From: Nitrosopumilus ureiphilus
Lineage (GTDB): Archaea > Thermoproteota > Nitrososphaeria > Nitrososphaerales > Nitrosopumilaceae
Direction: 5' to 3'
NCBI RefSeq assembly: GCF_013407185.1
Contig: NZ_CP026995.1
Location: 1,137,913-1,201,912 of the forward strand
DNA length: 64,000 nucleotides
Below, one piece after another: positions 1-64,000 of this stretch (within the stretch, counting starts at the first letter, position 1; every line of letters begins with the position of its first letter). A program made the translations under genes and the position numbers. The notes beneath the pieces were generated by a model. It worked only from the letters and a program-made list of their open reading frames with translations. It searched no databases and was not told the DNA's origin.

Positions 1-25
1 CCAGTTTACAAAATCAAGATTAAGA

Positions 26-71
26 AGATGGTGAGATTCAAAACTCAATAGATTTGAATGTCTCACCATCT
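26..71. repeat. 17-bp imperfect hairpin
   Basis: AGATGGTGAGA (26-36) is the exact reverse complement of TCTCACCATCT (61-71). Inside it TTCAAA (37-42) pairs with TTTGAA (53-58), leaving a 2-nt bulge and a 10-nt loop. No gene overlaps it. It could be a terminator-like structure of a gene left of the window or a small mobile-element remnant; the sequence alone does not decide. Confidence 0.6.
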
Positions 72-190
72 ATGGTCGGGTATTAAAAATAATGTATTTC
101 AGATATAAAGAATCACTACTAATTTGTACATAGTATTGATACTGATAAATCATTCATCTGTGTTAAATAGAAAATATACAATCCCATAGT

Positions 191-262
191 ATGCAAGATA
201 ACAATAACCAATCATCATGGGAAGAAGCAATTGGAATCTCCTGGCTCATTTCAGACGATTGA
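191..262 (+). CDS. possible 23-aa peptide
   Basis: ATG-initiated reading frame of 23 codons (MQDNNNQ...WLISDD) in the gap before the membrane-protein gene. Composition is protein-like (two Trp, acidic end), but there is no recognisable domain and no clear ribosome binding site. It may be the truncated start of a lost gene. Confidence 0.25.
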   Translation: MQDNNNQSSWEEAIGISWLISDD

Positions 263-403
263 AATGTCAAGAATGATTTCCACATGCAGTTCTAACTGTT
301 GGTGTAAGCAAAAATCAGTAGTTGATGAAGGACTTTAGAACGTCTAAAGTCGTATTTTTCATTCATAAAATTCATAAAGTAATTTTTTAAGAAAATTGTA
401 GTA

Positions 404-1444
404 TTGTCATCAAAATTCATCATAATTATTCTAATAATTGCCTTGTTTGGAACAATTTTACAGACATGGGGCGGCAGTTGGGACATTACCAGTCATCAAT
501 TAGGTGATCCTGAGACATTTTTCACACCACCTCATGGAGTATTATACTCCGGAGTTGGGATAGGATTGATTTCAGCCATTATTGCAGCATTTATTCTATT
601 AAAAAATAAAGAATTGAGAAAGGAATCATTTGCACTAGGATTAAAACTTGTGATTCTTGGAAGTTTATTTCAGATAACAGCAGGGCCTGGTGATTATTAC
701 TGGCATGAAATGTTTGGAACAGACGGATTACTTAGCCCCACACACTTGACGCTAATTACTGGAATCTTAATTCAAACTGTTGGGGTGGTTATTGGATTGG
801 CAAGGTTAATTCCATTTAACTTCAAAGTAGTAAAACCAGCATTAATTTTGGCATTTGGAGTTTTATGGTTTATCACAATTGGATTTATTTTTCAATTCAC
901 ATTACCAATATCAACAGGAGACACATTAGATTTAGATCCTGACCCATATGCGGCAGCAATTATTGCTGCAAGTACAATGCCTTTCTTCAGTGTATTGATT
1001 TTTTGGACTTCTGCCAAATCATTGAGAATGTTTGGAGGTGCAACTTTAGTAACTGCAGTATTCATCACTCTAAATGTTACATCAAACATCATCCCTACAG
1101 AATTTCTTTGGATATATCTTCCATGGTTTGCATTACCAATGATTTTTGCAATTGTGGCAGATGCAATCATTTCTAACAGAATCAAAATTAGAAAATATGG
1201 GGAGAGCATTGCAGGAGCACTTGTAGGATCAGTCTTTCTTATTTTCAGCATGCCATTAATTGGTATGGCATATATCCAATTTTACATATTTAGCGGAGTT
1301 TCAGGATATAATCTACTACCAGAATTTTCTGAAACACTTGGGATTATTTTGGGAGTGATGAGTATCCCTGGCGCAATGATGGGATGGATATCGGTAAGAA
1401 TTGCTAAAAAGAAAATCTCAATTCCAGTAGAATCGGGGATTTGA
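404..1444 (+). CDS. polytopic membrane protein with conserved-looking intramembrane histidines
   Basis: The 346-residue protein has about nine hydrophobic segments and no soluble domain, so it should be an integral membrane protein. I do not recognise the family with confidence. Histidines sit at or inside membrane segments in motif-like settings: H31 (WDITSH), H44 (PPHGVLY), H101 (YYWHEMFG) and H114 (SPTHL). That pattern would suit metal or haem binding, which is inference only. The start is TTG at 404; no ATG lies in the first hundred codons, and the first hydrophobic helix begins at residue 5, so the TTG is likely right. It stands alone on the plus strand. Confidence 0.8.
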   Translation: MSSKFIIIILIIALFGTILQTWGGSWDITSHQLGDPETFFTPPHGVLYSGVGIGLISAIIAAFILLKNKELRKESFALGLKLVILGSLFQITAGPGDYYWHEMFGTDGLLSPTHLTLITGILIQTVGVVIGLARLIPFNFKVVKPALILAFGVLWFITIGFIFQFTLPISTGDTLDLDPDPYAAAIIAASTMPFFSVLIFWTSAKSLRMFGGATLVTAVFITLNVTSNIIPTEFLWIYLPWFALPMIFAIVADAIISNRIKIRKYGESIAGALVGSVFLIFSMPLIGMAYIQFYIFSGVSGYNLLPEFSETLGIILGVMSIPGAMMGWISVRIAKKKISIPVESGI

Positions 1445-1480
1445 AGACACCCATAAATTTGAGATTGTGATATATCCAGT

Positions 1481-1636
1481 ATGCATTGTGATGATAAAAG
1501 AACCTTGTATGTTTTAAAAAAAGAAATAGAAAAAAAGTGGAACGAGTTGAAAGATTCGGAATTTAAGGATGAAACACTACTAAAGAATCTCAATGAGGCA
1601 TTCTTAGACTATTTTGAATATAAAAATCAAGGATAA
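1481..1636 (+). CDS. small charged hypothetical protein (51 aa)
   Basis: ATG-started frame of 51 codons, 36 nt after the membrane-protein gene on the same strand, so possibly cotranscribed with it. It is rich in Lys and Glu (VLKKEIEKKWNELK) and predicted mostly helical. No known domain. Codon use resembles its neighbours. A real small gene is more likely than chance, but no homology can be tested here. Confidence 0.5.
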   Translation: MHCDDKRTLYVLKKEIEKKWNELKDSEFKDETLLKNLNEAFLDYFEYKNQG

Positions 1637-1679
1637 GATTATCAGAATGACTTAAGTAATATTTTGAGTTATAATTGAC

Positions 1680-2072
1680 ATGAATTTTGAAAATCTCTTA
1701 AAGAGAATAATGGATTCAGATATCAACATCAGACACAGTATAGTTACTGATACGGAAGGAAACATACTTGCTACGAGCCATAGAGACGGGATTACAAATT
1801 TTCTATCTCAAGAGGAAACTGAAGCATCATTGAAAAGAGCAGCAGCGGCATGGAAGGGTAGGAAAGCATTGAGTCCAAAAATTGGAAAGGGACAGTATGC
1901 AGTAGCAGCATTTGAAAAGATTACTAGAATGACTTTTCCACTAGGGGAAGAGAATTTGATTTTTGTCAGCATGGGCTCTGATTCAGTAAGAACAGATGTT
2001 CATGAAGGAGGACAAAAACAAATTGTTGAGCATGTCTTAAACATACTAAGCCGTGATCCTACAAAAGCATAG
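1680..2072 (+). CDS. small conserved-type protein, paralogue of the 33986-34378 gene
   Basis: 130 residues, ATG start, no signal peptide or membrane segment. The layout (short helix, IRHSIV strand, TDTEGNILA turn, long helix with KRAAAAWKGR, then a beta pair ending in GEENLIFVS) is compatible with a roadblock/profilin-like fold, which is a guess. The 33986 protein shares the same skeleton: RH..V....G near residue 20, an acidic helix, then GE.NL....S. They are probably members of one Nitrososphaerota family of unknown role. The gene is monocistronic with a 43-nt gap from the preceding small ORF. Confidence 0.75.
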   Translation: MNFENLLKRIMDSDINIRHSIVTDTEGNILATSHRDGITNFLSQEETEASLKRAAAAWKGRKALSPKIGKGQYAVAAFEKITRMTFPLGEENLIFVSMGSDSVRTDVHEGGQKQIVEHVLNILSRDPTKA

Positions 2073-2097
2073 TCTAAAGGATTCCTAAAAATTGTCA

Positions 2098-2223
2098 ATG
2101 ATAGAGCATACTAAAGAATGCAAATACAGAAATGATCATGACATGCCACACACAAATTGCTATTGCCAATGCCACAAAATCATAATGGCAGAATCAGGAA
2201 AGATGGATTCAAGAATTTTTTGA
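2098..2223 (+). CDS. Cys/His-rich mini-protein (41 aa)
   Basis: ATG frame of 41 codons with a dense cluster of metal-binding residues (HTKECKYRNDHDMPH then CYCQCH), suggesting a structural zinc or other metal site. It starts 25 nt after the preceding gene and its 3' end overlaps the convergent minus-strand gene by 15 nt. No family recognised. The Cys/His density is the main support for coding. Confidence 0.5.
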   Translation: MIEHTKECKYRNDHDMPHTNCYCQCHKIIMAESGKMDSRIF

Positions 2224-2445
2224 TTCTTCTTGAGGCTCAAAATTATCTATAATTTCAGTGACAGTTGAAATGATTGTTTCTTTGATTTGTATCTTAGTCA
2301 TACCAGAAGTACTCATGAGTTTCATTTGATCAAGTAGAGCAAAATGAACCCTACCCTGTAGATAGTCCACAATTCCAAAATTTTGTTTTGGAAACTCTGT
2401 AACAAATAGATCATGATCAGACAAATCATCAGTTTTTTTACTCAT
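2209..2445 (-). CDS. hypothetical protein (78 aa)
   Basis: 78 residues, ATG start, soluble and mostly helical, with an acidic C-terminus. No motif or family recognised. It is convergent with the small Cys-rich gene and divergent from the 2515 gene, with which it would share a 69-bp promoter region. Confidence 0.6.
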   Translation of the reverse strand: MSKKTDDLSDHDLFVTEFPKQNFGIVDYLQGRVHFALLDQMKLMSTSGMTKIQIKETIISTVTEIIDNFEPQEESKNS

Positions 2446-2514
2446 GATGTAATTATAGAAAAACTAGTTATAAAATTTCCAAATACTCATTAGACTCTAT
2501 TAAAAAGGAATTTC

Positions 2515-2865
2515 ATGACAGAATTTGTACACAAACCATATGACAGAATATATGTTCGAGACATGATCAAGTTAAATCTAGACGACCTAATTGGAATGAT
2601 GTCATCTTTAGAGGCAGCAAATGCGTATTGGGTTGATGGAGTTTTATTTGCAAGTTTTGCCATGACAGAGTCTGAAGAATTAGCTAAAAAAGAAATGCAA
2701 AATGAGATGTTTCTAGACAAGATAATTTTTGCAGTTTATGAAACTTATACAAAAACTGTAAAATCATCAACTAATTTAGAAATTGGAGTTTTAAACATGC
2801 AAAAAAGTAAACTGTATAAAGATTTGATAGTATGGTTAAAGACACAATCAATCTGGAATGAATAA
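2515..2865 (+). CDS. hypothetical protein (116 aa)
   Basis: 116-residue soluble protein, ATG start. It is predicted as a helix-rich alpha/beta domain (MIKLNLDDLIGMMSSLEAAN, then an acidic helix). No catalytic motif or family recognised. It is divergent from the 2445 gene and followed by a CxxC mini-gene on the same strand after 63 nt. Confidence 0.65.
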   Translation: MTEFVHKPYDRIYVRDMIKLNLDDLIGMMSSLEAANAYWVDGVLFASFAMTESEELAKKEMQNEMFLDKIIFAVYETYTKTVKSSTNLEIGVLNMQKSKLYKDLIVWLKTQSIWNE

Positions 2866-2928
2866 ATCTCAAATTTTGCAAATTAAAAAATAGCGTCGGT
2901 ACAAATAGAAGTAAAAATACAAGGAACT

Positions 2929-3066
2929 ATGTCGTTATTTTGTAAAACATGCAATAATCGAAGACTTCCAAAATGGATGAAAGATGAGAATGCAACACTT
3001 TGGCTTTGTGAAACTTGTGGTAATTTTGTCGATGGTGAAAATACGTTTATTCGTGAATGGCATTAA
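2929..3066 (+). CDS. zinc-ribbon mini-protein (45 aa)
   Basis: The ATG frame encodes 45 residues with two CxxC knuckles (FCKTC near residues 5-8 and LCETC near 27-30), the classic four-Cys zinc ribbon. Such tiny proteins are abundant in this window. Partner and function are unknown; zinc binding is inferred from spacing. Confidence 0.65.
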   Translation: MSLFCKTCNNRRLPKWMKDENATLWLCETCGNFVDGENTFIREWH

Positions 3067-3099
3067 ATAGCATCCTTACATTATTCATTTAGATTGACA

Positions 3100-3365
3100 A
3101 TCCAGGTGTTCTTTGACTCCATCACCAGAAGAATTGTTTGTAATTCTCCCATGTCTTGCAAATCGAGATAATCCACCAAAAGAACACGAAGAGACATTAT
3201 AACTGGAATACACATCACCAGAGAAGCAAGGTAGAGACAATATTTTCTGTGATAAAAAGAATGCATGGAGTGTACGTGATGTCCAGATAATTCTAACACA
3301 GAACTGAGAGAAAGTACATGTAATGATTGCACATAATTGCTATAGGATTACTAGGAATAACTTGA
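3100..3365 (+). pseudogene. decayed IS5/IS4-like transposase C-terminus
   Basis: On the plus strand, 3213-3287 reads as a DDE transposase tail: H-H-Q-R-S-K-V-E-T-I-F-S-V-I-K-R then MHGVYVMSR and a stop. The QRS.VET.FSVIKR block holds the third catalytic residue (Glu) of IS5-type transposases. After the stop, other frames continue the family pattern (NSNTELRE, then VHVMIAHNCYRIT), so several frameshifts separate the pieces. Upstream frames to about 3100 are also interrupted. No intact reading frame remains and I saw no clear terminal inverted repeats. Family assignment rests on the motif only. Confidence 0.65.
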
Positions 3366-3604
3366 TAATATTAGGATGATGTCTACACGGTCTCTTGAAT
3401 AAGATAGTGATTAAATAAGGAACAAAAAATCCAGTAATTCCACTGTCAGTTGAACGTCCTCCTGAAAATATTAGAGGAAAGAATATTTGTCCAATACACA
3501 ACAGGCCAAAAAAATTACACATAATTGCAGAGATTCAAATTTGTTCTAAGAAATTAAAAGATTTGGAAAAACAAGAAGATAATCAAGTTGTAAATATTTT
3601 CAAT

Positions 3605-4948
3605 TTAATTTTCATTAAAAAAATCTTTGACAGAGGACGTATCAGATTTTATATCAACTTTTGTAAGATATTTGTTTTTGATTAATCCAATGAATGTAAG
3701 GTCACGTTTGAATAACAAATCTGCAAGCCAACTTGTTGCAACCTGAAATTTTTTTTCAAGTAATGGCAATCTAGACAAATAATATGTTCTCCAAATCAAC
3801 CATGCAATAGAGCCAGTTATAGGAAAACCAAACACCACGGCTATGGCTACTTTTCTGCCCAAGGTAGTCATCATGCCTTTACTCTTAAAAGAAAATTCTC
3901 GAAGTTTGGTTTTACCAGTAATTATTGAATGTAAATTATTTGCAACTGTGATACTTTGATGAATGGAATTTTGAGCAGTTGCAGGGTATTCTTTTCCAGT
4001 TTCAGGATTTATAATGAATGCACAGTCTCCTAGTGCAAAAACATCTTGATGTTCAAGAACCCGTAAATATTTATCGACTTTGAGTTTCCCAGATTTATGA
4101 TGATTGCATTCTAATTCTGAAATGACAGGATCAATATCTATCCCTGCAGCCCAAATGAGAGTCATGCCAGGAATTGTTTTACCATTATCTAATTGTACAA
4201 AATCTTCACCTGCATTAACTGCCTTTGTATTTGTAATCACATTTACTCCTGTATTTTTCAGATATTTAGTAGCCATTCTACCAAGTTTAGTGCCAAGTTC
4301 AGACAAAATGAAGTCTTTTGAAGCAACTAAATTCATACAAATATTTTCATCACCAATACTAGGATAGAAATTTTTAGTAGAATCCCTGACAAGTTGGTTA
4401 ATTTCACCCATTGTTTCCACACCTGCAAATCCGCCACCAACCACGGTGAATGTCATTAGCTCTTTTTTGAAATCCATATCAGAAGTCTGAGCAGCACTTT
4501 CAAGCATATGGATTACATGAGAATTAATTGAAATTGCATCCTCTACTGTTTTGATTGCAAATGCGTACTTTTCAATATTTTCGTTATCAAAAAAGTTTGT
4601 ACTACTACCAAGAGTTACAATCAAATAATCATAATCAAGTGCATGTACTTTGCCATCAAATTCTCTGGTAATTGTAACTAATTTTTGTTTTACATCAATA
4701 TAAGATATTGATGCATGATAGAATTCTGCTTGCTTACATAATTTACGAATAGGGATAGTAATATCGTTTGGATGAATTAATCCAGAAGTAACCTGGGGCA
4801 ACATCGGAGTATAAAGGAAATAATTATCTTGACTTACCAAATTGATATGAATATTGGGATTGTTTTTGAATTTATTTTGAATTAATTTAAGAACATTAAC
4901 TCCTCCAAATCCTCCACCCAGTATGAGAATTTTCTTGATTTCAGACAT
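3605..4948 (-). CDS. type II NADH dehydrogenase-like FAD oxidoreductase
   Basis: The 447-residue protein belongs to the pyridine nucleotide-disulphide oxidoreductase superfamily. An N-terminal FAD-binding Rossmann motif (ILGGGFGG, residues 9-16) is followed by a second nucleotide-binding motif (VVGGGFAGVE, about 165-175) and the late FAD motif ALGDCAF. The C-terminal region has the hydrophobic/amphipathic character expected for peripheral membrane attachment. In the NDH-2 family these enzymes pass electrons from NAD(P)H to quinone without pumping protons. The ATG at 4948 was chosen because the FAD motif follows at once; a longer frame to 5092 overlaps the upstream gene. It starts 25 nt after that gene's stop, so they may be cotranscribed. 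Sulfide:quinone reductase is an alternative, but its conserved Cys pattern is not evident. Confidence 0.85.
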   Translation of the reverse strand: MSEIKKILILGGGFGGVNVLKLIQNKFKNNPNIHINLVSQDNYFLYTPMLPQVTSGLIHPNDITIPIRKLCKQAEFYHASISYIDVKQKLVTITREFDGKVHALDYDYLIVTLGSSTNFFDNENIEKYAFAIKTVEDAISINSHVIHMLESAAQTSDMDFKKELMTFTVVGGGFAGVETMGEINQLVRDSTKNFYPSIGDENICMNLVASKDFILSELGTKLGRMATKYLKNTGVNVITNTKAVNAGEDFVQLDNGKTIPGMTLIWAAGIDIDPVISELECNHHKSGKLKVDKYLRVLEHQDVFALGDCAFIINPETGKEYPATAQNSIHQSITVANNLHSIITGKTKLREFSFKSKGMMTTLGRKVAIAVVFGFPITGSIAWLIWRTYYLSRLPLLEKKFQVATSWLADLLFKRDLTFIGLIKNKYLTKVDIKSDTSSVKDFFNEN

Positions 4949-4973
4949 GACATATTTAAAATCAGAAATAAAA

Positions 4974-7142
4974 TTATTTCTCAGCACATTTGAATAGGAC
5001 AGAGGCCAATAATGCTGCGCGTTCGACAATACTGTCATGAAGAATGTATTCTTTTGTTGAGCGATAATGATGGCCAATTGGTCCGAATCCATCTAATGCG
5101 GGAAGTTTGATTGGGACATTACTAATATCTGAAGAGATTAGTTGAGAGTGTTTTTTAATTTTTATCTCGTGTTTTTTAGCAAGATCTTCTACTAATTCAT
5201 AAAATTTTGTATCTGATGGCTCTTCTAACACCGGAGGCCTAGTTTGAATTTTATTAATTGAAACATCTAATTTTGGAGAACCGGCTTCCCTTTTTTTCAT
5301 GATTGTTTGGATTTTTGAATCAAGTGATTCTCCAAATTTAGTTGTTTTGTAACTGCATATCAGGGTTAATGTGGCAAAATTTGGAGTCTGCCCATGAGAG
5401 CCTTTTGAAATAATAGATGTAGTTCTTAATCGATAGTCTTTTTCATCTTTTGAAAGCTTTTCAATTGCAGATAGCTTTTTTGCTAAAACTGGTATTATCC
5501 CATGAATATCAGAACCGGATTGTTCAGCAGTACTAGTAAATCTAATCTGATAATCGCTTCTCCCATAGCAAGTTGTAATTATTCCACCATCTTTACTTGC
5601 AGATTTTAATCCAAGAATATATCGTGACTTTTTAGAGTATTCCTTAACAAATCTCTTGCTATATCGTCCTCCCAAACTATCATCAGTTGTAAGTAATATC
5701 GCACATCTTATTTTTTTGAGTTTTTTTGCAAATCTTAATGCATGTAGTGCACCTAACATTACTGCCAATCCACCTTTACTTTCAGCAGTGCCCGAACCAA
5801 GAATTTTGTCATTTTCTTCATAGAAGCTGATTAAATCATCGGGTCCATAATGAGTATCAAGATGAGAGACTAACAGAACATCGTTTTCGGATTCAGAGTG
5901 ATTTTTGAAATAATAGAAATTTCCAACATCATGTTGTCTGTGAATATGCTCACTAAATCCAAGATGTTTTAATCGCTTGGAGATTGTTGTTCCTAATTGA
6001 TTGACATTTTCAATGTTGTAAACATGTGTATTTAGATTCACAAAACCCCTCAATGTTTCTTTGAGACTCTGTAGATGGCCTCTCAGATAGGTTCTAGCAA
6101 CAACACGTAATGGTTGAGTTAGATCAACACCAGCATCTTGTTGTTGTATTGAAGAACCGAAATATCGAATTACAGCAACATCTAAAATTTTGTTGATTAA
6201 CGAATCATAAGTGTATCCAGCAGTTTGTGCAGCATAATAAAAAGAGCCGCCAGTTCCAAGACTAGCCATGGAATTTAATTCAAGAATATAAAGATTCTCA
6301 TCCTTATCCATTCTAAAATCAACTCTACTGTAATCATTGAGTCCCAAACAACTAAATGCCTTTCTGCACATTTGTTTCATCTCTTCTGCTTTTTCTTTTG
6401 ATAATTTTGCAGGACATGTTTTTTCAACACCACCCATTTTCTTTTTATCAGAAATAGTTTGTATTTGATCTGGATTATCAAGATTAATTTCAACTATTGG
6501 AAGAACATCTATGTCAGGGCTATTGCCCAGCAGTCCTACTGCAAATTCTCGGCCAGAAATGAATTGTTCTACCAGTATATCTTGCTCAAATTTCTCAATC
6601 TGGACTTTTACTGCAGCACGAAGATCATTCCAATTATCCACCACTTCCATTCCCATTGAGGTGGACTCTAGTTTTGGTTTGACAATTACAGGGAAAACTA
6701 AATCATCATAAGTATCCTCAGGAGTCCGAAACACCCAAAACCCAGGGGTTGGAATGTTATTTTTTTGCAAAACAATCTTTGTCATCACTTTGTCTTGAAC
6801 AATTGCATGTCCTGCTGGACCTGAACCAATGTAAGGGATGCCAAGCATTTCCATCATTGCAGGAACGTGTGTGTATCTGTTATGACCTTGTATACCATAT
6901 GCCATGTTGAAAACCATTCCGGGATTTTCACCTGCAACTACCTTTGGCATGAATTCTTTTAGTTCATCGGCAAGATGGATGTCGCCTTCAACAACTTTAA
7001 CTGTATGTCCACCTTTTTCTAATGCTCTTGCAACTCTTTCTACAGCCTTTGAACTGTAATGTTCTTTTGTACTCGTTCCAAAAACATTGATGACATCATT
7101 AGGATCAATGATATTTTCATTATAGATTAAAGCAACTTTCAA
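4974..7142 (-). CDS. ATP-grasp ligase fused to M20-type metallopeptidase
   Basis: This 722-residue protein joins two enzymes. Residues 1 to about 335 are a D-Ala-D-Ala-ligase-like ATP-grasp domain (PYIGSGPAGHAIVQDK, PVIVKPKLESTSMG, ILELNSMASLG). From about 345 to the end it is an M20 (DapE/ArgE/carboxypeptidase) domain with the metal motif SHLDTH, the segment GSGTAESKGG and a C-terminal GPIGHHYRSTKEY. Two M20 positions deviate: the usual bridging Asp in (A/S)D.KGG is Glu, and the usual catalytic Glu-Glu pair after the third strand reads TTDDS. It may ligate and cleave amide bonds in one chain, or the peptidase half may be altered. The start is ATG at 7142. It heads a probable pair with the NDH-2-like gene. 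Confidence 0.8.
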   Translation of the reverse strand: MKVALIYNENIIDPNDVINVFGTSTKEHYSSKAVERVARALEKGGHTVKVVEGDIHLADELKEFMPKVVAGENPGMVFNMAYGIQGHNRYTHVPAMMEMLGIPYIGSGPAGHAIVQDKVMTKIVLQKNNIPTPGFWVFRTPEDTYDDLVFPVIVKPKLESTSMGMEVVDNWNDLRAAVKVQIEKFEQDILVEQFISGREFAVGLLGNSPDIDVLPIVEINLDNPDQIQTISDKKKMGGVEKTCPAKLSKEKAEEMKQMCRKAFSCLGLNDYSRVDFRMDKDENLYILELNSMASLGTGGSFYYAAQTAGYTYDSLINKILDVAVIRYFGSSIQQQDAGVDLTQPLRVVARTYLRGHLQSLKETLRGFVNLNTHVYNIENVNQLGTTISKRLKHLGFSEHIHRQHDVGNFYYFKNHSESENDVLLVSHLDTHYGPDDLISFYEENDKILGSGTAESKGGLAVMLGALHALRFAKKLKKIRCAILLTTDDSLGGRYSKRFVKEYSKKSRYILGLKSASKDGGIITTCYGRSDYQIRFTSTAEQSGSDIHGIIPVLAKKLSAIEKLSKDEKDYRLRTTSIISKGSHGQTPNFATLTLICSYKTTKFGESLDSKIQTIMKKREAGSPKLDVSINKIQTRPPVLEEPSDTKFYELVEDLAKKHEIKIKKHSQLISSDISNVPIKLPALDGFGPIGHHYRSTKEYILHDSIVERAALLASVLFKCAEK

Positions 7143-7220
7143 AAGAATTCAACCTAGTTGAAATTATCACATAGTTAAACTTATGTCAAATTAATAATAG
7201 TGATAAAAATTATTGTTTGT

Positions 7221-7370
7221 CTATTCTAGGATTTCAAAGGAATTTTTATAGCAATTTGGATTGGCTTTAAGCTGAGATTCCACTATTGTTTTTGAGAAAT
7301 TGTGAACAGTTATCATATGCTTTGGAATATCATCGCATTTTTTCTTGCAGGTTCTACACAGGTATTTCAT
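7221..7370 (-). CDS. zinc-finger mini-protein (49 aa)
   Basis: The ATG frame on the minus strand begins MKYLCRTCKKKCDD and continues with HMITVH, giving a CxxC...C plus HxxxxH arrangement typical of a small zinc finger. It is 49 residues long and lies 62 nt after the nuclease gene, possibly cotranscribed with it. Function unknown. Confidence 0.6.
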   Translation of the reverse strand: MKYLCRTCKKKCDDIPKHMITVHNFSKTIVESQLKANPNCYKNSFEILE

Positions 7371-7432
7371 GTTCTCTTTCTAGTCTTTTTGACACTATAG
7401 AAGCGTTTGTTTTGCGATCTTGACAGATATGG

Positions 7433-8098
7433 TCAATTAAGACTATTCAGATAGTATTTTTTAATTCTTTCATTGAGGGGCTCGATATAGTCATCACATG
7501 ACTTGATGAATTCCTGACGAGTATTTTTTTCACTGCTAACTAAAATCACTACTTGATTGATTTTCCGACTAGTTGCTTCTTGAAACATTTGAGCATAACA
7601 TGTAGTTTGCAGATAATACTCATACATGTATTCGTCCATCTGAGGTTTTCTTTTTGTCTTGTAATCAATAATGGATAATTCTCCATCATACTCTGCAATC
7701 AAATCACTGGTACCTGCAACCTTTAGGTTATCAGAGTACATTCTTTGTTCAATAGAGGTAACGTCTGAAATATTTTCTAAATATGGTTTTAAATTATTAA
7801 AATGGGCAATAGGAAGCAAGTCAAACTCGTCTAAAGATAAACTGTTACTCAGATAATTCTCAATAATCTTGTGTGACTGAGTTCCAATTTCTTGGGCTTG
7901 TGCAGTAATGTATTCATGTGCAGGTTCATTTTCTCTCCAAGATTCCAAACTATTTTGTTTGTCATCAGAAGATGTAGCGGACAAAATGGTGTTTATTGAT
8001 GGATAGATTTTATCAAATTTTGTTTTATACCAATGACCATCTTCACGATCTAATAATTCAGGTTCTCTGATCTTTAACATTTGCAAAAAATTAGACAT
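7433..8098 (-). CDS. PD-(D/E)XK nuclease, RecB/MGME1-like
   Basis: The 221-residue protein has the restriction-endonuclease-fold core: GTQSHKIIE (about residue 72), GTSDLIAEYDG (about 128) and LSIIDYKTKRK (about 140). The Asp of GTSD, the Asp of IIDYKT and the Lys two residues later fit the D...(D/E)xK active site. It resembles single-domain RecB-family exonucleases such as mitochondrial MGME1 and Cas4-related proteins, but the four-Cys iron-sulfur cluster of Cas4 is absent and no cas genes are near. A role in DNA repair or end processing is inferred. Confidence 0.75.
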   Translation of the reverse strand: MSNFLQMLKIREPELLDREDGHWYKTKFDKIYPSINTILSATSSDDKQNSLESWRENEPAHEYITAQAQEIGTQSHKIIENYLSNSLSLDEFDLLPIAHFNNLKPYLENISDVTSIEQRMYSDNLKVAGTSDLIAEYDGELSIIDYKTKRKPQMDEYMYEYYLQTTCYAQMFQEATSRKINQVVILVSSEKNTRQEFIKSCDDYIEPLNERIKKYYLNSLN

Positions 8099-8138
8099 AA
8101 AAAAATTTAGAATTTGGCATTTATTGAATATTTGGAAA

Positions 8139-8573
8139 TTATAAATTCTCGGGATTTTTAGGAATTAGTCTTTGAAATTTGTCAAACTCTGTTTTAGTTT
8201 TTATGAATTGATCAGTTACAATTTTTCTCAATGAAAAAAGATTTTCCAATTTATCATTTATAATAAAAATAGATTCATCGAAGATCACAGTTTCGATAAA
8301 CTCTTCATTGGGGTATACGGTATATTCAAAGAAATCAAAATTTGTTTGAATCTTTAATTTGAATCCCATTAAAAGACCCAAATCATCATGTTTGTTTAGA
8401 AAACCAATCAGACTTGCCTTTAGAGTGTCATTTTTAGATATTGTTTGAAAACGTGAGTCATTATTCGGATCACTATCAATTATGCATGCAGCTGGTTTGT
8501 CTTTAACATGTAAAACAGTAGATTTGTGCGATGGGACGTATTGCTCTGTATCAGGCATTTTGTCTAATGGCAT
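8139..8573 (-). CDS. hypothetical protein (144 aa)
   Basis: 144 residues, ATG start, no membrane segment. A beta-rich centre (GFKLKIQTNFDFFEYTVYP) is followed by a helical C-terminus. No recognised family or motif. It lies 40 nt upstream of the nuclease gene on the same strand, so an operon with it is plausible, though no shared function can be claimed. Confidence 0.6.
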   Translation of the reverse strand: MPLDKMPDTEQYVPSHKSTVLHVKDKPAACIIDSDPNNDSRFQTISKNDTLKASLIGFLNKHDDLGLLMGFKLKIQTNFDFFEYTVYPNEEFIETVIFDESIFIINDKLENLFSLRKIVTDQFIKTKTEFDKFQRLIPKNPENL

Positions 8574-8663
8574 ATTTCAAAGAAAAGCAATTTCATTAAT
8601 AATTTTTTAACTTTTTTTAGAGTTATTAAGAGATAATTTATCATCATACACAAGGTTGAATTC

Positions 8664-9089
8664 ATGGAAGGGAAACTATCAAAAGAACTAAAAGATTTAG
8701 AGAAAAAATTTAGCAGTCAAAGAAAAGAAAAATCAGAGCAAATTATCAAAGAGAAACTTGATAAGAAAAAATTAGATTATGACACAGTAGCATTGATTCT
8801 TGAAATTTTTGAGAAATCAAAATTCAAGTGGCATAAAGAACATTTTGATGTTTTTGACTCAAAGTCTAACAATTTCAGAGGCAAAGAACTTCCAAATAAC
8901 AACAGAGAGAGTGTGATGTTGGGGCTTAGACTAGGAACAATTAGAAGTAAAATAATTTACAATCTAAGAGACAGACAAATCATGGAGGAAGAGCGACAAT
9001 CCATAGATGATTTAGTTTGGAATTTTGTTTGGTATCAATGGAAAGAAGCAAGAATGCTCTATGATTATTCAACAAATGGGGAAAAATAG
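8664..9089 (+). CDS. hypothetical charged helical protein (141 aa)
   Basis: 141 residues, ATG at 8664, strongly charged N-terminus (KELKDLEKKFSSQRKEK) likely to form a coiled coil, then a Trp/Arg-rich helical domain ending in WNFVWYQWKEARMLYDY. No family recognised. It is divergent from the 8573 gene, with a TATA-like run in the 90-bp gap. Confidence 0.65.
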   Translation: MEGKLSKELKDLEKKFSSQRKEKSEQIIKEKLDKKKLDYDTVALILEIFEKSKFKWHKEHFDVFDSKSNNFRGKELPNNNRESVMLGLRLGTIRSKIIYNLRDRQIMEEERQSIDDLVWNFVWYQWKEARMLYDYSTNGEK

Positions 9090-9156
9090 GACGAAATTTC
9101 ATTGTTTTATTCTGAATTCAGAACAATAAAAATACATGATTTGAGAAGTTATAGTA

Positions 9157-9357
9157 ATGAGTAATCTGGATGACTCGATTGGAAAAATATTGTTAGAACT
9201 TCAAAGGGATGATCCAGACACATTCGAGAAACTTATGAAACGGGCCCAAGAAGAAAACCCCGAGTTATTTGAAGGAGATATCGATGATGAAAACAGAGAG
9301 ATTGAAAAGTATAATTGCAAAATAGATGAATATAATAAAAAGATCGATGAAAACTAG
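9157..9357 (+). CDS. small acidic hypothetical protein (66 aa)
   Basis: 66 residues, ATG start, very acidic with a repeated coiled-coil ending (IEKYNCKIDEYNKKIDEN, two near-copies of KI.EYN). It is 67 nt downstream of the 8664 gene on the same strand. No function recognised. Confidence 0.55.
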   Translation: MSNLDDSIGKILLELQRDDPDTFEKLMKRAQEENPELFEGDIDDENREIEKYNCKIDEYNKKIDEN

Positions 9358-9410
9358 TGATTGTGTCAATTTTTCAACACACATAAGGCTCTAATTCCCA
9401 GTTATACCAA

Positions 9411-9491
9411 ATGGGATTTCTCAAGAAATTAAGCAAATTTTGTATCCTCAAAAAGGTTAGAGACAGAGCTGACGAACCTGAAGAAAAATAA
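9411..9491 (+). CDS. possible 26-aa basic-to-acidic peptide
   Basis: ATG frame MGFLKKLSKFC...DEPEEK with a TATA-like ttatacc just upstream. It is short and unsupported beyond its composition; it could be a microprotein or chance. Confidence 0.25.
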   Translation: MGFLKKLSKFCILKKVRDRADEPEEK

Positions 9492-9601
9492 AAAGTTCAT
9501 CAACAACTTAATGAATTAATGCAATATCAGAAATTGATTATTAATAATACATTTTGCATTTAGTGAAAAACCCATCTATATTTTTGAAGATATACATATT
9601 T

Positions 9602-9688
9602 TTAGAGTCGCCACAATAAGCTCATGAGGCCATAAAAAACTACAACTGAAACTGCAATAACTATCACACCAATGGATGATTTTTTCAT
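9602..9688 (-). CDS. single-TM microprotein (28 aa)
   Basis: The 28-residue frame MKKSSIG is followed by one hydrophobic helix (VIVIAVSVVVFYGLMSLL) and a short basic end. Its ATG overlaps the TGA of the upstream gene in an ATGA arrangement, a strong sign of translational coupling. It is probably a small membrane protein partnered with the 9685-10116 product; role unknown. Confidence 0.55.
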   Translation of the reverse strand: MKKSSIGVIVIAVSVVVFYGLMSLLWRL

Positions 9689-10116
9689 TTTTTAACATCT
9701 AACTTTGAAATGAATGGTGACAGCCAATTATGCATGATTTTTCGATTCAAATCAACAAATGTATTTGCATTATCATTCCATGTTTTCACATTTTTTGTAT
9801 CAGATTCTATTGTTGCAATTGCAATCTTGATACAAGCCATCCTATATTTTATAATCTCTTCACCAGTATTGTCAATTATTTTCTGGATTACTTTGGGCAA
9901 AGCAAAATTAAATCCAGATTTACCTAAAAGTTCTTTTTGTAATTCGACATTTGCATTAATGATGTTTTTCCATGATTTGTAACACTCATTTTGTAAATCA
10001 AACAGTGTTTGCTGAAAATGAGGTACCGAATGCTCTATTTCTGAAAAATACCTTTGATTGACTTTATCAAATATTGCAAAATCATCATTTGGTGGTTTTT
10101 CAGCATTTTCAGTCAT
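9685..10116 (-). CDS. helical hypothetical protein (143 aa), phasin-like in general form
   Basis: 143 residues, no membrane segment, almost wholly helical, with spaced aromatics and a long central helix (NECYKSWKNIINANVELQKE). The overall form recalls phasin or PHA-synthase-associated helical proteins, but no diagnostic motif is visible, so this is only a comparison. The stop overlaps the start of the single-TM microprotein. ATG start at 10116. Confidence 0.6.
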   Translation of the reverse strand: MTENAEKPPNDDFAIFDKVNQRYFSEIEHSVPHFQQTLFDLQNECYKSWKNIINANVELQKELLGKSGFNFALPKVIQKIIDNTGEEIIKYRMACIKIAIATIESDTKNVKTWNDNANTFVDLNRKIMHNWLSPFISKLDVKK

Positions 10117-10181
10117 TATAAGATTTCTTGTTTTGAGGAATTTAAATAGTGGGTATAAAATCAGTTGATTCCAATATCATT

Positions 10182-11180
10182 TTATTGTTTTTTTGCCTCA
10201 CCGACAATATCACCTACAATTTCTTCTAACAAATCTTCAACAGTAATTATTCCAACTAATTTATCATCATTATCTAAAACAATTGCCATATGCATATCTT
10301 TTTTCTTAAGTTCAATGAGAAGATCACTAATTCGATCATTGGAATAGATGAAGAATGGTTTTCGGGCCAGGGTGTTTATTTTGGTAGCAGAAAATTTGTT
10401 TTCAGGCAGTCGTGATATGTCCCATATGTGCAATATTCCAACAATATTGTCGGATATTTTTTCAAAAACTGGAATTCGGGAAAATCCTTTATCATCAATT
10501 TTTGAAATGACTTTGGATAATGTTAGGTTTCCCTCCAATGAAAAAATATTTTCTTTGGGAGTCATTACATCTTTAATTGGTTTATCATCAAACTCTAATG
10601 CATTACGTACAAGATCACGTTCTTCTTTTTCAATTGCTTTATCTGTATAACCCAAATCGATGACTTCTTTGATCTCCTCTTCCGTAATGGGTTTTGGTCT
10701 TGGAGAGTAACCTCCAAAAAGTTTCAAGATTGTTGCAGCAATGTATTCTAATAATTTAACAAAAGGATACATCACATAAGTGAAAATCAGTAGTACTCTA
10801 CTAAATTTCAGAGATGCTTTTTCTGGATTTACGTTACAAAATGTTTTAGGCAATATTTCACCAAAAATCAAAATCACAAATGTCATTATTCCAATTATTA
10901 TTCCCACGCCTTGACTTCCAAGCAATTTTATCGCAACATCAGCTGCAAGAACAGAAGATGCCACATTAACCAAAGTATTTCCCAAATTGACACTGGAGGT
11001 CATCATTGCAGGATTCATTTTTAATTTGTAGAGTGGTGAAGAACCAGGAACACGTTTTCTATACAAGTGAATAACTCTAGAACGTCTAACCCCAACTATT
11101 GCAATTTCAAGTCCACTAAAAAGAGCATAAAAGCACACCAACATCGCTATTACAACAATCTCAATTTCAATAAAGTCCAT
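10182..11180 (-). CDS. CNNM/CorC-family protein (DUF21 + CBS pair)
   Basis: 332 residues. An N-terminal DUF21 (CNNM) membrane domain with about four helices (residues 1-170; ALFSGLEIAIVGVRRSR, FGEILPKTFC) is followed by an acidic linker and two CBS domains (about 205-325; IKDVMTPKENIF, GFSRIPVFE, DKLVGIITVEDLLEEIVGDI). The family handles Mg2+ or other divalent-cation export or related transport regulation, with CBS domains sensing nucleotides. The C-terminal transporter-associated domain of bacterial CorC is missing, since the protein stops just after the second CBS domain. ATG start. Confidence 0.85.
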   Translation of the reverse strand: MDFIEIEIVVIAMLVCFYALFSGLEIAIVGVRRSRVIHLYRKRVPGSSPLYKLKMNPAMMTSSVNLGNTLVNVASSVLAADVAIKLLGSQGVGIIIGIMTFVILIFGEILPKTFCNVNPEKASLKFSRVLLIFTYVMYPFVKLLEYIAATILKLFGGYSPRPKPITEEEIKEVIDLGYTDKAIEKEERDLVRNALEFDDKPIKDVMTPKENIFSLEGNLTLSKVISKIDDKGFSRIPVFEKISDNIVGILHIWDISRLPENKFSATKINTLARKPFFIYSNDRISDLLIELKKKDMHMAIVLDNDDKLVGIITVEDLLEEIVGDIVGEAKKQ

Positions 11181-11281
11181 ACAAACAACACTATTTTTTA
11201 GAAAATTAAAGGGTATTTAGAATATCATTCTTGAAAATAAACAATAGATATCATTCAGAGTTGGATTTTTCTTTTTGTAGA

Positions 11282-11728
11282 TTATTGTACAACTAAAACA
11301 GGAATTTTAGATCTTTGAACAACACCATTTACAACACTACCCAAAATCAATTTATCAATGCCTGTTCTCCCATGAGATCCTATTACAATCATATCCACCT
11401 TACTGGATTTTGAAAATGATAGTATTTGCTCCACTATTGAATCACTAACAAATATTTTTGTGATTGTTTTGATATTCTTCTTTTTTGAAATTTGTTCCAA
11501 TTTTGAAGTTTCACGGAGTATTTTTTCTTTGTATTTTTTTACATCTTGATTATATGTTGGAGTAAATTCTTTTCCATACCAACTTCCATTGATCTTTTCA
11601 ACACATGTAACTAGAATTAGTTTTGAATGATATTTTTGAGCCAGGCTTAACGCCATATCAAATGCATGTTTTGAATGGATAGAACCATCAAATGGGATAG
11701 CAATTGTTTTGATTTTATTGGCCTTCAT
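11282..11728 (-). CDS. universal stress protein (UspA fold)
   Basis: 148 residues from the ATG at 11728, chosen because KTIAIPFDGS follows at the usual place; an upstream ATG at 11752 would add eight residues. The UspA nucleotide-binding signature GSHGRTGIDKLILGSV (G-2x-G-9x-G-S type) precedes the terminal strand IPVLVVQ. Members bind ATP and act in stress and energy responses. It sits between the CNNM-like gene and a K+ channel gene in the ion-handling cluster. Confidence 0.85.
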   Translation of the reverse strand: MKANKIKTIAIPFDGSIHSKHAFDMALSLAQKYHSKLILVTCVEKINGSWYGKEFTPTYNQDVKKYKEKILRETSKLEQISKKKNIKTITKIFVSDSIVEQILSFSKSSKVDMIVIGSHGRTGIDKLILGSVVNGVVQRSKIPVLVVQ

Positions 11729-11815
11729 GATAATGAATAAATTTTCACACATATAGGATTTTTTAATGCATGATTACAATAACAGATTTTCACATTAAAT
11801 AGAGATAAACTCAAA

Positions 11816-12253
11816 CTAGTTTTTTTTATGATTAGTTTTTGCTTCATCATGCAAGTCTTTTACCATAGAAATCAACAATTCTACTTCATTTTTCTCCAAA
11901 TTTTCAATATCGTTAATTTTTTTAATAATCAATGATTTTGTAGAAGATTCTACTGATTCATGTTTTTTTAATCTAGAACCAATAAGTAATGCACCTAATG
12001 CGGAGATAAAAGTACCAATAATAGATATGCCTACAAACATCAAAACAATTCCCATTAATCGTCCAAGTTCTGTAACTGGAACAACATCTCCGTATCCTAC
12101 TGTTGTGACTGTTGCAGAAGCCCACCAAAAAGCATCAATAAGATTTGTAATTTGTGCATCTTCATGAGGGGATTCGATTAAATAAATTCCAATTCCACTT
12201 GTGCCAATCACCAATACTGAAATCACGAGGAGAGAAATTAAAAGTTTCAACAA
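11816..12253 (-). CDS. two-TM potassium channel with cytosolic helical tail
   Basis: 145 residues: TM1 (3-24), a pore helix and selectivity filter TVGYGD (about 51-56), TM2 (about 66-88), then a charged tail of about 55 residues ending KTNHKKN. This is the KcsA-like minimal K+ channel plan, working as a tetramer. No RCK domain follows. It is divergent from the transporter gene at 12351, with about 100 bp between them. Confidence 0.85.
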   Translation of the reverse strand: MLKLLISLLVISVLVIGTSGIGIYLIESPHEDAQITNLIDAFWWASATVTTVGYGDVVPVTELGRLMGIVLMFVGISIIGTFISALGALLIGSRLKKHESVESSTKSLIIKKINDIENLEKNEVELLISMVKDLHDEAKTNHKKN

Positions 12254-12350
12254 AAATTATTCAAGTATTGACTACTAAAAACCAAAATAAGATTTTCAAG
12301 TTCGAGAACATGGACCTATTTTTATTACATAAGACTTGAACGGTTAAGCA

Positions 12351-13667
12351 TTGGTAATCGAGTCTTTCAAATACCCCATTCCTCAAATTACGTATCTAGT
12401 CAAGAAAAAACTTTGGGCTCAAGTTCTTTTTGCTTTATTCTTAGGATTGATAGTAGGAGTTATTTTAGGACCAGAAATAGGATTTGTTGAAAAGGATACT
12501 GCAGAAGTAATTACAGATTGGTTATCAATTCCAGCCAATCTGTTTCTAAAGATCATTCAGATGATAATCATACCGTTGATTTTTGCATCAATCATTCGAG
12601 GAATAACGTCCTCTGGCAGTATGGAGCAATTACAAAAATTAGGATTAGGTGTATCAGTATATTTTGTTGCAACAACCATTATTGCATTAACAATAGGAAT
12701 TCTAATTGTATCAGCAATTGAACCAGGAAATTTTATTGATAGTTCTTTGATTAGAGAAAGTTTTGGAATTGAAGATGCAGAGCCAGTTGAAAAAGCAGAA
12801 TTCAGCATACAAGATATTCCACAAAGCATTGTAGGGCTAATTCCAAGCAACCCATTAGCATCTTTTATGTCCGGAGAGATGTTAAGCATAATTATTTTTG
12901 CCTTAATTGTTGGGGTTTCGATGATTTCATTACCTAAACAGAGCTCACAGCCAATTCTTGACTTGTTAGAATCTATACAAAAAATTACCATGAAAGTTGT
13001 TTCATGGGCCATGCGTCTTGCACCATTTGCTGCATTTGGATTAATTGCAGGAATTACATCCAAGGTAGGTCTTTCTGCACTTACAGTTCTTGGAGCATAT
13101 ATGATAACAGTGGTGATTGGTCTTTTTGTAATGATATTGGTGTACATGTTAATCATCAAATTTTTTGCAAAGAGACCAATATCCTCCACATTTGCAATGA
13201 TGAAAGACGCTCAACTTTTAGCATTCTCAACTTCTAGTTCTGCAGCAGTAATGCCATTGTCAATTAAAACAGCAGAAGAGAGAATGAAAGTAAAGCCCAA
13301 GGTTTCTCAGTTTATCATTCCGTTGGGGGCCACAATCAACATGGATGGTACAGCTCTCTATCAAATTATAGCAGTATTTTTCTTGGCACAATTATTCAGT
13401 ATTGATTTAGGATTTACAACTATACTTTTAATCACACTAACTGCTCTTGCTGCATCAATTGGTGCACCTTCAGCTCCTGGAACAGGCATTGTGATACTTT
13501 CAACAATTTTGATAACAGCTGGAATTCCACCTGTTGCAGTGGTGCTTTTACTTGGTGTTGATAGGGTTTTAGATATGACAAGAACGATGGTCAATGTCAC
13601 AGGGGATCTTACAGCATGTTTGGTTTTTGATAAGAGGATAAAGGCAGATGACATTCCAGAAGATTAA
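12351..13667 (+). CDS. dicarboxylate/amino acid:cation symporter (GltPh-like)
   Basis: 438 residues of the DAACS/SLC1 family. The HP1 serine-rich tip (AFSTSSSAAVMP), the TM7 NMDG motif (GATINMDGTALYQ), the HP2 segment (IGAPSAPGTGIVIL) and the TM8 motif (RVLDMTRTMVNVTGD) are all present, so the transport core is intact. Members take up glutamate, aspartate or C4-dicarboxylates with Na+ or H+. The start is TTG at 12351; no in-frame ATG occurs before the second helix. An insert between early helices (FIDSSLIRESFGIEDAEPVE) is acidic. Substrate cannot be decided from sequence alone. Confidence 0.9.
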   Translation: MVIESFKYPIPQITYLVKKKLWAQVLFALFLGLIVGVILGPEIGFVEKDTAEVITDWLSIPANLFLKIIQMIIIPLIFASIIRGITSSGSMEQLQKLGLGVSVYFVATTIIALTIGILIVSAIEPGNFIDSSLIRESFGIEDAEPVEKAEFSIQDIPQSIVGLIPSNPLASFMSGEMLSIIIFALIVGVSMISLPKQSSQPILDLLESIQKITMKVVSWAMRLAPFAAFGLIAGITSKVGLSALTVLGAYMITVVIGLFVMILVYMLIIKFFAKRPISSTFAMMKDAQLLAFSTSSSAAVMPLSIKTAEERMKVKPKVSQFIIPLGATINMDGTALYQIIAVFFLAQLFSIDLGFTTILLITLTALAASIGAPSAPGTGIVILSTILITAGIPPVAVVLLLGVDRVLDMTRTMVNVTGDLTACLVFDKRIKADDIPED

Positions 13668-13686
13668 TGAAAAATATTATTTTCAA

Positions 13687-15294
13687 CTAGGGTTTTTTTG
13701 GCTCTACTAGTAAATTCAGTATGTCATGATTTGAAATTATGCCGATTATTTTTTTTCTGTCTTCAGGATCAACTACGGGTATCATGTCAAACGGATAAGA
13801 GTTCATCTTTTGAATTACTGAATATAGATATTCACTAGGTAAGACAGTGAGGACTTTTTCATACATTATATCTTCAATGGTTGTGATATCACGAGTTTTT
13901 TTGTGAGATTTATCGATTTCGCGTTTTGAGACAATTCCAACTAGAACATCTTTTTCATCAAAAACTAAAAAGGGTCTTTTGTCTAGTTCATTATTTTCAA
14001 GAAAGTCCTTAATTGTAACATTCTTTGTTGTTTTAAGAAATGCTGTATTGATTACCGTCATAGCAGTCATGTCTGATACTACTCTTCTAAAATAGCCAGG
14101 AACTAAGCCCATTTCTATCGTTCCTACTTTGAAATGGATGATTTTCTTTAGTTTGCGCTGAAGCTCAACACTAGAAATAATCATAGTCATAAGAGTTCCA
14201 AGAACCAAAAGTGAAAACAGGCTATTGTTCAAAATATTCACTTGCAACAATGACAACATCAATGCCAAGTCCACGGCACCTTTAGACATAACACCGTATG
14301 CAACAGTCGTTGCGGGTCTCATCTGAGCAATACGTACTGCAATGTAAGAACTGAGAAATTTCACACCTATCATTATTACAAGAAAACCAACTATTACCCA
14401 CAATTCTAAATCAAGAAATGCAGTGCTAAAATGAAGTCCTATTCCTGCAAAGAAGATCGGGATAAAGATTCCATATCCCACAGCATGAACATTTTTTGAA
14501 ATCTCGTTAAATTCCTCTTTACTCATCCTTGAAACTGCAATTCCTAAAAGAAGCGCACCGATTGCACCATGAACCCCACTAATCTCAGCAAAATATGCAA
14601 CAAGTAATATCACTGCAATTACGATTCCAAAATAAATTTGGGTAACTTGAAGATGTTTTTTTATAAAACGGAAAAATCTGGGTAAAATAAATACTGAGAC
14701 AAGTCCTGCTACTACAAAGAAAATAATCATTTTTGCAAATAACCAAATAAATTCTGAAAACACAGGAGTCTCACTAGTATTGATTTGAATCATTATACTT
14801 GTAACAATAATTGCAATGAATTCCACAATCGCAGCTACTGTGAAAATTTCAAGACCAATTGTGGATTTTAATTTTCCAAGATCACTTAGAACTTTAGCAG
14901 TAACACCCAAACTAGATGCCGCAATAACACTAGCAATCGCAAATGATTTAATAAAATCCATATCTAAGGCCAATCCAAAAAAGCCAGCAACTATGAAAGG
15001 AATCAAAAATGCAACTACAGAACCTGCAAAGATTCTACCTCTCATTACGCGGAATAATCCAGGTAAATCAATTTCTTCAAGACCTATCAAAAAAAATAGG
15101 AAAAATACACCAATTGAGACAAAAAGTTCTATTTCATCAATTGGCTGAACAAGTGCAAAAAGGGCCGGACCGACTATTATTCCTCCAAGAACATTTCCTA
15201 AAATTGTAGGTTGGTTAATCCTATGCAGAATTTCACCAAATAATTTAGCAGATAGGAGTAAAATTCCAATATACAAAATAGATTCAAAAGCCAA
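13687..15294 (-). CDS. CPA2-type cation/proton antiporter with C-terminal CBS pair
   Basis: 535 residues. About twelve TM helices form a Kef/Nha-like exchanger core (residues 1-390; QPTILGNVLGGIIVGP, SSLGVTAKVLSDLGKL, GAIGALLLGIAVSRM). A tandem CBS module follows (about 425-530; FLVFDEKDVLVGIVSKREI, FDMIPVVDPEDRKKIIGIIS), suggesting adenine-nucleotide control in place of the KTN domain of Kef systems. The helix that usually carries Glu-Asp reads AAIVEFIAI, keeping Glu but not Asp. It is convergent with the DAACS gene, 19 nt apart. Likely Na+ or K+/H+ exchange; the ion is unknown. Confidence 0.85.
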   Translation of the reverse strand: MAFESILYIGILLLSAKLFGEILHRINQPTILGNVLGGIIVGPALFALVQPIDEIELFVSIGVFFLFFLIGLEEIDLPGLFRVMRGRIFAGSVVAFLIPFIVAGFFGLALDMDFIKSFAIASVIAASSLGVTAKVLSDLGKLKSTIGLEIFTVAAIVEFIAIIVTSIMIQINTSETPVFSEFIWLFAKMIIFFVVAGLVSVFILPRFFRFIKKHLQVTQIYFGIVIAVILLVAYFAEISGVHGAIGALLLGIAVSRMSKEEFNEISKNVHAVGYGIFIPIFFAGIGLHFSTAFLDLELWVIVGFLVIMIGVKFLSSYIAVRIAQMRPATTVAYGVMSKGAVDLALMLSLLQVNILNNSLFSLLVLGTLMTMIISSVELQRKLKKIIHFKVGTIEMGLVPGYFRRVVSDMTAMTVINTAFLKTTKNVTIKDFLENNELDKRPFLVFDEKDVLVGIVSKREIDKSHKKTRDITTIEDIMYEKVLTVLPSEYLYSVIQKMNSYPFDMIPVVDPEDRKKIIGIISNHDILNLLVEPKKP

Positions 15295-15426
15295 TTCTCA
15301 AACAAATCTCCTGATTAATTTCAGAAATTAATAGAAATTTCCCATACAAGTAGTTATTGACGGAGACATTCCAAGACAACAAGACATACTAAAAAAGAGT
15401 TGGTTTAATGAGACAAAAATCTAATT

Positions 15427-15641
15427 TTAGAAGTTTAAGAGTTTTTTATCATGAGCACCTTTTAGGATTAGAATTAATTCTTCAACAGTGCAAGATCTAA
15501 ATGATTCAGGAAAATCACCAAGAGTTAATTTTTCAATTTTCTTTGCTTTTCTTTTTACTACAAATTTTACTGATCCAAGAATTGTTCATGATACATGACA
15601 TTAATAAAATCAATTATTTCTCTAGTTGATTCCTCATTCAT
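15427..15641 (-). pseudogene. frameshifted small gene downstream of the Lrp-domain gene
   Basis: An ATG frame (15641, MNEESTREIIDFINVMYHEQ) stops after 24 codons at 15567. The -1 frame, entered at the same point near 15582, runs without a stop as ILGSVKFVVKRKAKK...DFPESFRSCTVEEL...KKLLNF to 15427 and has no start codon of its own. Joined, they give one coherent protein of about 71 residues, so a one-base deletion or a sequencing error near 15575-15590 is likely; programmed -1 frameshifting is less likely. The ATG overlaps the end of the upstream gene by 8 nt, as in an operon. Function unknown. Confidence 0.55.
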
Positions 15642-15885
15642 TATCGATTGTTCCACCTTGACCATATAGTACATGCATGGTATAGGTATCTACAACATCA
15701 GGATGATTTCGTAATCTTTTGACAATCTGTTCAACCCCATTAGGATCAGAGGTAGAAATTTTAATGAAAATATCATATTTCCCCCATACGCCATTAATTT
15801 CAATTATTTCAGACAATTCTTTCAATTCAGAAATTAGCGTAGTTTCACTACCAGTATTACAATTTATCAGAATGTATGCTTGCAT
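15634..15885 (-). CDS. stand-alone Lrp/AsnC effector domain (RAM)
   Basis: 83 residues from the ATG at 15885 (an alternative ATG at 15897 adds four). It begins QAYILINCNTGSE and contains GVWGKYDIFIKI and a final strand around TYTMHVLYG, the alpha/beta effector-binding fold of Lrp/AsnC regulators without the DNA-binding helix-turn-helix. Such stand-alone RAM proteins bind amino acids and may associate with full-length Lrp proteins. It is followed by the overlapping frameshifted gene. Confidence 0.8.
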   Translation of the reverse strand: MQAYILINCNTGSETTLISELKELSEIIEINGVWGKYDIFIKISTSDPNGVEQIVKRLRNHPDVVDTYTMHVLYGQGGTIDNE

Positions 15886-16004
15886 ACAGTAAATCATGTT
15901 TAAAGTAAATAAAGATAATGAAAAGCGGTTCTGCTAACTTGTCGAGACCTGAAAAGCATATTTAAAATCACGAATTTTTCAAAAATTAGAAAAGAAAACC
16001 CAGT

Positions 16005-16427
16005 TTAGAATAATTTAATTTTGATTTTTTCTCCAACTGCAATTATTCTATCAGAAGGAACAATTTCTGATTTAAACCCAGATTTTATCTCAAGTGATTC
16101 AAGTTTGTTTGTGTCAGTATTTAGATTTATTTTGATTACCCTGCCTATGTTTTTTCCATCAACATCTGCAACTTTATCTCCAGGTTTTATTGGAATAGAG
16201 TTTAAACTTAGTCCGGTTTCATTGAATTCCTCAAAATAGTCTTGTGACAAAAAGTATTCTTTTGATAGTCTTTTTTTTACCAAAATTCCAGATATTGAAA
16301 ATTTCTGCGGATCAATTAGAACGGATTTAATTTTTCCACAATCCTGCCCTTTGCTATCAAAAACAGTTTTTCCAATAAATTGTCGAAGATTCCAATATTT
16401 TGAAAATGGTGTATTTTGCACAGTCAT
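16005..16427 (-). CDS. PRC-barrel domain protein
   Basis: 140 residues from the ATG at 16427, preferred over 16472 because the conserved domain begins at YWNLRQFIGKTVFDSKGQ. Two PRC-barrel-like halves are visible: KTVFDSKGQDCGKIKSVLID near the start, and DKVADVDGKNIGRVIKINL in the second half. PRC-barrels occur in RimM and in stress-related archaeal proteins and usually mediate protein or RNA contacts. No other domain. Confidence 0.7.
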   Translation of the reverse strand: MTVQNTPFSKYWNLRQFIGKTVFDSKGQDCGKIKSVLIDPQKFSISGILVKKRLSKEYFLSQDYFEEFNETGLSLNSIPIKPGDKVADVDGKNIGRVIKINLNTDTNKLESLEIKSGFKSEIVPSDRIIAVGEKIKIKLF

Positions 16428-16559
16428 TTTAAATCTCAAGAAATTTCTCCCGCACATTTTGCAGAGCAACAAACTCGATACATATCATGAAATTAACTAG
16501 AAAATTTTGCTAATCAAAACTGAAATCAATGATAATTGACACAAGACATACTCTGATGT

Positions 16560-16733
16560 TCATTTTCTAATTTTAGAATAAATCAAAATACCCTGGGCGA
16601 CCACACCACCAATTACAATACCCAATCCAATTAACCATTCTTGGGAAAACCAGTCATAATTAGTCAAAATTAAAATACCTACTAAAATTGCAATAAGAAT
16701 TACTAACGTAGAAATAATTAGATTTTTAGCCAT
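16560..16733 (-). CDS. two-TM small membrane protein (57 aa)
   Basis: 57 residues: TM1 (5-24), a short exposed loop with NYDWFSQEW, TM2 (34-52), basic end YSKIRK. It starts only 2 nt after the stop of the SHOCT-protein gene, so the two are almost certainly cotranscribed and perhaps act together at the membrane. Function unknown. Confidence 0.65.
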   Translation of the reverse strand: MAKNLIISTLVILIAILVGILILTNYDWFSQEWLIGLGIVIGGVVAQGILIYSKIRK

Positions 16734-16735
16734 GG

Positions 16736-17200
16736 TTAGATTCTCTCTAAGATTTTTTTCTTTTTCTTGGTAAATTCATCATTAGTAATTATTCCAAGCT
16801 CTTTGAGTTTAGCCAATCTTTCTAAAATCTCAAGACTAGGAGTACCATATTGTGTGCCAAGTTTTATTCTACCAATAATTGTCTCAAAAAAATTAAAAAA
16901 TGCATTACTAATTTTCTTGTAAAATTCAGGACTATTTTTTTTAAATTCTGCACCATGCTCTGAAGTTTTTTCTCGGATTTTTTGAGAACCACTTTTCAGT
17001 GAATCCCAATAAGGTTTTGATTTTAGAAAATCAGTACCGGTAGAACTTACCTCTGCTATCTTTTCTAATGATTCTTTTCCAAAGTTTTTTGTATGTTCTA
17101 GAGTCTGAGAATAGTTTTTTGCTAGCGTGTCAATGATTTTTTCTTGTTTTTTCTTAATTGCTTTGTTGTCGCTTTCAGATTTCTTATTTTCAGTCACCAT
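16736..17200 (-). CDS. coiled-coil protein with C-terminal SHOCT domain
   Basis: 154 residues, Lys-rich and helical, with a C-terminal SHOCT motif (LERLAKLKELGIITNDEF followed by a KKKKK run). SHOCT is a short oligomerisation or interaction domain often next to membrane proteins. A weakly hydrophobic stretch (NAFFNFFETIIG) lies before it. It is directly upstream of the two-TM protein gene and 91 nt downstream of the antiporter gene on the same strand. Confidence 0.7.
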   Translation of the reverse strand: MVTENKKSESDNKAIKKKQEKIIDTLAKNYSQTLEHTKNFGKESLEKIAEVSSTGTDFLKSKPYWDSLKSGSQKIREKTSEHGAEFKKNSPEFYKKISNAFFNFFETIIGRIKLGTQYGTPSLEILERLAKLKELGIITNDEFTKKKKKILERI

Positions 17201-17291
17201 AAATTCTCAATATCTACAACATTAATGTAAATCGATTATTTTAACATCTTGATTCTTAGGAGATACTAATTTTTCTAAAAAACCAAGGCAA

Positions 17292-19076
17292 TTATTCAGG
17301 CTCAGGATTTTCATCTTCTTTCATCAAACTTTCCATAATATGACCATGAGATAATTTTTGGAATACAAACACCGAGTCAGCTATCAAAATTATTGCAATG
17401 GTTAGACCCACGCCAGATATTATGAATGGTAAAAATGGCAAGATCATGATATCTCCCAAATAAGGTTGAATTACCGCAATAATTATCAAAACAAAACCTG
17501 TAAAGAAAATATTTCGGAGTAACCTATGAAGGGGTTTTTCTTCTAGTTGCTGTGTATCAGCTGGAATTAGTTTTGTAGATAATATGTCGGAGATATTTGT
17601 GACTAAATTTTCTATTTTACCAAGCATTGCAATTACAGGATATACAATTAGTAATATGCTGATTATAGTCAAAAGGATTTCAGGTTCGATTGGAAGTGGA
17701 ATTCCAATTGTTGAAATTATAATTACTATATCATCATTAAAGTAATCTATTAGAGCAAGAATTGCAATCACGATCATTAGATTGACAAAGAATTTTGGTC
17801 CATGTGTTTTTAGAATCTTATTAAATTGATTGTTATCATCAGGAGTATTCATCAGATTGTTAAAGAATTTGCCAACGATGTAAATTGGATTTAGAATATT
17901 TATTGGTATATGACTTGTTTTATCTGCAAGTGTTGGCAATATTTTTAGCAATAAAGGCATACAAAACATCGTAGCCAATGTAACAAGCATTGTAACAGGA
18001 TACAGTGAATCTCTAACAGAGCCGCTATCTACTGCCTGTTTTGCCATTATAAACGAGAATTCACCTCTAGGAACCATGACAGAGCCAATTGTAGAAGAAC
18101 TGATCATTCCATGACCTCCTATTGATGCACCAAAGAAATTTCCAATGAATTTTCCAATAACAGCCAAAATTATTATCGGAATTGAAATCAAAGCAACATC
18201 AGGAATTGTCATGATGTTTACCAACATTCCAATAGATACAAAAAATATTACACCAAAAAAGTCTCTTAGAGGAAGAACTTTTTTTGTAATACTTTCAGAA
18301 TGTTTTGATGATGCAATTATCATTCCCATGATAAATGCACCAATTGCAGAACTTTGACCAAGAAAATGTGCCAAAACTGCCAATCCAAATCCCAAAGCAA
18401 GTGCTGTGATAAAAGGGCCTTCAGGAATATCCAATCTATGTATTTTCTCTAATAGTTTAGGAATTAATTTAATTCCAAGAGCTAATGCGATGACAAAAAA
18501 TGTCAAACTTTGTAAAATCAAAATTCCAACTCCTGTAAAATCTAATTGTGCACCATCAGATGCATTACCCAAAATCACTAAGAGTAATACTGCTGCAAGA
18601 TCTTCAACGATTAAAATTGTGATTATAGTATCAAATTCTTTTGTTTTGACTAGTTTGAGATCTCGCATTATTCGTAGAGAAATTGCTGTGCTGCTAATTG
18701 ACAATATTCCTGCAAGATATAGCGCCTCTAAATGGGACCATCCAAATGAAAAGGCTCCAATGTATGCCAGAAAAAACATTATTGATAGTTCAGTCATACC
18801 CACTGTGATTGCTTTCATGCCAGCCTTGCGTAATTTTTGTAGACTGAATTCTAATCCAACAACAAAAAGAAGGATGATTATTCCTAATTCTGCTAAAAGG
18901 TTGATTAGTTCTACATCATCTACAATTCCAAGCCCATAGGGTCCTGCAATCATTCCAATTAAAATAAATCCAATAATTGTTGGAAACTTTATCTTTTTCA
19001 TTATTCCTGCACCAATCATTCCTCCACCTAGCAGTAATGCTAAAAGCGCAAGAAATTGTGTAACTTCTACTTCCAA
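17292..19076 (-). CDS. CPA2-type cation/proton antiporter
   Basis: 594 residues. A Kef-like exchanger core occupies residues 1-385 (FPTIIGFILIGMIAGP, GLEFSLQKLRKAG, SISSTAISLRIMRDLKL, TILIVEDLAAVLLL, GQSSAIGAFIMGMIIA). The Glu-Asp pair of the ion-binding helix (VED) is kept, unlike in the 13687 homologue. After a cytosolic stretch there are about four extra C-terminal TM helices (430-575), not standard for Kef proteins, and no KTN or TrkA-C domain. The start overlaps the preceding gene's 3' end by 10 nt, tying it to the GGT/amidohydrolase operon. Likely K+ or Na+/H+ exchange. Confidence 0.85.
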   Translation of the reverse strand: MEVEVTQFLALLALLLGGGMIGAGIMKKIKFPTIIGFILIGMIAGPYGLGIVDDVELINLLAELGIIILLFVVGLEFSLQKLRKAGMKAITVGMTELSIMFFLAYIGAFSFGWSHLEALYLAGILSISSTAISLRIMRDLKLVKTKEFDTIITILIVEDLAAVLLLVILGNASDGAQLDFTGVGILILQSLTFFVIALALGIKLIPKLLEKIHRLDIPEGPFITALALGFGLAVLAHFLGQSSAIGAFIMGMIIASSKHSESITKKVLPLRDFFGVIFFVSIGMLVNIMTIPDVALISIPIIILAVIGKFIGNFFGASIGGHGMISSSTIGSVMVPRGEFSFIMAKQAVDSGSVRDSLYPVTMLVTLATMFCMPLLLKILPTLADKTSHIPINILNPIYIVGKFFNNLMNTPDDNNQFNKILKTHGPKFFVNLMIVIAILALIDYFNDDIVIIISTIGIPLPIEPEILLTIISILLIVYPVIAMLGKIENLVTNISDILSTKLIPADTQQLEEKPLHRLLRNIFFTGFVLIIIAVIQPYLGDIMILPFLPFIISGVGLTIAIILIADSVFVFQKLSHGHIMESLMKEDENPEPE

Positions 19077-19864
19077 GAATCTGCCCCATCAAATTTTTTA
19101 AAAAAAAGATTTAATGTATTTTCAAACTGATTGTTCAATTTTTGTAGATGTGTAGGGACTACTGACAATGTTTCTTTATCAAACCAAGGATCTGTTAGAT
19201 ACAAATTCCTATTCATTTCGACTTGAATCCAAGGAACAGGATTGTTTCCATATGTCTTTGTAATATGGCCACCATGGAATGGATCATTTAATGAGATGTC
19301 ATTTCTTTCAATTCCATATGATTCTGAGATGCTTAAAGCCAACAATTCCATCATTTCCTGAGATGCAGCCTGTCCATCATTATTTGACAAACAAAATTTT
19401 GGCCTTTTATTGTTCTTAGCATCAGGGGAGATTCCTGGTGCAACTGATGCCATTGAATGGCAATCCAAACACAATCGTAATTCTAATTCTTTAAGACTTT
19501 TTTGAATTGAATTATGGTAAGGTAAATAATACAATTCAAGTAGCAATGTTCTCAGAGAATCATCGGGTTCTTTCCTTTCATGATAAATTGGTTTTTTGTA
19601 ACATGTTGTACTTTTAATCACACCGTCAGGATTTGCAGGAGGTAAATCGTCTTGTGAGCGATTAAGATCAACGAATGCTCTTGCAATATTTGATTTAATA
19701 ACACGTTGAACTTTATCTCCCAAGTCATACATTTCAATTACAAAAGGATCAGAATCATCAAAAAGATCTTTATTTGTAATACATAGATGTCCATCAAGTT
19801 CTACAGGTTTCTTTCTTCCACCATGTGGAATTGATAATAAAACAGGTAATTTTTCTAATTTAAT
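19067..19864 (-). CDS. N-formylglutamate amidohydrolase-like (FGase family) protein, probable ATT start
   Basis: The FGase-type metal-dependent amidohydrolase reads LPVLLSIPHGG (metal-binding motif), then FVDLNRS, LCLDCHSMAS, DPFHGGHITKTYG and IQVEMNR, the whole family plan. The first in-frame ATG (19732) falls after the IPHGG motif and would remove it. Upstream, the frame is open back to a TGA near 19880, with no ATG, GTG or TTG, and the first plausible initiator is ATT at 19864 (ATT AAA TTA GAA). This gives 265 residues and a 10-nt overlap with the gamma-glutamyltransferase stop. Family members hydrolyse N-formylglutamate or related amides; the substrate here is unknown. Confidence 0.75.
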   Translation of the reverse strand: MKLEKLPVLLSIPHGGRKKPVELDGHLCITNKDLFDDSDPFVIEMYDLGDKVQRVIKSNIARAFVDLNRSQDDLPPANPDGVIKSTTCYKKPIYHERKEPDDSLRTLLLELYYLPYHNSIQKSLKELELRLCLDCHSMASVAPGISPDAKNNKRPKFCLSNNDGQAASQEMMELLALSISESYGIERNDISLNDPFHGGHITKTYGNNPVPWIQVEMNRNLYLTDPWFDKETLSVVPTHLQKLNNQFENTLNLFFKKFDGADSWK

Positions 19865-21486
19865 CCCTCTGCTATCCCATCACGTCTAACTTCAGCAACA
19901 CCCTGAAATCCATCTTGTGTTTGAAGTTTCATTGTAGCATGAATTGCTCCATGATAAAATGAATATCGTTCTTTAATAGAAATGTCATATCCCATTTCTT
20001 TGAGATGGTCAATAATTTCAGTTCTAAATCCTCCATCCTCTATACTGACATTGCCTCCAATTGAACAATGAAAACGGGGTCTCTCAATTGCCTGATCCAT
20101 AGATAAATTACCATCAATTATTCTCGATAGAAACTGTGTAATGGTTGAAAATATCCTCTGACTTCCAGGACTTCCTACTACCATCCAAAGTTTCGAATTA
20201 TTAAAAATCAAAGCAGGAGATACCGAAGTCCAAGGTATTGCATTTGGTCGAATATAGTAGGGATGATTTGGAGTAGTAAACTCAAATGCAGACATGTAGT
20301 TGTTGTAAAGAAATCCTAATCCATCAGCAGCTGCTTTTGATCCATACGCCAGTTCTACAGACTGGGTAATTCCTACAGCATTACATTCATCATCCATAGT
20401 TGAAAGATGTGTAGTATCCTCCCCTCCAAAATCAGGATCAATCATCGGCAATGTTGCATCCATGGAATTATGAATAGAATCAGCCATCTGTTTTGCAAAA
20501 GTTCTCTGTAGATGTAATTTATCTTGAATTTGATCATATGTATGACGATCAAATGGTCGTTGTACTCTATGCAAGAATGCTTTTCTAAATGTCTCAGCAA
20601 CAAAATGGTATGAGCTAGGTTTTGAGCTACGTAGAAACTTGGATGGGAGATGATTTAACATCATTAGTGTGAGAAGTAATGTTCTTCCAGCTGCTGGCGG
20701 AGGTAAAGTTGATACTGTTACATGGCGGTATTTCCTACTAATTGGTTTTCGAATTAGTGGTTCTGGGATGAATGCTAAATCTTCTTCACGAATCAAACCA
20801 TGATTATTTTTCATGTCTTGGGCAATTTTTTTAGCAATATTCCCTTGATAGAACACACGGTATCCATATTCAGAAATGGCAGTAAGGGTTTTAGCCAGAT
20901 CTTCTTGAACAAATCTATCTCCCACATCATACGGAACAAGACCATCTTTTAGGAAATATTTTGCACCAGATTTTGATTTTATTGAAAGAAAATTTTCTAA
21001 TTCTTTTTCCTGTAAGGAATGCTGAAGTTGAGTAATTTTGTATCCTTTTTTTGCAATATGAATTGAGGGTGCAACAATCTTTTGCCATTCTAATCTACCA
21101 AATCGTTCATGTAAAAATCCAATTAATGCCAGAGTACTAGGCACAGTTGTTGCCTTGTATCCAAGTCGACGATTTTTCTTTTTACTATAGACTGATGAAT
21201 GTGCCAATGAAGGAGAACGGCTAGACCCATCTATAGCATATGATTTTCCATTTAGATAAATGATGCCCATGGATTGTCCACCGATTCCAGAAGATTGAGG
21301 CTCACATACGCCTAGTGCGATGGCTGTAGCACATGCAGCATCAATAGCATTACCTCCTTTTTTGAGCATTTCAACTCCTGCTTTTGTTGCATCTGGAAAT
21401 GCAGATGAAACCATCCCTTTTTTTGCAATAGATGATTTTTTGTTTTGAGTTGGTCTGAACGAATTTTCGATTTGCTTGAGGTTCAA
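19855..21486 (-). CDS. gamma-glutamyltransferase-family Ntn hydrolase
   Basis: 543 residues covering both GGT subunits in one precursor. The N-terminal half has KGGNAIDAACATAIALGV and EPQSSGIGGQSMG; the autocleavage site is at DTTHLS, with Thr358 the predicted new N-terminal nucleophile; the small-subunit motif GSPGSQRI follows. No signal peptide is visible, so it is probably cytosolic, unlike bacterial periplasmic GGT. It leads an overlapping group with the FGase-like gene and the antiporter. Since archaea generally lack glutathione, another gamma-glutamyl compound or acylase activity is likely. ATG start. Confidence 0.85.
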   Translation of the reverse strand: MNLKQIENSFRPTQNKKSSIAKKGMVSSAFPDATKAGVEMLKKGGNAIDAACATAIALGVCEPQSSGIGGQSMGIIYLNGKSYAIDGSSRSPSLAHSSVYSKKKNRRLGYKATTVPSTLALIGFLHERFGRLEWQKIVAPSIHIAKKGYKITQLQHSLQEKELENFLSIKSKSGAKYFLKDGLVPYDVGDRFVQEDLAKTLTAISEYGYRVFYQGNIAKKIAQDMKNNHGLIREEDLAFIPEPLIRKPISRKYRHVTVSTLPPPAAGRTLLLTLMMLNHLPSKFLRSSKPSSYHFVAETFRKAFLHRVQRPFDRHTYDQIQDKLHLQRTFAKQMADSIHNSMDATLPMIDPDFGGEDTTHLSTMDDECNAVGITQSVELAYGSKAAADGLGFLYNNYMSAFEFTTPNHPYYIRPNAIPWTSVSPALIFNNSKLWMVVGSPGSQRIFSTITQFLSRIIDGNLSMDQAIERPRFHCSIGGNVSIEDGGFRTEIIDHLKEMGYDISIKERYSFYHGAIHATMKLQTQDGFQGVAEVRRDGIAEGLN

Positions 21487-21806
21487 TTTGATATTTCTTC
21501 CTTTGATAAGATGTAAAAGAAATTATTTGAAAATGGCTGAAAACGTATTACTTTCCACAGTACTTTGGTTAAGATTTGAACTGATTTGTGTTCATTGTTT
21601 TTAGATTGCAAACGAAAAATATTAAAAAGAATATTATCATCAGATACATTTTCAAGACACATAATTCTAATTTTCAACAATTATTTCAATTCAAACTAGT
21701 ACAAATACTGATCTTGATTGATAGAGAAAAAGATAAAACAGGTATTTTTGCCTAAAAATATTTCACTGTTCTACTATAAGATACAGTAGATTTATGGAAA
21801 TTTAGA

Positions 21807-22070
21807 ATGGTACAAACTAAAGCAGAAAGAAGTGCTGCTGCAGTAAAAGCAGCAAGAACTAGAAAAAGAAATGCAAAGCTAAAAGCAGAAGGTGCAGCAA
21901 AAACAGCTTCCAAAAGAAAGCGAACAGTAGCAACCAAGAAAAGATCTACAACTGCAGTAAAAAAGCGTAGTGTTTCAAAACGTAGTGCTCCAAAGAGAAA
22001 AACTGCAGTAAAACGCAGAGCCGCTCCAAAAAGGAAAACTACAGTAAAATCCAAAGGAAGAAAACGATAA
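21807..22070 (+). CDS. Lys/Arg/Ala-rich DNA-binding protein, histone H1-like
   Basis: 87 residues, almost all Lys, Arg, Ala, Thr, Ser and Val, with short repeats such as KKRS and PKRKT. A helix-prone N-terminus (KAERSAAAVKAARTRKRNAK) leads into a disordered basic tail. The composition matches bacterial and archaeal H1/AlgP-like tails that coat nucleic acid. It is not a histone fold. It is followed at once by a strong hairpin terminator. ATG at 21807. Confidence 0.75.
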   Translation: MVQTKAERSAAAVKAARTRKRNAKLKAEGAAKTASKRKRTVATKKRSTTAVKKRSVSKRSAPKRKTAVKRRAAPKRKTTVKSKGRKR

Positions 22071-22080
22071 TTAGACATCA

Positions 22081-22121
22081 AGCCCTTTCTAGATTTTTTA
22101 GTAAAAAAACTAGAAAAGGAC
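22081..22121. terminator. bidirectional hairpin terminator candidate
   Basis: AGCCCTTTCTAG followed by a T-run and ACTAAAAAAACTAGAAAAGGACT forms a long stem (CCTTTCTAG with CTAGAAAAGG, then T-run with A-run). It lies 10 nt after the basic-protein gene and would give T-rich transcript ends in either direction. Confidence 0.6.
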
Positions 22122-22222
22122 TTTAACATTGAGTCTTTTTCCTATTTTTCCTTTTTTAATTAGAATTTTAGTAAAAATAGTTGATGATTGAAAATAATAC
22201 GATAGTCGTTACTCTTTGGAAT

Positions 22223-22390
22223 TCATTGAGTATTTGCAGGCTTTTTCTGTGACCATGCCTGCTCATTTATTGTATGACATTTACAGTCAGCAGATTTTCC
22301 TTTACAGTTTTTTTGATGTAGTGGTTTATCACATTTGTTACAATCAGGATCTCTCCAGCTTGCTTGATTTCCACAATTTGCACACCTCAT
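22223..22390 (-). CDS. multi-Cys zinc-binding mini-protein (55 aa)
   Basis: ATG frame of 55 codons with seven Cys and two His: CANC, CNKC, NCKG, CKCH. The two leading CxxC pairs form a zinc ribbon; the later Cys/His may hold a second metal. A Trp-rich tail follows (EQAWSQKK). No named family. Confidence 0.65.
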   Translation of the reverse strand: MRCANCGNQASWRDPDCNKCDKPLHQKNCKGKSADCKCHTINEQAWSQKKPANTQ

Positions 22391-22552
22391 TTTTTATATC
22401 TAGTCAGACTTTTGGTTTAACTTTCTAATAAATAAATCTCTAAATGACTAAAATCAACATGAAATCAATTGATTTTTTTAATTATTTAAAATAAAATTAA
22501 ATCACAAATAATTGAATAAAATGAGATGAAACATTTGATCATAATTTTTTAA

Positions 22553-23353
22553 TTATGAAATTTTGAATAATGCTTTTGCATTTTTGTACATAAAATTATC
22601 TCGAAATGCTTTTTTGATGTTTAGTTTTGCTACAAAATTAAGATATGAATCCATAGTACTGATTGGCCAATCTGTGCCATACAAAAGATATCTAGGTTCA
22701 CCAGCATAGTTTATCAATTCTGCAACTTTGTCTTTCATCATTTTTTCAAAAAAGTGATCAAAGGATCCAACAACCAATCCAGATACATCCGCATAGACAT
22801 TTTTATTTTTATAAATTACTTCTTGAGCATCCTGTATCCAAGGATTTCCTAAATGGCACATTACAATCTTCAATTCAGGATTATCGACAGCTACATCATC
22901 TAAATTAAGAGGTCTTGAATATCTCAATTTTCCTTTTTCAGAATATGTGTCTCCAGTATGAAACATTACTGGAATGTCAAATTCAATACAAATATCATAG
23001 ACCTTTTGATATCTTTCATCATAAGGGTAATAGTGTTCATAACCAGAGTAAACTTTCATGGCTTTAATTTTACCATCTTTAATCAATTGTTTATAATTTC
23101 TCAGATCATCATCAGTGTGGTGATCAATTGTAAATCCAGCTGCAACACCAAGATTATCATATTTTTTAATTCCCTCAATAATTTGTTCAGTGGATGGTCT
23201 TTCAGCATTAACCTTGTATGATGACAAAATTATTGCATAATCAACATTGTTACTAGTCATTTCAGTTTGAAGCATTTCTAATCTGTCTTCTAATAACGGA
23301 ATGTGTTGTGTTAATTCATATTGGTTTACATGAACATGGCAGTCAATAATCAT
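22553..23353 (-). CDS. amidohydrolase-2 family TIM-barrel enzyme
   Basis: 266 residues starting MIIDCHVHVNQ (metal motif HxH at strand 1), with MKVYSGYEHYYPYD, PVMFHTGDT, IVMCHLGNPW and the C-terminal YGTDWP Asp motif. This is the ACMSD/amidohydrolase-2 barrel that hydrolyses or decarboxylates small organic acids using one metal. The substrate is unknown. The start overlaps the stop of the acetyltransferase gene by 4 nt (ATGA), so the two are translationally coupled. Confidence 0.8.
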   Translation of the reverse strand: MIIDCHVHVNQYELTQHIPLLEDRLEMLQTEMTSNNVDYAIILSSYKVNAERPSTEQIIEGIKKYDNLGVAAGFTIDHHTDDDLRNYKQLIKDGKIKAMKVYSGYEHYYPYDERYQKVYDICIEFDIPVMFHTGDTYSEKGKLRYSRPLNLDDVAVDNPELKIVMCHLGNPWIQDAQEVIYKNKNVYADVSGLVVGSFDHFFEKMMKDKVAELINYAGEPRYLLYGTDWPISTMDSYLNFVAKLNIKKAFRDNFMYKNAKALFKIS

Positions 23354-24003
23354 GATTTTTCTTCAAAATGTGGATTTTTCCATTCAATAAAAGTTGCATA
23401 GTTAAGTGATCTAGGATCCTTCATGTAATTAGGCAATATTTTGACAAATTTGAAATGATTTCGGAGTTGAAAAGTTAAAACAGGTTCTTTTATTTCATGA
23501 CGTTTTACTTTGACAACATATTCTATTGGTGAGAGTTCTTTTGCAAAGTCACAGTAGTTGAACAATCTACCTCCAGCAATAATTCTTCGCAAGTTTAGTT
23601 TTATTGCCAAGGCTTGTCTTGCACTATACAACTTTGTTGCAACCCCCAATCGTCTATGATTTGGATGGGATGACACATCAGCACCATATAGTGAATCCCC
23701 TTTTGGGTCATGATTTTTTAAAAAACTATCTCCACATGCGTCTTTCCAGGTATGATCTTTATACTCTGGATCTAGGCGAACTATCAAACTACTACAGGAA
23801 CCAATAATTTTTTTATTATATTCTGCGACAAATTGACCTTGGGGGAAAATCTGTAAATGTACTTTAAGTTGTTCAGGTTTCCAATAGACTCCTTCTGCAG
23901 CCATAACAGGGAAAGCAGCTTTTTGTAATTCAACTACTTTAGGTATATCTGCCTGTCTCATGTTTCGTATTATCACATGACTGTGTCTAGATTGAATTGA
24001 CAT
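23350..24003 (-). CDS. GNAT-family N-acetyltransferase
   Basis: 217 residues. The N-terminal IRNMRQADIPKVVELQKAAFP and the central block DVSSHPNHRRLGVATKLYSAR contain the acetyl-CoA-binding R/Q-x-x-G-x-A/G signature (RRLGVA). It probably acetylates a small amine or protein. It is first in a two-gene unit with the amidohydrolase. ATG start at 24003; the promoter region upstream is AT-rich. Confidence 0.8.
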   Translation of the reverse strand: MSIQSRHSHVIIRNMRQADIPKVVELQKAAFPVMAAEGVYWKPEQLKVHLQIFPQGQFVAEYNKKIIGSCSSLIVRLDPEYKDHTWKDACGDSFLKNHDPKGDSLYGADVSSHPNHRRLGVATKLYSARQALAIKLNLRRIIAGGRLFNYCDFAKELSPIEYVVKVKRHEIKEPVLTFQLRNHFKFVKILPNYMKDPRSLNYATFIEWKNPHFEEKS

Positions 24004-24209
24004 TGAACTATTTATTTCCTCATGTGTATTGACCTAATATCTTATGATCAAAAACCATTTTCTTAGAAATAGATTTGTTCATAAATATTGAATAAAATTT
24101 TTTTAACGTATCATTTACCCCAGTTTAAATTTCTATAAAGAATTGTGATTAGGGTTATTTTAATCTGATGAATAAGCATATTTAGAATAATTTTTGATTC
24201 ATTTTAATT

Positions 24210-24350
24210 TCAATACATTGTTTTCATCTTTTTCTTTTTTCGTTGATCCTTTTCTTTAGAAGACGATTTTAAAGAATAGTCATATTCAGGATATAGTTTT
24301 GCAAAACGCTGCTCAACTCCTTCATTAGCATCATAGTTTGAAAAGTCCAT
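24210..24350 (-). CDS. small hypothetical protein (46 aa)
   Basis: ATG frame MDFSNYDANEGVEQRFAKLYPEYDYS ending in a Lys-rich tail (KDQRKKKKMK). Protein-like composition; no domain recognised. It is 5 nt downstream of a zinc-ribbon gene on the same strand, so probably cotranscribed. Confidence 0.5.
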   Translation of the reverse strand: MDFSNYDANEGVEQRFAKLYPEYDYSLKSSSKEKDQRKKKKMKTMY

Positions 24351-24355
24351 AAAAC

Positions 24356-24511
24356 TCACACATTATCCTCGTTGTGCCAAACTGAATCTTTTTCTTTACA
24401 TGAGTCAGAACAATAATCCGAATTAATTTCTAACTTGCCACCACAATAATTACAATGAATTGATGGATCATAATGTGTTTTATCAGATATTGATTCGTGA
24501 TAGTTTAGCAA
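24356..24511 (-). CDS. zinc-ribbon mini-protein (51 aa, TTG start)
   Basis: The frame holds HCNYCGGKLEINSDYCSDSC, a four-Cys zinc ribbon of the short type, then KEKDSVWHNEDNV. Only a TTG (24511) is available as start after the upstream in-frame stop. It forms a pair with the 24210 gene. Confidence 0.55.
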   Translation of the reverse strand: MLNYHESISDKTHYDPSIHCNYCGGKLEINSDYCSDSCKEKDSVWHNEDNV

Positions 24512-24606
24512 CTGTAATTTATACTAACAAATTGTTTAAAAAACAATACATAATTGATTTCATCTAAAATGAAATCAACTCAATGGTAGTATAAATAATT
24601 AGATTT

Positions 24607-24750
24607 GTGTTTTACAATAGATATTCAGTGTTACAAAAACGTTGTAAAAGATGTCATCAACTGTTTGATAACAGGGCTAGTGATTATTGTACATTTGAAT
24701 GTGCATTGAATCACTATTCAAATTTTGAGAGGTATGTTGATGCACAGTGA
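24607..24750 (+). CDS. zinc-ribbon mini-protein (47 aa, GTG start)
   Basis: The frame reads KRCKRCHQLFDNRASDYCTFEC, a C-x2-C...C-x3-C metal site, then LNHYSNFERYVDAQ. GTG at 24607 or 24628 is the likely start; there is no ATG. It overlaps the next mini-gene by 11 nt. Confidence 0.5.
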   Translation: MFYNRYSVLQKRCKRCHQLFDNRASDYCTFECALNHYSNFERYVDAQ

Positions 24751-24814
24751 ACAGTGTCCTGCGTGTGAAAGTATTATTGAGGAAAACTCTGGAAAGTATT
24801 GTTCGAATGTGTGA
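24740..24814 (+). CDS. zinc-ribbon micro-protein (24 aa)
   Basis: ATG frame MHSEQCPACES...GKYCSNV overlapping the end of the previous mini-gene. It keeps CxxC and one later Cys where a full ribbon would have two. It may be a truncated ribbon; the following TGA falls where a fourth Cys would be expected. Confidence 0.35.
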   Translation: MHSEQCPACESIIEENSGKYCSNV

Positions 24815-24889
24815 TTTTTTGCGTCAATTTCTCAAAATCATGGCAAGAAAAAAAAGTATGATTATTCTTGAATTTAAAAGGTGATTTTT

Positions 24890-25111
24890 ATGCCTGATGA
24901 ATCATGTGGAAAGTATGGGGAGTATTCACTAAATTACTCATTATGTGAAAAATGTAAAGCGCCAGTTGTGTTTATCTATAGAATATGTGCAACTAGGACC
25001 CCATTGAATATCACCATGAATGGTTTTGTTTTAGAATTGATGATAGTAAATTGCTTCCTGCAAAGTCGTATTCATACCAAAGATACAAAATTAGTTTTTC
25101 ATATTAGATAA
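24890..25111 (+). CDS. small Cys-containing hypothetical protein (73 aa)
   Basis: ATG at 24890 (MPDESCGKYGEYSLNYSLCEKCKAP) with one CxxC pair and further single Cys. The C-terminal half looks irregular and hydrophobic, so the gene may be a ribbon protein with a frame-disrupted end. Continues the run of CxxC mini-genes. Confidence 0.35.
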   Translation: MPDESCGKYGEYSLNYSLCEKCKAPVVFIYRICATRTPLNITMNGFVLELMIVNCFLQSRIHTKDTKLVFHIR

Positions 25112-25170
25112 TAATTTTTCAAGTTCGGATTAAAAATTATTCCTATTTAGGGTTTCAAAAAAGAAAAAAA

Positions 25171-26196
25171 TTATTTTGTAAGTACTAGAGAGTAGCTTAC
25201 AGTGAATGGTGTATCATTCATGGTATGAAGTGCCAAAGCATTTCCTGAGAACATTGTAGAGCCTGATGCTTTTGATGGAACCAATATGAGTGCATAGAAT
25301 GTTTCACCATCGGCAGTCCAATAAGGAAGTCCTCTAAGTTCACCTTTAGTCATAGGCCCCAGCAAAGTTACAATTTGAACAGGCTCTGATGCATCCCATG
25401 TTAAGTGACCAGAATATGTTTTCTCACTTGGTCCCAACAAGATTGCAAGCTGATGTGATTCATGTCCAACTCCAGGATCTTGTTTTGAAGTTACAGTTCC
25501 TTTAATCAGTTTATCACTTGATGTAGAATGCTCTGTGTATGTTACAGAGTAGGTCACAGTGAATGGTTCCATATTTTTAGTATGAACTGCAATTGCATTT
25601 CCTGAAAACTGCCAAACGCCTGAAGAGGTTTCTCTGTCAATGAATGTTAATCCAAATTTAGTTTTGCCATCCATAGTCCATATAGGTTGTCCTTTTGCCA
25701 TTCCATCTTTTAGTGGGCCATGCAATGCTACAAGCTGAACATTTTCAGATGCAGAATATGTTACATGTCCACGATAAGTGTTTTCACTTGGTGGAAGAAT
25801 TATTGCAAGCTGATGTCCTTCATGTCCTTGACCAGGGTCTTGAACTGATGTTATAACTCCAGTAACAGTCTTTGGAACTTTTAGGGTTGAAACTTCTTTA
25901 GCTTTCTCCATCGTTTCAGCTTTTGCGTCTTTCTTTGGTACTTCTTTAGCTTTTTCAGCAGATTCTGATTTCTTTTCAGATTTTACCTCTTCTTTCTTTT
26001 TTGCCTCAGATTTTACTTCTTTTTGAGATTCAGAGCAGAGTCTATCACCACAAACCTTCTTTGAGTTAATTGCACTGGCTGCAGTGCCTTTGCTTTTTAG
26101 AGCGTCAGCTGATTCAATTAATCCCAATGGAGTGGCAATTGTTCCTGTAAGTAATACAGCAACTGTGAAAATTGCTAAAAGTATTGTTTTGGTCAT
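25171..26196 (-). CDS. secreted protein with Lys/Glu linker and two tandem ~105-aa repeats
   Basis: 341 residues from the ATG at 26196, chosen because a signal peptide follows directly (ILLAIFTVAVLLTGTIATPLG). A low-complexity segment (KKKEEVKSEKKSESAEKAKE) links to two homologous domains, each starting G.(V/I)TS.QDPG.GHE.HQLAI and ending SGNA.A.HT...PFTV.YS. The GHExHQ motif and the repeated histidines could bind metal. No membrane anchor or PEFG signal is seen at the C-terminus, so it is probably released or loosely cell-wall bound. Function unknown. Confidence 0.75.
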   Translation of the reverse strand: MTKTILLAIFTVAVLLTGTIATPLGLIESADALKSKGTAASAINSKKVCGDRLCSESQKEVKSEAKKKEEVKSEKKSESAEKAKEVPKKDAKAETMEKAKEVSTLKVPKTVTGVITSVQDPGQGHEGHQLAIILPPSENTYRGHVTYSASENVQLVALHGPLKDGMAKGQPIWTMDGKTKFGLTFIDRETSSGVWQFSGNAIAVHTKNMEPFTVTYSVTYTEHSTSSDKLIKGTVTSKQDPGVGHESHQLAILLGPSEKTYSGHLTWDASEPVQIVTLLGPMTKGELRGLPYWTADGETFYALILVPSKASGSTMFSGNALALHTMNDTPFTVSYSLVLTK

Positions 26197-26361
26197 TAGT
26201 GTTCTTTTTTTGATGAACATAATAAGTGTAAAGAGTAGGGCTTTGTGCTGAATTGAATCAATTAGCCTCAATTTAACCAACTAGCATTAATATCAAATTT
26301 TTAAGATACATCTTTTGAAATTTCAATAAACAAAGTATTTACATATTGAGGAGAAATTAGA

Positions 26362-27273
26362 ATGAACATTTTGAGAGTACAGTATTGGATATTCATGTTA
26401 TTTTTTATTCCATTTATTCCAATAGTCCACGGAATATCGGGTGAGAACCTAATAGATTTTCCAGGTGCATTTATCACTATTGGAGGTATTTCAATTGACG
26501 ACAGTCTGATTGCTGCGCTTACAAATATTGAAAATATTACTAGTCAGTTTGGGATTGAGGTATCATTTACTGAACTGATTGCATACTCAATTGGAATGGT
26601 CATTTATGGAATTTTCATTTGGAATTTCTACAGATTTCTTGCAAGACGTGAAATGATTCCATTAGGTCTTAAAAAATATCAAACAGATGGGAAAAAAATT
26701 ACATCGATTATTGCATATATTTTCAAATACGTCATAGTCTTTCCGCTGGTTGTTTTAGTTTGGTTTGTTGTTTATTCTACATTTTTGTTCTTTATGGCCC
26801 CAGACATTCCCACAGAACATGTTTTTTTAATAGTAATATCGCTTGTAGTTACAGTTAGAATCTCAGCATATTATAAAGAAGATCTTGCAAAAGATTTTGC
26901 AAAATTAATCCCCTTTGCATTATTAGGTATTTTTCTTACCAGTAATATTTTCTTTACACCTAATGACATCATAGATAGAGCTTATGGTTTCATTCCATTT
27001 TTGGGAAAAATTATTGGGTTTGTAACATATGCGATAATAGTTGAAGCAATTTTACGGATTTTATTTTTAGTGAAAAGAAAGATTTTGCCAGCAGCTGATG
27101 AAAAACTTGAAGGGAAAATTGAAGAGCAGATTAATGAAAAAATAAAAGTACATGTAGAAAAAATTGAAGAGAAACAAGAGAATCTAGAGAAGAAAATTGA
27201 GAAAGAAACAGATGAGATTGAGAAGAAAATTGAGAAAGAAAATAATTCAAGCCAGGATGGAAAGAAGAAATAA
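26362..27273 (+). CDS. membrane protein with C-terminal coiled coil
   Basis: 303 residues: about five TM segments (8-25, 70-90, 120-150, 155-175, 185-235), then a highly charged coiled coil from about 250 to the end built on EK(I/N)E.K repeats. ATG start after a gaggaga-type ribosome binding site. It precedes the CDF transporter gene by 2 nt, so the two form an operon. It may be a small-conductance channel-like or scaffold protein; the family is not recognised. Confidence 0.7.
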   Translation: MNILRVQYWIFMLFFIPFIPIVHGISGENLIDFPGAFITIGGISIDDSLIAALTNIENITSQFGIEVSFTELIAYSIGMVIYGIFIWNFYRFLARREMIPLGLKKYQTDGKKITSIIAYIFKYVIVFPLVVLVWFVVYSTFLFFMAPDIPTEHVFLIVISLVVTVRISAYYKEDLAKDFAKLIPFALLGIFLTSNIFFTPNDIIDRAYGFIPFLGKIIGFVTYAIIVEAILRILFLVKRKILPAADEKLEGKIEEQINEKIKVHVEKIEEKQENLEKKIEKETDEIEKKIEKENNSSQDGKKK

Positions 27274-27275
27274 TT

Positions 27276-28205
27276 TTGGCAGGAGGCTCAACAAAAGCAG
27301 TTTATGCAGCACTTTTTGGGAATCTTGGAATTGCAGTTACAAAATTCGTGGCAGCTGCAATGACTGGCAGTGCCTCAATGTGGGCAGAATCCTATCACTC
27401 TGCATCAGATACGGCAAACCAAATTCTCCTGTTATTAGGAATTAGATTAAGCAAAAAACCTGAAACAGATTTACATCAATTTGGTTATGGAAAATCGCAA
27501 TTCTTTTGGTCATTTATTGTAGCAACCATGATCTTTGGAATTTCAGGAATTTTGTCATTAGAGCAAGGATTTTCATCTTTGTTAGGTGAAGAACACCAAT
27601 TTGAAAACCCTATAATCAATTACATAGTATTGATAATAGCGGCAGGATTTGAGGGAAATGCATTAAGAATCGCAATTAGTCATTTCAAAAAACCAATTGT
27701 TAAACGTGGAGATAAAGCTGGTTTTTCAAATTTGTATAAAGAATTCAAAAACAGTAAGGATACATCCATTCTAACAGTCATAGTTGAAGATACTGCTGCC
27801 TTGTTGGGAATCGGTGTTGCAGCAGTTGGGATTTTTCTTACAGACATTACAGGGAATACACAATATGATGCAATTAGCTCCATCATCATTGGAGCTTTAT
27901 TGATGTCTTTTGCATTTTTCTTGGCAAAAGAAAATCGGGGATTATTGTTAGGTGAATCAATTTCTGATGAACAGAAAAAACAGATCTTATCTTTAGTGAA
28001 CACAATACCTGAAGTTCACAAAGTGGTCACTATGAAAACTATGCACCTTAGTCCAACAACAGTGATTGTTGGAATTGAAGTCAATCTAATTGACGGATTA
28101 GACACAGACAAGATAGAAACTATCACAGATGAAATTGAACAGCAAATAATGACAGTTTTGCCACGGTCAAAAAAAGAATATATTTTTGTAGAGATAGAAC
28201 GCTAA
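27276..28205 (+). CDS. cation diffusion facilitator (Zn2+/Mn2+/Co2+ exporter)
   Basis: 309 residues, TTG start 2 nt after the preceding stop. TM2 carries the metal-site motif YHSASD, the next loop has HQFGYGKSQFFW, and TM5 carries the second site (IVEDTAALLGIG, with Asp). A cytosolic ferredoxin-like C-terminal domain (about 215-309) ends the protein. This is the standard CDF plan, a dimeric metal/H+ exchanger. The metal is not decided by the sequence. Confidence 0.85.
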   Translation: MAGGSTKAVYAALFGNLGIAVTKFVAAAMTGSASMWAESYHSASDTANQILLLLGIRLSKKPETDLHQFGYGKSQFFWSFIVATMIFGISGILSLEQGFSSLLGEEHQFENPIINYIVLIIAAGFEGNALRIAISHFKKPIVKRGDKAGFSNLYKEFKNSKDTSILTVIVEDTAALLGIGVAAVGIFLTDITGNTQYDAISSIIIGALLMSFAFFLAKENRGLLLGESISDEQKKQILSLVNTIPEVHKVVTMKTMHLSPTTVIVGIEVNLIDGLDTDKIETITDEIEQQIMTVLPRSKKEYIFVEIER

Positions 28206-28250
28206 TTTATTAAATCAAAATTGTCTTTTCAAGATTAATTATTTTTCAAT

Positions 28251-29054
28251 TTAGGTATGTGTGAAATCTTTTCCACAATGTGGGCAAGTATTATTTTTTT
28301 GATCTCTTTTTTTCCTCAATTCTTCTGTAAATGCAGATGCCATAATTCCTGTAGGAATTGCATATACTGCAATTCCAAGTATTGCAACCCCAGCACCAAT
28401 TATTTTTCCAGCTATGGTTACAGGATACACATCACCGTATCCTATAGTTGTAAGTGTGATAACACCCCACCACATTGACGATGGAATACTGGAGAATAAT
28501 TCAGGCTGGGCCTCATGCTCTGCATGATACATTAAGCTAGAGGCAAAGATCAGCACGATAAATAGAATGAAAAATGCTACGGCCAAATCACCTGCTTTTG
28601 ATTTGAATACATCACCTAGTGTCTGCATGGGTTCAGAATATCGGGCAAGTTTGAATAATCGAAATAGCCTCAAGAGTCGAATTATTCTAATGAATCTCAC
28701 ATCTGTTACTACAAATGGCAAAAAGAATGGCAATATTGCAGCTAGATCAATTAGCATCATGGGCGTGACCAAAAATCGAATTATACTGTATTTGGAATGT
28801 TGGTATTTTGGATTTAATTTACAAACGGTTATTCTTCCTGCATACTCTACTGTAAAGACAATTATTGAAAATACTTCAAAAGGAGTAAATAAATAACCAT
28901 ATTCATCCAAAACAGATTCTTCTGTTTCAATAATTACAACTAGTACATTTACAGCAATTAGTATAATTATGAAAATTTGGAAACTTTTTGTAATTTTGTC
29001 ATTAGTAGTACCTTCTAAAATTTCATATGCTCGTTGCATTGCTTTATTGGTCAC
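28251..29054 (-). CDS. six-TM voltage-gated-type potassium channel
   Basis: 267 residues. S1-S4 occupy residues 25-155, with an S4-like helix rich in Arg (RFIRIIRLLRLFRLFKLARYS; first 20 shown overlap the sensor). The selectivity filter TIGYGD is at about residue 211. S6 is followed by a short tail with a CPHCG pair and two His (CxxC...H.), a likely zinc site that may mediate tetramer contacts. This is a KvAP-like archaeal channel. ATG start. Confidence 0.85.
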   Translation of the reverse strand: MTNKAMQRAYEILEGTTNDKITKSFQIFIIILIAVNVLVVIIETEESVLDEYGYLFTPFEVFSIIVFTVEYAGRITVCKLNPKYQHSKYSIIRFLVTPMMLIDLAAILPFFLPFVVTDVRFIRIIRLLRLFRLFKLARYSEPMQTLGDVFKSKAGDLAVAFFILFIVLIFASSLMYHAEHEAQPELFSSIPSSMWWGVITLTTIGYGDVYPVTIAGKIIGAGVAILGIAVYAIPTGIMASAFTEELRKKRDQKNNTCPHCGKDFTHT

Positions 29055-29186
29055 TTGATATTCATCTTTGATAATGTTTAGTTTTAAACAGTTCTCATTA
29101 GGTTTTTAATAATTCTTTAAAAATACAATTGAATTCAAAAAAATCTACAAAAAGTCAGAGAAGAATTATTTTTGATAATTTTTGAC

Positions 29187-30833
29187 TTAGAGCCATTTCT
29201 TTCGTTTAAACCACGCAATCATAATTCCCGAGATAGCTGCCATTCCAGTTAACATGACAAAATAACTTCCTTCCCATTGCAATTCTGGAACATATACAAA
29301 ATTTGTTCCATATATCCCAGCTATGAATGTAATGGGTATGAAAATAGATGCAATTATTGTAAGCGTCTTCATCACCTCATTCATTCTATTGCTTACACTC
29401 GACAGGTAAGTGTCTAGCATACCACCAATGACATCGCGCAGTCCCTCTATAGTGTCTATTACCTGAATAACATGATTGTAAACATCTCTCAGATAAGTTC
29501 TAGTGTTATCAGAAATCAGCATTGTTGAATCACGTCCAAGAAAATCTATTATTTCACGAGCAGGCCAAATTGATTTTCTCAAAGAGATCATTCGACGTTT
29601 TAATGTTTGAATTGTCTGCATAGTATCGGCAGTGGGATTTTTCATCAATTCTTCTTCTAATTCCTCGGTAATGTCTCCAATTTTTTCTATAACTAGAAAA
29701 TAACTATCAATTATTGCATCAATTATTGCATAAGATAGATAATCACTTTTAAGATTTCTAATTGCACCTGTTTTGTTTCTCAGTCGTTTTCTAATTTGAT
29801 CAAAAAAATCAGCCTCAATTTCTTGAAATGTAATGACATGATCTTTTGCCAGAATTATTGAAATTTGTTCCAATTCTAGCTTTCCTGTTTCATTAATATA
29901 ATGAGGCATTTTTAACATTATCATAACATAATTATCAGAAACTTCAATTGAAGGTCGCAATTCAGTATTCATAATATTTGCCTGATGAAGTGGATGAATT
30001 TCAAAACTATTTCCAAATGCTTCAATGATTTTTGGATCATGTATACCAATGACATTAATCCATGAAACATTTGGTTTGTCCTTAGATTCTAAACATTCTT
30101 CAATTTTTACATTATTTTGTTCACTAATTGTTTCATTATCATATTCCATCATATCTATTCGAATGTTTTCTACTCTTTTTTCTCCAACATGAATCAGAGC
30201 TCCTGGACTTTGTCCAATTGTATCAGATAGTGAAATTTTTTGAGTTTTTGTTTTGTTTATAATCTGGGAAATTTTTGTAATATCTTGCAATCCCAAATCT
30301 TTTGTAATTTCTTTAACTTTTGATGTCTTGCTTGCAACTCCAACAATAATGAACCCTGCAACTATTGAAAAGATTATGCTAATTACTAGTGGAGTAAAAT
30401 CACCGACAACTGCAGCCTGATAGATTGCTTCTACATCAGTGGCAGTTCCTGCTTTTGCAACCAATCCAATAACAGAGTCAAGTAAGAAAAACAGGAACGA
30501 AATTAAAGAGCCAATTATGATTGCAGTGACTACAGTAATTCTTGGTGGAACTTCAATATTTTTTTCACCCTTGTAAGGAGAAAGATACTTTTTGTATCGG
30601 ATTATCATTAATGCCATACCTGTGATAATTAAAGTGGAAATTATCCACCATGTAACAAGCCAGGGTCCCTGTTGGGAGTCTATTTGTTCAACTCCAGAAA
30701 TAAGATCTTGAATGTTACCAGTTAAAGGTAATGAAAGTAAAGATGTAGCTATTCCAATAACAATTTGATACAAAAAGGCAAAAGTAAACCCATAAACTAG
30801 TCTATTGACAATGATTCCAATTTGATCTCTCAA
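29187..30833 (-). CDS. CorA-type divalent-cation channel with extra N-terminal membrane domain
   Basis: 548 residues. An N-terminal part with about four TM helices (10-185) precedes the CorA cytosolic funnel (about 205-480; SWINVIGIHDPKIIEAFG, EQISIILAKDHVITFQE, long stalk helix) and the two C-terminal TM helices. The canonical GMN selectivity motif reads GTN here (AGIYGTNFVYVPELQW), a Met-to-Thr change. The N-terminal extension is not standard for CorA. It may still be a Mg2+, Co2+ or Ni2+ channel, but selectivity could differ. Confidence 0.8.
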   Translation of the reverse strand: MRDQIGIIVNRLVYGFTFAFLYQIVIGIATSLLSLPLTGNIQDLISGVEQIDSQQGPWLVTWWIISTLIITGMALMIIRYKKYLSPYKGEKNIEVPPRITVVTAIIIGSLISFLFFLLDSVIGLVAKAGTATDVEAIYQAAVVGDFTPLVISIIFSIVAGFIIVGVASKTSKVKEITKDLGLQDITKISQIINKTKTQKISLSDTIGQSPGALIHVGEKRVENIRIDMMEYDNETISEQNNVKIEECLESKDKPNVSWINVIGIHDPKIIEAFGNSFEIHPLHQANIMNTELRPSIEVSDNYVMIMLKMPHYINETGKLELEQISIILAKDHVITFQEIEADFFDQIRKRLRNKTGAIRNLKSDYLSYAIIDAIIDSYFLVIEKIGDITEELEEELMKNPTADTMQTIQTLKRRMISLRKSIWPAREIIDFLGRDSTMLISDNTRTYLRDVYNHVIQVIDTIEGLRDVIGGMLDTYLSSVSNRMNEVMKTLTIIASIFIPITFIAGIYGTNFVYVPELQWEGSYFVMLTGMAAISGIMIAWFKRKKWL

Positions 30834-30918
30834 TTTCCACCCATTATTTTCATTAAAGTTTAGTGTATTCTAATTGATGTTGGTTTATTTTTTATGACCT
30901 CTTCGATTTTGATTATAA

Positions 30919-32241
30919 TCAGAGTCCTAGCATTAAACCATAAAGTTTTGCTCTAGTCTCTAACAATTCTTTTCTCAAATCACTAATATCTAATGCTAAT
31001 TGTACAGCTGCTTCTTCACCTGAAGAATCAAGTTGTTTTGAGACCAATAATCTCAAACTGCTTCTTTTTTCACCTAACTGTATTTGTAGTTCATCAACTT
31101 GTTTTTCAAGAGATGAAATTTGCAATGAAACACTTGAATTTTCACTAATCTTAGTCATTATGGATTGGGGATCTACAGCGTTAATTTTTCCAATACCAAC
31201 TTGACATGATTCAGGAATGATTCTATCAATTAGTTTAATATCAACAGAGTCAGAATCGGAACTTATTGTAATAAGTGGAACACGTATGCTATCTGCACCA
31301 GAACATGCTTCAAAGACAACATTGAATCTCATCAAATCAGGATTACTAGAAACTGGTTTTACAACAGATTCTGTAACAGATATGAGATTAGTATTCATTC
31401 CAGTAAGAGGTTGGCCTGTAATAGATTTTGGAAAATCAATCTCAGATACTTTGACATTTGGAGGAACATACAATACCAGTAAATATCTTCTTAGTTGGTC
31501 TTGAAGATCATTAAGTTCTTTTTTGAGTGAAATAATATTGTTTATGGTTTCAGGGTTTGGTATTTCATCAGTTTTTGGAAGGCTTTGTTTTGCAGTTTTT
31601 ATTTGAGATTTCAAATCAGCTATTTGGGTTTCTAGCGAAGAAATTTTTTCAGAGATTCCGCCCTGGTTTAATAATATTGCAGAAATAGATTCAGGATCTG
31701 CAGCTTTAATAATTACAGAGCTTATATAACAAGAGTTTGGCTGTATCATACTTCCAAGTTTTACTTGTTTTGTTTCACTGTCAGAAGTTACAAAAATCTC
31801 AGGTGCTCGAATTACTTTAGCTTTAGCACATGCATCAAAAATATAGGCATAGCCAGAAATGCTAGAGGATGTAGCTGCAGTTTTAGATGGGGTTAATTGT
31901 TTAACGGTAAATATTTTTTTAATTGTTCCAGCAGGTTCGCCTTTGGTAACTTTTTTTGTTTTAATTTCTCCTATTTTTTGTTCTGTAAGTTTTTTTGCCC
32001 ATCCCATTTGAGATAATTTTTCAGCAGTGACAGGTTTTACACAAGATGCATTTCCAGAAGAAGCTTTTATGATCTTTACTAATCCTTCACTGCAGACTAT
32101 TTGCTCTGCAGTAAAATCAAGTTTCATTTGTTGTTTGGGAGAAATGACATCAGCAAAAGTTTGAGATGTTAATGGACCCGAAAATAATATAACAGTTAAG
32201 AAAAAGGCCAGTAAACCAGTTAATTTCACACAAATTCTCAT
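30919..32241 (-). CDS. secreted protein with two Cys-paired repeats and coiled coils
   Basis: 440 residues with a signal peptide (about 1-30, ending near TFADVIS). A short domain holds CSEGLVKIIKASSGNASCV, a Cys-bounded loop. Two homologous units of about 110 residues follow, each with F(D/E)AC, IR.P.I..(T/I)SDS, a second Cys (P.SC) and DP.SI, and each ending in an ISSLE.Q coiled coil. The repeats should be disulfide-stabilised outside the cell. No C-terminal anchor seen. Probably a cell-surface or matrix protein; function unknown. Confidence 0.7.
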   Translation of the reverse strand: MRICVKLTGLLAFFLTVILFSGPLTSQTFADVISPKQQMKLDFTAEQIVCSEGLVKIIKASSGNASCVKPVTAEKLSQMGWAKKLTEQKIGEIKTKKVTKGEPAGTIKKIFTVKQLTPSKTAATSSSISGYAYIFDACAKAKVIRAPEIFVTSDSETKQVKLGSMIQPNSCYISSVIIKAADPESISAILLNQGGISEKISSLETQIADLKSQIKTAKQSLPKTDEIPNPETINNIISLKKELNDLQDQLRRYLLVLYVPPNVKVSEIDFPKSITGQPLTGMNTNLISVTESVVKPVSSNPDLMRFNVVFEACSGADSIRVPLITISSDSDSVDIKLIDRIIPESCQVGIGKINAVDPQSIMTKISENSSVSLQISSLEKQVDELQIQLGEKRSSLRLLVSKQLDSSGEEAAVQLALDISDLRKELLETRAKLYGLMLGL

Positions 32242-32290
32242 AATTTCACATATAAAAACTAGAACTTGATTGAGTCAAATTTCAACTAAA

Positions 32291-33604
32291 TCAATTTGTG
32301 TCCTTTTTATCTAATCCCAGATTTTTGAGAAACTTGTTTGCCTCAATTAAGGCATGTTTTTTTATTTTTACACGTTCTTCTTTATTGATGGATTTTGATG
32401 CCTGATGTAGGATCTCATCCATGAGATGAATCCCGCTCTGAGCTCCCTTTCGTAGACCTAATTGATACAACAGAGGAAGATTGGAGAGATTTGATGATAC
32501 TTCCAGATTAATTTCAGGAACATCAGGGGATTTTTTATTGGGAGATTCAATGTCAATGAATTTATCAACTACTTTTGAAAGAACATTATCAAGATTCTCG
32601 CTTAGATTGCGCTCAAGTTTTGTATTCTTTTCTTTTCTTGCCATCATTATAATTCGTTTAATTTTGAGAAGAGCTTGATTGGTATCAACGGAATCAAAAT
32701 CATTTGCAGTAAGATTAACTTTAAAGTCGTTCATAAATGCAGAAATAATAAAAGATAATGCTTCTTTTCTGCATGAAGATTTTGTAGTTCCAAATGGACA
32801 ATTGTCACAATTTGTAGTAAAATATCGTATTCCACGTTGACCAAAACTAGATAAAATGATTTTTCCTTGATCACGTAATTTAGAAATTGTTCTTGATGCA
32901 AGTCCTTCATCAATTAATAGAGCCTGGGAGATTTCTTGATTAGAATATGAACCTTCATCAATTAATTCTAGAATTTCTTTTTCTAGATCACCTGGAGAGC
33001 GCCTTGACGGCTCTTCAATTGCATCAGCTAAATAATGAGATACAAGTTTATCACCAGGTTGATGATTAATTGTAAATACTGTTCCATCAAATTCAGCATC
33101 TAGTCCAGAGGATGTTTCTGCTTTCAGGATTTTAATTAGAATTTTTTCTAAATTTTTAATTTTGAATTCTTTTAAAACATTAGACAACTTAACATTTGAA
33201 ATTTTAAGATTGCCTGAAACATATTGATTGTATAAAGCCCATCTTACCTTTCTTTCATCACTTCTTTCAATTAATCGCAATAAACTACAAAAATGATCTA
33301 TTTCATCCCATTTTATCTCAGAGAGTTCATCTTGAGAATTTTTGACGAACAGAGTTTTGTCAAGATTCTGCAAGAATTCTTCGAATTGTTTTATTGTTTG
33401 AGATTTTGTTTTTGTTGTTTGTTTAATTTTGACACTTTTGGATATTGCCTTGAACACATTATCTTTTGGCACAATAGAGTAAGTTCGAAATGGTTTTGTT
33501 TCATATTTTAGAAATTCAAAAAACTCTAAAGACGTGCCGTGAATAGAACGGGGTTCAAAAACTTTTAGTCCCATGAGTGTAGAATTAGAGAGCCCCATAC
33601 ACAT
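32291..33604 (-). CDS. large predicted DNA-binding (winged-helix) protein
   Basis: 437 residues, soluble. A winged-helix-like segment around residues 225-275 (IDEGSYSNQEISQALLIDEGLASRTISKLRDQG; only the pattern matters) is followed by YFTTNCDNCPFG and a further Cys (SSCRKE), a likely zinc site. The C-terminus is helical and Lys-rich. The N-terminal 200 residues are unrecognised. Two starts are possible, ATG at 33604 or 33598. Probably a regulator; target unknown. Confidence 0.65.
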   Translation of the reverse strand: MCMGLSNSTLMGLKVFEPRSIHGTSLEFFEFLKYETKPFRTYSIVPKDNVFKAISKSVKIKQTTKTKSQTIKQFEEFLQNLDKTLFVKNSQDELSEIKWDEIDHFCSLLRLIERSDERKVRWALYNQYVSGNLKISNVKLSNVLKEFKIKNLEKILIKILKAETSSGLDAEFDGTVFTINHQPGDKLVSHYLADAIEEPSRRSPGDLEKEILELIDEGSYSNQEISQALLIDEGLASRTISKLRDQGKIILSSFGQRGIRYFTTNCDNCPFGTTKSSCRKEALSFIISAFMNDFKVNLTANDFDSVDTNQALLKIKRIIMMARKEKNTKLERNLSENLDNVLSKVVDKFIDIESPNKKSPDVPEINLEVSSNLSNLPLLYQLGLRKGAQSGIHLMDEILHQASKSINKEERVKIKKHALIEANKFLKNLGLDKKDTN

Positions 33605-33788
33605 ATGAGATTATTTGATTATTTATGCGTACTAAGACAACTACATGACTAGATTTACATGAAAATAATTATAGGGAAATTTCATCTAAATCAAAATTTC
33701 ATATACTTAAAATAAAATTAAATTATAATTTTTCATGAGTATATCCAGATTCTTCATTAAGATAAGCACCGTGATTCTAGAACCACCA

Positions 33789-33798
33789 CCCCCCCCCC
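33789..33798. repeat. C10 homopolymer tract
   Basis: Ten consecutive C in an otherwise AT-rich intergenic region. Read from an ATG at 33735 the tract encodes Pro codons, and gain or loss of one base would switch between three different downstream frames, one of them open to about 33912. Confidence 0.7.
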
Positions 33799-33902
33799 TT
33801 CAAGTACACTGACAATAAATTACAAAACTTTCACCAAAAGGAGAAGTTTTTTGTGTATTCATAAAGAAAATTTTGAATATAATAAAAGGCGAAGGAAGTT
33901 GA

Positions 33903-33971
33903 ATATCAGGTAAGAAAAAGAAACTCTTCAACGATGATGATGAAGAAGAGTATCCTAAAATTAGAGTATAA
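33903..33971 (+). CDS. possible 22-aa charged microprotein with non-AUG start
   Basis: The frame SGKKKKLFNDDDEEEYPKIRV ends 14 nt before the next gene. An in-frame TGA sits just upstream, and the only codon between is ATA (33903), preceded at about 6 nt by AAGGAAG. The block pattern KKKK/DDD/EEE/YPKIRV looks coding. Initiation at ATA is inference. Confidence 0.3.
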   Translation: MSGKKKKLFNDDDEEEYPKIRV

Positions 33972-33985
33972 AATAAAATTCCATC

Positions 33986-34378
33986 ATGGCATTATTAACA
34001 GCTGATGAAATTAAAAAATTAGATAATGCATGTGGCATATTATCTAATGAAGATAAAGTAAGACATGTGGGTGTGATTAATGAGCTTGGAAGATTAGTTG
34101 CAGGTGGATTCAAAAAAGGAAAATCACCACTTTTAGAAGATGAGAAAATTTCCATGACATACATGCAGATGCAATTAGATTTTAAAATGAGAAAAGAGTT
34201 AGATGACGTATTGGGACCAATAGATTATATTGCATCAAGAAGAACTAAGCAATTGATCATTAGCGTGCCAATTGGAGAAAATTTAGTACTGATTTCAGCT
34301 GAACCTGATGCAGATGATAAATTAATTATCAAAAAAGCAGAAGAATTGTTTGACGACATTACAATTAAAACAATCTAA
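33986..34378 (+). CDS. small conserved-type protein, paralogue of the 1680-2072 gene
   Basis: 130 residues, ATG start, soluble. It shares the skeleton of the 1680 product (VRHVGVINELGRLVAGG; acidic helix; PIGENLVLISAEP). The alpha/beta pattern might be a roadblock-like fold, but that is not proven. Probably a Nitrososphaerota-specific family of unknown function. Confidence 0.7.
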   Translation: MALLTADEIKKLDNACGILSNEDKVRHVGVINELGRLVAGGFKKGKSPLLEDEKISMTYMQMQLDFKMRKELDDVLGPIDYIASRRTKQLIISVPIGENLVLISAEPDADDKLIIKKAEELFDDITIKTI

Positions 34379-34560
34379 AATTACAAATTTTGTTTTAAAT
34401 AATTCTTTAAAAATTATCTTAAGTTATATATCATATACAAAAATTAAAAAATAAGAACATAATTAAATTATTTTATTTTTACAATTCATTGACTAATCAG
34501 ATATCTATTGTTTGAACATTTCAGAATCAGAGAGGCTGCCTTCGGCCCACCGCCTCGGTA

Positions 34561-34662
34561 TTAACCTTGATCCATTGAAGAATTTTCAGTTGGCGTATCA
34601 GAGGATTTAGGTATTGTAGATATGGGTTCTTTACCAGAACCTTCTGAATTTATTGCCGACAT
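34561..34662 (-). CDS. small Ser/Pro-rich peptide gene (33 aa)
   Basis: ATG frame MSAINSEGSGKEPISTIPKS...SSMDQG, rich in Ser, Pro and Thr. After its TAA the same frame stays open through a GC-rich stretch (YRGGGPKAASL). It lies 108 nt downstream of the 34941 gene on the same strand. Weak candidate; may be a truncated gene. Confidence 0.35.
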   Translation of the reverse strand: MSAINSEGSGKEPISTIPKSSDTPTENSSMDQG

Positions 34663-34770
34663 CTTAAAGTTGTAAGATGCTTCATTTGAATGCCTCCAGT
34701 ATTTCAGGATCAAATTTTATCGAACTGTCTTTTCGCATATTTTTGGATATTGAAGACAATATTCTTTGAA

Positions 34771-34941
34771 TCAAGAGTAATCATCCTCAACAAATATCCA
34801 GGACAATCCCATTACATCCATTGCACAAGTATTTTGTCCAGATATTATTTCAGGGCGAATTTTTTCTCTTTCTTCTACTGGTGTTTCGACCAGAATTTTT
34901 GTAGGCTCAGATTGCCTTGGTTTCAAAGTTAAACTTTGCAT
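34771..34941 (-). CDS. small protein, paralogue of the 38301 gene; box-controlled
   Basis: 56 residues from the ATG at 34941. The N-terminal third matches the 38301 product: MQSLTLKPRQSEPTKILVE then PVEERE, against MQLLLSKKTSHSEATNNLVE then PVEERE. The similarity stops after this motif. An AGGCATGCCACAA box lies 45 nt upstream with a TATA-like caaataa between. After the TGA the frame stays open for another 17 codons. Function unknown. Confidence 0.55.
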   Translation of the reverse strand: MQSLTLKPRQSEPTKILVETPVEEREKIRPEIISGQNTCAMDVMGLSWIFVEDDYS

Positions 34942-34986
34942 TATGTAGAATCAAAGAATAATTATTATTTGACTATGCCCAACAAT

Positions 34987-34999
34987 TTGTGGCATGCCT
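34987..34999 (-). promoter_or_regulatory. AGGCATGCCACAA box, copy A
   Basis: Minus-strand AGGCATGCCACAA, 45 nt before the ATG at 34941. On the plus strand it covers the first codons of the 34994 gene. Copies A and D are identical over 18 nt (AAAGGCATGCCACAAATT). Confidence 0.6.
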
Positions 35000-35854
35000 T
35001 TTATGGAACAAGGAACGATTTATGGAAATTTACATGCATACAAAATGTATACAAGACCCACAGCACAACGTCTTTTTGGAACTTACTCATTTAGAAAAAA
35101 GCAAGGAATAAAACATCACGAAAATGCTCAAAGAGCGTTAGAGATTCTAGCTTTGAATGGCACACTTACTACATGGGGAATGGCAAAAACACATCTCGAT
35201 GATTCCGGTGGGATTAGGACTAAAGAAAAAGAATACAGAAGACTTCTTGTTGGCAGAATGGCAAGAGGAAAACACACCATAGGATTGTTGGAATCAGGAT
35301 TGGTGGTAAAAAATGGAAAAAGATATGTGAAAGCACCTGCAGATCAATATAGATTATCATTACATGGAATTTTGTATTGTTTGGATGTTTTAGATTTAAC
35401 AGATAAACAAATTGATACAATTGCTGAAAAATATGCAGAAGTACTTCCAATGGTTTTTGGGAAATGGGAATATCTAAAATCAAACATAGGAAAAGAGGTG
35501 TACAGATTAAAGAATCTAGCAGGAGGGTTGTTTATGGATAATATTCAAATTGCAAAGATTTCAAACTTTCCGGTTTATGAGTTGATGACATATTTGAATG
35601 TGAAATATCAGAATAATTTTGAACAGATAGAAGAAAAAGATTTGGCAAATCAAATATCTTTTTGGTTTTATACTAATTTGCTTGTACCAACAAGATTTAG
35701 ATCCTCTGGAAAACGTTCATCGTTAGAGATAAAGCCATGGACAAAAATTATTCATGATGACATAACCATAAAAAAATGGTATTATGAATTTGTAAACGAA
35801 GCCATAAAATTTTATAATAATCGCTTTAATAAATTAAAAAAATTAGAAAAATAA
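34994..35854 (+). CDS. predicted DNA-binding protein next to the box regulon
   Basis: 286 residues, basic. The region at about 45-95 (NAQRALEILALNGTLTTWGMAK then a basic GRMARGKHTIGLLE with a hairpin-like GLVVKNGKRYV) reads as a winged helix-turn-helix. The rest is helical and unrecognised. Start is ATG 34994, lying inside box A, or ATG 35003 just outside it. The second would leave the box in the gene's own promoter and permit autoregulation. Confidence 0.6.
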   Translation: MPFMEQGTIYGNLHAYKMYTRPTAQRLFGTYSFRKKQGIKHHENAQRALEILALNGTLTTWGMAKTHLDDSGGIRTKEKEYRRLLVGRMARGKHTIGLLESGLVVKNGKRYVKAPADQYRLSLHGILYCLDVLDLTDKQIDTIAEKYAEVLPMVFGKWEYLKSNIGKEVYRLKNLAGGLFMDNIQIAKISNFPVYELMTYLNVKYQNNFEQIEEKDLANQISFWFYTNLLVPTRFRSSGKRSSLEIKPWTKIIHDDITIKKWYYEFVNEAIKFYNNRFNKLKKLEK

Positions 35855-35886
35855 AACAAATGATAAAGCCTTGTTCATTTTCATAA

Positions 35887-36252
35887 TTATGCATACTGGC
35901 CAACAATTTCTTCTAGTTGTTCAAAAGAATATGGCTTGTGAATTGTTGTGATTAGTGACATACTTTTTGCCTTTAGGTGTTTTTTCTCATCCATAGAAAA
36001 TGCAGTAATTAGGATGACATTTGCTTCTGGATCAAACTGTTTCATTTTAAAAAAAGCATCAAATCCATCCATTTTGGGCATCTTTATGTCCATAATTGTC
36101 AAGTTTGGGCGAACATCTTTGTATTTGGATACAGCGTCTTGTCCGTCTTCAGCAGTAACCACATCATATCCCATACTCCTAACCATGTAAGATGTATTTT
36201 CTAGCAGATCTATATCATCATCTACTAGCAAGATAGTTTTCTTCAATGACAT
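35887..36252 (-). CDS. single-domain response regulator (CheY-like)
   Basis: 121 residues, receiver domain only: acidic pocket D11/D12, phosphoacceptor D55 (LTIMDIKMPKMDG), T83 (LITAFS) and K106 (HKPYS). All key residues are present and there is no output domain, so it must act through a partner. It is 53 nt downstream of the histidine kinase gene on the same strand, so they form an operon and a cognate pair. Confidence 0.9.
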   Translation of the reverse strand: MSLKKTILLVDDDIDLLENTSYMVRSMGYDVVTAEDGQDAVSKYKDVRPNLTIMDIKMPKMDGFDAFFKMKQFDPEANVILITAFSMDEKKHLKAKSMSLITTIHKPYSFEQLEEIVGQYA

Positions 36253-36305
36253 ACATCAAACAAAGAAGTCATTATGATAAAACTTTCGGAAAAATCATCC
36301 ATAAT

Positions 36306-38183
36306 TTATTCTGATGAGATAGGCATAGTTATGATAAAACAAGTGGGATTATTTTGGGCAGAAATTGTTCCCTTGTGTTGTTCAATGATATTTTTGCATG
36401 TAGATAGACCCAACCCGGTTCCCTTTTGTTTAGATGTTACAAGTGGTTGAAAAATATGTGATAATATCTCTTCAGGAATATTAGAACCAGAATTTTGGAT
36501 TTTTATTATTATATTAGAATTTTTTTGTTCTATCATACATGAAATTTTCCCATCATCTTTTCCAATTGCTTGAATTGCATTAAGGAAAATATTGATAAAA
36601 ACAATTTCCAATTTTTCAGAATCGCCAGTTATTTGAAGTTCAGTTTCGGGGATTTCTAGTAAAATGTTATGAGGTATTTCTATGGAATTTTTTGCAGATT
36701 GCATTAAGTCACTTATTTTAATTAGTTTTACATCTAATGGTGTAACACGGACATAATTTAACACATCATTAATTTGATGCGATATTGTATCAATAGAACG
36801 ATTCATTCGTCTGACAACGTCTTTTATTTCATCATCATTTTTAGAATTTTTCTGCAATATTTCAGCTGAGCTCTTCACAGTTGCTAAAGGATTTTTTATG
36901 TTGTGAGCCATGCTTGCTGAAACTTCTCCAATAGCTGTAAGCCTCTCATTTTTTATTTTGACATTGGCCTCTGCCAACTGCTTTTCTGTATTGATCAATT
37001 TTTGTAGATTTTTTGCCATATCATCAAAGGATCTGCTAATTGTGTTGATTTCATCAATTTTGTTTGTTTTTGTATTTGTTGTCTTAAAATCACCATTAGA
37101 AATTGAATTAGCAGTTATTGCCAAATGTTTTAATGGAGACGAAACAGTACTGGAAATTAAAAATGCACCAATGATTGATGCAATCATACCTAAAATCGAT
37201 ACTCCGATGATTGAATTTCGTAATTCAACAAACTCATTAACAATAGATGAACTGTTTTGCTCTACTACAACTATCCAGTCAAATCCTTCAAAAGTTCTAT
37301 ATCCAGTGGATTGTGCATAAGAGACAAGACGAAAATTATCTACATCATCATCATCACCTAATTCAAAAAATCCAACGTCATTCCCTTTTTGTATAGTTCT
37401 AAAATAGGAAATCGGAGACTCATTCAAGAAAATTTCTTTGTTTGAGAAAATTTGTGCTCCATCATGATCTAGTAACAAAACAGTCCTTCCTGGAATGGTA
37501 AGAAGGGCAGATTCTTGAATAAAATCATTTAATAAATCATCAAGTGTAATCAAGACTCTTAAAATTCCAATAAAATTTCCGTCTGTATCCATGACACTGT
37601 ATGCAAACTCTATAGAATAGTTTTGATAGGTCTCATTAAATTGAAGTTTTCCAATATATTGTCCATTTTCTTTTGTTTGTTGCCACCATTCCTCGTCACT
37701 TTGTGAATAATCTGATATTCCAGAAGCCAAAGCAACATTGGCACCATAAGCATTAGTAACAAAAAGTTCTTCTACAACATCATAGCCATATTCATCTTGA
37801 TAGAACTCTATTGTTTCTAAAAGATCTCTTGTTAGAGCAACATCAGATACACCTCCTATGAAAGGATTATCTTCTGTAAATTCTATTTCCTGTTCTTTTA
37901 TTTGTAAATACGCTTTGATATTTTCAAGTTTTTCAAATTCTTTATTTGAATCCAATAATGTATCACGAAGCAATTCTGTCTTTGATAATTCCTGAAAATC
38001 AGATATTCTGCTTTCTATATGCCTATCCAAATTTTGAATCATATTAAATGCAAATCCTTCATTTCTGGAGCCCAGGAGTTTTTTGATTTCCTGTACAGTC
38101 AAATCAAAAGTAACCAATCCTGTAATCGTAAAAGTAAGAGATATTCCAAACATGACTGCAATTATTAGAAAAGATATTTTCAA
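36306..38183 (-). CDS. membrane sensor histidine kinase (dCache-HAMP-HisKA-HATPase)
   Basis: 625 residues: TM1 (2-25), an extracellular dCache-like sensor (about 30-325; contains DVVEELFVTNAYGANVA and GRTVLLLDHDG), TM2 (about 328-350), HAMP (about 350-405), HisKA with phospho-acceptor H427 (ASMAHNIKNPLATV), then an HATPase with N box NIFLNAIQAIG and G box GTGLGLSTC. It should sense a small extracellular molecule and phosphorylate the adjacent CheY-like protein. Box copy B lies 62 nt upstream of its ATG, in reverse orientation. Confidence 0.9.
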   Translation of the reverse strand: MKISFLIIAVMFGISLTFTITGLVTFDLTVQEIKKLLGSRNEGFAFNMIQNLDRHIESRISDFQELSKTELLRDTLLDSNKEFEKLENIKAYLQIKEQEIEFTEDNPFIGGVSDVALTRDLLETIEFYQDEYGYDVVEELFVTNAYGANVALASGISDYSQSDEEWWQQTKENGQYIGKLQFNETYQNYSIEFAYSVMDTDGNFIGILRVLITLDDLLNDFIQESALLTIPGRTVLLLDHDGAQIFSNKEIFLNESPISYFRTIQKGNDVGFFELGDDDDVDNFRLVSYAQSTGYRTFEGFDWIVVVEQNSSSIVNEFVELRNSIIGVSILGMIASIIGAFLISSTVSSPLKHLAITANSISNGDFKTTNTKTNKIDEINTISRSFDDMAKNLQKLINTEKQLAEANVKIKNERLTAIGEVSASMAHNIKNPLATVKSSAEILQKNSKNDDEIKDVVRRMNRSIDTISHQINDVLNYVRVTPLDVKLIKISDLMQSAKNSIEIPHNILLEIPETELQITGDSEKLEIVFINIFLNAIQAIGKDDGKISCMIEQKNSNIIIKIQNSGSNIPEEILSHIFQPLVTSKQKGTGLGLSTCKNIIEQHKGTISAQNNPTCFIITMPISSE

Positions 38184-38245
38184 GGGATTAACTAGCCAAG
38201 ATCAATTAATTGTGAATTTAAACATTCACTAATTTAAATGAAAAA

Positions 38246-38258
38246 AGGCATGCCACAA
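38246..38258 (+). promoter_or_regulatory. AGGCATGCCACAA box, copy B
   Basis: 42 nt before the ATG at 38301, with TATA-like gacaaatac between. It also lies in the upstream region of the divergent kinase gene. Confidence 0.6.
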
Positions 38259-38300
38259 TTTTTCCGCTATCGACAAATACTTTTTTCACATTTCTATAGC

Positions 38301-38540
38301 ATGCAACTGCTATTAAGCAAAAAAACAAGCCATTCTGAGGCTACAAATAATCTGGTTGAAGGAATACCAGTAGAAGAAAGAGAAAATCCTTTGCAGATAC
38401 AATCAATGCCTGAAAAAACACTACAAATAGAATCTATTTTTCATCAAACTAGATTAAATATAGAAATAGGAATGTACTGGATGTTAAGCAAGTACCAACA
38501 ATCATTACATAAAAAACATCACCAAGAGACAACAAAATAA
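38301..38540 (+). CDS. small protein, paralogue of the 34941 gene; box-controlled
   Basis: 79 residues from ATG 38301. This start is preferred over 38238 because the similarity to the 34771-34941 product begins exactly here and because the box then has the common spacing. The shared N-terminus ends in PVEERE; the C-terminus is helical with a His/Lys-rich tail (KYQQSLHKKHHQE). No known family. Confidence 0.55.
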   Translation: MQLLLSKKTSHSEATNNLVEGIPVEERENPLQIQSMPEKTLQIESIFHQTRLNIEIGMYWMLSKYQQSLHKKHHQETTK

Positions 38541-38585
38541 AATATTTGAGTCAAACAAATAAACTAAAAAGAACAGGTTTGTAGT

Positions 38586-38598
38586 AGGCATGCCACAA
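38586..38598 (+). promoter_or_regulatory. AGGCATGCCACAA box, copy C
   Basis: 47 nt before the ATG at 38646, with TATA-like gattaaataac between. Confidence 0.6.
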
Positions 38599-38645
38599 TC
38601 CAAAATCTTTGATTAAATAACATTGTTTTTGCTGTTTTTTTTGGG

Positions 38646-39194
38646 ATGACTTGGTGTAAACAGAATAGTTTAATTTTAGCATTAATTTTGATGTCATCAT
38701 TTTTCATTCCAAATCTTTTGTCTGAAGCATATGGAGTGAAACTAAGTATTACTGAAATAAGATGTAAAAACCATCTTCCCAACTACATCAAACTTGGTGA
38801 AATAAATTACAAAGAAAGATACAAGAACAATAGAGTAGTAGATAATTGCATAAAATTATTCAAAGATTCAAAATCTGGACTCTATTTTGATCCCTCAAAA
38901 GTAATCATTACCAAAAATAGTAACACATCATTTAAAATGATATATGATAAATTAGTTGGGGAAAAATATCATATTATAAAATACCAAGTTTGCAATAACG
39001 AAGAAAAAACAAAACAGAAAATATTATTTCAATCAAGTTCTGAAAAATCCTTAATTATCCTTCCCAAATATCTAGCACCAAATCAATGTACTTATTTTTG
39101 GACTGAGGTTGTTTCTGGAAACGTTGATTCAATCACAATATCATGGGATACAGGAAATGAAAAATCACTAAAAATTAGAAAGACATTCAGGTAA
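38646..39194 (+). CDS. secreted Cys-containing protein; box-controlled
   Basis: 182 residues with a signal peptide (about 1-29; LILALILMSSFFIPNLLSEAYG). The mature part has Cys at RCKNH, DNCIK, QVCNN and QCTYF, enough for two disulfides, and a beta-rich end (VDSITISWDTGNEKS). No family recognised. Probably exported. Confidence 0.65.
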   Translation: MTWCKQNSLILALILMSSFFIPNLLSEAYGVKLSITEIRCKNHLPNYIKLGEINYKERYKNNRVVDNCIKLFKDSKSGLYFDPSKVIITKNSNTSFKMIYDKLVGEKYHIIKYQVCNNEEKTKQKILFQSSSEKSLIILPKYLAPNQCTYFWTEVVSGNVDSITISWDTGNEKSLKIRKTFR

Positions 39195-39256
39195 TTATCA
39201 ACTAAACTTTTCTAAAAACTGAAAAATGGGATTAAAAATCATAGGTAAAAAGGTAA

Positions 39257-39269
39257 AGGCATGCCACAA
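39257..39269 (+). promoter_or_regulatory. AGGCATGCCACAA box, copy D
   Basis: 43 nt before the ATG at 39313, with TATA-like gtcaaataac between; identical to copy A over 18 nt. Confidence 0.6.
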
Positions 39270-39312
39270 ATTAAAAGTAATTGTCAAATAACAAAAGTTG
39301 TTAGTTTGGTTC

Positions 39313-39657
39313 ATGAACTCTTTGAGAGATACAAATTTCATCAAGAGTCAAAATAACGAAGAAAAAACCACTCTCTTTGTTTCTCGTAATCAGCCCATAA
39401 ATTCTAATGATGATATAATTCTCTCAAAGAGTATTTTTTATGCCTGCAATAGATGCGACGGAGCATTAATTCCAATATCAATCTGTATCTTTTGCAAAAG
39501 GCCATCTTTACGAAGTTGTACAAATTGTGATATGACTATCGATACCAGATATCATGAATCCTGTAAAATTTTGATATCATTTGGAAATACAATTTCAAAA
39601 AAAAAGTACAGAGGAATTAAACGTATGAAAAAACAAATTATCGGAGTGCAACATTGA
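39313..39657 (+). CDS. double zinc-ribbon protein; box-controlled
   Basis: 114 residues from ATG 39313 (TTG 39298 is also possible). The second half contains CNRCDG, CIFCKR, CTNC and HESC, giving four metal-binding knuckles for two zinc ions. The N-terminal 50 residues are polar and unstructured, and the C-terminus is basic (KKKYRGIKRMKK), as in a nucleic-acid-binding protein. Role unknown. Confidence 0.6.
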   Translation: MNSLRDTNFIKSQNNEEKTTLFVSRNQPINSNDDIILSKSIFYACNRCDGALIPISICIFCKRPSLRSCTNCDMTIDTRYHESCKILISFGNTISKKKYRGIKRMKKQIIGVQH

Positions 39658-39744
39658 TCCCATTACAATGAATAAGGTAAATTTTGCGCGATTATTTTTG
39701 GCCTTCAAGAAAGGCACGTATCTCGATATGTTTTGATGACCAAC

Positions 39745-39903
39745 TCATAGATCGGATTCAATGAGATAGTGTCGCCATGTTTTAGAACAATTACCCAACT
39801 CAAGTTTAGAAAGTTCTTTTACCTTTTTCTCAACATTTTTTCCATTATTATTGACTACTTTGCTGAACCTATTTTTCATTTTAGGAATTTTTGTTAGATT
39901 CAT
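39745..39903 (-). CDS. small basic hypothetical protein (52 aa)
   Basis: ATG frame MNLTKIPKMKNRFSKVVNNN...KTWRHYLIESDL, basic N-terminus. It overlaps the end of the next upstream gene by 23 nt, suggesting an operon of two mini-genes. No motif recognised. Confidence 0.45.
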   Translation of the reverse strand: MNLTKIPKMKNRFSKVVNNNGKNVEKKVKELSKLELGNCSKTWRHYLIESDL

Positions 39904-40045
39904 GGGTATTTTCTGTTATCTTTTTCAATTCTGAAAGAATCAGAACTAGTATTTCCTTTTCACTTAATTTCAAAAGTTCTACTGTTTCTTCTTCAGTGAA
40001 TTTAATATCTTCATTTATTTTTTCATATGTTTTAAGATCGACCAT
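39881..40045 (-). CDS. small acidic helical protein (54 aa)
   Basis: ATG frame MVDLKTYEKINEDIKF followed by a leucine-rich acidic helix (EEETVELLKLSEKEILVLIL). A coiled-coil dimer is likely. It lies 25 nt downstream of the 40071 gene on the same strand. No family recognised. Confidence 0.5.
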   Translation of the reverse strand: MVDLKTYEKINEDIKFTEEETVELLKLSEKEILVLILSELKKITENTHESNKNS

Positions 40046-40070
40046 ATTAAAATAGGATTATAGTAGGTGA

Positions 40071-40280
40071 TTAAACTTTTCCAAGTAAATCTTGTAATGA
40101 ATAATGAATATCACAGAATAGAACTGTTCCATTAGGCAACGTCTTGGCAGTTATGCAATGACCATCTTCTAATCCCTTGCCACACACATAACATTCAACT
40201 TTAGAAACTGAGGATTGTGTGATTTGTGATTTTTGTAGACTGTGCATATTATGCATCATAGTCTGATTTACTCCCTGCAT
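40071..40280 (-). CDS. small Cys/His zinc-binding protein, divergent from trpE
   Basis: 69 residues from ATG 40280; ATGs at 40292 and 40325 are alternatives, but the last would cover the trp operator. CYVCGKGLEDGHC and CDIH give a C-x2-C...H-C...C-x2-H metal site. The N-terminus is Met/His/Gln-rich. It shares the regulatory region with trpE. Confidence 0.6.
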   Translation of the reverse strand: MQGVNQTMMHNMHSLQKSQITQSSVSKVECYVCGKGLEDGHCITAKTLPNGTVLFCDIHYSLQDLLGKV

Positions 40281-40305
40281 GGTAACTAGCATACGTTCAA
40301 ATACG

Positions 40306-40339
40306 ATATAAAGGTACCGTACCATACGGTAATTATACC
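40306..40339. promoter_or_regulatory. trp promoter with overlapping inverted repeats (operator candidate)
   Basis: A TATA box (ATATAAAG, 40306-40313) stands about 38 nt before the trpE ATG. Directly downstream is a perfect inverted repeat with 7-nt arms and 3-nt spacer, TACCGTA-cca-TACGGTA (40315-40331). It overlaps a second one, GGTA-N4-TACC (40328-40339), and the palindrome GGTACC (40313-40318). The position between TATA and the expected transcription start suits a repressor site. Confidence 0.6.
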
Positions 40340-40350
40340 ATGCCTGAGAA

Positions 40351-41781
40351 ATGAATTATTTTAAACAAAAATTGCACCATCAAAACCCACTCATCAATTT
40401 AAATAATAAAGAACTGAAATTTTGTCTATGGGTGGACACCTTTGGAAATGCTCAAGCAAAAGTAATACCCCTAGATTTATCTGAAAACCAATTTCAAATT
40501 TACAATAAAATCTCAAGAAACTATTCTCATTCATTTCTCTTTGAATCTCTTACTGGTCCTGAAGTTTTAGCTGAAACATCAGTAATGGGATTTGAACCAA
40601 AAATAATTCTCAAAGGATATTCCGATAAAGTAGAAATCATCTCGGATGGAAAAACAAAAATCATTCAAACTATGGATCCATTTTCAGAACTAAAAAAACT
40701 ATTGGGAAAATCAGATGATCAAAGTTATCGATATTTAGGAGGAGCAGTAGGAGTTGTAAACTATGATGCAATAAGATTGGTAGAAAATATTGCAGATTCT
40801 TACAATTCAAAACAACCATTAATGGAGTTTGGAATTTATGATGATGGGATACTTTATGATAATTTACACAAAAAACTATTCTACTTTTATCATGATGAAA
40901 ATAGATTTGACAAATTAATTATGAATGAAGACACATTTGGAGAATTTCATTCAAGTGAAGTAACACCGAACATGAATAAAGAAAAGTTTTCAGAAATTGT
41001 AAACAAGGCAAAAAAATACATTCATGATGGTGACATATTTCAGGTTGTCTTATCTAGAAAATTTTCGTTTAAAAATCAAGGAGACAATCTAAGACTATAC
41101 AAAACATTACGAAATCTAAATCCATCTCCATACATGTATCATCTAAAACAAGATACAAAAACAATCATCGGTGCATCTCCTGAGATGTTAGTAAGAATTA
41201 CAAAGGATAAAGTAGAAACATTCCCAATTGCAGGAACTAGAAAAATTACAGACAATGAAGAAAAAAACAAACAGCTTGCAGACGAACTAATCCATGATGA
41301 AAAAGAACTAGCAGAGCACACAATGCTTGTTGATTTGGGCAGAAATGATATTGGTAGAGTTTGCAAATACGGAACTGTCCATCCAGAATCATTAATGCAG
41401 ATAAAAAGATTCAGCCATGTTCAGCACATAGTCAGTCACGTTGTAGGGAAGTTAGCACCTGAAAATGACATGTTTGATGCGTTTCAGGCAGTGTTTCCTG
41501 CAGGGACAGTGTCAGGTGCCCCCAAGGTTCGTGCAATGGAAATTATTGATGAATTAGAAACAGAAGCTAGAGGACCATACGCAGGAGCAGTAGGATATTT
41601 CTCATACAATGGCTGTTGTGATTTTGCAATTGCAATTAGAAGCATATTCATTGAAGGAAATGATGGATTTGTCCAGTCAGGTGCAGGAATTGTTTCAGAT
41701 TCAATTGCAGAAAATGAATTCAAAGAAACAGAACACAAAGCGGGGGCAATGCTTCAAGCATTAAGAGAGGCATCAAAATGA
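40351..41781 (+). CDS. trpE: anthranilate synthase component I
   Basis: 476 residues, chorismate-binding enzyme making anthranilate with TrpG. The conserved C-terminal block is complete: HDGDIFQVVLSR, PSPYMYHL, GASPEMLVRI, PIAGTR, LVDLGRNDIGRV and VFPAGTVSGAPKVRAME. The N-terminal part contains an LLES-like segment (FLFESLTGPE) where tryptophan feedback binds in homologues. First gene of the trp cluster. A four-codon ATG frame (MPEK) upstream ends in a TGA that overlaps this start. Confidence 0.95.
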   Translation: MNYFKQKLHHQNPLINLNNKELKFCLWVDTFGNAQAKVIPLDLSENQFQIYNKISRNYSHSFLFESLTGPEVLAETSVMGFEPKIILKGYSDKVEIISDGKTKIIQTMDPFSELKKLLGKSDDQSYRYLGGAVGVVNYDAIRLVENIADSYNSKQPLMEFGIYDDGILYDNLHKKLFYFYHDENRFDKLIMNEDTFGEFHSSEVTPNMNKEKFSEIVNKAKKYIHDGDIFQVVLSRKFSFKNQGDNLRLYKTLRNLNPSPYMYHLKQDTKTIIGASPEMLVRITKDKVETFPIAGTRKITDNEEKNKQLADELIHDEKELAEHTMLVDLGRNDIGRVCKYGTVHPESLMQIKRFSHVQHIVSHVVGKLAPENDMFDAFQAVFPAGTVSGAPKVRAMEIIDELETEARGPYAGAVGYFSYNGCCDFAIAIRSIFIEGNDGFVQSGAGIVSDSIAENEFKETEHKAGAMLQALREASK

Positions 41782-42383
41782 AATTTCTAATTATTGATAA
41801 CTATGATTCATTTGTATACAATATTGCACAGTATCTAGGGGAGTTAGGAGTAGGTTGTGAGGTGATAAGAAATGACAAAATTACACTAGAGCAAATTAAA
41901 CAAAACAACTATGACGGAATAATAATTTCCCCAGGTCCTGGAACTCCAGAGGACAAAAAATACTTTGGAATTTGTGCAGATGTAATTAAAGACATGGGAC
42001 CAACTACTCCAATTCTCGGAGTTTGTTTGGGACACCAAGGGATCATTCATGTATTTGGTGGCAAAGTAACTAATGCAGGATGTGTCAGACATGGCAAAAC
42101 AAGTCTTGTCAAGCATACAAATTCAGAGTTATTCCAAAATGTAAAGAATCCATTTAGAGCAACTAGATATCACAGTCTGGTTGGAGACAAAACGGTAATT
42201 CCAGAGATTTTGCAAGTGACTGCCACAGCTGATGACGATGGAGAAATTATGGCAATCACACATAAAAAATATCTAATTCAAGGAGTTCAATTTCACCCAG
42301 AATCCATAATGACTGAAGAGGGTAAAAAGATCCTAGAGAATTTCATAAATCAAGTAAAGGAGAAAAAATCACGCTCAAAATAG
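41778..42383 (+). CDS. trpG: anthranilate synthase glutamine amidotransferase subunit
   Basis: 201 residues, class I glutamine amidotransferase. Nucleophile Cys in GVCLGHQG (about residue 82), His/Glu in VQFHPESIMT (about 175). It supplies ammonia to TrpE. ATGA overlap with trpE shows translational coupling. C-terminus is basic (KEKKSRSK). Confidence 0.95.
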   Translation: MKFLIIDNYDSFVYNIAQYLGELGVGCEVIRNDKITLEQIKQNNYDGIIISPGPGTPEDKKYFGICADVIKDMGPTTPILGVCLGHQGIIHVFGGKVTNAGCVRHGKTSLVKHTNSELFQNVKNPFRATRYHSLVGDKTVIPEILQVTATADDDGEIMAITHKKYLIQGVQFHPESIMTEEGKKILENFINQVKEKKSRSK

Positions 42384-42402
42384 AGCCTGAGAGATTATTA
42401 TA

Positions 42403-42642
42403 ATGACAGAATTACTTTCTGACAGAGAAAAACTTGTTTCAATGTATGGATTTACAAAATATTATTCAGATGAAAATACCCCATTTGATTTTCAAAAATA
42501 TGTGAAAAAATTTGATGACGAGGTATTTTATGAGAGTTTTTCAGAAAAAGAGTTTGAAAAAATTCCTAAAGACACACCAGAGTTCTCAGAGACAGTTATT
42601 GAGGAAACAAAGCGAAAGCCAGAATCAGGAGATAAAAAATGA
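42403..42642 (+). CDS. uncharacterised acidic protein embedded in the trp operon
   Basis: 79 residues, ATG start, rich in Glu, Asp, Phe and Lys (FDFQKYVKKFDDEVFYESFSEKEFEK), with a disordered charged tail. No cofactor or catalytic motif. It sits 19 nt after trpG and overlaps trpD by 4 nt (ATGA). The location suggests a role in tryptophan synthesis or its control. It is far too short to be a PRA isomerase. Confidence 0.7.
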   Translation: MTELLSDREKLVSMYGFTKYYSDENTPFDFQKYVKKFDDEVFYESFSEKEFEKIPKDTPEFSETVIEETKRKPESGDKK

Positions 42643-43679
42643 TTTCAGACATTATTGCAAAACTACAACAAAAGACAGATCTGAATTATGATGAGATGAA
42701 TTCAGTCATGACTGATATTCTTTCAGGAAAAACAGATGATGAACAAAATGCAGAATTTCTATCAAAGCTTGCAGAAAAAGGCGAAACAGATGATGAGCTA
42801 TTAGGGATGCTTGATAAAATGCAAGAGTTTTCACTCAAAGTTGATACAAAAAACAAAGGAACCATAATTGACATGTGTGGTACTGGAGGAGACAAGCTTC
42901 AGACATTTAACGTATCAACTACGGCATCATTTGTAGTGGCAGCAGCCGGCGGAATTGTTGCAAAGCATGGAAATCGCTCAAGTTCAGGAATTTCAGGAAG
43001 TGCAGATATTTTTGAGTATTTTGGGTATGATTTGAGCCTAGAGCCTGCACAAATTTCAGAAATTTTGCTAAAACATAACATCTGCTTTATGTTTGCACAA
43101 AAATTCCATCCTGCAATGAAGCATGTATCAAATGCAAGAAAACAGTTAGGAAAAAGGACTGCATTTAATCTTCTAGGACCATTATCAAATCCTGCAGGGG
43201 TAAAAAATCAACTTGTGGGAGTTTTTTCCATAAAATATCTAGACAGACTACCTGCAATTTTAAAAAGAAAGGGAGCAGAAAATATCATGACAGTGCGTTC
43301 AGATGACGGAATGGATGAATTCTCTACTAGTGCAGTAAATCGTGTATGTATTTTAAGAAAGGATAAAGTGTTGATGAATGCAATTGATCCAGAAGTGGTA
43401 GGATTACATAAATCAAAACTAAAAGACATACAAATTCAAACAAAAGATGACGCGATAAAATCATTTGTAGGAGTTCTAAATAACACTGCAAATCAAGCAA
43501 TGATTGAAACTACCGCACTTAACGCAGCCGGAGGATTAATTGTTGCAAACATTGCAAATAACTTTGAGGAAGGAGTAGAGATGGCACTAAAGACAATTAA
43601 AGATGGAAAGGCATTTTCATTATTAGAGAAATTTGTTGCAGATACTGGAGACATTTCAAAATTAAAAGAGATGGTATAA
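42639..43679 (+). CDS. trpD: anthranilate phosphoribosyltransferase
   Basis: 346 residues. The PRPP/Mg motif DMCGTGGD (about residue 79), KHGNRSSSGISGSAD and LGPLSNPAGVKNQLVGVFS are all conserved. It transfers phosphoribose to anthranilate. The N-terminal helical domain (about 1-70) is typical. Start overlaps the previous gene by 4 nt; stop overlaps trpC by one base. Confidence 0.95.
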   Translation: MISDIIAKLQQKTDLNYDEMNSVMTDILSGKTDDEQNAEFLSKLAEKGETDDELLGMLDKMQEFSLKVDTKNKGTIIDMCGTGGDKLQTFNVSTTASFVVAAAGGIVAKHGNRSSSGISGSADIFEYFGYDLSLEPAQISEILLKHNICFMFAQKFHPAMKHVSNARKQLGKRTAFNLLGPLSNPAGVKNQLVGVFSIKYLDRLPAILKRKGAENIMTVRSDDGMDEFSTSAVNRVCILRKDKVLMNAIDPEVVGLHKSKLKDIQIQTKDDAIKSFVGVLNNTANQAMIETTALNAAGGLIVANIANNFEEGVEMALKTIKDGKAFSLLEKFVADTGDISKLKEMV

Positions 43680-44455
43680 TGGCAGAAAATATCCTAAGAA
43701 AACTAGTAAACAATTCTCAAATGGCAATAGATGATGGGGTGTACGAGGTTGATGCAGATTTACAAAAATCAAGCAAAGACTTTGTACAAATAATAAAGAC
43801 AAATCCTCATGTAACATTGCTAACTGAAATTAAATTTGCATCACCTTCGCTTGGAAAAATCAGAACGACATCAGATCCTGTAAGCATTGCAAACCAGATG
43901 ATTGCTGGAGGTGCTAAAGCGCTATCAATTCTAACTCAACCACATCTGTTTAACGGCTCGCCAGAATTTTTCATGAAGGTAAGACAGGCAGTTGATGCAC
44001 CATTATTAATGAAAGATATCATGATTGATAAAATTCAGATTGATGCGGCAAAAAAGATAGGTGCAGACTATATGTTAGTAATTCAATCATTATTTGACCA
44101 AAAATTCCTCACAGGTATTGATGAATTCATCAGTTATGGCCATAAACAAGGACTTGAAATTCTCCTTGAAGTTCACACAAAAAAAGAATTTGAAAATGCC
44201 CTAAAGACAGAAGCTGACATTATTGGAATTAACAATAGAAATCTAGACACATTAAAAATCGATCTAAAAACCACAGAGAGAGTACTTAAAGGATATGAGA
44301 AATCAAGAGTAATTCTATCTGAGAGTGGAATTGAAACTTCAGATGACATCAATTATCTAAAAAAGTGTGGTGCTGATGCATTTCTGATTGGTTCAAGCAT
44401 AATGAAAAGCGACAACATTCAAGAACAGGTAAAAAATTTGGTGAATGCATATTGA
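43679..44455 (+). CDS. trpC: indole-3-glycerol phosphate synthase
   Basis: 258-residue TIM barrel. [15 protein letters not shown] (catalytic Lys region), [28 protein letters not shown] and [12 protein letters not shown] are family blocks. It closes the indole ring from CdRP. Not fused to TrpF or TrpD. ATG 43679. Confidence 0.95.
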
Positions 44456-45642
44456 AATACCCTAAGAATGGCAGATTTGGAGAGTTTGGTGGAAAATACA
44501 TTCCAGAAACACTCGTTCCTGCAATTGAGGAGTTAGAAGAGAACTATCTTAAATTCAAAAATGACAAAAATTTCAAAAAGGAATTAGACTATTATCTCAA
44601 AGTGTATGCAGGGCGTCCCACTCCATTATACTATGCAAAGAATCTATCAGAAAAACTTGGAGGATCTAAAATCTATCTAAAGCGAGAAGACCTGCTACAT
44701 GGAGGAGCTCATAAAATCAACAATACATTAGGTCAAGCATTGCTGGCAAAAAAAATGAACAAAAAAAGAATCATTGCAGAAACTGGTGCAGGACAACATG
44801 GTGTTGCAACAGCAATGGCATGTGCAGTTTTGGGAATGAAAGCAGAAGTATACATGGGATACAAAGATACGATTAGACAAAAGCTTAACGTGTTTAGAAT
44901 GAATTTACTAGGGGCAAAGGTTCATCCAGTGAAATCAGGATCAAAGACACTCAAAGATGCAATTAATGAAGCAATTCGTGATTGGATTACAAATGTAGAG
45001 ACAACATACTATCTTCTTGGCTCAGCTGTTGGCCCACATCCTTATCCAGTAATGGTAAGAGATTTTCAAAGTGTAATTGGTAAGGAAATCAAAATGCAAA
45101 TGAAAAAAATCAACAATAAAGCACCTGATAGTGTAATTGCATGTGTTGGAGGTGGCTCCAATGCAATAGGAACATTTTATCCACTTGTAGACACTAATGC
45201 TGAAATTATAGGAGTCGAGGCTGCAGGTCAAGGATTAAAATCGAAATTGCATTCAGCAACACTCTCTGCAGGATCCAAAGGAGTATTACATGGAATGATG
45301 ACATATCTACTTCAAGATGAGGAAGGACAAATTACTGAAACCCATAGTATTTCAGCAGGACTTGATTATCCCGGTGTCGGTCCTGAGCACTCATATTATA
45401 AAGATACAAAGAGGATAAAATATCATTCAGCAACAGATGTTGAAGTAATTGATGCGTTTCTAATGCTTACAAGAACAGAAGGAATTATCCCAGCTCTTGA
45501 ATCAGCTCATGCAATTGCTGAAGCAATCAAAGTAGCAAGGAAAGGAAAGAATTCAGAATCAATCGTAGTGACACTTTCTGGAAGAGGGGACAAAGACGTA
45601 GAAGAAGTACAAAATTATTTGAATAAAAATGTCGAAGATTAA
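44452..45642 (+). CDS. trpB: tryptophan synthase beta chain
   Basis: 396 residues, PLP enzyme of the TrpB1 type. It begins [15 protein letters not shown], has the PLP lysine in [15 protein letters not shown], the [10 protein letters not shown] loop and the phosphate-binding [11 protein letters not shown] start overlaps the trpC stop by 4 nt. Its 3' end overlaps trpA by 14 nt. The presence of the alpha-binding features fits a normal alpha2-beta2 complex. Confidence 0.95.
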
Positions 45643-46435
45643 AGAAAAATTTGCAGAATTAGAGAGGAAAAATCAAAAAGCCCTGATATCATATATCATG
45701 GCAGGATTTCCAAATGAAAAGGCCACAATTTCAACTGTAAGGGGGCTTGTTAAAGGAGGAACAGACATTATAGAATTAGGATTTCCATTTTCAGATCCTC
45801 TAGCTGACGGTCAGATAATTCAGAATGCAAGTACTGTATCACTAGAGAAAGGAACAAAGATTAACAAATTTTTCACCCTAGTTAAAAAAATCAGAAAAGA
45901 GACAGACATTCCATTGGTACTAATGACATATACGAATATTTTGTATCACAAAGGATATTCAAAATTTATCAAGGATGCAAAAAAAGCAGGAATAGACGGA
46001 TTCATACTTCCAGACATGTCTATTGAAGAATCAAAAGAGTATATTGATGCAGCAAAAAACAATGCAGATACAATATTTTTAATTTCCCCAAATACTACAA
46101 AGAAAAGAATAGAAAAGATTTCAAAAATTTCAACAGGATTTTTGTATCTTGTTGCAGTTTTTGGTACTACTGGAATCAAAACAGGAATTAAAAATTATAC
46201 ACTAAAAGCAATCAAAGATGTCAAAAAACAAACAAAGGGAAAAATTCCCATAGGAGTTGGATTTGGCGTTTCAACCCCAGATGACGTAAAAAAATACATC
46301 AGTGCAGGAGCAGACGCAGTGATTGTTGGAAGCGCATATCTGAAATTGATTGAAAAAACGCCTCAAAACAAATTAGAAACAAAGATTGCATCATTTACAA
46401 AAAGGCTCAAAAAACATACAATTCTCAAACAATAA
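45629..46435 (+). CDS. trpA: tryptophan synthase alpha chain
   Basis: 268-residue TIM barrel. The catalytic Glu lies in [14 protein letters not shown], followed by [27 protein letters not shown] and [12 protein letters not shown]; the second catalytic Asp is in the ILPDM/DGFI region of the loop. It cleaves indole-3-glycerol phosphate and passes indole to TrpB. Last gene of the cluster. Confidence 0.95.
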
Positions 46436-46452
46436 CGGAACCGTCATAGATA

Positions 46453-46510
46453 TGGTGGCCAAGTACTCAAACTGTACGGAGGGGGAACTCGATTTCAGTT
46501 ATGACCACCA
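46453..46510 (+). ncRNA. cloverleaf-like structured RNA candidate after trpA
   Basis: A GC-rich 58-nt island folds as a three-way junction. The closing stem TGGTGG (46453-46458) pairs with CCACCA (46505-46510), extended by CA/TG after one mismatch. One hairpin is GTAC-7 nt-GTAC (46463-46477), the other AACT-7 nt-AGTT (46486-46500). It is not a canonical tRNA, since D- and T-loop consensus bases are absent. It may be a small RNA or a structured end of the trp transcript. Strand is uncertain. Confidence 0.4.
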
Positions 46511-46616
46511 AACTAGATAGTCATCAATAATGTATATATCAAGAAAAATAAAAAATGCTCGTCTATAATTTCTAAAACTTGTTTAAAAAATTAATAATTT
46601 TTGTATGAATGTATAA

Positions 46617-47465
46617 TTATCTAAGAAAAGAAAATTTCGAGCGAGCAACAAAGAGAGTTGAGAAAATCCCAATACTCAAAACAGTCATGGTCAAAAATCC
46701 AAATTCTGGAATTACGTATGATCCCATGACTTTGATTTCCTTTGAATGAGGTTTGATTGGAATAATTAATTTCGAACCAGTTGCAGTCTCTTCGATTTCA
46801 ATATTTACCATTTCGCCGTCTACCCAAACAGTGTTAGGATTTTCAATTAATTTAGGAGGTAAAATCATCGTAATTTGTTCATTTTCAGTATCTTCAGGAA
46901 TTGTAAAGGTCAAAGAACGTCCATTAGGATCAACATGAACTGTGTCTGCAAGATGAGTATCTAAGATGTATTTTACCTCAAAGCCCAGACCATCATCGCT
47001 GTATCCAGACGCAACACGGAAAATTGATTGAACACTTCCAGGATTTTTTATTACATGGACCACACCGTTCATCCAAAGATGAAGATTACAGTAATAATAA
47101 AAATCGCCTAGTTCGTTAAATTGCCTAGTGTAAGAATCACCTGCTGTGAAAAGGCCACTATCAAATAGACCGTTTTCTTCACCTGACTGGGAAACAGAGG
47201 TTATTGTATGAAATGCGGTATCAGCGTTTTTCCAGGTTACAGAATCACCAGGATAGATGGTGATTATACCCGTAGTTACTCCAGTTGTTTTTTCAGACCA
47301 AAAGAATGGGGCTCCGGGATCAGATGCGCCTGAAGGAATCTTGATTTCATAGTTAGTTTCTGCAAAAGCTAGAGTGTCAGAACTGAGAACAAATGCAACT
47401 ATAATTGGTAAAGCAAAAACAGCAAGTCTCACAACGGGGATACTATAATCTATTATTTCAATCAT
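46617..47465 (-). CDS. cupredoxin-domain surface protein with PEFG-CTERM anchor
   Basis: 282 residues from ATG 47465 (47489 is an alternative). Signal peptide (about 8-32), then a plastocyanin-like domain with copper ligands His (TAFHTITS) and the C-x-x-H...M set CNLHLWM. A beta-rich second domain (about 140-240) follows. The C-terminus carries a PEFG motif, a hydrophobic helix and basic residues (RSKFSFLR), the archaeosortase-type sorting signal known in Nitrososphaerota. It is a probable cell-surface electron carrier or copper protein, in keeping with the copper-rich respiration of ammonia-oxidising archaea. Confidence 0.85.
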   Translation of the reverse strand: MIEIIDYSIPVVRLAVFALPIIVAFVLSSDTLAFAETNYEIKIPSGASDPGAPFFWSEKTTGVTTGIITIYPGDSVTWKNADTAFHTITSVSQSGEENGLFDSGLFTAGDSYTRQFNELGDFYYYCNLHLWMNGVVHVIKNPGSVQSIFRVASGYSDDGLGFEVKYILDTHLADTVHVDPNGRSLTFTIPEDTENEQITMILPPKLIENPNTVWVDGEMVNIEIEETATGSKLIIPIKPHSKEIKVMGSYVIPEFGFLTMTVLSIGIFSTLFVARSKFSFLR

Positions 47466-47513
47466 TATGATGATCGTCAAAACATACAAAAACTAGATGT
47501 TCGTTTCATTAAT

Positions 47514-49115
47514 GTGCAGACAAAGTTTATTTTTGTTACAGGTGGTGTGATGTCAGGCCTTGGAAAAGGCGTAACTACCTCATCGATTGCAAAATTATTA
47601 CAACTAGCAGACCAAAAAGTATCATGCATCAAGATAGATCCGTATCTAAATTATGATGCAGGTACAATGAATCCAGTAGCCCACGGAGAAGTCTTTGTCA
47701 CAGAAGACGGAGGAGAGTGCGACATGGATATTGGCAATTATGAAAGATTTCTAAATCAAAACATTCCAAAAAGTCACAATATTACAACTGCTCAGGTGTA
47801 CTCTTCAGTAATTGAGGCAGAAAGGAAAGGAGAGTACCTAGGAGCATGTGTACAGATAATTCCACATGTGACTGATGAGATAAAAAATAGAATTAGAAAG
47901 ATAGCCGAAGATGAAAAACTAGACTTTTTGATTGTAGAGTGTGGTGGAACAGTGGGAGATATTGAATCATTGCCATTTTTAGAGGCACTCAGACAGTTAA
48001 GAGTTGAAGAAGGCCCTCAGGGCGTAATCTTTGTTCATGTAACATTGGCACCATCACTGGATGTAGTCGGAGAGCAAAAAACAAAGCCTACTCAGCACAG
48101 CGTACAAGAACTTAGAAGAATTGGTATTCAGCCAGACTTTTTAGCAGTTAGGTGCACATTACCCCTAGAAGAAAAAACGAAAAAGAAAATTGCAATGTTT
48201 ACCAATGTCACACCAAATGATGTCTTATCATGTCATGATGCAAATTCAATCTTTGAAGTCCCACAGATGCTTTATGATCAAGGAATAATGGATTCGATAT
48301 TTACAAAATTTGGTAAGGTTGGAATGGTTAATGCGTCAGCCAATTGGGACAAGTGGAATGAAATTGCACAAAACATGGTAAATCATGAAGACCAAAAGGT
48401 GAAGATTGCCATGGTTGGAAAATATGTGACACTTGCAGATAGTTACGTGAGCGTAAATCATGCATTAAAACATGCAGGTGCAAAAATAGGAAAATCAATA
48501 GACATAGACTGGATAGACTCTGAATCAATTTCAGATTACAATATACTATCAAAGTATGATGGAATTTTAGTTCCTGGAGGGTTTGGCACCAGAGGATCTG
48601 AGGGAATAATTAATACTGCAAACTTTGCACGTGAAAAAAATATACCATATCTTGGGATATGTTTTGGATTTCAGTTGGCAGCAATTGCGTTTGGGCGAAA
48701 CGTATTGAATTTAGAAGATGTAAATTCTACTGAAATTAAAGCAGATGCAAAAAATCCAATTGTAGATTTACTTCCAGAACAAAAAGATATTTCAGATATG
48801 GGTGGCTCTCTTAGGTTAGGAGCAAATGAAGTAAAAATTAAAGAAAATACAAATGCGTATAAAATTTACAACACAAATTCTATAAATAAACGACATAGAC
48901 ATAGATATGAAATTAACAAAAAATACATTCCAGAATTTGAAAAAAATGGAATGGTATTTTCAGCTGATAGTGATGGAGGAAAAAGAATGGAAATGCTAGA
49001 AATTCCATCTCATAAATTCTATCTAGGAGTTCAATTCCATCCAGAGTTCAACAGCAGACCTGGATATCCAGAAGAAGCTTTTGCAGCATTTGTAAAAGCA
49101 GCGTCTAAAAAATAG
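47514..49115 (+). CDS. pyrG: CTP synthase
   Basis: 533 residues with the synthetase domain (FVTGGVMSGLGKGVTTSS, KIDPYLNYDAGTMNP, ECGGTVGDIES) and a C-terminal glutamine amidotransferase domain (GGFGTRG, nucleophile Cys in GICFGFQ, His/Glu in FHPEF). It converts UTP to CTP. GTG start at 47514, right where the conserved N-terminus begins. The upstream region is shared with the divergent cupredoxin gene. Confidence 0.95.
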   Translation: MQTKFIFVTGGVMSGLGKGVTTSSIAKLLQLADQKVSCIKIDPYLNYDAGTMNPVAHGEVFVTEDGGECDMDIGNYERFLNQNIPKSHNITTAQVYSSVIEAERKGEYLGACVQIIPHVTDEIKNRIRKIAEDEKLDFLIVECGGTVGDIESLPFLEALRQLRVEEGPQGVIFVHVTLAPSLDVVGEQKTKPTQHSVQELRRIGIQPDFLAVRCTLPLEEKTKKKIAMFTNVTPNDVLSCHDANSIFEVPQMLYDQGIMDSIFTKFGKVGMVNASANWDKWNEIAQNMVNHEDQKVKIAMVGKYVTLADSYVSVNHALKHAGAKIGKSIDIDWIDSESISDYNILSKYDGILVPGGFGTRGSEGIINTANFAREKNIPYLGICFGFQLAAIAFGRNVLNLEDVNSTEIKADAKNPIVDLLPEQKDISDMGGSLRLGANEVKIKENTNAYKIYNTNSINKRHRHRYEINKKYIPEFEKNGMVFSADSDGGKRMEMLEIPSHKFYLGVQFHPEFNSRPGYPEEAFAAFVKAASKK

Positions 49116-49152
49116 AATATTTAGGACAGGACAGAATTCCAAGATTGTGAAT

Positions 49153-49224
49153 TTGGATCTTTACCAAGTAGAGAGTGAAATCATGAAAAAGTGCAAGGAA
49201 TGCGGCAATGATTACGAGGTGTGA
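49153..49224 (+). CDS. possible truncated zinc-ribbon peptide (23 aa)
   Basis: TTG frame ending MKKCKECGNDYEV and a TGA; the frame stays open past the stop with another Cys. It looks like the N-terminal knuckle of a CxxC...CxxC protein that has lost its second half. Weak. Confidence 0.25.
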   Translation: MDLYQVESEIMKKCKECGNDYEV

Positions 49225-49338
49225 ATTAAAGATTTTTGTTTTGATAACTTTTAAAAAAATATTTAAAAAAGAACCAACGAAGCAACAGAAAACGACGCAT
49301 CACATACAAAAAAATCTCCAGAGATGAATCTTAGTTAA

Positions 49339-50352
49339 TCATTCAATTTTTGATATTTCATAAATTTTCTGTCTTGCATCCCTGATTGAAACTTTCTTTT
49401 TGACATATCCTTTTTTCAAGAGGTGGCTTAATGCCAATCTAACAGTTCTATCTGGGAGCAAGGTCTTGTTTGCTAGATCCTTTTGTGTTAAGGCACCTTC
49501 ATATTCTAATGTCTTTAAAAGTAATTTTGAGCTTGGTGGCATGCTCAGTAATTCTTCAGCCAAATGAACTTTTTTTGCCAGTGCAGAAATTGCAGTAGAA
49601 TCTTTTTTGAGACGAATGATTTTAGCTGGGGGAAAGAATTGAGTACACTCTACAGTTTTGTCTACTTTGAACCTATCTAGACCATCAAGAATAGCTTCGC
49701 AATGTAATCTTGCAGAGACATCGTCTATTTCAATCAGACTTTCATTAGACACAATAATTGGTCTTCGTGTTACATCAAGTGAATTTACAGAAATTATTTC
49801 AAATACTGCAGAATCTTGGAATAAAACAGGTCCTCCAGCAGACATTGAATATGCAGAAGAGCCAATTGGGGTAGAAACAATGATTCCATCACTATTGTCG
49901 TGCCATACTTCCTCACCGTTTACTCTCAATGAATGCTCCATCAGCATAGCACTCTTTGATGAAAACACAGCTACGTCATTTAAAACAGGATAGACATTTT
50001 TGCCATCAATTTTTACACCAAGCCGAGGAACTTCTTCAACAGTATAATTTTGTTTTTTTAAAATGCCAACAAACGAGGAGAATTCTCTAAGTTCAATCTG
50101 TGCTAAAAATCCGCTTGCTTCACCTTCACTAATACCTAAGACAGGAGAAGTCGAATCAAAAGTTCTATGAAAATAATTTCTGACCCCCTTATCTCCACCC
50201 AATACAATAACACAATCAGCTGGTTTGCCTTTTGATTTTGTTATTGAAAATGATTTGATGCCATTTTCATCCAAAATTTTTTTGATTGTCTTTGCTGCAT
50301 TTTCTGCAGTTCCAGAACCATAGATACCTATTTGCACAGAAGAAACAATCAA
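49339..50352 (-). CDS. NAD kinase-like domain fused to a C-terminal winged helix
   Basis: 337 residues. Residues 1-250 are NAD/diacylglycerol-kinase-like: VIVLGGDKG (GGD kept, GGDGT altered to GGDKG), LGISEGEASGFL, PVLNDVAVF and TPIGSSAYSMSAGGP. Residues about 265-337 form a winged helix (EYEGALTQKDLANKTLLPDRTVRLALSHLLKKG) ending in a basic wing. NAD kinases make NADP; the added DNA-binding module suggests a regulator that senses NAD(P), or a moonlighting enzyme. ATG start 50352. Confidence 0.85.
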   Translation of the reverse strand: MIVSSVQIGIYGSGTAENAAKTIKKILDENGIKSFSITKSKGKPADCVIVLGGDKGVRNYFHRTFDSTSPVLGISEGEASGFLAQIELREFSSFVGILKKQNYTVEEVPRLGVKIDGKNVYPVLNDVAVFSSKSAMLMEHSLRVNGEEVWHDNSDGIIVSTPIGSSAYSMSAGGPVLFQDSAVFEIISVNSLDVTRRPIIVSNESLIEIDDVSARLHCEAILDGLDRFKVDKTVECTQFFPPAKIIRLKKDSTAISALAKKVHLAEELLSMPPSSKLLLKTLEYEGALTQKDLANKTLLPDRTVRLALSHLLKKGYVKKKVSIRDARQKIYEISKIE

Positions 50353-50434
50353 TTCAGTAGAATAAAAGAATATTCAACAGATTATGCGTGGAATTTCACA
50401 TTTTTGGAATTAATTAAAACAGAAATCAATGAGT

Positions 50435-50635
50435 TTATCGTCCACCTCTGGTGCAACCGCATTTAACATAAACTACCCGGTATTCCCCATCAGATTTTAC
50501 ATTATGAGACATGGGTTTTCGACAATGCTGACACTCTACAAATCCATGATATTCCTCAACCTTAATCATCTTGTATTGCCAGGATTTTGTTTGTTCATCC
50601 CAATATACTGAATTAATTTCTGATGGGCCCTCCAT
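50435..50635 (-). CDS. small zinc-binding protein (66 aa)
   Basis: 66 residues, ATG start. CQHCRKPMSH and YVKCGCTRGGR give a CxxC...CxC metal site; the N-terminus (PSEINSVYWDEQTKSWQYK) is beta-like. No named family. Confidence 0.6.
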   Translation of the reverse strand: MEGPSEINSVYWDEQTKSWQYKMIKVEEYHGFVECQHCRKPMSHNVKSDGEYRVVYVKCGCTRGGR

Positions 50636-50762
50636 GCTTTGAATTTAATGATTTTTCAATATTTGTCTTTGTTGGTTTTCAATTATTTGTAGAACCACAT
50701 TCAAGTAACAAGATATTTTTCTAATCAATAGGCTTAAGTTTAAAAATTTACAGAGCAAATTT

Positions 50763-50972
50763 GTGGATATTTCTTCAAAAAAATTACCAATAATTTTGAT
50801 TGTGATACTTTTAGGTATTCTTGTATTACAATTTGCCAGTAATGATTCAGATAGAAAATTCATAGATGCTGAAACATGTGAAATTTGGGTTGACGATACT
50901 TTTACTAAAAAACCAAGATACCTAAATGAGTTTGATCCTAAATGCTTAGATTTTAAGAATTTGAATCCATGA
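50763..50972 (+). CDS. single-TM small protein, probably exported domain (69 aa)
   Basis: 69 residues from GTG 50763. Lys-rich N-terminus, TM helix (8-26), then a short acidic outer part with two Cys (ETCEIW, PKCLDF) that could form a disulfide. Bitopic membrane protein of unknown role. Confidence 0.6.
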   Translation: MDISSKKLPIILIVILLGILVLQFASNDSDRKFIDAETCEIWVDDTFTKKPRYLNEFDPKCLDFKNLNP

Positions 50973-51026
50973 AAATTTTGAAATAAATTCAAGTCCAATA
51001 CATGGAATTTTTTGGAGAGATAAGAA

Positions 51027-51896
51027 TTACAAATCTCGGAATTTAATTAAATTGTAAAAATATGATGCGTTATTTTGAACTATGCCTTTTGAGGGTATTT
51101 TCTGCAAACCAACATTTTTTGAATCAAGGGCAGCCTGAGCAGCACCTCCAGCAAAGGATAGAGCCCACAAAAAATCTTTTTCCTTTAGCATAGTACATGC
51201 AAATGTAGCACAAAAAATATCACCTATCCCAGTTGTATCGTGAAGATTTTTGTTTGGAAGAGTGATAGAGTAAATTTTATCTTTTACCAAAAGAGAGACA
51301 TCAGTTTTATTAGTTAACAGTACATGTTCAACTCCTTTTTTTTGTAATGCCAACATCATTTCATCATGAGTGCCATTAACAAGACACTTTCCCTCTTCAG
51401 GATTAATCTTGATTGCATTAACATCAGACAAATCAAGATCAGTCTCTTTTAAAAAAATATTATTTTGGGCATCTTTTTGTCTCAAAAATCCCTGAGGATC
51501 AACGAAGAGAAAATTTGAATCATTTTTAATTTTTTTAAAAACATCATCAGGTATTTCATGGAATATTGGACTAACTAGATGTCCATCAGCATCTACTCTA
51601 GAATAAGATATAGGATCACAGTCATTTTCAACTTTAAGCGTTCTATCAGGACCATTAATAGTAATTGCAAATTTAGTAGTGTTTTTTTCTGATTCTGAAT
51701 TTACAAAATTTATTTTATTTTCTATGAGATATTGTTTTGGGAAATCAGAGCCAAATTTTGTAAACAAATCAACATCGAATTTGAATTGTCTTGCAGTTAT
51801 CCCACAATAACAAGCAGAGCCTCCAATTTGTTCATAATTTGAACCATCAATAGTAATTGTATCAATTGCACAGTGTGCAAATACGGCTAATTTCAT
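51027..51896 (-). CDS. PfkB-family carbohydrate/nucleoside kinase
   Basis: 289 residues from ATG 51896; an upstream ATG at 51971 would overlap the next gene. The start KLAVFAHCAIDTI, the substrate motif IGGSACYCG and the ATP/anion-hole motif DTTGIGDIFCATF (catalytic Asp kept, GAGD altered to GIGD) are visible. It phosphorylates a sugar, nucleoside or inositol-like alcohol; the substrate is unknown. Confidence 0.85.
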   Translation of the reverse strand: MKLAVFAHCAIDTITIDGSNYEQIGGSACYCGITARQFKFDVDLFTKFGSDFPKQYLIENKINFVNSESEKNTTKFAITINGPDRTLKVENDCDPISYSRVDADGHLVSPIFHEIPDDVFKKIKNDSNFLFVDPQGFLRQKDAQNNIFLKETDLDLSDVNAIKINPEEGKCLVNGTHDEMMLALQKKGVEHVLLTNKTDVSLLVKDKIYSITLPNKNLHDTTGIGDIFCATFACTMLKEKDFLWALSFAGGAAQAALDSKNVGLQKIPSKGIVQNNASYFYNLIKFRDL

Positions 51897-51921
51897 TTTT
51901 TTGATTTTAGAGATTAGAGAT

Positions 51922-52029
51922 TTAGTTTTTTGCATTCTTTTTATCAAAGCAATCTTTGCATAGAATCGCACCCTTTTCTACCACTAATTCAACGCCTGAC
52001 CTAAAGCAATTATGACAAAGCCCATGCAT
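51922..52029 (-). CDS. zinc-ribbon mini-protein (35 aa)
   Basis: ATG 52029 (or 52038) gives MHGLCHNCFRSGVELVVEKG then LCKDCFDKKNAKN: two CxxC knuckles spaced as in a zinc ribbon. It ends 25 nt before the PfkB gene start, so they may be cotranscribed. Confidence 0.55.
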   Translation of the reverse strand: MHGLCHNCFRSGVELVVEKGAILCKDCFDKKNAKN

Positions 52030-52188
52030 TACTATCATTTGAAATTACTCGATCTAGAATTAAAACATGGATCCATTTTGTTAAAAATTAAGCGTAATTT
52101 TGAGAATTTGTGATTGGAAAAATTACAAATAGTTTCTCAAGTGAAAATAATTCCTAATTCATTCTTTTTGAAATTTTTATCCCTGTTC

Positions 52189-52225
52189 TGGCATTAAATC
52201 TAGTATGAATTTTGTATTAATGCCA
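52189..52225. repeat. 9-bp inverted repeat upstream of rps26e
   Basis: TGGCATTAA (52189-52197) and TTAATGCCA (52217-52225) are exact reverse complements 19 nt apart. A second hairpin, TATTGCC-actcaa-GGCAATA, lies 20-odd nt further on. Together they may form a leader structure or an independent small RNA before rps26e. The rest of 52030-52396 shows no gene I can support. Confidence 0.45.
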
Positions 52226-52396
52226 ATCAAAATGATCAATCGTAGATTATTGCCACTCAAGGCAATAGGGAAAATAGGTTCAAAATGAACAGTTTTTGAA
52301 GAATTGATTTTCCAAGATCTCTAATTAACAAAGGTTCCTATAAGCAGGCATTATTTTTGTCCACAAGAATATAAGTAGGCAAAATTATTTATTTTC

Positions 52397-52684
52397 ATGC
52401 CACTTAAGCGTGCAAGTAGAGGACGTACTAAAGGAGGAAAAGGATCATCAGGTACAGTACAATGTACAAACTGTGGTCAAACAGTTCCAAAAGACAAAGC
52501 AAAAAAGGTCACATCCAGATTAAATTTGGTTGAACATACATTGGCAAAAGAACTACGTGCACAAGGAGCATACATTGCATCCCCAACAGTTTTGAAATGG
52601 TACTGTATTTCATGTGCAATTCACTTTAAAATTCTCAAAATTAGATCAGAAGACAGTAGAAGAAAACGTGGAAAACTTCGTTAG
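52397..52684 (+). CDS. rps26e: 30S ribosomal protein S26e
   Basis: 95 residues. Basic N-terminus (MPLKRASRGRTKGGKG), zinc site CTNCG and CISCA, and family blocks VPKDKAKK, LVEHTLAKE and YCISCAIH. S26e is found in eukaryotes and a subset of archaea and sits near the mRNA exit channel of the small subunit. ATG start; TATA-like sequence shortly upstream. Confidence 0.9.
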   Translation: MPLKRASRGRTKGGKGSSGTVQCTNCGQTVPKDKAKKVTSRLNLVEHTLAKELRAQGAYIASPTVLKWYCISCAIHFKILKIRSEDSRRKRGKLR

Positions 52685-52734
52685 AGTTATTCTTTAAGCT
52701 CAAACTTTCGACACTAAAGTAATCAAAATACAAT

Positions 52735-52863
52735 CTATGCTTCATCTGGATCATTAGATATCTTTTCAAAAGTCATTTCCGTTCCTTGACATAATTCACA
52801 TCTCTCCATTATGCCAAATTCATTCTTGAACTTACCTTTCCCATCACATCTAAAACAAGGCAT
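52735..52863 (-). CDS. DnaJ-type CxxCxGxG mini-protein (42 aa)
   Basis: MPCFRCDGKGKF and RCELCQGTEM are two CxxC.G(.G) knuckles like the DnaJ cysteine-rich domain, giving one zinc site. Acidic tail (SNDPDEA). Convergent with rps26e, 50 nt apart. Confidence 0.6.
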   Translation of the reverse strand: MPCFRCDGKGKFKNEFGIMERCELCQGTEMTFEKISNDPDEA

Positions 52864-52915
52864 GAATTTTCAACAGGAATTATGAAACTTAAGTATATTG
52901 GAGTTTAGGATTCTT

Positions 52916-53488
52916 TTATTCTTGAATGTTTTTTGCAGTAACAATCATTCTTTGAATCAGAGTTACTCCTGCAATTATTACGACAATTACAACTGCAATA
53001 TCCATAAAATCAATAATACCAATTATTGCAATTACCAATAGTCTTTCTGCTCTTTCGCCAATTCCAATTCCTTGAAGTTTGATGTTTATTGTATCAGATT
53101 TTGCTCTAGCATAACTTACCAATAATGATAGAGTAATTGCAAGTAATACAAGATATGGTTCTGCATAACCACCAATTAAAATTCCCAAGAATATTGCAAC
53201 TTCGGCAATTTTATCAAACATTGAATCAAGATAGGATCCTTTTTTGGACGTTTGTCCAGTAACTCTTGCAACCTGACCATCAACCATATCAAAGAATCCT
53301 GAAACAAGTAACAACACTCCTCCAATAATCAATCCAAATTCAATTCCAAGACCATAGACTATAGCTGAAATCAGTGCAAATGCTAGACCAACAACTGTCC
53401 AAAAATTAGGAGATAGTCCTGTAGAAGCAAACCCTTTTCCAATTTTTTCAAGTACGGGTCGAAGTGTTTCTCGGAGATTATTTAACAC
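52916..53488 (-). CDS. CDP-alcohol phosphatidyltransferase (archaetidyl-phosphate synthase type)
   Basis: 190 residues with about five or six TM helices. The family signature D-G-x2-A-R-x8-G-x3-D-x3-D reads DMVDGQVARVTGQTSKKGSY then LDSMFD. It joins a CDP-archaeol headgroup exchange reaction, probably with inositol-1-phosphate as in archaeal AIP synthases. The alcohol substrate is inferred. ATG start. Confidence 0.85.
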   Translation of the reverse strand: MLNNLRETLRPVLEKIGKGFASTGLSPNFWTVVGLAFALISAIVYGLGIEFGLIIGGVLLLVSGFFDMVDGQVARVTGQTSKKGSYLDSMFDKIAEVAIFLGILIGGYAEPYLVLLAITLSLLVSYARAKSDTINIKLQGIGIGERAERLLVIAIIGIIDFMDIAVVIVVIIAGVTLIQRMIVTAKNIQE

Positions 53489-53581
53489 GTGATAATCCCA
53501 ACGGCACTATCTAATAAAGGCAATACCGACAAAAATGAGGAAACACAGAGTCAAATTTAATGAATTTCATGAAAGTGAGTT

Positions 53582-54457
53582 TTATTGATTGGGAGAAAGA
53601 TTCATGGCAATTAAAGTGGAAATTATTTTTGCTGCCAGTGATGCAGTGGAGCCATTATCATGATATGGATTCAATTCCACAATATCGGCCCCAATTACCT
53701 TCGTTTCTTGGAATGGGTAAATCATGTCAAACAGTTCCCTAGATGTAATTCCTACGGCCTCAGGATTACCAACACCTGGGGCAAATGCAGGATCTAAGAC
53801 ATCAAGATCAAAGCTAGAATAAATGGAATCAAAAGTAGACACGTATTCTTTGACTAATCGAGGTCCTTTTCCATCTCTAATTTCCCTATCAGAAATTGTT
53901 TTGATGTTATTTTCTTTAAGAAATTCTAGTTCTTCTTTTACAAATGCTCTAGCGCCAACATGCAAAATATTTTCAGAACCTCTCTCCTCAACAATTCGTC
54001 TAAGGTACGATGCATGACTCAGTTTGATATCTGCAAATTCATCTCGCAAATCATAATGAGCATCAAATACAATGTAACCTGTTTCTTTTGGAAAACTAGT
54101 GTATGTACCATAAGTTATTGAGTGCTCACCGCCCAAAATGAAAAGTTGGCGTTGTTTTGCAACAAGTTCAGTTGTAATTTTCTTTACCATGTCAATCATT
54201 TCAGATGCAACAACAGTATGACGAGTATTTCCAAGATCCTCAATATTTACAGTTTCTAAATTAACTTGAAGATCAGGATGGAAAATCTCAATGTTGTTAA
54301 AAGAATCACGAATTGAATCAGGCCCAAATCTGCAACCTGGTTTGTAAGAATGGGTTGAATCAAATGGAACTCCAAAGACTGTAGCTACTGGTTCTGTGTC
54401 ATCATCAGAAGATGTGATGAGAGGATTCCTATTCATGTATAAATCAAAAAAGCTCAT
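53582..54457 (-). CDS. agmatinase/arginase-family ureohydrolase
   Basis: 291 residues. Two-Mn2+ ligands are all present: His in GGEHSITYG, the D-x-H-x-D set in FDAHYDLRDEF and D-x-D in SFDLDVLDP. PGCRFGPDSIR and GNPEAVGITSREL are typical of the SpeB branch. It probably hydrolyses agmatine to putrescine and urea; guanidinobutyrase or arginase activity cannot be excluded. Starts 3 nt after the ThrRS stop, so cotranscribed with it. Confidence 0.85.
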   Translation of the reverse strand: MSFFDLYMNRNPLITSSDDDTEPVATVFGVPFDSTHSYKPGCRFGPDSIRDSFNNIEIFHPDLQVNLETVNIEDLGNTRHTVVASEMIDMVKKITTELVAKQRQLFILGGEHSITYGTYTSFPKETGYIVFDAHYDLRDEFADIKLSHASYLRRIVEERGSENILHVGARAFVKEELEFLKENNIKTISDREIRDGKGPRLVKEYVSTFDSIYSSFDLDVLDPAFAPGVGNPEAVGITSRELFDMIYPFQETKVIGADIVELNPYHDNGSTASLAAKIISTLIAMNLSPNQ

Positions 54458-54460
54458 CTT

Positions 54461-56326
54461 TTACACCATTAGTTGTGGTCTCTTTGAGAGGTATTTTGGC
54501 AAATTCAAACCTGTGAAAGGTTTTCCCTTTGTTTGCTCATTTATTTCATTGAGGAAATCATCAAAGAAAATCTCACGAACATCGCCAGTCTGTCTATCAC
54601 GAATGCTGAGATTTTGAGAATTTGCTTCTTTTTCACCAATTACCAAAATGTATCTAATCCATTCTTTTTCTGCTTCACGAATTCTTTTACCAATACTTTC
54701 ATTTCTGTCATCAATATCTACACGAATATTATTTACAGATATTTTATCACTTAGTGTTTTACAAAACTCGTTAAATTCAGCATTTAGCGGAATAATTCTC
54801 ACTTGTGTTGGTGCCAGCCATAACGGGAATTGTGGTTTTCTTCCTTCTTTGGAGTCTTTTGCGGCCTTTTCAAGTAGAGCATAAATTATCCTCTCAATGG
54901 CTCCGCTTGGGGAATTGTGCAAGATTATTGGATGCTGTGGAGTATTGTTTTCATCAATGAATTCAATTCCGTATCTTTCACCATTTTCCACATCAATCTG
55001 GTCAGTAGAGAGAGCAGAAGCTTTTCCCAGGCCATCAATAAAGTTAAACTCCCATTTTAGAACAAAGTAAAAGAATTTTTCAGTCCACATTTCAACTAAT
55101 ACTGGCTTTCCATGTTTCTTTACTAATTCCTCAATTGCAGTTTTATTTTCATTGTAAAAATCTTCAGTGAATCTAATTGCCATGTCATATTCAGTCCCGT
55201 CAATTCCAAGCTCAGTGAGAACGCTTTGAGACAAATCAAATCTTACCTTAATCTCGTCAACTGCTTGTTCCATGTCTTTACAGAATGCATGGCAATCAGG
55301 CATTGTGAATGCTCTAAGACGTCTAAGACCAACTAGTTCTCCTGACTGTTCTCGTCTAAAGCTATATCTTGTGAGCTCATATAGTTTGTAGGGCAGATTC
55401 TTGTAAGACATTTGGTATTGATTAGCCATTAAAAATTGTCCAAAACAAGCTGCAAATCTTAAAAATAATTTTTTGCCTTCTGAATCAATGTTGTATTGCC
55501 TTGCAGGAAATCGATTAAAGTAACTAACCATACTTGGATGTTCAGAATCATACATGATTGGTGTTTCAACTTCGTATCCGCCATATTCTTTTACTCTATC
55601 AGTGACATAGCGTTCAATCAGAGATTTTATCAATCTACCATTAGGATAAAATCGCATGTTTCCAGAATCAGATGCGGGTTCATAATCTGCAATTCCCATT
55701 TTTTTCATTAATGCAACATGTGGAGGAGGCTCATCTACACGTCGCTGTTTTGCTGATTCATATTTTGCTAAAGATTCTAGTTTTTTATAATTTGAAAAAT
55801 CAAAATCCCCAATGTTAGACATTTTTCCATCAGGGGACATTATCTTCCAAATGGATCTAATTTTTGATTCTCCCTTTAATGCATCTGAAGTGAGCTCTTC
55901 AGTTTGTGAACTAGAAGAATCTTTTGTTACGACTTTGGAGCTTTCAGCTAATGGATGTCCCTTTACTTGGAGTTTGTAGGACTTTGTCCATCCAAATGGG
56001 GAATGAGAAACCTCAAGATCAGATGCACTAGATTCCATCTCTTTGAGTAACGAAATGGCAACTGATGGTTTTGCAAGATTGGAACTTAGATGAGCATATG
56101 GATATAGTAATAATTTTTTGCAGCCGATTTTTTCCATCGAATTTTTAATTTGGGAAATGGCATCTTGGACAACAGAAGAATCATCACCATCTTCTATTGC
56201 AACAAATACAACTACTAGTTCTTCTAGTCTTTGAGTTTCTGTATTTTCAATTTCTTCAGCAGATTTGATCTCCTTTTTTGTCGGGGTGTACTCTATACTA
56301 TCACAATGAAGTTGCAATATTCGCAT
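54461..56326 (-). CDS. thrS: threonyl-tRNA synthetase, archaeal type
   Basis: 621 residues. Residues 1-145 are the archaeal DTD-like editing domain (MRILQLHCDSIEYTPTKKE, YPYAHLSSNLAKP) in place of the bacterial N1/N2 domains. The class II core has MRFYPNGRLIK, RYSFRREQSGELVGLRRLR (motif 2) and ILHNSPSGAIERII (motif 3). The anticodon-binding domain starts near LAPTQVRIIPL. It charges tRNA-Thr and removes mischarged Ser. ATG start 56326. Confidence 0.95.
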   Translation of the reverse strand: MRILQLHCDSIEYTPTKKEIKSAEEIENTETQRLEELVVVFVAIEDGDDSSVVQDAISQIKNSMEKIGCKKLLLYPYAHLSSNLAKPSVAISLLKEMESSASDLEVSHSPFGWTKSYKLQVKGHPLAESSKVVTKDSSSSQTEELTSDALKGESKIRSIWKIMSPDGKMSNIGDFDFSNYKKLESLAKYESAKQRRVDEPPPHVALMKKMGIADYEPASDSGNMRFYPNGRLIKSLIERYVTDRVKEYGGYEVETPIMYDSEHPSMVSYFNRFPARQYNIDSEGKKLFLRFAACFGQFLMANQYQMSYKNLPYKLYELTRYSFRREQSGELVGLRRLRAFTMPDCHAFCKDMEQAVDEIKVRFDLSQSVLTELGIDGTEYDMAIRFTEDFYNENKTAIEELVKKHGKPVLVEMWTEKFFYFVLKWEFNFIDGLGKASALSTDQIDVENGERYGIEFIDENNTPQHPIILHNSPSGAIERIIYALLEKAAKDSKEGRKPQFPLWLAPTQVRIIPLNAEFNEFCKTLSDKISVNNIRVDIDDRNESIGKRIREAEKEWIRYILVIGEKEANSQNLSIRDRQTGDVREIFFDDFLNEINEQTKGKPFTGLNLPKYLSKRPQLMV

Positions 56327-56404
56327 AAGTAAGAATTCTATAGTTTGAGTTTAAAATTCTTGGGGTGTGGCTCACGGGGATTCACCTACTAAGGGAGGAC
56401 AAAA

Positions 56405-56437
56405 ATGGACGCAGATGAATATAGAAGTAGAATCTAA
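56405..56437 (+). other. 10-codon leader-like ORF behind a strong Shine-Dalgarno
   Basis: GGGAGGAC stands 6 nt before ATG GAC GCA GAT GAA and the frame (MDADEYRSRI) stops after 10 codons. Before it lies a GC-rich stretch (56361-56402) with a GGTG...CACC pairing. It may be a leader peptide, or the start of a broken gene. The rest of 56327-56751 holds only the weak candidate at 56507-56608. Confidence 0.3.
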
Positions 56438-56506
56438 ATGATTTTTCAATCATCTTCCCAACTATTTTCCAAATATTGTGGAGCTGTATGATCAATCTCT
56501 TGTGAT

Positions 56507-56608
56507 TCAATCAGGAGGGATGAATTTGCGACAACGTGTACATTCGTACATATCCTTGAATCCTGCCATCTGGACTTTTGCATCATGAGAACAAGTATCA
56601 TGAATCAC
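56507..56608 (-). CDS. possible zinc-binding mini-protein (33 aa, GTG start)
   Basis: GTG 56608 frame MIHDTCSHDAKVQMAGFKDM then YECTRCRKFIPPD. The Cys/His pattern continues upstream of the GTG (CTCK) to a TGA, so the true start may be non-standard or the gene may be damaged. Confidence 0.35.
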   Translation of the reverse strand: MIHDTCSHDAKVQMAGFKDMYECTRCRKFIPPD

Positions 56609-56751
56609 CTTGCAGGTACAATCAACTCACGGAAATACAAACAGATACACACTTTTTGGCATCACATCTGGATGTAATAATTTTAAAAAATCACATTTGA
56701 TACAAAACAGAATTATAATATTACCGTTATATCTTAACCATTTTGCAGAAT

Positions 56752-57855
56752 ATGAGCAATAGTTCCTATCGTGTGGAGGTGATACAGTATTATGATGAAG
56801 TCTTGGCACAATCAGCTAGAAACTATGCATTTACTTCTGATAAGAAATGGGAGAAAATATACAGAGAAACAGAGCCAATATCTGACAGGTTACTAAAAGA
56901 TGCAATAAAAAAAGAGGGTGCTGCAAACAAGGACTTTTTTTCTAAGATGTATGCGACAAACCAGAAACTGGTCAAAATGGAGCATGCTGTAATTGATTTT
57001 GTAAATGACTCTAAACCCAAGTATGCAATCGATCTTTTGGACAGCGAAAAATATATTCAACAAAGAAAGATTCTGACAGGCGGTCTTGAAGAATTTGTCA
57101 AACACTGCAAAAAAGAATCAGACTCTCCAATTGTATCAAGACCAGTAAAAGAGATAATTGAATTAGAACGACGTCTTGCCATATTGGAGAAACAACTCAA
57201 AGAAGAAAAATTCATCGCCATTGGTCACCTTGCATCAAGAATGGCTCATGACCTGAGAAATCCTCTGTCCATCATTAGTATGAGTCTTGAAAATCTAAAA
57301 GAGATGTATGAGGTAGATGACATAAAACAAAAATTATTTGATAAGATTGAACGTTCAATCGATAGAATCACTCATCAGGTTGATGAAGTTTTAGATTTTG
57401 TAAGAGAGCGACCTCTCACATTAGATAAAACTAAGATGACTGAGATAATAAGTGAATCTCTAGACACTCTAAACATACCAAAAAACATAAAATTAATACT
57501 TCCAAAAAACGATGTTGAATTAATCTGTGATAAAAAACAACTTGTAATAGCTCTGGATAATCTAATTTTGAATTCAATTCAAGCCATTGAAGGCAAAGGA
57601 ATGGTGTCATTAAGCATTAATGAAAAAAACGATTCAATAATTATCGAAATAGAGGATTCAGGTTCTGGAATTCCTAAAGATAAGGTTGATGACATTTTTG
57701 AGCCTCTCTTTACAACAAAACAGCAGGGAACCGGTCTTGGGTTGGCCAGTGTCAAGTCAATTATTGAGGCACATAGAGGCAGTATTTCAGTAACTTCACC
57801 CCCAACAATTTTTATGATTGAATTGCCAAAAAATCAGATAATTTCATCAAAATAG
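56752..57855 (+). CDS. soluble sensor histidine kinase
   Basis: 367 residues from ATG 56752. No membrane segment. An N-terminal helical sensor region (1-130) is followed by a coiled coil (IIELERRLAILEKQLKEEKF), a HisKA with H166 (ASRMAHDLRNPLSI) and an HATPase with N box LDNLILNSIQAI, EDSGSGIP and GTGLGLASV. The catalytic core is complete. Its natural partner may have been the decayed receiver gene at 58493-58799, since no intact regulator lies nearby. Confidence 0.9.
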   Translation: MSNSSYRVEVIQYYDEVLAQSARNYAFTSDKKWEKIYRETEPISDRLLKDAIKKEGAANKDFFSKMYATNQKLVKMEHAVIDFVNDSKPKYAIDLLDSEKYIQQRKILTGGLEEFVKHCKKESDSPIVSRPVKEIIELERRLAILEKQLKEEKFIAIGHLASRMAHDLRNPLSIISMSLENLKEMYEVDDIKQKLFDKIERSIDRITHQVDEVLDFVRERPLTLDKTKMTEIISESLDTLNIPKNIKLILPKNDVELICDKKQLVIALDNLILNSIQAIEGKGMVSLSINEKNDSIIIEIEDSGSGIPKDKVDDIFEPLFTTKQQGTGLGLASVKSIIEAHRGSISVTSPPTIFMIELPKNQIISSK

Positions 57856-58492
57856 TAAAGACATCTGAACGGATCGTTCAAAATTTATCATAATAACATC
57901 CTTAGAGAGATTATACAAGAATTCACTGAGTAAATTACTAGAAATTTTTGGCGAACCTTTTTTCATAATCATTATAGAGATTACGTAAGATTCTGGGAAT
58001 TACTAATGTTCTATTTTTAAATTTTGATACAATCTTTTTTTACATCAGCAATCAGGAGAACATTAGTTATATCATGATTTTCCAACAAAATCATTTTTTA
58101 AATTTTAAATTGTAAAATGTTGTAATTTGTAGTTGGATTATGAATAATTTTGCATATGTTATTTGTTGTAAACTTTATGTTTTGATTTTAATTCTTTAAG
58201 TAATAATTTTATTTTCCATGAATTCTCTACGCGATTAAGGTAAGAGATTATTTTTCATCCATTACTCCATCATATTGAAGTTTAATCAATCTACTTAATT
58301 TAAAATTATCATCAATGAATCCACAAAACTTTCAGTCCACATCATCTGCCATTTTTCCTATGTGTGATTGTTTTATCTGATACCCATATGATTTAGGACG
58401 CTATGATTTTATGAAGTGTATGTCAAGAAAATGACATCTAGTTACATATTATGAAATTTTAGCATTGATCAAATACAAATGCCTGGCTATGT
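57856..58492. other. gene-poor gap with one decayed minus-strand frame
   Basis: 637 bp, very AT-rich. The only protein-like reading is on the minus strand at 58248-58400, RPKSYGYQIKQSHIGKMADDVD-stop-KFCGFIDDN...LQYDGVMDEK-stop. It is open apart from one in-frame TGA and has no good start, so it is probably the relic of an unrecognised gene. Nothing else is supported. Confidence 0.4.
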
Positions 58493-58799
58493 ATGATTGT
58501 GGATCACAATGATGAACTTTTAGAAGATATCTCCGAATATCTTAAACTCAAGGAATTTAATGTCGTAGGATCTTGTCATAAGGGTTGGAGGCAGTTCAAC
58601 TGTATGAAGGATAAGGGCCAATTCTCTTGATATGTTCTAGTTCCATAAATTCCCTAATAGTTTGGTATAGAAAATCCCTCAAAACTAGATTTAGCCTAGA
58701 TGGAAAAGTGAGATACTGACTGGAAATTATGATGAAATCATTAAACAGAAAATTAAACCATTCAATGTAATCAAAGTATTAGAAAAACCCTCATCTTAG
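58493..58799 (+). pseudogene. decayed CheY-like response regulator
   Basis: The ATG frame at 58493 reads MIVDHNDELLEDISEYLKL then KEFNVVGSC, the first half of a receiver domain (acidic pocket DHND). It ends at a TGA at 58630. At 58712-58799 another frame gives EILTGNYDEIIKQKIKPFNV then IKVLEKP, the receiver end with the conserved Lys-Pro. The middle, including the phosphorylated Asp, is disrupted by stops and shifts. It lies 640 bp after the soluble histidine kinase gene, on the same strand, and is probably its lost partner. Confidence 0.65.
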
Positions 58800-58911
58800 A
58801 TAACTAGAACAAATTTTGAAATCCATTAACAATATTGCAAAACCTTCCTATGATACTTTGTAATCCGTATTATGATTACGCAAAAATGTTCTAATTATAT
58901 TGAAAATAGAA

Positions 58912-59313
58912 TCAGGGATTAAATATGTCTAGACTTGCCTCAATTGCTTTTGAAATAATATTAGTTACTAGCTGAAAAATTCTATCACCAAATTTTTCAG
59001 ATACCCTAGTTATGTTATCTCCAAAAATTTGATTTTCGACAGTATCAAAAATACCAAACAATACATCATCTGCTAAATCTTCTGAATCTGTATGAACATC
59101 CATTCCATTTACGGATGTTTCAATGACTTTTTCTAATTCATTAGGTATTGTATCCGAAAAGATTGCTCCGGCATTATCTGTTGTAGGATTTCTTATAGCA
59201 TCTTGGAAAAATTCTTTTTGATGATCAGCATTTGCATTTGATATCAGTAATGTAATCAACATAATATTGACTACCATTATTGGAATTATTTTTTCTGCAC
59301 TGGATTTATTCAA
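58912..59313 (-). CDS. secreted helical protein (133 aa)
   Basis: Signal peptide (about 8-29; PIMVVNIMLITLLISNANA), then an acidic helical domain ending in ISKAIEASLDIFNP. No Cys and no anchor. Probably exported; no family recognised. ATG 59313. Confidence 0.6.
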   Translation of the reverse strand: MNKSSAEKIIPIMVVNIMLITLLISNANADHQKEFFQDAIRNPTTDNAGAIFSDTIPNELEKVIETSVNGMDVHTDSEDLADDVLFGIFDTVENQIFGDNITRVSEKFGDRIFQLVTNIISKAIEASLDIFNP

Positions 59314-59470
59314 CTAATAGTTATACTGTAAATTGTCTAAATGGTATTGTTTGTTTAAAATGAACATCTGGTAAAAAAATTTAGAATCAAGATAATAACA
59401 CTAAACTAGAGAACATATAGAAACTCTTTTTCAAAGAAACGTCTCAATAGTATGTTTGGAGACATTCTCA

Positions 59471-59545
59471 TCAGGATTGCAGTATTACTTTTGCCATCGT
59501 GTCAAGTCTGTCCAAGAGGCCTTCTTCAAACTGCTGCTTCGCCAT
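59471..59545 (-). pseudogene. short gene fragment in a GC-richer patch
   Basis: ATG 59545 frame MAKQQFEEGLLDRLDTMAKV then ILQS-stop resembles the helical N-terminus of a small archaeal regulator. It lies in a patch (about 59456-59610) of clearly higher GC than its surroundings. Probably a truncated, acquired or decaying gene. Confidence 0.3.
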
Positions 59546-60564
59546 ATGCTAATTCACCTCTCCTATGACAAGAATTGCCTGATGTTTGCAGTCGATGGCT
59601 TTGTCTTGATAAAGGTAATTTCTTTCTTCTGTTATATTTGATTAAAAAATATGTGGAATCTGATAGTGTTATCTGATAGACACAATTCAATTTGAACCCA
59701 TGACCTTTGTGACTAAGATCAAGGAGTCTTTTTTCCAGTTGTGATTATTTCAAACACATAGAAAATAATTTTAGTTTTTGAAAACCGCCAACATCTTATC
59801 CAATTTAGGCGCAAAATTTTGGCATAATTTGTTTATTAAGAGATAGTAAATACATGAATCTTTTTTTACAACAACTGGAAATGTTGTGTTTTTTTTTTGA
59901 ACATACTTTATTTCTTATATTTTGGCTTTATTCTAAAATTATGGTATTGACTATTTACATGGCAAACAAAATGAGACAAACAAATCAGGGTAATAAACAA
60001 AGGACTAGAGAAAATTCTGCAAGCAATCATCCTTGAGTATTGGTTTAATTTTTAGTAAACATATTGCTCACTTTGCAGCATTAAAAGTTTCAATAATTTC
60101 ATAATCATGAGAAAGGCTCAGCGGAAATCCCATTTGCAACTAAAAAAACCATGACACCACTTTACAAAATACTCATTACAGATGACAAAGGTGTTTCTCT
60201 AAAGTGATGCTTTGAAAAAAGATATTGTGTTTGAAGAGAAATTCAAACGGAGAGATTTTTTGAACAGGGGTTTTCCCTTTAGTACTTGAAGAAAAATATG
60301 TTATTGTTTTCAATTAAATTCCAGTTCTCAAGTTTTCTTAATTGTTTGTTTAGAGGTGTATTTGAAAGAATTGTTTTTTGAATCAAAATCCTCTTTTGGG
60401 TAAGAGTGTTTTTTCAATAAAGATAAAATTATTCTGTCAGTTTTATTTTCAAGTAAAGATAACAAAAGATTTGTTTTTACCATTAACATTCTTCTAGTTT
60501 GATTTTTGTCAATTTTTGTAACAGTTATCAAATAGGATGTTTGAAATAGACAAAATTGTATTGG
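59546..60564. other. gene-poor gap with fragments
   Basis: About 1 kb of AT-rich DNA. At 60151-60289 on the plus strand a receiver-like start (MTPLYKILITDDKGVSLK) ends at TGA, with a continuation in another frame (ALKKDIVFEEKFKRRDFLN). A Lys-rich minus frame at 60328-60531 and a short Asn/Gln-rich plus frame ending at 60036 exist, but neither is convincing. Confidence 0.35.
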
Positions 60565-62736
60565 CTATTTTTGTGATTGAATAATTAGTGCATGCCAACC
60601 TGTGGAAAATCCTTCATAGCCAACAGATTGGGCATGTCCTGACAACATTTTTGAATCCGATACGGTAATTGTTTGAAAGTTTTTCTTTTCTTTTAGTAAA
60701 GGCATTACATTTTCTTGAGAGATGCTGTCGCCATGTTTGTTATTTTCAGCTAATTTACTACCATTAGAATCTAATATGAATAGACTGCTAGAATCAATTT
60801 CTGTTCCATTAAGAGGAGTCTCGTTGAATATGCCTCTAACAAATTGCTCCCATTTGAATACAATTCCAAGAATACCTATTGCATCCCGTGAAATATCACC
60901 GTTTCTATGTACTTTACATGAGAATACCAAACTTGTTGATTTGCCATTTTCTTTATTTTCTTGAATTATGTCAAATCCATAATCCTCACCATTGCGAGTT
61001 TTCAATGCATTTTGAAACCATAAGGTACTTTCCATATTAGTTTCTCCAATGTTGTCTGATGAGTGACCATTTGCCAAAACATTTCCATTCATATCACAAA
61101 CGATTAGATCTTCATATACTGTATAATACTGAAGAATGGTCCTAAGTCGGGCTGAAAGAAAATCCTTATTCTCTTGTGTTTTCAGACTCAGAGCCTTCAT
61201 TATGCTATTTTCAGTTGCCCACCAACGGACATCAGCTGTCCTTTCATACAGTACTCTATCTATCAAATCTATATTAGTAAAAGAAAGATTGGCCAACCTA
61301 TCCCCTTTAATTTGTCTGGAATTTGATGAGATGAGAGAGTTTAACTCTTTGATTTTTTTCTGTATGTTTGAATCCATATCTGTCGTAATTTTTGCAGTCA
61401 TTCTGGATAAATCTCCCATAAATCCTGATATCACCCCAAACCCTCTTCCTGCATCACCTACACGAGCGGCCTCTATTGCCGCATTAAGGGATAATACCTG
61501 TGTTTCATCATTAATTTTGTTAATTTCCTCAATTGCCTTTTGTGTTTCCTCGGATAATTTTGAAATAAATTCTATGACTGAATCTAATGATTCATCATTA
61601 TCATTTGATAAATTTTGATTGTGACAACCAACGTCAATATCTTGAATGATTAATGAATGCCAGTCTTTAGATTTGTATCCTTCAAATCCTGTGGATAATG
61701 CATGACAAATCAACTGAGTTTTTTCATTTTTATCTACTACAGAAAATCCTTTTTCTTTTTGGAATAATTCGTTTTTACCATGAAAATTTATACTATTCTG
61801 AAGAATTTTTTCTTTTGTATCTGCTAAAACATTTCCTGATTCATCACATAGTAACACTCTGCTTTTTGATTTTTCTTCATCAGACAAAGGAGTTTCATTA
61901 ACAATTCTCTGGGCAAGATCTCTCCATTTGAACACTGCACCTAAAACTCCAATAACTTTTTTTTCAGGATCACCGTCTTCATGAATCTTGCAAGAGTAGA
62001 CAATAGTATAATCATCATTTATTCTAGGCGAATGATGGACTGTTTGGAATCCGTATTCGGCCCCATTGACAGTATCCATGGCTTTTCTAAACCATGTCTT
62101 ATCTGAGAAGTTTCTTCCTGAAAGGCCAAATTTTCCTGCACCAGATGCCTTGCAATTACCTTCAACATCACATAATATCAGATCATAATAAACAGTGTAT
62201 GATTTTAGAATAATACCTAGCCTGCTTTCTGCATTCTGGAATCCGTCAACACTGTTCTCAACAAGAGATTTTACCAAAATATCGTCAGTTGCCCACCAAC
62301 GGATATCAGCTGATCTTTCAAACAAATTTCTGTCAATAAGCCTAATGTTTGTCAAGGCAAGATTTGCAAGTCGATTTCCTTGTATGCTGATTGATTTATT
62401 CTCAATTACTGCCGATAATGCCTCTATTTCTTGAAGTGTTTCTTTTTTCATTTTATCGACTGCATTGTCTGTTTTAGTGCCTAATTCCTCAATGGAGTTT
62501 GATACGATTAAAAAATTCCTTCCAACATCACCTGTACGATTTGCCTCGATTTTTGCAGTAGTGGAAAGCATGTGTGTTCTCCTGTTAATTACTTTAGTTG
62601 ATTTTAAGGCATCATTAATCTCGTTACCAATAGATGATATGTGGTCTACAACTTGTTTGAAAAAATCTTTTTTCTTTTCAGTACCATCTTCAGATTTGGA
62701 AATTTGAGACACGAGATAAAAATTATATAATTGCAT
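60565..62736 (-). CDS. duplicated MCP-hairpin/Cache protein, soluble
   Basis: 723 residues with no TM segment or signal peptide. Two homologous modules, about 1-365 and 370-723, each hold an MCP-like signalling hairpin, a short helix and a C-terminal Cache-like sensor (ER.AD(I/V)RWWAT, TVY.DLI.CD..GN, GI/VLG.VFKW). The second hairpin keeps the consensus (LSLNAAIEAARVGDAGRGF); the first is degenerate (LSTTAKIEANRTGDVGRNF). Placing the sensor after the signalling part reverses the usual chemoreceptor order. It probably senses a cytosolic ligand. No che genes are seen in the window. ATG 62736. Confidence 0.75.
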   Translation of the reverse strand: MQLYNFYLVSQISKSEDGTEKKKDFFKQVVDHISSIGNEINDALKSTKVINRRTHMLSTTAKIEANRTGDVGRNFLIVSNSIEELGTKTDNAVDKMKKETLQEIEALSAVIENKSISIQGNRLANLALTNIRLIDRNLFERSADIRWWATDDILVKSLVENSVDGFQNAESRLGIILKSYTVYYDLILCDVEGNCKASGAGKFGLSGRNFSDKTWFRKAMDTVNGAEYGFQTVHHSPRINDDYTIVYSCKIHEDGDPEKKVIGVLGAVFKWRDLAQRIVNETPLSDEEKSKSRVLLCDESGNVLADTKEKILQNSINFHGKNELFQKEKGFSVVDKNEKTQLICHALSTGFEGYKSKDWHSLIIQDIDVGCHNQNLSNDNDESLDSVIEFISKLSEETQKAIEEINKINDETQVLSLNAAIEAARVGDAGRGFGVISGFMGDLSRMTAKITTDMDSNIQKKIKELNSLISSNSRQIKGDRLANLSFTNIDLIDRVLYERTADVRWWATENSIMKALSLKTQENKDFLSARLRTILQYYTVYEDLIVCDMNGNVLANGHSSDNIGETNMESTLWFQNALKTRNGEDYGFDIIQENKENGKSTSLVFSCKVHRNGDISRDAIGILGIVFKWEQFVRGIFNETPLNGTEIDSSSLFILDSNGSKLAENNKHGDSISQENVMPLLKEKKNFQTITVSDSKMLSGHAQSVGYEGFSTGWHALIIQSQK

Positions 62737-62944
62737 TAAATTACTTGTTTGTTCAATTTTAACAAAACAATAATATCATATCTTTTGTTCTAGTATTATG
62801 ATAATTTTTTTATCCCAAAATTTTTCACATATAATTCTGTTTAGTAAAATTGAACATACAAATGTATTTTATCAAAAAATGATTTTTGTAAATTGAGTAT
62901 GATTCAGTTTGAACAAAAATATAATCTAAGAAAAGAGTGGGAAT

Positions 62945-63100
62945 ATGATTTTTTTTAAAACACAACCCAAAGAATTGAGTAAATCCGAAATGCATCAGAT
63001 CTGTTATTTTTGTCAAAAAGATATGGATCTAGGGTTAAGACAGAGCACTCTTTTTAGAGGCCACTGGGTACACATATGGTGCTGGAAAAAACTCATTTGA
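62945..63100 (+). CDS. Cys/His mini-protein (51 aa)
   Basis: ATG frame MIFFKTQPKELSKSEMHQIC then YFCQKDMDLG, and later RGHWVHIWCWKK. HQICYFC with H...H..C could bind zinc. It ends 127 nt before the tnpB gene. No family recognised. Confidence 0.5.
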   Translation: MIFFKTQPKELSKSEMHQICYFCQKDMDLGLRQSTLFRGHWVHIWCWKKLI

Positions 63101-63125
63101 CCTATTTTTTTATGAGATGCGAGCG

Positions 63126-63155
63126 GGAAAACCCGGTACCCTTTAGGGTTGGGAT
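63126..63155. mobile_element. hairpins upstream of tnpB, possible IS200/IS605 left end
   Basis: CGGG-AAAA-CCCG (63126-63137) and the alternative CCCGGTACCCT/AGGGTTGGG (63134-63155) form compact GC-rich hairpins in AT-rich DNA about 70 nt before tnpB. Subterminal hairpins recognised by the transposase are usual in this family. Assignment is by position. Confidence 0.4.
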
Positions 63156-63226
63156 GAGAGCGAGCCATGATTAACAACAATTCCAACATCGTCTTTAAAC
63201 AATATGTGATGTGAAAATGGCCTGTA

Positions 63227-64000
63227 TTGCAACGAAACTACAAGTTCAGACTATATCCAAGTGATTCTCAAGAATACAAACTGAACAACAACCTTAATGT
63301 CTGCAAGTGGGTATACAACAAATTTGTAGAACAAGCTAAAAATAATTTTCTCACCAGAAACGACATGAACTATATTTTGACAGAACTAAAGCAATCAGAA
63401 TCATGGCTGTACAACTATCACAGCAAGATGCTTCAAATGGTATCGACACAACTCGAATCAGCAGAAAAATCGCTAATTGAACTATCAAAGAAAGGTAACA
63501 AGACAGGACAATTGAGATTTGCAAGATACGGAGAATATAGGACTTTCACATACAACCAGTCAGGATTCAAAATAGAAACTAATGGAGACAAGACATTGCT
63601 ATATCTCTCAAAGATTGGACATATAGAAATTAGAAAACACAGGGAAATTCCAGATGATGCAAACATAAAACAAGTTATAGTTACAAAGACACCATCAGGG
63701 AAATGGTTTGTGTGTGCGACTGTCGATATTTCAGAACCGCTGATCAGCATCATCCCAAAAATCTCATTTTCAAAGCCAGTTGGAATCGATGTCGGCATAA
63801 AATCATTTGCATACGATTCAGACGGATATCAAACACCAAATCCACTAAACCTCAAAAAGATGCTAAAGCCGCTTGCCAGAATTCAGAGAAAAGTATCAAG
63901 ACGAAAAAAAGGCAGTAACAACAGACTAAAAGCAATACTGCACATGCAAAAGATACACGAAAAAATAGCAAACAGAAGAAAAGACTTTCAGCACAAGCTT
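63227..64000 (+). CDS. tnpB: TnpB (IS200/IS605 OrfB) RNA-guided nuclease, partial
   Basis: The frame is open for 258 codons to the window edge, so the C-terminus is missing. It starts at TTG 63227 (MQRNYKFRLYPSDSQEYKLN), since an in-frame TGA lies 15 nt earlier. The N-terminal helix-turn-helix/WED region, FARYGEYRTFTYNQSGFKI and the RuvC-I motif VGIDVGIKSFAYDSDG (catalytic D188) are present, followed by the Arg/Lys-rich RKVSRRKKGSNNRLKA helix. The RuvC Glu, zinc ribbon and third Asp lie beyond 64000. No tnpA is seen, so it may be a tnpB-only element. Codon use is richer in C and G than nearby genes. Confidence 0.85.
   Translation, partial: MQRNYKFRLYPSDSQEYKLNNNLNVCKWVYNKFVEQAKNNFLTRNDMNYILTELKQSESWLYNYHSKMLQMVSTQLESAEKSLIELSKKGNKTGQLRFARYGEYRTFTYNQSGFKIETNGDKTLLYLSKIGHIEIRKHREIPDDANIKQVIVTKTPSGKWFVCATVDISEPLISIIPKISFSKPVGIDVGIKSFAYDSDGYQTPNPLNLKKMLKPLARIQRKVSRRKKGSNNRLKAILHMQKIHEKIANRRKDFQHKL

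Follow-up and report, generated by a model that had tools for sequence, protein, structure and literature searches.

We describe here a locus of the marine ammonia-oxidizing archaeon Nitrosopumilus ureiphilus lying in a window of 64,000 nucleotides, i.e., the whole stretch of DNA that was analyzed. Three genes at its center encode a predicted winged-helix protein (the 34994 protein, also called the regulator below), a stand-alone CheY-like receiver, and a membrane histidine kinase; around them stand four copies of a box, AGGCATGCCACAA, each followed by a TATA-like element and a gene. The features, in window coordinates, are as follows.

34771–34941, minus strand: sm56, 56 aa (MQSLTLKPRQSEP..LVETPVEERE..AMDVMGLSWIFVEDDYS), member of a putatively box-regulated small-protein family
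34964–34970, minus strand: TATA-like AAATAAT of box 1, 16 nt downstream of that box
34987–34999, minus strand: box copy 1 (AGGCATGCCACAA), between the divergently oriented genes of sm56 and the winged-helix protein
34994–35854, plus strand: winged-helix regulator, 286 aa, with a predicted N-terminal MarR/PadR/RosR-like winged helix-turn-helix and an all-helical C-terminal domain
35887–36252, minus strand: CheY-like stand-alone receiver, 121 aa, convergent with the regulator (Response_reg, 2.4e-23)
36306–38183, minus strand: membrane histidine kinase, dCache_1 - HAMP - HisKA - HATPase_c by domain search
38246–38258, plus strand: box copy 2, exact AGGCATGCCACAA match
38275–38281, plus strand: TATA-like AAATACT, 16 nt after box 2
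38301–38540, plus strand: sm79, 79 aa, with the N-terminal LVE..PVEERE part in common with sm56 and a different C terminus
38586–38598, plus strand: box copy 3, exact AGGCATGCCACAA match
38615–38621, plus strand: TATA-like AAATAAC, 16 nt after box 3
38646–39194, plus strand: secreted Cys-containing protein, 182 aa, with homologs near the three-gene unit in several relatives
39257–39269, plus strand: box copy 4, exact AGGCATGCCACAA match
39286–39292, plus strand: TATA-like AAATAAC, 16 nt after box 4
39313–39657, plus strand: double zinc-ribbon-like protein (CNRC..CIFC..CTNC..HESC)

Dinucleotide shuffles of the window give an expectation of 0 copies of AGGCATGCCACAA, and the four boxes are confirmed as real, beyond chance. 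A preliminary description of this DNA had listed the four copies at these positions and had seen no fifth full copy, and both statements were borne out: a search of the whole window for a fifth AGGCATGCCACAA returned none, and the core GGCATGCC, searched alone, was found at the same four sites only. The gaps of 45, 42, 47, and 43 nt from box to next ATG given there are all correct. At all four boxes, exactly 16 nt separate the box from the TATA-like element (AAATAAT, AAATACT, or AAATAAC) that lies 3′ of it. The view taken there of the box as a promoter element preceding TATA/BRE, at a fixed spacing, is supported.

Box promoters in the genome and the genus

The genome (2.17 Mb, single contig) was searched by patterns. 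The sequence GGCATGCCACAA has seven exact copies genome-wide and its reversed control has one. With a compound rule of box, 16 nt, and TATA, i.e., GGCATRCCACAA-N16-AWATA, nine exact sites and one with 1 mismatch were found, i.e., 10 sites at 0–1 mismatch; at 2 mismatches there is one site, the operator of a paralogue, and 3 mismatches give background. Only four of the 10 sites fall in the window, so that the "local" regulon of the preliminary description is not supported, the roughly ten sites being spread over the whole genome. It had named copies without a link to start codons as refuting, and this is not what the genome shows, an ORF starting 42–47 nt downstream of the box at nine of the ten sites. 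The products are mostly proteins of 48–79 aa: five of the nine box-led ORFs encode small proteins with a GLSWI(F/L)-type C-terminal motif, and the other four encode a 79-aa relative, a GTG-started 60-aa protein, the secreted Cys protein, and the zinc-ribbon protein. Downstream of several of these ORFs stand co-directional genes for secreted proteins. The two paralogous small proteins of the preliminary description are thus part of a larger family, with members at box sites genome-wide. In Pfam and NCBIfam searches the small proteins matched no family, and neither did the zinc-ribbon protein, homologs of which stand behind a box in G030, G051, L180, L186, and L187. At the tenth site (position 1740837 of the window's own genome, G000), a structured leader lies ahead of a 120-aa secreted protein. 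Taken together, the site is conserved where the regulator gene itself starts and recurs, with the spacing unchanged, before several unlinked genes, as in the definition of a regulon. Exact boxes at L013, L014, L015, and L019/L025 were set aside as coding or chance.

A promoter logo was built from the 88 distinct sites of all loci fetched, with one mismatch allowed in the box and one in the TATA. An ORF of at least 40 aa starts 38–51 nt later at 58 of the 88 sites (random positions, 13%), and these 58 include a few paralogue-type or chance sites. Between box and start codon there are 42 nt in 32 of the 58 and 43 nt in 14. The logo of the 58 promoters reads AA-GGCATRCCACAA-N7-GNYAT-N4-AWATA, with GNYAT at +19 to +23 and the TATA at +28. 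GNYAT emerged without being imposed (A22 in 53/58 and T23 in 50/58) and is the inverse of ATRCC; the two half-sites form an inverted repeat, ATRCC-N11-GGYAT, in which GNYAT has 2 nt in common with the 6 nt that precede the TATA. Apart from the spaced half-site and the TATA, the sequences flanking the boxes are unrelated. The control was 86 TATA-matched promoters without a box, a first set of seven having been too small; among the 86, "AT" stands at the same place in 13 and GNYAT in one. That the conserved AT before the TATA is a mere BRE is disfavored by the 13/86 in these controls, and also by its position, which shifts between clades as that of the TATA does not.

We then surveyed 95 genomes of the genus for an ortholog of the 34994 protein, defined by at least 83% identity, and found it in eight: G000, G017, G030, G036, G049, G051, G059, and G081. 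Seven of the eight hold 7–15 sites at 0–1 mismatch (15, 12, 11, 10, 9, 7, and 7), as against two of the 87 other genomes with at least four; the remaining ortholog genome, G036, has 0 such sites and two relevant sites at 2 mismatches. The two exceptions without the ortholog are G067 (eight sites, mostly near-identical and GCAA-type) and G089 (six sites, with a 58% homolog), and G038 has one exact box and the small protein but no close ortholog. Fisher's exact p value for this co-occurrence, 2.6e-8, is descriptive only, given the relatedness of the genomes and a threshold set with the counts already known; the counts are not independent, the box-positive genomes being close relatives. In the ortholog-free L065, L068, L069, and L100, homologs of the small proteins show no more than chance resemblance to the box (6–8 of 12 bases), and therefore the box goes with the regulator rather than with the small protein. 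Orthologous loci of relatives also conserve the box, the lack of which there the preliminary description had named as refuting.

The structured leader recurs. At six box sites, position 1740837 included, TGGCGAAAACGT...TTACGTTTCACCA forms a long imperfect hairpin at the expected transcription start; five leaders that were folded have z scores of −2.2 to −6.4, and three of the 28 consensus pairs show compensatory change. A covariance model of the leader gives strong matches in the regulator genomes G000, G030, G049, G051, G059, and G081, and its weak matches led to a second RNA of 69 nt (GTGCGACATAGACATAGCATGTCATAGTGATGCCTTCGTATCCAGACAGCAC...), carried by several further genomes within the genus. 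The model made from the 69-nt RNAs alone recovers most of the box-driven leaders (E 1e-9 to 2e-5), so both RNAs share a core. The 69-nt RNA of G017 has its own promoter, GACATGCCACAA-N16-ATATT. An Rfam search gave no match for the leader RNA.

The regulator, its start-codon box, and its two-component neighbors

The start ATG of the regulator at 34994 lies within box 1, and the same start is conserved in orthologs (MPSNEQGT...): in the window and in the orthologs alike, the CAT of GGCATGCC, read on the opposite strand, is the ATG that opens the winged-helix gene (ATG-CC, Met-Pro). By arithmetic, the TATA of box 1 is ~24–30 nt upstream of this ATG on the opposite strand, so a single TATA could serve the two divergent genes and leave each of them near-leaderless. 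When named genomes were scanned for the regulator profile, 45 loci were found, in Nitrosopumilus, Nitrosarchaeum, Nitrosotenuis, Cenarchaeum, and Nitrososphaeraceae-labelled records, and in the 200 sampled genomes of the class the family is confined to the window's own family, with 11 genera. Of 42 homolog loci that were fetched independently, 35 have a CATRCC core upstream of the regulator gene, on the divergent strand (background, 5%); in most of the 35 it overlies the regulator start codon, and in CATRCC loci the TATA starts ~28 nt from the start of the box. Among paralogous clades, the core is kept and the spacing of the second half-site varies: N11 is that of the window's system; N7 is that of clade B (GGCATACCGTAATACGGTAT), present in the window's genome at ~493.7 kb with a 55-aa DLMGLSWVLFEER protein of its own; and N6 is that of a clade whose divergent gene encodes a 48–50-aa protein. 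Judged by its placement in sequence, the box would be the regulator's own operator, binding to it being what we infer.

The preliminary description had predicted a winged helix in the 34994 product, and structural modeling agrees. An AlphaFold2 model from 39 homologs reached pLDDT 89 and pTM 0.88, with a predicted winged helix at residues ~16–132, for which the best matches (Z ~10, 77–88 residues, rmsd 2–3) are MarR, PadR, and haloarchaeal RosR-DNA complexes. The C-terminal domain (pLDDT 83.5) is large, all-helical, and conserved, and a fold search with it alone gave no convincing match (best Z 3.1). Neither Pfam nor NCBIfam has a family for the regulator; none of the 39 homologs matched a Pfam HTH family at E 0.01, including PF12840 (HTH_20), MarR, and PadR, and among PDB sequences the regulator profile had insignificant matches only. 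In relation to the MarR/PadR superfamily, the winged-helix fold is present in the predicted model, a resemblance of fold only, and membership by sequence profile was not found.

The two neighbors carry the domains and residues of a putative two-component pair. The kinase carries HisKA (1.9e-13), HATPase_c (9.2e-20), and the H-box ASMAHNIKNPLA; the receiver, as read from the translation, has a phosphorylatable Asp and the conserved acidic, Thr, and Lys residues (D12/D13, D55, T83, and K106). Of the 43 loci with enough sequence, 41 have both receiver and kinase next to the regulator, which makes a conserved unit of the three genes that the preliminary description had noted together; L196 and L209 are homolog loci without the receiver. 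The receiver is convergent with the regulator in 36 of the 41 loci and tandem in five, flipped in one clade, and since both arrangements keep receiver and kinase, adjacency outlives orientation. Across clades only the core of the kinase matches; therefore, the sensor parts differ. Full-length frames of regulator homologs span ~285–332 aa and none was found to hold HTH and REC in one polypeptide; a receiver/winged-helix fusion, sought in 200 genomes of the class, was not seen.

Possible readings of the box and known archaeal systems

The reading that we consider probable is that the box is the operator, i.e., an upstream activating site, of the 34994 winged-helix protein, in a chain from kinase to receiver to regulator by which targets would be activated and the regulator's own gene repressed. 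Briefly, the dCache histidine kinase, on a putative signal, would hand a phosphoryl group to the stand-alone receiver, which would act by protein contact on the separate winged-helix protein; the latter would bind the inverted repeat, with GGCATRCCACAA at its outer edge, just upstream of BRE/TATA. About ten near-leaderless transcripts may be turned on in this way, for the GLSWIF-tail small proteins, secreted proteins, the zinc-ribbon protein, and one mRNA with the structured leader. At its own gene, where the box covers the start codon and faces the divergent promoter, binding would activate the divergent gene and would repress the regulator, because the site sits on its start. Points that speak against this reading are G038 with its box and no close ortholog, G036 with the ortholog and only 2-mismatch sites, G089 with six sites and a 58% homolog, the close kinship of the box-positive genomes, the failure to find a fusion, and the receiver-free loci L196 and L209.

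Archaeal activators sit just upstream of BRE/TATA, e.g., Ptr2/Lrp-type proteins, TFB-RF1, and TrmB at some promoters, and the core half-site lies 16–28 nt upstream of TATA at every target. This position is against a possible but unlikely alternative, i.e., that the same protein on the same operator is a repressor, which the phosphorylated receiver releases. The second half-site touches the BRE by the 2-nt overlap described above, and a protein bound there would block TFB; moreover, the nearest folds are of the MarR/PadR type, whose members are mostly repressors, and a box across the regulator's own start codon fits repression at that gene. Between clades, however, the second half-site shifts and the distance from core to TATA is constant, which favors contact with the initiation complex over simple blocking.

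It is also unlikely, to much the same degree, that kinase and receiver are mere neighbors and that the winged-helix protein works as a one-component regulator with a ligand of its own in the helical C-terminal domain. The size, conservation, and lack of a clear fold match of this domain, as well as the fact that no fusion protein was seen, are in its favor; receiver and kinase nevertheless stand next to the regulator in nearly all loci despite the flipped receiver and the exchanged sensor parts of the kinase. We find it improbable that some other factor reads the box (a different regulator, or one of the multiple TFBs for which it is an alternative promoter element) and that the winged-helix protein is only one of several targets. 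Ammonia-oxidizing archaea (AOA) do encode several TFBs, and G038 has its box without a close ortholog, but the box ends 16 nt ahead of the TATA, outside the BRE, throughout Nitrosopumilaceae its core keeps to the start codon of this one regulator family, and the per-genome site counts track the ortholog. Almost no credence can be given to a repeat, a mobile element, or a chance AT-context motif without regulatory role: G067 with its near-identical sites, some clustered within 6 kb, is suggestive of it, but the absence of copies in shuffles, the unrelated flanks, the spacing logo, the uniform orientation and distance relative to start codons, and the conservation at orthologous loci all contradict it.

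The operator proposed here resembles those of Ptr2/Lrp-type, TFB-RF1, and TrmB activators in lying immediately upstream of BRE at a fixed spacing to TATA; it differs in belonging to another protein family, in sitting on the regulator's start codon, and in its link to a two-component pair. With MarR, PadR, and RosR, the regulator shares the predicted winged-helix fold, but it is twice as long, has the helical C-terminal domain, and matches no sequence family.

Most archaeal receivers lack a DNA-binding output, and among the response regulators of Thaumarchaeota about three quarters consist of a bare receiver for which no output is known (Galperin et al. 2018, PMC5847659). The same study describes thaumarchaeal REC-only genes that occasionally adjoin divergent genes of arCOG03067 (HTH_20/ArsR-type), i.e., Nmar_0452-0453 and Nlim_0095-0096, an interaction that its authors call undemonstrated. 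Those pairs are like the present one in that a lone receiver gene stands by a predicted DNA-binding gene in AOA and the receiver may work via a separate protein. They are unlike it in being HTH_20 and divergent, whereas here the 39 members have no Pfam HTH match and the arrangement is convergent or tandem; and their description includes neither a kinase nor an operator, a regulon, or small proteins, whereas the present system has a kinase and small proteins together with a proposed operator and regulon. LtrR and FilR1 are archaeal response regulators with an HTH or wHTH fused to REC (PMC5847659); the order of kinase, receiver, and winged-helix output controlling transcription is alike (here as suggested by the genes), but REC and HTH are in one protein there and in separate adjacent genes here.

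A literature search that covered few subscription journals gave no earlier description of the box, the regulon, the small proteins, or the RNA, and passages of a marine transcription-start paper (PMC5069720) gave nothing on the box or regulon. We lean toward the view that a three-protein unit, i.e., a kinase, a bare receiver, and a separate unclassified winged-helix partner, recurs in Nitrosopumilaceae as paralogous copies, each with an operator variant over the regulator start codon and dedicated small proteins, with a structured leader RNA also in the regulon. If true, such a unit would explain how the abundant REC-only regulators of AOA reach transcription. Conserved gene order ties one such receiver to a winged-helix protein, which is in turn tied to a defined operator, a regulon, and a spacing rule. 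The route from bare-receiver signals to promoters becomes directly testable, and the regulon would place small proteins of unknown function, secreted proteins, and a novel structured leader under one common regulator.

Paralogous regulator systems and box-like sites

Contig C1:491500-501000 of the window's own genome (locus L105), operator near 493698-493730: paralogous system B
Loci L168, L169, L171, L215 and L218-L221: third regulator clade
Contigs C9, C24, C29 and C86 of genome G067: box-like sites

System B comprises a winged-helix gene, a receiver and a kinase; the perfect palindrome ATACCGTAATACGGTAT sits on the start codon of its regulator, and a 55-aa GLSWVLFEER protein is encoded divergently. 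In the third clade, CATACC-N6-GGTATG lies at the start region of the regulator, and the divergent gene encodes a 48-50 aa protein (MSKRITIVLQDDLIKKLRARQ...) resembling ribbon-helix-helix proteins; the receiver is tandem, not convergent, in L215 and L218-L221. G067 carries seven near-identical sites, GGCATACCGCAA(A/C)ACAATAT(C/T)AATTGTAATATA, four of them within 6 kb on C86; they may represent a box family that has expanded or been duplicated.

Small proteins and the flank of the 56-aa gene

Window 34527-34560: GC-rich inverted sequence GAGGCTGCCTTCGGCCCACCGCCTC

The small proteins look modular in build (A1; L010, L016 and L125 against L001), with a common N-terminal part, MQ...LV(E/G), and at least three kinds of C-terminal part (GLSWIF-acidic, EIxMYWxLSKYQQ and KRRCI). 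Downstream of the 56-aa gene, in an AT-rich gap, GAGGCTGCCTTCGGCCCACCGCCTC may be a hairpin or terminator.

Leader RNA and the 69-nt RNA

L005, C1:1740705-1740786, minus strand: structured leader RNA, own-genome copy
L253, L255, L256, L257, L267, L268, L269, L258: further copies of the leader
L260, L261, L262, L263, L264, L265, L266, L270, L271: conserved 69-nt RNA

The conserved, structured leader RNA (80-85 nt, with some compensatory pairs and no Rfam match) has its 5' end at the expected start of box-driven transcription, and secreted proteins of 120-200 aa are encoded 3' of it. Several Nitrosopumilus genomes carry the 69-nt RNA, which has the core GATGCC-TTCG-ATCC-GA in common with this leader. 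In most genomes the 69-nt RNA has no box upstream; the palindrome TTGATTT...AAATCAA and a separate TATA of the RNA's own lie there instead, which suggests that its control has been rewired.
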